In this document: in pieces, positions 1 to 21,534 of the stretch
How the letters are laid out: each line of letters begins with the position of its first letter
Position numbering within the stretch: the stretch's first letter is position 1
Virus record (IMG/VR): IMGVR_UViG_3300020477_000155
Coordinates: 1 to 21,534 of that record
DNA length: 21,534 nt
DNA from: a virus
Direction: 5' to 3' (one strand)
Program-made: the position numbers and the translations under genes
The notes under the pieces: generated by a model
The model's database searches: none
Told to the model about the DNA's origin: nothing
Seen by the model: only the letters and a program-made list of their open reading frames with translations

Positions 1-106
1 CTGTATCGCCCTCATCTGGCTTGAACCAGGGTGAGTTTGCGTCCTTGTTTCCTTCGCCGCGAAGGGATGCGAGCTTTCGTCGCATCAGTTCCATATCAAT
101 TCCCAT
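1..106 (-). CDS. Probable gp32-like single-stranded DNA-binding protein, N-terminus only
   Basis: Only the first 35 codons are in the window; the gene runs off the left edge. The ATG at 106-104 has an AGGAG Shine-Dalgarno site at 119-115, eight bases upstream. The peptide begins MGIDMELMRRKLASLRGEG and continues with an SPWFKPDEGD stretch. A short helix of the type 'M..KL..L', then a Trp-x-x-Pro-(acidic)-Gly segment leading into the OB-fold, is my recollection of the N-terminus of gp32-type ssDNA-binding proteins in T4-related phages. Such proteins coat single-stranded DNA during replication and recombination. Too little is present to see the OB-fold or zinc site, so the call rests on this short match and on the adjacent polymerase-like gene. 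Confidence 0.6.
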   Translation of the reverse strand, partial: MGIDMELMRRKLASLRGEGNKDANSPWFKPDEGDT

Positions 107-135
107 TTTATTTTCTCCTATTTGTTGGGTAAAGT

Positions 136-156
136 AAATCAAGCTTTCCTTGATTT
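136..156 (-). promoter_or_regulatory. Perfect 8-bp hairpin in the leader of the ssDNA-binding protein gene
   Basis: AAATCAAG (136-143) and CTTGATTT (149-156) are exact reverse complements around a 5-base loop. The hairpin sits between the stop codon of the tubulin-like gene (186-184) and the Shine-Dalgarno site at 119-115. No T-run follows on the minus strand, so it does not look like an intrinsic terminator. T4 gene 32 is translationally autoregulated through a structured leader, so a similar role here is possible but is inference. Confidence 0.45.
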
Positions 157-183
157 CTATTGTGGCACACTCAACGTAGCTTG

Positions 184-1023
184 TCAAGTGTATTCTTGTA
201 TTGCGTTAGTGTGGGCAACGCAGAGCCCAAAATCTTTGTGTTCTGTTTCATAGATTGCATATGAAATGCGTCGAAATGCGTTTCGAGGTTTTTCCTTAAG
301 CATATCGACGATCTTCTTGTGCAATCCTCCTTCATTTTCTAATCTGTCCTTATTGATACATAGATAATAACACACATCTCGATCCATGTCAAGCTCATAT
401 AGCCAATTTTCTTCAAGATTATCAGGATTGATAATTCCCAAGCTTCGAATTCGACTAATGTCCAAAGGCTTTGATATCATGCCAATTTCAGGTTCTGCGT
501 GATTAAAATAATTTATATAATGAACTGTGGAAAAAATAGATTCATTAATCTTGTCATAATAAGTTTTTATGGGGACATTGCCTATCGTTTTTTCCACTAA
601 TATATTAGATATAGGAGTAAAAGAGGCAAGCAGCCCAGAGCGCGCATATTGCTGCAGTACACTAAATACCACTTTGTCGATTAGTCGAGGAATGCCCGTT
701 AAAAGCTCGCCATCCGGCTGCACGTAGAATACATCGACGTCCTTCTCGCGGAGCTGTTCTAAAATGCCTAACGCATAATTAGAACTGAACGAAGAGCCCA
801 CTATAAAGAGTTGTATGTGATCGTCAACTTCTTTGAAGAATTTTTTAACATCTGGAATATTGTTCTCGTATTCTTCGGGGGTGTTAAAATTTTTTAATTT
901 GAATTTATATTTAGAATTGCGCGCGACATCGGAGTTAAGCATAAAAACATTATAATTTTTGGTTTGTTTAAATTTTTCGGCAATTTTTGAAGCTGCGGTG
1001 CCCAAGCCCACGATGGAAATCAT
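184..1023 (-). CDS. Putative divergent tubulin/FtsZ-like protein
   Basis: 279 aa. The ATG at 1023 overlaps the polymerase stop codon as ATGA, so translation is probably coupled. The N-terminus has a hydrophobic beta strand and glycine loop (MISIVGLGTAASKI, G6 and G8), then a second strand ending in an Asn-Ser-Asp, as in the FtsZ/tubulin T1 loop and following strand. Residues 72-90 (LFIVGSSFSSNYALGILEQ) lie where the tubulin signature GGGTGSG loop and its helix would be, but most of the glycines are missing. Next comes a strand (VDVFYVQP, 96-103). Residues 152-165 (IKTYYDKINESIFS) resemble the tubulin PTY-x-x-x-N-x-x-(I/V) segment that contacts the nucleotide base. The C-terminal half has no clear motif. 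Phage tubulins such as PhuZ centre phage DNA in the cell, but the unusual phosphate loop means GTPase activity or filament formation cannot be assumed. A Rossmann-type protein of another family is the alternative. Confidence 0.45.
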   Translation of the reverse strand: MISIVGLGTAASKIAEKFKQTKNYNVFMLNSDVARNSKYKFKLKNFNTPEEYENNIPDVKKFFKEVDDHIQLFIVGSSFSSNYALGILEQLREKDVDVFYVQPDGELLTGIPRLIDKVVFSVLQQYARSGLLASFTPISNILVEKTIGNVPIKTYYDKINESIFSTVHYINYFNHAEPEIGMISKPLDISRIRSLGIINPDNLEENWLYELDMDRDVCYYLCINKDRLENEGGLHKKIVDMLKEKPRNAFRRISYAIYETEHKDFGLCVAHTNAIQEYT

Positions 1024-2195
1024 AGCTTAATCTCATTTAAATTATAGTAATCTTTTCCTGCGCGCAAATTGGCCAAATACCCATCTTCAAAAACATCTCG
1101 TATTCCGATCACGATATCACGATCCGCGTCCGCATAATCAATCACTACCTCATCGTGTACAATGTGCGAAACAAAGGACTTCTTGCCCTCTAGCATCTTG
1201 TCGATTAAGACAGCTTTCTCCAAAACTCGGTCTGCTGTGGTACTTTGAATCAAGTAGTTCAATGCTTTTCTTTGCTCCACCTTAATTTTACGCCCATACG
1301 GAGTATGAATATAACCTTCTTTGTAGTATTTGTCAAGCACTTTTTCGCGATCATAATATTCTGAATCAATATCTTTGGATTCTGGGTTGTAAAGCCACGC
1401 AAAAAAGTAAAGCTTTGCTTCTTCCCGAGTCATTTCCATATCTTTAATGATGTTCTGAACGTTCCATTCGTGAATATCATATTCGGGCTGATCTTGCCCA
1501 CATAGCTCCAGTAGCGTGCGGATTTCGGCGCCGTTATAATCAAGGCTCATCATCAAGTCATTATGAGGCTTGATTATACGGCGTAAGTCTTTCTTTAGCG
1601 TAAGCATGGGAAAAGACTCTGGATGTGTTGTAAGGCGCCCTGTAACTGTACCAAACATATTATAATCAATACGCGTAAAGTTTTTCATTAGCTCTTGAAT
1701 TTTTTGACGATTCATTGAGGAGTAGAATAAGTGCTTGCAGTCCTCAGTGTTTAAGTTTAACTTCTGATATCTAATTTTGTGTAATAGTTTATACACACTA
1801 TCTAAATGATCATAATTCTCGGGCTCTTCGTATGTCTCAAAAACGTGCTCTGTGATTTTATTTTTAATCTCGCAAAACTGTACAAGGAAATCGTGAGGTA
1901 TCAAATCAAACACACAATGATCCGCCATATTAACTTTAGCGATCTTGAAAGACTTCAAATAAGCCTTCATTTTCCTTTGGGTAGCTTGAAGCTCATTACA
2001 CAAATCTTCTGGGCAACAATCGGCAATATTGCGCCCTCTAGCGCGTATCCAAGCATACTCCACCGATGGGTCTGTGATAGATGCGCTATAGCGCCATGTC
2101 TTTGTTAGATTATCTGGAAAATCCTCAAACGACAGCTTGCCGTCTGCGTAAATTCCGATGCATTCTGACTTATCGTCAAGTGCCTGGAATATCAA
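1020..2195 (-). CDS. Minimal family A DNA polymerase (palm and fingers, no exonuclease)
   Basis: 391 aa; Pol I family members are usually 550-930 aa. All the catalytic landmarks of family A appear in order. T185-G-R187 is the template/primer-binding TGR. D219-YNGAE-I-R226 is motif A, matching the consensus DYSQIELR at the metal-binding Asp, the steric-gate Glu (E224) and the Arg. D240-I-H follows. Motif B has the O-helix spacing R257-x3-K261-x3-F265-x3-Y269. TPYGRKIKV (298-306) and the Gln-containing helix ALNYLIQSTTAD (Q317) follow, then motif C H347-D-E349. Residues 1-180 match no 3'-5' exonuclease I recognise; part may be a reduced thumb. The start is TTG (2195-2193), overlapping the upstream TGA, with a strong GGAGG at 2206-2202 six bases upstream. 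It presumably extends DNA. Whether it is the phage's replicative enzyme, working with a separate exonuclease, or an auxiliary enzyme is open. Confidence 0.88.
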   Translation of the reverse strand: MIFQALDDKSECIGIYADGKLSFEDFPDNLTKTWRYSASITDPSVEYAWIRARGRNIADCCPEDLCNELQATQRKMKAYLKSFKIAKVNMADHCVFDLIPHDFLVQFCEIKNKITEHVFETYEEPENYDHLDSVYKLLHKIRYQKLNLNTEDCKHLFYSSMNRQKIQELMKNFTRIDYNMFGTVTGRLTTHPESFPMLTLKKDLRRIIKPHNDLMMSLDYNGAEIRTLLELCGQDQPEYDIHEWNVQNIIKDMEMTREEAKLYFFAWLYNPESKDIDSEYYDREKVLDKYYKEGYIHTPYGRKIKVEQRKALNYLIQSTTADRVLEKAVLIDKMLEGKKSFVSHIVHDEVVIDYADADRDIVIGIRDVFEDGYLANLRAGKDYYNLNEIKL

Positions 2196-3520
2196 TAACC
2201 ACCTCCGGTGGGCCCAAGCAGCGAAAGGGATGCGGGGGCGGTTTCAAGGCCGGCCTCTTTAAGTTCTTGTTCCATTAGTCTTTCCTTTCTTTTGTTAAGA
2301 TGAGTCGCGCTTCCTGTATAATCGTAAGGCTTGTTTAATATTCTTTCGAAGCGATACAGCGCGTCATATACCCCATATGCTCTATAATAGTTAATGAGGC
2401 GCTTCTCCAAACGTTCTCTTTCAACGAGGGTGAACTTTGATTCTTCCTCGCTGAATCTTATTCTAACATATAACTTAAAAAAATACAAGTCTCCATATTC
2501 TTTTTCCAAGTCGCTTACGCTTGTGTAGGTTCGGGGGTGCACCACTCTGCGTCCTGAAACATTCTCGCCCTGCAGGTGAGGGCTTCGGGAAGCCACCGAT
2601 GCGGGCTCCTTTGAACAAGCCACAGGCTTGGAGATAAATGGGCGCCTGATTTTAGTGTAAAGCCTCAACAGTTGGGCCTTAAACTGATCATAATACAAAA
2701 CATGCACTTTGCGCAATCTCTGTCCTAAAAAGCTATGAGAGTTGCCCATATAATTGGCGCCCATCATGTATTGCATTGCCTTCGAGCGGATATCTGCCAC
2801 AAGCCGCCATGGTACATTCGCGTCCACAATAAATCCATTTTGATTGGCAGAGTTAACATAGATTTCCCAATTAGGACTTTCCATGAATTGCTGAAATTTG
2901 GCAACATCATCCGAACAATTTAGATCGGCTATTTCCACCACCAAACCCGACACATTCATGGGACATATCTTGCTTTTAATATAAGCCGTCTGTGTAAAGG
3001 GAAATCGTTTTCCAATTCCATGCATATAGTCTATAATAATATCCGCCATATCATCAAACTTTAATACTTCATGGCTGGGATTAGACACGGCGCTGGCCAT
3101 AGATTCTGATAAGACTTTGAAATATTTTTTATATTCTGTGTGGGGATCCAAAAATCCCTTATAAGCTTTTAAGTTGGTCAAAAACGGATCCGAAGTGCTG
3201 ATTAGGCCCTTCTGGGCTCTCACCTTGAAGCCGCGCGCCATATGGTCAAACGCATCTGCCACAAAGTTTAAGGCCCTTATGGAATCATTGGTGCTATTCG
3301 TAATGGGCTTGATGTAGTCGGGATTACGCAATACGACAGGAACATAAAACATATTAACACGGCCATATAAATACATCTCACCCTCATTGGCAAAGTTAAC
3401 TACATTCTGGTATTCTTTACTAGCCACATAAGAAAGATATATGTCTCTTTTTAAAAACAGCTTAAGGGTCTTGATGTTGTTGCTTGATGCTAAATATTCT
3501 TTACTTATTGTAAATGTCAT
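2192..3520 (-). CDS. Conserved-looking phage protein of unknown function (442 aa)
   Basis: 442 aa, ATG at 3520 with an AAGGAAA ribosome binding site, 15 bases after the stop of the giant baseplate protein. It ends in a 4-base overlap with the polymerase gene. I do not recognise a characterised domain. Residues 1-290 look globular and mixed alpha/beta with many aromatics. The stretch around residues 175-250 (FPFTQTAYIKSK, then GFIVDANVPWRLVADIR) has the feel of a conserved core, because 'NxPWRLVA' reads like a conserved motif; this is impression only. Residues 293-332 form a Ser/Pro/Arg-rich linker of different composition. A charged helical C-terminal domain follows (332-425), ending in a Gly-rich tail. 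Its position between baseplate genes and a polymerase allows either a virion or a replication role. Confidence 0.75.
   Translation of the reverse strand: MTFTISKEYLASSNNIKTLKLFLKRDIYLSYVASKEYQNVVNFANEGEMYLYGRVNMFYVPVVLRNPDYIKPITNSTNDSIRALNFVADAFDHMARGFKVRAQKGLISTSDPFLTNLKAYKGFLDPHTEYKKYFKVLSESMASAVSNPSHEVLKFDDMADIIIDYMHGIGKRFPFTQTAYIKSKICPMNVSGLVVEIADLNCSDDVAKFQQFMESPNWEIYVNSANQNGFIVDANVPWRLVADIRSKAMQYMMGANYMGNSHSFLGQRLRKVHVLYYDQFKAQLLRLYTKIRRPFISKPVACSKEPASVASRSPHLQGENVSGRRVVHPRTYTSVSDLEKEYGDLYFFKLYVRIRFSEEESKFTLVERERLEKRLINYYRAYGVYDALYRFERILNKPYDYTGSATHLNKRKERLMEQELKEAGLETAPASLSLLGPTGGGY
2199..2206 (-). promoter_or_regulatory. Strong Shine-Dalgarno site that decides the TTG start of the polymerase
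   Basis: GGAGGTGG on the minus strand lies six bases before the TTG at 2195. The same bases encode the Gly-rich tail (PTGGGY) of the upstream 442-aa protein. No ATG or GTG start close by has comparable spacing, which supports the TTG start and translational coupling. Confidence 0.7.
2581..2630. repeat. Two short palindromes inside the linker of the 442-aa gene
   Basis: GGCTTCGGGAAGCC (2581-2594) can fold as a 6-bp stem with a two-base loop. CAAGCC-ACA-GGCTTG (2616-2630) can fold as a 6-bp stem with a three-base loop. Both share the GGCTT/AAGCC core. They lie in the segment encoding the Ser/Pro/Arg-rich linker, which is locally more GC-rich than its surroundings. They may mark an inserted palindromic element or an RNA structure; no known element is recognised. 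Confidence 0.4.
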
Positions 3521-3535
3521 TGGACAGTTTCCTTT

Positions 3536-6500
3536 TTAACTCATAAATTCATCCCACGCCATGGTCACCATATCCCAAGCGCCGGGAGGCTCGACCGCTT
3601 CGGGCGTCGGCGGTGTTTCTGCTTCCTTGCGCTTGGATCGGTGGGTAGGACATAGAGACATGTCGTTAGAGCCCGCCTCTTCTTTCCTTTTTTCTTGTTC
3701 TTCCGCATCTGATTCCGTTTCTAATTGAGCTACCCACTTTGCATCAATTAAAGTCTCTGCCACTCCGGGTCCAAAATTGTGCGTAGAGCGAATAATCATA
3801 TAATAGCCGCCGATTCCATATTGGCTCAAATCGTTATCTCCCTTGCCATAACTGATCATATTCGGAGCAAATCCGCGGGGATCAATAAACAAATAAGAGC
3901 CCGGAAAGGTTTGAACGCTGGCATAAGTTTTGATCTTTGCATCATATACTACTCGCAGCTGCCTTAAGCCGTCGTATCCGTCTTGTTCGAAGCGAACTTC
4001 TGCTAGGCCTTTAGAGTCAGTTTTAGAAAGATCGATCGTCTTTACGATTCCCCGAGGCTTCCCGATTAAATAATGAAAAATTCCATACTCTAAATCTTCT
4101 GTCTTGTTGCCCTTTTGTTTTTCGATAGGCTGCGTTCTGCCGGCAAAATATGTAAGGTAGTTGATGGACTCGTCTACAGTGCCACTTTGGCGCTTGGGAG
4201 GCCCAGCAATATTTAAAAACGGGCGTGGACTCAATCCGGATCGATGTACGCTAGAGCCGGCGTAATCGGGCTTATCTAAATATTTTTTCATATATTGAGT
4301 AAATTCATCGAGAACATCTTTAGAGCCGCGGCTCACCACGGGGTATGATGTAATCGTACTTTGATTGAGGCGAATTTTTTGCTTCACACTCACTTGGAAG
4401 CAGCTATCATCATTCATGAAATTACGAACGAGATTATTTATAATGCCATTGCAAAAGGCCGCGATCGGCATAACTGTTTCTTCTTTTTTAGCAAGGTTGT
4501 CAGTGAGCCATTCTATAAAATATTTTATTGAGATGGGGAGATCTCCCAAGCAAATAAAATTATTTTTTTCAGGATTAGTCGGATGAGTGATCTCCAGGGG
4601 GCCCAGCAGTATTCTTAATTTTTCAAATTGTTTTATATAGCCTTTCAACTTGTTGGTCTCATTTTCTATTTGACATTTAATAAATTTCTTATCATCACTA
4701 TCGAAATTTGACTCCATCATAATGGGATCCCTCGTAGGATCGATTTCCGAAATGATCTTCGGCATTTCTCGAATAGACTTATCGATACCCGCCAAAACAA
4801 CATCCACAAGATCACTTAAAAAGAAAAAGACTAAATTTTCATTATCCGGATTGCTCACCGCCAGTGATGCAGCGACACTTCCTTCATCATCGGTGCCGCC
4901 AATACCAACTTGGCCTCCCGCTTTCTTGTCCAGGTGGTCGAGGGCGCCATCAATGTTTTTTTGCAACCAACTCAAATTTGTAACCGAATCCATAACAAGG
5001 CCAGAGATACCATCAGGATATGCCTCATAGGCATACCATGGGCCCTTTTGAATAAACTGCTTAACTTCATCATAAGGCAAATTAATATAGCGAACCCGAT
5101 CAGTGGCCAACAAGTCCCGAACCAAGCTCGAAACGCCATCCTTTTTTTCCTCCAAAATCATGTCTGCGTAGCTTTCTTTAATGTTGCCCAGTTCTTCCCC
5201 GCTACATTTATGAGACAAGGCAGAATAGTGAAATTTTCGAGCATATTGCTTTTTGGTGATATCTGTGTCCGTAAAGATATTAAACGGGGTCTGATCAAAA
5301 AAGTCCTCTACATATGCAAGGTAATTGATATTCATTACCACTCGACCTTGCTCATCAAATTCAAAATTGTGGACGGTGGGAGTAAGCTCCAAAGTAACAT
5401 AGGAATTATCTACAGCATATTTTTCAGCTTTAGACCAAGCTTGGCCAGTGAAAGGGCCTTCGAGAAAGTCTTTTCCCGGAGGAGCTGCCCAGCCTACTAC
5501 AGCTTTCAATCGAAAATTTAATTTAGATAGCTCGTCATTTTCTTCATGTATTCCGCGAACACATTTTTTCGCCTTCATGGGCTTGGATCGCGTCTTGAGG
5601 GCCAAATCTACATAGCGATATTTGGAGAGGCCATATGCACGCTCCTCTAATAGCTCATCAAAACTATTCGCAAAAACTTTCAAATTAGCTTTGATACTTT
5701 TCTTGGCCGCAAAAGGATTGCTACCGTCATAGGTAAAGGTGAATGATTGAATGCCAACGCCATTGCCGCGGCGCTTAGTGGTCTGGAGCACTTTTGCTAA
5801 ATTTTTAGAGTATGAATCAAACCCAATGGGTATTTCTCGCTCGCTGCCTTCGACTTGGTGGCCCGACTTGTCTATATCATATTCAATCTTGTGGAGGCGG
5901 ATCATCGGCTGCAGATGAGAGATCTTATCGGTAGACATCTCAAAAAACATTGCCTGGGAAGGATGCTGGGTTAATAAGTTAATAAACGAATAAGGGTTGC
6001 CTCGTACCTGGATGCATGCATTGGTTTTTATTTTGTCATTGGGTCTCCCGTGTTTTCGCACGTAATAAGGCATGCGCTTGGCGGTGGCTGTTCCCCAGGC
6101 GCCTTTCGTTTGCTCTGCGGCGCCTTTCGGGTTTTCAAACCCATCTTTCTTGGCCAAGGAAATATCATTTATAAAACTTAACAAAAAACACTGTTCCTTA
6201 TAAATAAGGCGCTTCGCCCAATCAATATCCGAGATCTCCGATGGCTTGGCCTCTTGCGAGGCTATATTATGAGCCTCCTGCTGTTTCTTTCCATGCTCTG
6301 CCGAAGGATTCACGTAGCGCTCGCCCAACAATTCAGATTGAAAAAGCCCCAATGCATACTTTTGGCGATCCCAATATTTATCTGGCATTTCAATATCAGC
6401 CATCACCTCTTCAATCAACGTGTCCAGCTTTCGATAGTATTTGCGAATTTCGTCAGAAGCCTCTATCATTGATTCAATTAACTCTATTAGCTTCGTTGCT

Positions 6501-8848
6501 GGGGCTACGATGCCCTCCTTGTGGGTTTCAGCAACGATTTTCATCCAGCGGGGCCAGAATTTATTATCAGCATGTCTGACCCTAAGCGCCTCGTCATATT
6601 CCACTCTGGAGATTAAAGATTCATTCGCGCTGCGCTTCGCGGACCACCACGTTTCCCACTGGACGGCGGCGGGAGTACCTTTTTCTATTCCTCGGGATCC
6701 CTCGTCGTAGCCAAAGGGCTCCATATCCTTTAATTTCCACTGCTCGCCGCCACCCCAGAGCATGCTCTTGGGCAATACCCAGTCGTGGTCGGGATCACCA
6801 CTGGTGCAAAGCCACGCTTTTACCTGTTTGTTGGCGGCCCTCTGATCATTGATCCAGTCCCTCATGTGATTCTCCCAGCAATCCAGCATGCTTGTTTCAT
6901 TTCTACACTTATTTGCAGAATCATCGTCAATATTAGGGCTTCCATTGACATCCTCACCATGAAAAACATTAAACCTAACACCTTCTACGTCTCCCGTTGA
7001 GCCGGCCATGCACTTGTGGTGATCGTTAATGGTGCCAGTCCAGTTCGAATCGGTCCAGAAGTCTTTGAGCGAGTCTGGATCTTCCATGGCGGAGTTCTTT
7101 TGAATAGTCTCGAAATACGTTGCTAAAGCTGTATCTCGTCGCGAGGTGGTGCTAGGGCCGGCCCATCGGAGCATCCATCCTCGGGATGACTCTTCTGCAA
7201 AGAGGCGCGCTGCTCCCAATTCTTGGGCAGAGATTCCAGGCAATTCTTTGCTCATAACGGCGGCGCCACCGCCGGCTTTGTAGGAAATGTGGGCCCCGTG
7301 AGCATCCGTAGTACCCCACCGGACGCCATAGTCCACGGTACTATATATATAACTATCGATAGCTTTGGTGCCGTTGTATCCGTAGCCTACATCCTTTTTC
7401 CGAACTTGCCACGTGCTGGTACCAGCCTCTTTAAGGGCCGCTTCATCCTCGGCCTCATGAGCCGCCCACTTAATTAGGTCACCTTGCATTTCTTCAAGAG
7501 ATAGCCGATCGATATCATCAGCCGAAACTTTGCCGCCTGCTGATGCGCGGGCGCCTAGGCCATAGCCGCCGCCCAATGTATCCGGGATGCGATCGTCTTC
7601 CCACATATCCTTCCAGTCGCTTGAATTTAAAGTTCGTCCAAAATCCGACCATGTGTAATTCATCGTAAGCTGGTAGTAGAGAGGGTCAGTGTTCGGCTTT
7701 GCTCCGGTGAAAGTGCTGTGAAGGTGGCCGTGGTTTTTGGTAGCTACCAAGTCGAATATTCTATTATATTCATTAGGATCGGTCACATCCGCTTTAGCGG
7801 TCATATAGTTTATCTCATGTTCAGTAAAAATGCCAAAGCACGGGCCCGGGGATTCGCCCTCTTCACACGGCTTGGGATCCCACTCAGTCTTATAAGGCTT
7901 AATCCACTCTGCAGAGGGCGATGGGGCGCCACTGGAGGCGGCAAACATCGGAACAGGTAAGCCCACATACGTATAGCCGACCGTCTTGGAATCATATTTT
8001 CGGGCGCCCGTATAGCGTCCGAAATCATCAAAATGGCTGGAAGCGCTAGAAGCGAAGCCAAAACTAAGGAGTCCGCGAGTTAGGTTACCAAACAAAGTAT
8101 TGCCGGCGATAGCATAGCTAGTGCTCCCGTCTGCAGCCTCCATGGCAGATAACCCAATCGATTCATATACGTCGATATCAAGCTGGGAATCCCAGGTAAT
8201 AATATTTCCTTCTGCGGTGTAGTACTCTGTACCGGTTCTTGTGGTGGTGACGGCTATTGGATCATCCGAGACCCCGAAGCTGGCGCCGAGGTCGCGATCC
8301 AGGAGAAGGCTCTTGCCGCTTGTCGTATGGGTGCGTTGATATGATGACTGGCCTTCTTTTAGCACCTCCTGTTTCTTGTATGCTTGACGAAAAAGCTCCA
8401 GCTGAAACTCCTCTTTATAAAAAAGACTCGTGACATATCTAAACAACCCGTCTTCCCAAAAAGACTTTTTGATGTTTTCTGCATGCTTGATCTCACCCGC
8501 CTGTATAACATATCCATACTCATAAAGCTGGATATTTACCATCGGATCGGTCACCTCGGAACCCATCGTCGTCGCGCTTAATGTCTGGAAAGCGTTGGCC
8601 GCGGCGATAGTTCGAAACATTACATCGGTCATCCAATCGCAAACTGCTTCAAGCAACGCCTTTCGCTCCTGCTGCCATTCATAGGAGTAAAGGTTAAGAT
8701 TTCGCATGAGAGTCGGCACATGTGCAGTAATATCTTCCCAGGCTGCCTTGATCTCGGGGCTGTCGCCGATCCTGCCGTACAACTTCTTACCATCGGCATC
8801 AACTTCTGGTTCAGCGGGGGCAGCTGGATCTTCTTCCCATTCACTCAT
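3536..8848 (-). CDS. Giant baseplate/hub-like structural protein (1770 aa)
   Basis: 1770 aa, ATG at 8848, five bases after the LysM gene, with a TAGGAG Shine-Dalgarno site overlapping that gene's stop codon. It is the largest gene here and follows tape measure, tube-initiator and LysM genes, the usual place of hub and wedge proteins. Residues about 1-170 are acidic then alpha-helical. Residues 170-700 are Gly/Ser-rich and look like an elaborated module with several Cys (near 329, 336, 613, 648, 681). Residues 740-900 are helical. Residues 945-1100 (IQVRGNPYSFINLL, then GVGIQSFTFTYDGSNPF) resemble a structural domain I associate with large phage baseplate proteins. The C-terminus, about 1640-1705 (SYLFIDPRGF; YGIGGYYMIIRSTH), resembles the tail-hub end domain. 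No lysozyme or peptidase motif was convincing. The last 60 residues are charged and probably disordered. Confidence 0.6.
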   Translation of the reverse strand: MSEWEEDPAAPAEPEVDADGKKLYGRIGDSPEIKAAWEDITAHVPTLMRNLNLYSYEWQQERKALLEAVCDWMTDVMFRTIAAANAFQTLSATTMGSEVTDPMVNIQLYEYGYVIQAGEIKHAENIKKSFWEDGLFRYVTSLFYKEEFQLELFRQAYKKQEVLKEGQSSYQRTHTTSGKSLLLDRDLGASFGVSDDPIAVTTTRTGTEYYTAEGNIITWDSQLDIDVYESIGLSAMEAADGSTSYAIAGNTLFGNLTRGLLSFGFASSASSHFDDFGRYTGARKYDSKTVGYTYVGLPVPMFAASSGAPSPSAEWIKPYKTEWDPKPCEEGESPGPCFGIFTEHEINYMTAKADVTDPNEYNRIFDLVATKNHGHLHSTFTGAKPNTDPLYYQLTMNYTWSDFGRTLNSSDWKDMWEDDRIPDTLGGGYGLGARASAGGKVSADDIDRLSLEEMQGDLIKWAAHEAEDEAALKEAGTSTWQVRKKDVGYGYNGTKAIDSYIYSTVDYGVRWGTTDAHGAHISYKAGGGAAVMSKELPGISAQELGAARLFAEESSRGWMLRWAGPSTTSRRDTALATYFETIQKNSAMEDPDSLKDFWTDSNWTGTINDHHKCMAGSTGDVEGVRFNVFHGEDVNGSPNIDDDSANKCRNETSMLDCWENHMRDWINDQRAANKQVKAWLCTSGDPDHDWVLPKSMLWGGGEQWKLKDMEPFGYDEGSRGIEKGTPAAVQWETWWSAKRSANESLISRVEYDEALRVRHADNKFWPRWMKIVAETHKEGIVAPATKLIELIESMIEASDEIRKYYRKLDTLIEEVMADIEMPDKYWDRQKYALGLFQSELLGERYVNPSAEHGKKQQEAHNIASQEAKPSEISDIDWAKRLIYKEQCFLLSFINDISLAKKDGFENPKGAAEQTKGAWGTATAKRMPYYVRKHGRPNDKIKTNACIQVRGNPYSFINLLTQHPSQAMFFEMSTDKISHLQPMIRLHKIEYDIDKSGHQVEGSEREIPIGFDSYSKNLAKVLQTTKRRGNGVGIQSFTFTYDGSNPFAAKKSIKANLKVFANSFDELLEERAYGLSKYRYVDLALKTRSKPMKAKKCVRGIHEENDELSKLNFRLKAVVGWAAPPGKDFLEGPFTGQAWSKAEKYAVDNSYVTLELTPTVHNFEFDEQGRVVMNINYLAYVEDFFDQTPFNIFTDTDITKKQYARKFHYSALSHKCSGEELGNIKESYADMILEEKKDGVSSLVRDLLATDRVRYINLPYDEVKQFIQKGPWYAYEAYPDGISGLVMDSVTNLSWLQKNIDGALDHLDKKAGGQVGIGGTDDEGSVAASLAVSNPDNENLVFFFLSDLVDVVLAGIDKSIREMPKIISEIDPTRDPIMMESNFDSDDKKFIKCQIENETNKLKGYIKQFEKLRILLGPLEITHPTNPEKNNFICLGDLPISIKYFIEWLTDNLAKKEETVMPIAAFCNGIINNLVRNFMNDDSCFQVSVKQKIRLNQSTITSYPVVSRGSKDVLDEFTQYMKKYLDKPDYAGSSVHRSGLSPRPFLNIAGPPKRQSGTVDESINYLTYFAGRTQPIEKQKGNKTEDLEYGIFHYLIGKPRGIVKTIDLSKTDSKGLAEVRFEQDGYDGLRQLRVVYDAKIKTYASVQTFPGSYLFIDPRGFAPNMISYGKGDNDLSQYGIGGYYMIIRSTHNFGPGVAETLIDAKWVAQLETESDAEEQEKRKEEAGSNDMSLCPTHRSKRKEAETPPTPEAVEPPGAWDMVTMAWDEFMS

Positions 8849-8853
8849 ATCTC

Positions 8854-9192
8854 TTAAACTCCTAAAATATTAAGGGCCGCTTCTAGTTCTACAGGAATAT
8901 ATAACACAGCCCCCTGGTGAATATCCGCTTCGGTGGGATAACCATTATACCACGCAATTACCCACCAATAATCAGCGTCTCCATAATAGGTATGAGCCAG
9001 TTGATAAAAGCGATCGCCATAGCGCCAAATATGAGTGTTAGTTACAATAGATGCGCGAGCTGCAGCCCCCGGGTTTTTCAATATGGGGGTTACGTATTGT
9101 GTAATAGCTTTTTTAGAATACCGATTTTTTCTTAAAAATGAGTAAAACTCATTTGCATTAACTATTATCCTATCTCTTCTATATCGTGACAC
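8854..9192 (-). CDS. Small LysM-domain baseplate protein (gp53/tail-X type)
   Basis: 112 aa, start GTG at 9192 with GGGAG nine bases upstream. A basic N-terminal segment (1-45) precedes a LysM-like domain at about 52-103 with the typical pattern: THIWRYGDRFYQLAHTYYGD, then YWWVIAWYNG, and finally GAVLYIPV. In contractile tails such small LysM proteins are structural baseplate components (the T4 gp53 C-terminal region, the P2 gpX family) and are not necessarily peptidoglycan binders. It lies between the tube-initiator-like gene and the giant hub-like protein, consistent with a role at the hub/wedge junction. Confidence 0.75.
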   Translation of the reverse strand: MSRYRRDRIIVNANEFYSFLRKNRYSKKAITQYVTPILKNPGAAARASIVTNTHIWRYGDRFYQLAHTYYGDADYWWVIAWYNGYPTEADIHQGAVLYIPVELEAALNILGV

Positions 9193-9211
9193 TTAATTTA
9201 TCTCCCGTTCC

Positions 9212-10384
9212 CTAAAAATCCATATAGTCGTCTGCCGTAAGCCCAAACTCATCGGGCACGTTATACTCTTCCCATTCGGCCTTGGCCTTGGTCGTCTCAT
9301 AGGCATATTCTTTGTCATATTTTCGATGGGCCGGATCCAGCCTGTTGGCTCTTTCTTGCGCGGCTCTTCGTTCGGAGCGAGCATCACTCTTCACTTTCAT
9401 ATTCGATCGAAGCTTCGCGTAGGATCCCTTCAGGTTTAGTCTGGATTGGGTTGGAGCATTTTGTTCTGCGGCTTGCGCTGCTTCGTGTGCAGCGATCGCT
9501 TTAGCGTCTAGATCTTGAAGCTGCTTGAGGGCCTTCTTGTCGCGCGATGTTTTTGGATCGGCGGCAGCTCCATAGGGAAACGGGGCGTCCTTTCCGCCAA
9601 AGTCGCTACTCCCGTCGCTGGCGCCAAATTTCCACTTATCGCCGGTCTTTTGCCATCCGAGAGGATGCTCATGAAGAGGAGTGAAGTCTAGATTAACGTC
9701 AATATACCTTGGAAGAAGCGATAATCCTCGCTGGCCGGCGGTACCAGCAAAGTCGAGGCCCTCCGTGGAAATTCCATCCCACTCTATAGCGCCACCTTCG
9801 CTAGTTTCAAGGTTGTGGTTGATGCTAATATTTTTTATAACACCCAAAAGACCATTATTTGCATCGGAATCAAAGGTATACTTGGCGAAACTAGCTCCTC
9901 CATCGCTAGGGACTCGCTGCACTAGGTTCATGAAGCGCATGCGAACCACTGGTGATTGCGCCACAGTTGTCGAGTTTGCTACTTCGGTATACACAGGGTA
10001 CATGAACTTAATTAGCGTTTGTAATTTAGTTAAATTTTCATATCCTTCGCCGGCACTAGCGCAAGGAATTTTAAATGCCATTGTAATGGATCTGCCCGTG
10101 CTCTTCCAAAGCATAATAGGGTCAGCGCGGCCATATACTTGTTCAGATGACCAATCAGACATATAGGTTTCATTAAAGGCAGTAACAAATGCTTTAAAAT
10201 AAACCTGTTGGGAAGAGCCTGCAGGGGAGTATTGGAAACCAATAACAAAGCCCTTGTTGGCATATGCGTCCGACCCATCAAAATACCATTTATTGGTGGC
10301 GTGAATATTTCTGCCAGTTTTTTCAAACGGAAGACTTCCTTTAAGTTTAAGAGCGTTAAAAAATTTATTTTTATCATCTGCCAT
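9212..10384 (-). CDS. Baseplate tail-tube initiator-like protein (gp48/gp54 role)
   Basis: 390 aa, ATG at 10384 with AAGGAG eight bases upstream, 17 bases after the tape measure stop. Residues 45-230 look like a tube-fold domain: WSSEQVYGRADPIMLWKSTG, then RSITMAFKIPCAS, a helix with YENLTKLQTLIKFMYPVY, then VVRMRFMNLV. The Arg-(S/T)-ISxxFx(I/V) strand followed by a helix with two Leu-Lys and MYP is a pattern I recall from phage tube-initiator proteins. Residues 290-370 are rich in Ala, Lys, Arg and Glu and may form a coiled coil or disordered tail. The likely role is to cap the baseplate and nucleate tube polymerisation. The assignment is by fold pattern and position, not by close similarity to T4 gp48 or gp54. 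Confidence 0.55.
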   Translation of the reverse strand: MADDKNKFFNALKLKGSLPFEKTGRNIHATNKWYFDGSDAYANKGFVIGFQYSPAGSSQQVYFKAFVTAFNETYMSDWSSEQVYGRADPIMLWKSTGRSITMAFKIPCASAGEGYENLTKLQTLIKFMYPVYTEVANSTTVAQSPVVRMRFMNLVQRVPSDGGASFAKYTFDSDANNGLLGVIKNISINHNLETSEGGAIEWDGISTEGLDFAGTAGQRGLSLLPRYIDVNLDFTPLHEHPLGWQKTGDKWKFGASDGSSDFGGKDAPFPYGAAADPKTSRDKKALKQLQDLDAKAIAAHEAAQAAEQNAPTQSRLNLKGSYAKLRSNMKVKSDARSERRAAQERANRLDPAHRKYDKEYAYETTKAKAEWEEYNVPDEFGLTADDYMDF

Positions 10385-10401
10385 GAAAAATACTCCTTAT
10401 T

Positions 10402-12855
10402 CTAAAACAATGATACCGATTTGATCATTTTACCAAACGAATCCGCCAGCCAATCAGCGCTTGTGGTTTCTGCGCTTCCTTTAACTCTGCCTTCCTTGTC
10501 TACCAAATTAAGAGTTACTTTATATACCTTATCGGTGCTTGGGCCGTCTGACCCACCATCTCCCAAAACAGTCTTAAGCTTATCAAATATAACCATAATG
10601 GGATTAGCAAAAATTCCAGCCATCTGCATATTATATAACAATGAGTTGAGCTTTTGAAGGTTGTCTACATCTAATGTTTTAATGGAATCGTTCATTTCAT
10701 CAAACATCTCTTTAACTTGTTCTGCGGCGCCACCAGAATCAGAGACGAGACCCAGCATGTGAGCCAATTGCTCATATTCATCATTACCCCCACCAAAGAG
10801 GGAGCCCAATGCTGCACCGAGGCCCGCTACAATTCCGCCTAGGCCCGCGATGGTCAGGAGACCGAGCTGACTCACTGGATTCGCAGCCACCGCTAGGGCG
10901 CCGGCCAAAGCATATATCGAAATCGACATTATAGAAAATGCGGCTGCGGACGCAATAATTTGATCGGCTGGAAATTTAGCCAATTCCCTAATGAATAGAG
11001 CGAATGACAATACAACTGCCGCTAACGCCGCGCCGGTCATAAGAGCAGCTAGGCCAAACGCCAAAATACCGGGGGCACCAATAGCCGCTAGTGAGCCTCC
11101 TACCGAAGCTCCTGTACCAGCAGAAATGGAAGCCGTACCAAAACCAAACAAACCAGCTGCAGCCGATCCAATAAAGCCAATAAGCGGCACCAGAACAGTG
11201 GGCCCTAATAGCCACCACCCAATGACTATTGCAAAATTATCGGCCACAAACAATAGGACATCCGCTAATTTAGTGAGAGTTTGCATAATGCTCTTTTGTT
11301 GGCCTTCATTCTGTCGCAATTCTACAAGCCAGATGCGCACCTTTTCAATAATAGGGGTGAGAATCGGTACTAAATCGGCCAACATCGCGTTAAATGACTC
11401 CTGGAGTGACTGAATCTTTTTTGTTTCTTCGGCCATTTTCTCATAATCAGCAGAGGTCTTGTTCATGTCGCCCCCTAAAGACTCCATGTCGCCCCCCATC
11501 ATCAGTGCCAGATCGCCTACGCTTTCGAGCCCCATTGAGTCGGCATAGAATTTTTTCTGGTAATACGACATCTCATCAAAGGTAAGGCCAGTGTCCAGAA
11601 TAGCATCGCGAAGCATTTCAAAGCGAGCAGCCGGATCGGTCTCCATCATCATGTCCATGGCGTTAACCATGTTGCTCCCCAAGGCCGCGTTCAGTTGGCC
11701 GGCCATGGTAGCGGCATCTTCGAAGGTATCAAATTTAGAAGTAATACTTAAGAGCTTATCAATCTCCATTCCCGTAATTTTCGAAATCCTCGCAAGATCT
11801 TTGAAGGCCTTTTCGCCCTGTTTACCAAATTTGGCCATTTGTGGGCCTAGGCGGCCGAACTGTTCTACCATCTTGCTCGGCTCCACTCCTATGTCTTTAG
11901 CTAAAGCTGCTAATTCCCGTGTAGTATGGGCCGCTTCACGAGGCGCCTGACCCATAAATTTAGTCGCGGCCTGCATGCTCGATGCAAACGACTCTTCGCT
12001 GATATTACCCCACTTCTTAAGCATGGCGGCGTTGTTTCCCAGTTCGGTAGTTAGCTGGGGTGTAAGCATTGTGAAATCAGTGAAGCTCGAACGAAGGGCG
12101 GCATGGGCCTTTGCATTGTCTTCAATAGAGGCGCCAAATTGACGCGTCGCCACATACGAATCTTGCATTGCTTTTTGATATTCTTCGGTGGCGCCCGTTG
12201 TGCGCATAAAATCGGTTCTAGCTTGGTCCAAACTAAAAGCCAAGCCGATCATAGCATCAATAAACCCTGTTAATATTCCAGTACCTAGGTTTTTAAAAAA
12301 GGCTTTCGGCTGCTTGAAGGCAGAGCCAAATTTGGCCAAACTCTTAACATTAAAAAAGGGATGAGCACCAAAGTCTTTACTTACTTTGCCCCAAATGCTG
12401 CCAATATCATCTGCTAATGATTTAGCCTCGGTAAGCTGTTTGTTTTCTTTTTCTTGCGCCTTAAGACGCTTTTGGGCCGTCTTTAGTTGTTTTTCCTCTT
12501 CGCGGGTAAGATCTTCGCCGTTTTTAACCTTTTCCTGCAGATAGGCAAGTTCTTCGCGGGATAATTGATTTTGAACCTCTTGAAGTTGTCGGCGCGCCTC
12601 TGCCTTTACAGCCCGGCTAGATTCTCCCGACAGAATAGCTTCTAAATTTTCTTTTTCTTGTTGGGTCTGCTCGACGCGACTCGCAAGAACATCCAGGCTC
12701 TCACGCCGTAGAGCCATCGTTTTTTGAACATATTCCAGCTCTTTTCCATAAAGCTCACCCGCCTCTTTCATGAGCTTAATGTCTTCAAGTTTGAGTTGGT
12801 TTAGTTCTCTTTGTCTCTCGGGGCTTATGCCCGATCCGGATCCATCATCAGCCAT
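10402..12855 (-). CDS. Tail tape measure protein
   Basis: I place the start at ATG 12855 (817 aa). A TTG two codons upstream is open, but AGAGG is then only one base away, whereas it is seven bases from the ATG. Residues 1-150 are highly charged Glu/Gln/Lys helix, predicted coiled coil. Residues 150-530 are helical with Met-rich amphipathic stretches. Residues about 535-690 hold a long hydrophobic Gly/Ala-rich region with several membrane-like segments (IVIGWWLLGPTVLVPLIGF and others). This layout is typical of tape measure proteins, which fix tail length, fill the tube and may insert in the host membrane at DNA entry. At about 1.5 Å per residue it would span roughly 120 nm, an estimate only. 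It directly follows the chaperone-like pair, as in most tailed phages. Confidence 0.85.
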   Translation of the reverse strand: MADDGSGSGISPERQRELNQLKLEDIKLMKEAGELYGKELEYVQKTMALRRESLDVLASRVEQTQQEKENLEAILSGESSRAVKAEARRQLQEVQNQLSREELAYLQEKVKNGEDLTREEEKQLKTAQKRLKAQEKENKQLTEAKSLADDIGSIWGKVSKDFGAHPFFNVKSLAKFGSAFKQPKAFFKNLGTGILTGFIDAMIGLAFSLDQARTDFMRTTGATEEYQKAMQDSYVATRQFGASIEDNAKAHAALRSSFTDFTMLTPQLTTELGNNAAMLKKWGNISEESFASSMQAATKFMGQAPREAAHTTRELAALAKDIGVEPSKMVEQFGRLGPQMAKFGKQGEKAFKDLARISKITGMEIDKLLSITSKFDTFEDAATMAGQLNAALGSNMVNAMDMMMETDPAARFEMLRDAILDTGLTFDEMSYYQKKFYADSMGLESVGDLALMMGGDMESLGGDMNKTSADYEKMAEETKKIQSLQESFNAMLADLVPILTPIIEKVRIWLVELRQNEGQQKSIMQTLTKLADVLLFVADNFAIVIGWWLLGPTVLVPLIGFIGSAAAGLFGFGTASISAGTGASVGGSLAAIGAPGILAFGLAALMTGAALAAVVLSFALFIRELAKFPADQIIASAAAFSIMSISIYALAGALAVAANPVSQLGLLTIAGLGGIVAGLGAALGSLFGGGNDEYEQLAHMLGLVSDSGGAAEQVKEMFDEMNDSIKTLDVDNLQKLNSLLYNMQMAGIFANPIMVIFDKLKTVLGDGGSDGPSTDKVYKVTLNLVDKEGRVKGSAETTSADWLADSFGKMIKSVSLF

Positions 12856-12881
12856 CAACAATCCTCTTAGCGTCTATAATC

Positions 12882-12889
12882 TAATTAGT
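12882..12889 (-). promoter_or_regulatory. ACTAATTA motif upstream of the tape measure gene
   Basis: The minus strand reads AACTAATTAGATTATAGACG, with ACTAATTA 26 bases before the tape measure ATG. The same octamer precedes the 113-aa gene and the 432-aa gene. The following TTATAG could form part of a -10-like element. It is a candidate promoter only. Confidence 0.33.
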
Positions 12890-12914
12890 TTCTTCATAAA
12901 AAAGCAAATAGGTT

Positions 12915-13164
12915 TTAGCCTCCCTTAAAATTAGGGGGCGGCGCCGGTTGATTAAACTGATTTAAAGTTTGTGCCTGGGAACCTCCTTTACTTGCGCTTT
13001 CGTAAGATTCTCGCTCTTTGGCTAATTGTTGAGCTAGCCTTTCCAAAAACCAGCGACGGAGGCCCAGGGGCAGGTTATAGGCCTCGCTAAAAGACCAGCC
13101 ACCGTGATATTTTAAAAGGAAAAAAGCTTCATACACGCTTTGCATGTACTCATCGGTCAGGCCA
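12915..13164 (-). CDS. Tail assembly chaperone extension in the +1 frame, probably made by frameshifting
   Basis: The open frame extends upstream to 13226 (103 aa from a TTG), but the first ~20 codons overlap the Cys-x-x-Cys coding part of the gp26-like gene and look like out-of-frame translation. Natural-looking protein begins exactly at the T7 run: FFGLTDEYMQSVYEAFFLLK, then YNLPLGLRRWFLERL, then a charged and Pro/Gly-rich tail. The TTG (13226) and ATG (13205) have no good Shine-Dalgarno site. The in-frame ATG at 13145 has only a weak GAG. I therefore infer that this segment of about 82 codons is expressed mainly as an extension of the preceding gene, like the G/GT chaperone pairs that precede tape measure genes in many phages. 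A separately initiated short protein in the T4 gp51 position is the alternative. Confidence 0.65.
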
Positions 13165-14004
13165 AAAAAAGTCCGCGGTAAGCGGGACCTCCAATTCGGT
13201 CTCATGGCCGCACTCGGTGCACTCAAAATCTTGAGTTAGGTCTATATTAGGAGCCACTGATTTATACGCCAAGCGCAAGTGTCGTGAGTCCGACGATGGG
13301 ATATTTTGAACTAGATAATTTAAAGCATCGCTAGAGTCGTCTCCATTTACCGCAGTCACAATATTCAATATTTGACGGGTAATGGTGCGTTCGTGTATCT
13401 TTTGTTTTTTATCTAAATTGATGCCAGCTAGCAGGTTTCTTTCATCCGCTCCATTAAGAAGCCGAAATGTAGCACTTACTCCGCTTTTAGGCAGTTTAGT
13501 GGTAAAAGTGCCATCTCCGTTATGGGTTATGTTTTCATTAGGCGGATCACCTTCAAAGATACCGGCAGTATTCAAATCAAACGCATATTTTTGAGTAGCA
13601 GTGCATCGTGGGCACATAATGCTAGTGTTATATTCGTTTCCATATCCCGATACGCGAATAGCAACGATAAGAGCATTTCTGTCTCCAATGAGCAGGTGAT
13701 CTGCATTGATACTCGGCTCTACAATTAAATTTTGCAACACTCTGTCCAAGGCCACATTCTTCTTTAAAAGCGTCTTGGACGTTAAGATATCCTCTTCTTT
13801 AGCTGTCATCTGGCGCACTTCAATGCTGCTCTGTCCCCGGAGCGGGTGGCCTTCAGGATAGAACTTGCCTTGAGATGGCAACTCTACAAATTCAGTGGGG
13901 ACCACAAAGGAAAAGCCTCCTCCTCCCGTATCAGTGGTCAGGGGCGCAGGAGGGCCCTCATCGAGGGCAGCAGTGCCTCCCGTTCGATCTTTATTTCTTG
14001 ACAA
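13150..14004 (-). CDS. gp26-like baseplate/tail assembly protein with a four-Cys putative zinc site
   Basis: 284 aa, TTG start at 14004 with GAGAGG six bases upstream; no ATG fits better. The N-terminus (1-30) is Gly/Pro/Thr-rich and probably disordered. Residues 35-90 carry the hallmark VPTEFVELPSQGKFYPEGHP followed by an E-x-R-x-M-T-AKEEDIL helix, which I recognise from the T4 gp26 baseplate family. C131-x-x-C134 and C262-x-x-C265 form two CxxC pairs, a likely zinc ribbon. The protein ends ...ADFFWPDR. T4 gp26 is needed for hub assembly, and the position between tube and tape measure genes is that of tail assembly chaperones. The last five codons run through the T7 frameshift candidate. Confidence 0.78.
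   Translation of the reverse strand: MSRNKDRTGGTAALDEGPPAPLTTDTGGGGFSFVVPTEFVELPSQGKFYPEGHPLRGQSSIEVRQMTAKEEDILTSKTLLKKNVALDRVLQNLIVEPSINADHLLIGDRNALIVAIRVSGYGNEYNTSIMCPRCTATQKYAFDLNTAGIFEGDPPNENITHNGDGTFTTKLPKSGVSATFRLLNGADERNLLAGINLDKKQKIHERTITRQILNIVTAVNGDDSSDALNYLVQNIPSSDSRHLRLAYKSVAPNIDLTQDFECTECGHETELEVPLTADFFWPDR
13162..13172 (-). other. Candidate programmed frameshift site (T7 run)
   Basis: On the minus strand the gp26-like frame reads GAC TTT TTT TGG at its codons 278-281, five codons before the stop at 13152-13150. The seven T occupy 13170-13164. Slipping +1 gives ...DFF-GLTDEY and slipping -2 gives ...DFFF-GLTDEY; both enter the downstream frame. A fused product would be about 362 aa. 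I saw no obvious stimulatory pseudoknot by eye. A one-base assembly error in the homopolymer would give the same picture. Confidence 0.6.
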
Positions 14005-14040
14005 TATACACCTCTCGTTTTAATCTGTCATAAATTTAGT

Positions 14041-14631
14041 TTAGACGCTAAAGAACTCCGATTCACCACTGCCAACCACAGCGGATGAGCCACCTGCAAA
14101 CGTCTGGACACGAGCCCAATCGTACTTCAGTGTAACGCTCATTTCCGTAAGATCATCTGTTCCATAAGCCAAGTCACCATATTTGACCTCGGTGAGGAAA
14201 GAATTCCACAATGTCCATTTTTCCAGCTCATTGCCGTCTGAATCAATTTGTGTAATGATCACAGTTCCCAATGCTCCTGCCGCCTTAGCCTTGGACATGG
14301 TTGTTAGCGAACTAGCGTCAGTAGGCGGCGTGTAGCCCGATTGTACCACAATATCCGAGAGAGTTGCAGCCATATCTGGCTCAACAGGATCAACCAACGT
14401 TACAGTAACATCTTGCCACGTAACCGATCCGGGATAATAAAAAGTATGATTTAAATACTTATGTTCTGCGCTCGCAATTGCGAAAGAAGGCTTCGTAACG
14501 GTCTTTGCATACCAAAGAGCGGCGCCTCCTTGAGTAGCTTGAATTCCCTGAAATTCAACAGTAAATCTAAACTGTCTTTTAGGGTCTTTTAAAGTTGTGT
14601 CTTCTCCAAAGTTGGTTGACCAGAATGGCAT
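14041..14631 (-). CDS. Tail tube protein (T4 gp19 family)
   Basis: 196 aa, close to the size of the T4 tube protein (163 aa). The ATG at 14631 has an AGGAG site eight bases upstream. Typical features are an early KRQFRFTVEF strand, ALWYAKTVTKPSFAI (the K-x-V-x-x-P-S loop seen in tube subunits), YYPGSVTWQDVTVTLVDP (the W-x-D-x-x-V-T-x-x-D-P signature) and a C-terminal TEMSVTLKYDWARV strand. It would polymerise as hexameric rings inside the sheath and form the DNA channel. It lies 58 bases after the sheath gene, the universal sheath-tube order. Confidence 0.93.
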   Translation of the reverse strand: MPFWSTNFGEDTTLKDPKRQFRFTVEFQGIQATQGGAALWYAKTVTKPSFAIASAEHKYLNHTFYYPGSVTWQDVTVTLVDPVEPDMAATLSDIVVQSGYTPPTDASSLTTMSKAKAAGALGTVIITQIDSDGNELEKWTLWNSFLTEVKYGDLAYGTDDLTEMSVTLKYDWARVQTFAGGSSAVVGSGESEFFSV

Positions 14632-14656
14632 TGTGTGAACTCCTATATGTATTCTA

Positions 14657-14667
14657 AATTAAATAGT
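14657..14667 (-). promoter_or_regulatory. AT-rich motif ACTATTTAATT upstream of the tube gene
   Basis: This is an exact copy of the 11-mer found before the sheath gene, here 25 bases before the tube ATG in a 58-base intergenic gap. It is a candidate late promoter element or processing site; AT-rich gaps make chance possible. Confidence 0.35.
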
Positions 14668-14689
14668 GCGTGAGAAACTTTCCCACATT

Positions 14690-17600
14690 TTAATCATCAA
14701 AAGATGCTCCTGTCGACGCGACCACGAAGTCAATCGCAATGTACTCAATGGCACGTGCGGGCTTAATCATAATCTTGGCGTAGAGAATATTTTGATCAAT
14801 TAGATCGGGGGTAGTTGTGCTATCATCAAGGATGAGCTTATAATCCGTAATACCGTATTCGGTCTTAACATTGGCCAAGAAAGGCTCAACCAAAGACGTA
14901 AAACGGTTCCAAGTAGCTTGAACATTCTGTTCAAACAAAATTTGTGTAGAAAGAATAGAGATCTGCTTCTTCAAGTAAATAACAAGCCTTCTCACGTTAA
15001 TCCTGTCTAGAGCGCTCTGGCGCTCCTGGAGAGTCTTTTGACCGAACACCACAATGCCCGAAGAGGGGAAAGAGGCAATCGGATTAATCCTGCTCTCGTA
15101 AAGAGTATCTCTATCTTTCGATGTTAGTCTTTCGGTGACACCGGTAACAGGAATTCCTGCAGCGCCATCAGTCAGGCCTCCGCGATTGAATCCGGCCGGG
15201 GCAAACCAAATTTGAGAAGCGGCTTCCGAACTGGCCAAAACACCCATCATAGCTACGCTGGGCGGAACCCACAGCATACGACCGGTCATCTCATCGCGTG
15301 TCTGAACCCACGGATAGAACGTGGCACCATAGCTCGAATCAATTCGACGATTACGCAAACTAGTAGCTGCCTGAATAGGAGTTGTCCCAATTCGGGCGGC
15401 CTTACTAGACTTATATGCCTCATGCATAGGAATGTATACATTAGCAAGGTCAATGAGCGCCATCGAGTCTCCCCTATCTTCACATAAGTTAATTTCATGT
15501 GCCGTCAGAGAATCCACAGTAAGACCAGGAGAGCAGAGAAGATTCATATTAATCTGTTCTGGATCTGCCAGTGTATCAATAGCCCGCTTCCATGTATGGT
15601 AAACATAGTTAGTATCTTCAGTGGGACTTCCAGCCATAAACTGATTATAAGTCGGATCCGGCTTTTTAATGTCCCAGCCATCAAATGCTCCCCACACAGG
15701 CATTGTAAAGCTGTCAATTTGGGCATCAAGCAAGTCGGTATAGGAAGCAGATCCATACGAATCTTCGCGGGCGCGCGATCCGGAAGAATAATAGAATCCA
15801 ACGGATGTGCCCGATTTCAGCACGATATCATCGAGCGAGAACACGTATGCATAATCTTCAACACCAGTGACCGCAAATGGATCCAATGCGTTTGCGCCGC
15901 CGCCGCCAGTATAATCAGCATAGAGCAAGCGATGGAAATCCGCAATACTAGCATCGGCGACAGTTCCTTGTGCAGTTCTTGTTGTGGACATTCCAAAATA
16001 TGCGTTTGTAGGATCGCTCAAGCTACCATCAGAGGCTGACGTCCTAAGTCGAACAACCGGAAACTCAAACGAGCCGGTGCAGGCGCCGCCCAGGCCGTCG
16101 GCATTTGCTGTATCGCCCCATATTCCTCCGCCGGCCATCAAATATGTATCAATAGGGCCCGCTCTATTGGCGGAAGCAGTAATGACAAGCTGTGCGCTAT
16201 GAGGAATACCGGAGCCTCCAGTTAGGAACAAGCTGGAAAGCACGCCTTGTTGCGCAACATCGGCGCCGGCGAATCCCCGGATCCCTCCATTAGGGGTAAG
16301 ATTACAGGCGCCAGTGGAGTTAAGATCGTAAACACTTCTAAATCTAGGGGGGCCAAAGTAACCAAAGGGAAGCAGCACACCATCAGTGGCGCCGGCATCA
16401 ACCTCTTGGTTCATTTCAACATATACAAATCGAGACTGATTGTCATATTCTCCATATGTTTTGAGGGTTTTCGCTGTTGCATCCCAAGATGCATACTTGT
16501 CACCAATTTTACGAGCGATGTAGTGAGGAGAGCCGGGATCTAAATTAAGATTATCAAATCTTTCAATTATTTGTACCGCATTGTCACTATCGTTCAGATG
16601 GCGAAGTATTACGGAGAAAGTTCCATACTCGTTAGTCGTTGTGGACGATTGGCGAATATTGGTAATTGATATTTTAACATTTTTGCTCAACCACTCGCCA
16701 TGGCCACGGCCAACCAAGCGAAAAAGCTTTTGCTGCCTGAAAGGGACATAGCTCGCAGCTGCACCAAGATCCTGACCAATTACCCATCCGGTTCGTCCTT
16801 CGCGAGAAGCTTGGGGCTTCATGTTCAGCGGCCCAGTAGAGGTACCTTTTGAAATCGACATGAGAACGCCTACAGAAGCGGTTGTTAAAGATCGATCTCT
16901 TAATTCTTGTTCATACGACTCACCAAGCCAGTAATCACGGCCACTAGAGCCCCCATAGAAATCAGACGCGCTAACCATTTGAGGATTGGTGTTAAACTTT
17001 TTACGCACAAAGTTTTCAGTAGAATCATCAAACCCAAAACGTACTTTTTCAACACCTCCCAAATTACCACTGATAACAAGGGTGTATAAATTGTCGGTGT
17101 CCGTGCCGATTACCATGTTATTCGAGCCGGTAAGGGCGCCAGAGATCGCAGGCGCCATTTGAACAGCACCGCCATATACAGTGCCGCTCAAATAGATATC
17201 TGCGCCATCCACATACCAAATAGCAGCCAAACTACCTGTACCAAGATCTGCTTGGGTAGCACCTCCTGAAGTGAAAAGCCACAAACCGTATGCTCCGCCA
17301 TTCTGGCTAGGAACGGGATTAATCTCCTCGGTCGTTTTCCAGCCCGCAGCAGCGTCGCCGCCGGCCGAGGCGCCATCGGTAGTCTGCTGACCGAGAAGTC
17401 GCACATACGTAAGAGGCGCCACATTTGCGCGCAAGAAAGCCTTTGCGGCATAAGTTCCATACATGGGCGACTGGTAGTTGCCGGCGCGATACACATCGCC
17501 GCCGATGCCTCCCGGTACCGTGTCCCCAAACATGTTAACAAATTCAGAATACGACTGAACCTTAACGGGGGTCATCGCCAGACCATGAGCTGCTCGACCT

Positions 17601-17704
17601 ACCACAACTGGTCCGATAGTATCAGCAGATTTGGGTATAAAAGAGTTATCTATTTCATTAATAAAAACTCCGGGAGATACAAACTTAAAATTTTTAACTG
17701 ACAT
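14690..17704 (-). CDS. Tail sheath protein (T4 gp18 family), unusually large
   Basis: 1004 aa; T4 gp18 is 659 aa. The ATG at 17704 has AGAGG upstream. The N-terminus SPGVFINEIDNSFIPK and GPVVVGRAAHGLA is the classic sheath start. The C-terminal third has ERLTSKDRDTLYESRINPIA, GIVVFGQKTL, RINVRRLVIYLKK and the C-terminus AIEYIAIDFVVASTGASFDD, all diagnostic of contractile sheath subunits. Residues about 100-650 are Gly/Ser/Thr/Asn-rich, beta-type, and are where sheath proteins carry variable surface domains; the extra ~350 aa lie there. The sheath contracts to drive the tube through the host envelope. Confidence 0.95.
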   Translation of the reverse strand: MSVKNFKFVSPGVFINEIDNSFIPKSADTIGPVVVGRAAHGLAMTPVKVQSYSEFVNMFGDTVPGGIGGDVYRAGNYQSPMYGTYAAKAFLRANVAPLTYVRLLGQQTTDGASAGGDAAAGWKTTEEINPVPSQNGGAYGLWLFTSGGATQADLGTGSLAAIWYVDGADIYLSGTVYGGAVQMAPAISGALTGSNNMVIGTDTDNLYTLVISGNLGGVEKVRFGFDDSTENFVRKKFNTNPQMVSASDFYGGSSGRDYWLGESYEQELRDRSLTTASVGVLMSISKGTSTGPLNMKPQASREGRTGWVIGQDLGAAASYVPFRQQKLFRLVGRGHGEWLSKNVKISITNIRQSSTTTNEYGTFSVILRHLNDSDNAVQIIERFDNLNLDPGSPHYIARKIGDKYASWDATAKTLKTYGEYDNQSRFVYVEMNQEVDAGATDGVLLPFGYFGPPRFRSVYDLNSTGACNLTPNGGIRGFAGADVAQQGVLSSLFLTGGSGIPHSAQLVITASANRAGPIDTYLMAGGGIWGDTANADGLGGACTGSFEFPVVRLRTSASDGSLSDPTNAYFGMSTTRTAQGTVADASIADFHRLLYADYTGGGGANALDPFAVTGVEDYAYVFSLDDIVLKSGTSVGFYYSSGSRAREDSYGSASYTDLLDAQIDSFTMPVWGAFDGWDIKKPDPTYNQFMAGSPTEDTNYVYHTWKRAIDTLADPEQINMNLLCSPGLTVDSLTAHEINLCEDRGDSMALIDLANVYIPMHEAYKSSKAARIGTTPIQAATSLRNRRIDSSYGATFYPWVQTRDEMTGRMLWVPPSVAMMGVLASSEAASQIWFAPAGFNRGGLTDGAAGIPVTGVTERLTSKDRDTLYESRINPIASFPSSGIVVFGQKTLQERQSALDRINVRRLVIYLKKQISILSTQILFEQNVQATWNRFTSLVEPFLANVKTEYGITDYKLILDDSTTTPDLIDQNILYAKIMIKPARAIEYIAIDFVVASTGASFDD

Positions 17705-17750
17705 GTTACTTTCCTCTTAGTAAATTCACGCAAATGACGGTGCAATCATT

Positions 17751-17761
17751 AATTAAATAGT
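17751..17761 (-). promoter_or_regulatory. AT-rich motif ACTATTTAATT upstream of the sheath gene
   Basis: The minus strand reads ACTATTTAATT 46 bases before the sheath ATG. The same 11-mer occurs before the tube gene (14667-14657). It may be part of a phage late promoter, but no experimentally defined consensus for this phage is known to me. Confidence 0.35.
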
Positions 17762-17781
17762 ATTTTTAATCTCAAAAGGAG

Positions 17782-17823
17782 TTCAGGATGTAATAAAACA
17801 TTTACACTTTTATTTCAGGATGT
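17782..17823. repeat. 10-bp direct repeat around the stop codon of the gp15-like gene
   Basis: TTCAGGATGT occurs at 17782-17791 and again at 17814-17823, the second copy lying within the last codons of the gp15-like gene. The 22 bases between are AT-rich. It probably records a small duplication; a functional role is not evident. Confidence 0.5.
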
Positions 17824-18700
17824 CACCAAACACATTGGGCACTCCGGGAGGTGCCACGCTCTCGTTAGGGAAGCTTAATTGCACTACATTTTCATCTACG
17901 CGCACAATTGGACGATCTGCATTGTTACCATCACCAATTAAATACCCCAATACCCTGATGTTAATATCGGTAGAAAACATGCGCATATCTTCTCCCAGAT
18001 TGCTTATATTGTTGTTATGAGTAAAATTTTGATCAATAAACGCTTCATAAAGGTGGCCGTTGCGCTTCATTACAAAGGCATTTATTTGACCAGTGCGACC
18101 AATAAATGGGGTAACCAATGAGTTCATTTGCTGCTGATATTCGGTCTTAATGGTAATCTTATATTCCACATTTACATATACAGGAATAGGGACCGATAAG
18201 CTCCGAATAACCACTTTTTTATTAATGCGCGGGTAATACCGTTGTTTGATGCCGCCCGTCTCGTGTTCTCCGCGAGTACCTGTGGCTACAGCAAAATTAT
18301 TAGTCTTATCGGTTACGATCTTTTTTGCAATAACCCATCGGCCGGCACGGCCATTTTTGTTTTTAGAATAATAATTGGCCTGAAAGGATCCTTTGCGGTT
18401 GGGATCTTTAACAATGCCGGTGCGCTCAATTGACACAAGAGGCAACTTTAAAGCCCCAGCATCATCACGTAATTCCTTTTTGTGCTTAACCTGATAAGAG
18501 CGCTCTGGCGCTTGCCACAGCACCGGAACGGTGGTGAAGCCCTCGTTCGTGTTAGCTCGTAATCGCAAATCTTCTTTAAGCCAGGAGACTATGGAATAGT
18601 CTATGTTTTCGATCGTAGAGGCCAACATGCCCAAAGACTCTAAAGTGTGTTCAGAAGAGCCCGAAGGCAGTAAAGCAAAATCAAAGTTATCAGGTAGCAT
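17810..18700 (-). CDS. Tail completion / sheath-terminator protein (T4 gp15-like)
   Basis: I choose ATG 18700 (296 aa), giving an 11-base overlap with the gp14-like gene and an AAAGGGA site upstream. The longer frame from TTG 18745 has no ribosome binding site, and its extra 15 residues look like shadow sequence. The protein starts MLPDNFDFALLPSGSSEHTL. Residues 50-100 (GFTTVPVLWQAPERSY, then LKLPLVSIERTGI) follow the pattern 'VPV.w..peR......lPriSIer' that I associate with gp15-type proteins. Later strands (VNVEYKITIKTEYQQQMNSL; FSTDINIRVLGYLIG) fit a ring-forming tail terminator. The gene order 432-aa / gp14-like / this gene / sheath / tube matches T4 13-14-15-(16-17)-18-19, with the terminase genes absent here. 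It should cap the tube and sheath and join tail to head. Confidence 0.68.
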   Translation of the reverse strand: MLPDNFDFALLPSGSSEHTLESLGMLASTIENIDYSIVSWLKEDLRLRANTNEGFTTVPVLWQAPERSYQVKHKKELRDDAGALKLPLVSIERTGIVKDPNRKGSFQANYYSKNKNGRAGRWVIAKKIVTDKTNNFAVATGTRGEHETGGIKQRYYPRINKKVVIRSLSVPIPVYVNVEYKITIKTEYQQQMNSLVTPFIGRTGQINAFVMKRNGHLYEAFIDQNFTHNNNISNLGEDMRMFSTDINIRVLGYLIGDGNNADRPIVRVDENVVQLSFPNESVAPPGVPNVFGDILK

Positions 18701-19178
18701 CAAAAAGTCCCTTTCGCGCGCGCCGGCATCTAGCAGCAATTTCAAAACTATAATCTACTTGTCCGAACAGCTTTTTGGGTTCGGATAATTTAACTATTTC
18801 ATAATAAAAATCGCCATACAACACAAAGTCCCCTTCACGAACATAAAGATCTTGGTCTTGAGTCAGGCGCCGTCGATGAAAGTGTATATTAATTTCCCAG
18901 GACTTGTCCACACCAGCGCCTTCGAGATATTCTGTTGAATAATCTGTAAACTCTACCAAGGCATAAACACGGATAGGTGGGAGATATGTTTTTTCAATGG
19001 CTTCGCCATATAGTTCATGAAAATCGGTATTTTTCATATCAATAGGGTAATACAAGATCTGTTGTCCGATAACCTTTTCAATAAGCTCATCGTTAACTTG
19101 TTTAACAAGATCTCTTTCTTTTTTCCCAAGAAACAAGGGGGGAGGAGGACTTGTGGGGCGCTTCCAGTCATTTGACAT
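18690..19178 (-). CDS. Neck / head-closure protein (T4 gp14-like)
   Basis: 162 aa, ATG at 19178 with AGGA upstream overlapping the previous stop codon. Key segments are IGQQILYYPIDMKNTDFHEL with YGEAIEKTYLPPIRVYALVE, followed by GVDKSWEINIHFHRR, REGDFVLYGDFYYEIV and GQVDYSFEIAARC. The 'YYPI...T..h.LYGE...K.y.pPv.vyalve' pattern and the late 'vreGDfv.y.d.yyEI' strand are those of the shorter gp14-type neck proteins and, more widely, head-closure/stopper folds. It would seal the portal vertex after packaging and receive the tail. Confidence 0.72.
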   Translation of the reverse strand: MSNDWKRPTSPPPPLFLGKKERDLVKQVNDELIEKVIGQQILYYPIDMKNTDFHELYGEAIEKTYLPPIRVYALVEFTDYSTEYLEGAGVDKSWEINIHFHRRRLTQDQDLYVREGDFVLYGDFYYEIVKLSEPKKLFGQVDYSFEIAARCRRARKGLFDAT

Positions 19179-19184
19179 AATTTA

Positions 19185-20483
19185 TCATCCTACAAAAATG
19201 GGAAGGGGAGAATTTTTAAAGGTCGTAGCAGTAGCTTCGGAACGTTCACTATCATCCTTCGTCAGCGCGGTATATTCCATCTCCTTCAGCGACTCAATTA
19301 GTTTTGTTTTAAGCGCCTCCTGTTCTTCTTTCGCTTGCCCAAGCAATTCCGCATGATTCAAAGTTACACTCTCACCCGGAATAGGCATGGTGGTAAATTT
19401 ACCACGAATTTGTCCCAACATTTCTTTACAGAGGGCTAGACAATATTTGCGGATCCATTGTTTTCCCATCGAATTAATACTATCATAGGGCAGATTCTCA
19501 AAGGGAAGAGTGTTCATGTTGTTGATGCCCGTCGTGCCATCATGATAATCGGGACCATCCCAAACATTGCTCTCCACATAAAATCTAAACCACACGCGCT
19601 CTAATTCCCCTAGATCCCAATTGCTGGGAGTTGGGTAAAGGCGCAATTTATTATTAATAATTTCATAGGCATAATTAGAAGTACGAGTCATGATTGAGTC
19701 TTCATACATAACGGCTTGCAATTTATTCTGCCACGTAGGTACAATTTCAAACGTAGCATCATCTGCAAACTGGCCATAAGTGGAGTAATTTCCTACCACA
19801 CCAATACCACCATAATATCCGTAAAAGCGCCACATGGCCCGAGGAGAGCGATAGTAAACCTTGGTTATTACTACGCGCCGATCATTAATTTTGCCCTCGA
19901 AATCAATAGGATTTCCAGCGTCATCAGTGCCAGAGGTACCGGCATCTTCTACTATCGTCTGGAGATCATAGTCTTGTTGATCAATTACGGGCTTGAAGGA
20001 TGCCGAATATTGAGGCATTGTTCCGCCAAAGCCGGCAATTGAAGCCAACCCATCGCCCATACGTTTAGTGCCGGCCAATTCAAATCGCGGATAGCGCAGC
20101 TGGACATTCGTACCCTGCGCCACTCCAGTGGCGCCAACAATCTCCCCATTATGGTTAAAGGTTCCTGTAGTCTGACCAAGCATGCTCGAAAGAACATTCT
20201 TGCTCTGATGTAGGTTGATAATGTACGAATATTCCAAGACGGCCTCTTCGTAGGCCGCATATACATTATCGGAGGTTAGCTCAATGTCGACAACATCACC
20301 GCCCAATTTCTTGTATACATACGCCACCTGGAGAGAGGCGCCCGTAATGAATTCCAGAGAACCCGTATAGATTCCAAATGGACAGGCCGCTTTAAGAGCC
20401 TCGCCTGCATCGGGGGTGGCGGCGCCGCTGGCCGGCAGCACAATGGCGCTAGTTTGGGCTTTGGGGCTCAAATTGGTTGGCAT
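19185..20483 (-). CDS. Neck/connector protein (T4 gp13 position)
   Basis: 432 aa, ATG at 20483 with a very strong GGAGGAGG site. Early residues include DVVDIELTSDNVYAAYEEAV followed by LEYSYIINLHQSKN, a helix typical of head-tail adaptor proteins ('ltsd.vy.aye.AvleYs..in'). The centre is beta-rich with aromatics (VVITKVYYRSPRAMWRFYGY), then NNKLRLYPTP. Residues 360-400 are helical (QWIRKYCLALCKEMLGQIRG), and the C-terminus is charged. It is longer than T4 gp13 (309 aa). Position directly before gp14-like and gp15-like genes supports a neck role; similarity to gp13 itself is not obvious by eye. Expression is probably high given the ribosome binding site. Confidence 0.6.
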   Translation of the reverse strand: MPTNLSPKAQTSAIVLPASGAATPDAGEALKAACPFGIYTGSLEFITGASLQVAYVYKKLGGDVVDIELTSDNVYAAYEEAVLEYSYIINLHQSKNVLSSMLGQTTGTFNHNGEIVGATGVAQGTNVQLRYPRFELAGTKRMGDGLASIAGFGGTMPQYSASFKPVIDQQDYDLQTIVEDAGTSGTDDAGNPIDFEGKINDRRVVITKVYYRSPRAMWRFYGYYGGIGVVGNYSTYGQFADDATFEIVPTWQNKLQAVMYEDSIMTRTSNYAYEIINNKLRLYPTPSNWDLGELERVWFRFYVESNVWDGPDYHDGTTGINNMNTLPFENLPYDSINSMGKQWIRKYCLALCKEMLGQIRGKFTTMPIPGESVTLNHAELLGQAKEEQEALKTKLIESLKEMEYTALTKDDSERSEATATTFKNSPLPIFVG

Positions 20484-20499
20484 ATACAGATCCTCCTCC

Positions 20500-20509
20500 A
20501 GTAATTAGT
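20500..20509 (-). promoter_or_regulatory. ACTAATTACT motif upstream of the 432-aa neck gene
   Basis: The minus strand has ACTAATTACT directly before the GGAGGAGG ribosome binding site, 16 bases from the ATG. It is an exact copy of the decamer before the 113-aa gene (20938-20929). That close to the start, it is more easily a leader/operator element than a -10 box. Confidence 0.35.
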
Positions 20510-20549
20510 TCTCCTAATGCAAAACCCCCCGGGAACGTGAGGGCTTCTT

Positions 20550-20567
20550 AAAGAAGGGGCCTTCTTT
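20550..20567 (-). terminator. Weak hairpin at the end of the 113-aa gene
   Basis: AAAGAAGG (20550-20557) and CCTTCTTT (20560-20567) are exact reverse complements, best folded as a 7-bp stem with a 4-base loop. It begins at the stop codon. No T-run follows on the minus strand, so it is at most an attenuator or an RNA 3'-end stabiliser. Confidence 0.35.
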
Positions 20568-20908
20568 TATGTAGATGTGCTCGTAGTTGTCTTTTTTGTG
20601 GTTCTTTTGTTGGCTTTTCGCCGCGGGGTGGTTGATTTCTTTCGCGAGGATGAGACCTTCTTGGCGGGGGCCTGTGTCGGGGTGACTGTCTGCGTGAGGG
20701 ACGGCGCCTTCGTTAAAGTTGGGGTCTCTATCGCTTCAGGGGCGGCCGTTTCCACAGGGACAGGAGACGTTTCTTCAATCAGAGGTGTCTCTTCCGTAGT
20801 TGGGGGCGACGGCTCGCTAGCTGCTCTCAACATCTTCATCCGCGGATGATTAGCGTGCTTTGCGCGGAATTTGGCCTTGGCCGAATTTAATCTTCTTTTC
20901 TTACCCAT
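20567..20908 (-). CDS. Small basic Lys/Thr/Pro-rich protein, possibly DNA-binding
   Basis: 113 aa, ATG at 20908 with CAGGAG upstream. Three parts are visible. Residues 1-30 are strongly basic (MGKKRRLNSAKAKFRAKHAN). Residues 31-78 are a low-complexity Pro/Glu/Thr stretch with alternating 'ETP/PVP' units. Residues 79-113 are a Lys/Arg/Ser/Thr tail (KKVSSSRKKSTTPRRKANKR and Thr-rich end) like the tails of histone H1-type or bacterial AlgP/Hc1-like proteins. Such proteins bind DNA by charge. Whether it is packaged, acts in capsid assembly or in host takeover is unknown. The gene sits between a terminator and the neck genes, in the late region. Confidence 0.7.
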   Translation of the reverse strand: MGKKRRLNSAKAKFRAKHANHPRMKMLRAASEPSPPTTEETPLIEETSPVPVETAAPEAIETPTLTKAPSLTQTVTPTQAPAKKVSSSRKKSTTPRRKANKRTTKKTTTSTST

Positions 20909-20928
20909 AAAAAACTCCTGTTTTGTAT

Positions 20929-20938
20929 AGTAATTAGT
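20929..20938 (-). promoter_or_regulatory. ACTAATTACT motif upstream of the 113-aa gene
   Basis: The minus strand reads ACTAATTACTATAC about 20 bases before the ATG, downstream of the terminator at 21001-21032. A promoter is expected here, because transcription of the neck genes must restart or read through after that terminator. TACTAT could serve as a -10-like box; no convincing -35 with correct spacing was found. Confidence 0.38.
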
Positions 20939-21000
20939 CTAAAAAAGCGAAAATCTCAAAAATTTGCCGGGGAAAAAATTGGGCAGATCGCCATTTTGAG
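20939..21000. other. AT-rich intergenic segment between terminator and 113-aa gene
   Basis: This 62-base part of the 145-base intergenic gap is rich in A-runs on the plus strand (T-runs on the minus strand) with a GC-rich centre (GCCGGGG). Apart from the nearby ACTAATTACT motif I see no hairpin or promoter I can defend. It is the most likely place for a promoter driving the 113-aa and neck genes. Confidence 0.4.
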
Positions 21001-21032
21001 AAAAAAGCCTCATCCCCGAAAGGATGAGGCTT
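21001..21032 (-). terminator. Intrinsic terminator after the 154-aa gene
   Basis: AAGCCTCATCC (21005-21015) pairs perfectly with GGATGAGGCTT (21022-21032) around a 6-base loop. On the minus strand the stem is followed by a run of six T (21006-21001). It lies 22 bases after the stop codon of the 154-aa gene. This is the clearest transcription signal in the window and separates an upstream unit (probably capsid genes to the right) from the neck/tail unit. Confidence 0.9.
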
Positions 21033-21053
21033 AAAGAATATAATTGTTAAGAC

Positions 21054-21518
21054 CTACGAGAAAGCGCCATCAGCAATAGCTTCGATATTACCCTGTATAT
21101 ACATCAGTGAGCCATTACAAGTGATTTCAAGCCAATCTCCGATATTGCCACTACTATCAATAGTGTAGGTGGTGCTCGCATCAGATTGATCTAAACCGTC
21201 AGCCGCCACTACAAGACCCGCTAATTCATTAGTATTAGCCGTGACAGCCACGCTTGTGGCCGGCTCATCCGTTAGCACAACTCGAATCCACCAGCCCGCT
21301 CCTGCCGCAGCAGCAGTGGGTAAAGTAATAACCGTGGCGCCAGCGGAATCTACAAAATATACTGTTCCACTATCGGTCGCAGTTACGGTTGTGGACGCGG
21401 TAATGTTAGATGTTTTTCTCTTAACTCCTGCCAACGTACTGCCACCCATTGTCAACTCTCTCTTCAGATTCTGAATCAATGCTTGGGTTCTAGCCAAGCC
21501 TACTCTTTTTGTTCCCAT
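21054..21518 (-). CDS. Putative virion surface/decoration protein (154 aa)
   Basis: 154 aa, ATG at 21518 with GGAGG eight bases upstream. A basic helical N-terminus (MGTKRVGLARTQALIQNLKR) is followed by a Thr/Val/Ala-rich beta domain: TASTTVTATDSGTVYFVDSA, then a V-I-T-L-P strand, AGAGWWIRVVL, and GDWLEITCNGSLMYIQGN. 'S-G-T-x-(F/Y)...xxTLP...aG..(y/w).i.v' is a pattern common in phage fibre and head-decoration domains that form trimers. The strong ribosome binding site and the terminator immediately after suggest abundant late expression, perhaps at the end of the capsid operon. I cannot name a family. Confidence 0.6.
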   Translation of the reverse strand: MGTKRVGLARTQALIQNLKRELTMGGSTLAGVKRKTSNITASTTVTATDSGTVYFVDSAGATVITLPTAAAAGAGWWIRVVLTDEPATSVAVTANTNELAGLVVAADGLDQSDASTTYTIDSSGNIGDWLEITCNGSLMYIQGNIEAIADGAFS

Positions 21519-21534
21519 TTTATAATCCTCCGTT

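Follow-up and report, generated by a model that had tools for sequence, protein, structure and literature searches.

An exonuclease-less family A DNA polymerase core with a probable accessory, Pol I-like role in far-T4 phages

The stretch of DNA analysed here, called the window, is an entire IMG/VR record, a fragment of 21,534 nucleotides (21.5 kb), and the remaining genome was therefore examined in relatives. The window encodes a minimal DNA polymerase of family A, 391 amino acids long and devoid of exonuclease, that we call the PolA core. With a probability of roughly 0.62, we read this core as an accessory enzyme of far-T4 myoviruses, here large marine phages, that acts like the polymerase domain of Pol I: the core and a stand-alone FEN would be a Pol I split over two genes, with a DnaE enzyme as replicase. 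The accessory role is well supported, and is proposed because the core and the FEN stay the same from lineage to lineage and the remaining polymerase does not; the exact job would be to fill gaps, either in primer removal or in recombination-dependent replication.

Results

The polymerase gene and its family

The open reading frame occupies exactly positions 1020..2195, as originally predicted, on the minus strand, a point on which the prediction was silent; the plus strand is riddled with stop codons there. Its start, a TTG at 2195, overlaps the stop codon that ends the gene before it, and in the same alignment column the family starts with ATG in 19 of 37 sequences, with TTG in 13 and with GTG in 5. 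The protein matches the Pfam family DNA_pol_A (PF00476, E=2.6e-11) and phrog_17 (2e-18). One scan of IMG/VR returned homologues in at least 91 further contigs, and a profile scan matched at least 572 stretches; at least 143 contigs carry the core, and 143 loci are used for the neighbour counts below. All 80 loci taken from the first scan encode full-length proteins, with frames of 389 to 415 amino acids and 44-93% identity to the core of the window. In comparison with the four relatives that allow it to be computed, dN/dS comes to 0.02-0.03, synonymous sites being near saturation: the core is under purifying selection. Since Pfam and phrog_17 both match, homologues are full-length and dN/dS is low, the reading frame is not a product of chance. 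A cellular or prophage origin was considered and rejected: one scan of genome contigs found no cellular member of the family, the sole hit being a weak, partial match of 29% in Segniliparus.

Motifs and predicted fold

All the active-site motifs of family A are where the original prediction had placed them, on the minus strand: the TGR motif (T185-G186-R187, 1635..1643), motif A or DYNGAE, with the metal ligand D219 and the steric-gate position E224 (1524..1541), motif B or O helix, R257-x3-K261-x3-F265-x3-Y269 (1389..1427), the Q helix, N313-YLI-Q317-STTAD (1230..1259), and motif C, H347-D348-E349 (1149..1157). Their alignment holds in homologues, a check that had been proposed at the outset. 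Across 39 sequences of the marine family the invariant residues are T185, G186, R187, D219, E224, R257, K261, F265, Y269, Q317, H347 and D348, a set that includes the Arg, Lys, Phe and Tyr of the O helix and the Gln of the Q helix; across 16 divergent cores they are R187, D219, K261, F265, Y269, Q317, S318 and D348. The two metal-binding aspartates of family A, D219 in motif A and D348 in motif C, are thus invariant in both sets, and two-metal chemistry should be kept across the wider family, to judge from these residues. R257 is not retained in the distant cores, though invariant in the marine family. In the cores of immuto, Mel-JY01 and LR756508, E224 is replaced by His and the HDE of motif C by YDA, and in the clade of the G002 type motif C reads HDS; the steric gate is presumably altered in the cores of cultured relatives.

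An AlphaFold2 model computed from the alignment of 39 sequences (pLDDT 92.2, pTM 0.90) has the right-hand palm and fingers of family A. Comparison with Taq-type polymerases, also proposed at the outset, agrees: the best Foldseek matches, at E about 6e-11 and a TM near 0.6 of the query, are the large fragment of Bacillus (Bst) Pol I and KlenTaq, the latter with E 5.9e-11, probability 1.00 and a TM of 0.62 of the query. Aligned by profile, the core matches E. coli Pol I over residues 180-386 only, that is, palm and fingers. The fingers are shortened, because Y269 and Q317 are 48 residues apart, whereas 83 lie between the equivalent Y766 and Q849 of E. coli, a difference of 35. The TGR motif is preceded by 184 residues, a small beta-containing N-terminus followed by helices from 63 to 172, and in the model this helical segment is probably the thumb.

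The claim that this core of 391 amino acids lacks a recognisable 3'-5' exonuclease stands: the Pol I alignment starts at residue 180, leaving out the exonuclease domain, active or inactive, of bacterial Pol I, and PF01612, the PolA-type 3'-5' exonuclease, is absent from the core, the window and 8 large related records, nine records in total. Nor does the chain, at 391 amino acids, include the N-terminal FEN of bacterial Pol I.

The replication cassette

The window stops before FEN and DnaE, and both are therefore read from relatives. Two of these, G001 (195,690 bp) and G002 (184,889 bp), are large and strongly syntenic; G001 probably represents a nearly whole, permuted genome, because its two ends map to adjacent sites in G002, at 33.7 and 37.6 kb. 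In order of transcription, the tail and baseplate genes are followed by a conserved gene of no known family, the PolA core, a gene of 279-288 amino acids, gp32 (PF08804), RecA (PF00154), UvdE (in G001), a stand-alone FEN (PF02739), a DnaB helicase (PF03796), a class II-type ribonucleotide reductase, an amidase and DnaE. The PolA core is the first recognisable gene of a replication cassette that starts where the tail genes stop. To place it inside a late gene cluster, as the original prediction did, is misleading, because it opens the cassette of gp32, RecA, FEN, helicase, reductase and DnaE; the window simply breaks off within gp32.

All the features of the window given here lie on the minus strand. 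Its tail genes include those of a tail tube protein (14041..14631, phrog_4542, 3.8e-25), a baseplate hub protein (13150..14004, phrog_150, 1.7e-20) and, at the end of the tail module, a baseplate wedge subunit (8854..9192, phrog_7145, 1.4e-10). The gene directly upstream of the core (2192..3520, 442 amino acids) has no Pfam or PHROG match; it is kept, with homologues in 125 loci, yet diverges fast. At the other end, the window cuts a gp32-like single-strand binding protein (2..106): its fragment, MELMRRKLASLRGEGNKDANSPWFKPDEGDT, matches the N-terminus of the G001 gp32 (PF08804). In a close relative, G008, whose PolA core is 88% identical to that of the window, gp32 is complete and the whole cassette is present.

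Assemblies of this phage group, the window included, repeatedly break near the 5' end of gp32. Many records end 0.8-1.4 kb downstream of the PolA core, and the gp32 of G001 holds an assembly gap of 10 N; candidate causes are a sequence common to co-occurring strains, or a structure.

All 21 contigs that run on for 6.6 kb or more downstream of the core have the stand-alone FEN, and those that end within 3.9 kb all lack it. DnaE (PF07733), some 10-13 kb downstream of the core, is present in all 13 relatives that run on for 19.8 kb or more, and every shorter one lacks it. In both cases, the genes are missing from short contigs because the contigs end first. The DnaE of the relatives is about 1150 amino acids long; Pfam recognises its PHP, alpha, finger and HHH domains, and its 13 copies conserve the PHP motifs and the polymerase motifs YPDIDxD and KFD, the latter two being the PDxDxD and third Asp of Pol III alpha. 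Some bacterial DnaE enzymes proofread through PHP, and by analogy the DnaE of this lineage may edit itself in that way. A DnaQ-like PF00929 was found in none of 10 records, and PolB neither in the window nor in 8 large related records; the related records are classed as linear, so that the absence of PolB, exonuclease and DnaQ carries weight only where a record is near-complete. The search for a separate exonuclease or PolB in the rest of the genome, conducted in relatives, thus found the 5'-3' FEN but neither PF01612, PF00929 nor PolB, and the notion of an exonuclease-less core in a T4-like genome was right. In this lineage the genome is most likely copied by a Pol III alpha of the DnaE type, which carries a PHP proofreading domain of its own.

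G001 also encodes a Cpn60 chaperonin, the UV endonuclease UvdE and a PIN-PhoH protein (L096:14548-16125, L097:17825-18817, L093:13270-14649), which are useful for host prediction.

The same cassette with other polymerases

The gp23 capsid protein of G001 is closest to those of immuto and Mel-JY01 (47% in matched pieces), followed by RM378 (34%). By PHROGs and gp23, G001 has the gp23, gp20 portal, gp21 protease, sheath and tube of a far-T4 phage, nearer RM378 than T4; the assignment of the window, which itself contains tail genes only, rests on this relative.

The order core, gp32, RecA, FEN, helicase recurs in Flavobacterium phage immuto, which grows on Flavobacterium sp. LMO8, in Microcystis phage Mel-JY01 and in LR756508. 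In immuto, gp001, annotated 'DNA polymerase family A' (441 amino acids), precedes two small genes, a ssDNA-binding protein, a recombinase, a 5'-3' exonuclease, a DnaB helicase and a ribonucleotide reductase; elsewhere this genome has a second PolA of 777 amino acids with an exonuclease domain, and neither DnaE nor PolB was found in it. In Mel-JY01, WWT39333.1 (408 amino acids) matches the family profile at 1.8e-12, with gp32, RecA, FEN and helicase after it; Pfam gives no match to this core, which the family profile alone detects. PolB and a clamp loader are encoded elsewhere in that genome. The labels of this phage deserve a remark: the real PolA core is called 'hypothetical', and the 'DNA polymerase I' is WWT39339.1 (PP395634, 55792-56832; L199:40793-41833), which has the FEN domain only (PF02739/PF01367). 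In LR756508 (484 kb) the core is likewise followed by gp32, RecA, FEN and helicase, and PolB frames and a DnaE-like gene lie at other sites of the genome. There, PolB comes in pieces in two separate frames and the DnaE-like frame has just 575 amino acids (260623-266900 and 47415-48068); LR756508 may hold split versions of both.

Two other genomes depart from this order. LR756511 (595 kb) has DnaE and a core-like frame of 428 amino acids, around which 19 kb hold no match to gp32, RecA or FEN. RM378 has a split PolB and a FEN, and no PolA core was found in it; as a precedent for a split PolA it was rejected, its split polymerase being of family B.

A tree of polymerase domains unites the cores, with a support of 0.98 when LR756511 is included and 0.89 when it is left out, and sets them off from T7, E. 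coli and the long PolA of immuto; it is only indicative, because the cores are about 20% identical. The original guess of a distinct lineage was right.

A neighbour with a predicted tubulin fold

The gene downstream of the core (184..1023, minus strand, 279 amino acids) is translationally coupled to it in the window, with an overlap of 4 bases at the end of the polymerase frame, and adjoins it in 143 of 143 loci. Its AlphaFold model (pLDDT 92.9) resembles TubZ and FtsZ in Foldseek, with E down to 5.9e-12 and TM up to 0.73, and thus has a predicted tubulin fold; sequence searches for tubulin or FtsZ gave no match. The place of the canonical GTP signature GGGTG[ST]G reads GSSxSSN, with an invariant G76, and the site corresponding to the T7 loop has no NxDxxD/E. 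Also invariant are G6 and G8 of the T1 loop and N160, which, placed by eye in the model, would correspond to the guanine-contacting Asn of FtsZ. Its profile has no match in the examined stretches of immuto, Mel-JY01, RM378, LR756508 and LR756511. If confirmed, this neighbour would widen phage tubulins to another group.

Discussion

Across four divergent lineages the main polymerase varies, being DnaE, PolB, a long PolA, or PolB with a DnaE-like gene, and the small PolA core with gp32, RecA, FEN and helicase is fixed. This suggests that these five genes are a portable core of the far-T4 fork.

Pol I fills gaps after primer removal and unites polymerase and FEN activities; where it is missing, stand-alone FENs substitute (PMC12926913). 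In these phages, the two activities appear as two genes, and the core appears without any exonuclease domain, unlike the bacterial PolA groups, which carry active or inactive 3'-5' exonuclease domains (PMC12926913). The following division of labour is proposed: a DnaE-type Pol III alpha would copy the genome; the stand-alone FEN would supply what the N-terminal domain of Pol I does, taking off RNA primers or flaps; the core would fill the resulting gap on a template coated with gp32, and perhaps act also at D-loops made by RecA; a ligase would then seal. Catalytic residues invariant at about 20% identity, the Pol I fold, the fixed cassette and the presence of a second polymerase argue for a split Pol I, from which we infer that the core is catalytically active, fills gaps and cooperates with FEN. 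The short fingers, together with the drift to His at E224 and to YDA in relatives, could mean altered chemistry. Several facts count against a split Pol I. Phages such as T4 manage without a Pol I core, their replicase filling the gaps; gp32 and RecA stand between the core and FEN; and the adjoining gp32 and RecA fit a recombination or repair polymerase equally well.

That last reading, in which the core would extend RecA D-loops on gp32-coated DNA or bypass lesions instead of taking part in Okazaki maturation, we regard as unlikely on the whole. In each of the four lineages gp32 and RecA are neighbours of the core, as is UvdE in G001; the core has no proofreading domain, and its fingers are reduced; exonuclease-inactive bacterial PolA2 is tied to mutagenic repair (PMC12926913). 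However, FEN accompanies the core no less constantly than RecA does, and the marine family keeps without exception the steric-gate E224 and the O-helix F265 that ordinary Pol I has. This reading and a split Pol I are compatible, not exclusive.

It is also conceivable, though quite improbable, that the PolA core and the tubulin-fold protein are one machine, a filament-associated or filament-derived factor localising or regulating the accessory polymerase at phage forks; this would be a replication organiser of a kind so far undescribed, in abundant marine phages that do not belong to the nucleus-forming group. We give still less credit to a catalytically dead relic with a structural or regulatory role, for example as partner of the tubulin-fold protein: the pairing in 143 of 143 loci, the short fingers and the motif C drift in relatives would fit, but the pair of metal aspartates, the Lys, Phe and Tyr of the O helix and the Gln of the Q helix are invariant at about 20% identity, dN/dS is about 0.03, and the profile of the partner finds nothing in immuto, Mel-JY01 and LR756508. 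Least probable of all is the replicase of the lineage, or half of it, which the original prediction had entertained in view of a stand-alone core: family A enzymes do replicate T7-like phages and the large relatives have no PolB, but the guess is unsupported because a full-length DnaE with an intact active site lies 10-13 kb downstream in 13 of 13 long-enough relatives and because the cultured far-T4 phages have their core in addition to another polymerase, PolB in Mel-JY01 and a proofreading PolA of 777 amino acids in immuto; moreover, there is no separate PolA-type exonuclease, and all genomes that are long enough have DnaE, PolB or a long PolA beside the core.

Two other early guesses fared better than the replicase. 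Half of a split polymerase is supported, though in a different sense: the separate part is the 5'-3' FEN domain of Pol I and not a proofreading exonuclease. A special-purpose enzyme is supported.

The accessory, Pol I-like core opens the way to test whether phages require a Pol I function of their own. Surveys of virioplankton that use PolA as a marker gene may mistake accessory enzymes for replicases, and a natural, exonuclease-less PolA of 390 amino acids with short fingers is a small enzyme scaffold.

Comparison with known systems

Among jumbo phages, PMC7824862 distinguishes four paradigms of replication by their replicase, one of them a Pol III alpha with PHP; in PMC9123017, PF07733 occurs in 51.9% of the marine cluster PGC_A, which includes a Rhodothermus phage of the RM378 type. 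The passages concerned make no mention of an exonuclease-less PolA beside Pol III alpha or PF07733.

The phage core shares with bacterial Pol I (E. coli, Taq) the palm and fingers motifs, the best PDB fold matches and a FEN activity encoded nearby; it differs in lacking the 3'-5' exonuclease domain, in having FEN as its own gene, and in fingers shorter by 35 residues. Bacterial PolA2/APEX likewise belongs to family A, has no functional proofreading and assists a DnaE replicase (PMC12926913), but it retains an inactivated exonuclease domain and a clamp-binding motif, and is confined to Actinobacteria. T7 gp5 and the long PolA of immuto have the same family A palm and fingers; unlike the core, they have a 3'-5' exonuclease domain, are the sole or main replicase, and fall outside the core group in the tree. 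Rhodothermus phage RM378 is far-T4 by its capsid (34% in gp23) and has polymerase activities on separate genes with a separate FEN, but its split enzyme is of family B (exonuclease p024, polymerase p092) and no PolA core accompanies it.

The nearest known counterparts are in cultured far-T4 phages. The core of Mel-JY01, WWT39333.1, is a profile match in the corresponding position of the cassette; it differs in being invisible to Pfam and in belonging to a phage with PolB and a clamp loader. GenBank already labels one homologue as 'DNA polymerase family A', gp001 of immuto (YP_010114413.1, 441 amino acids), on which a limited search of the literature, no proof of absence, found no paper. This protein has both family and cassette in common with the phage core, from which it differs in being only about 20% identical, in having His for E224 and YDA for HDE, and in the 777-amino-acid PolA that its phage adds.
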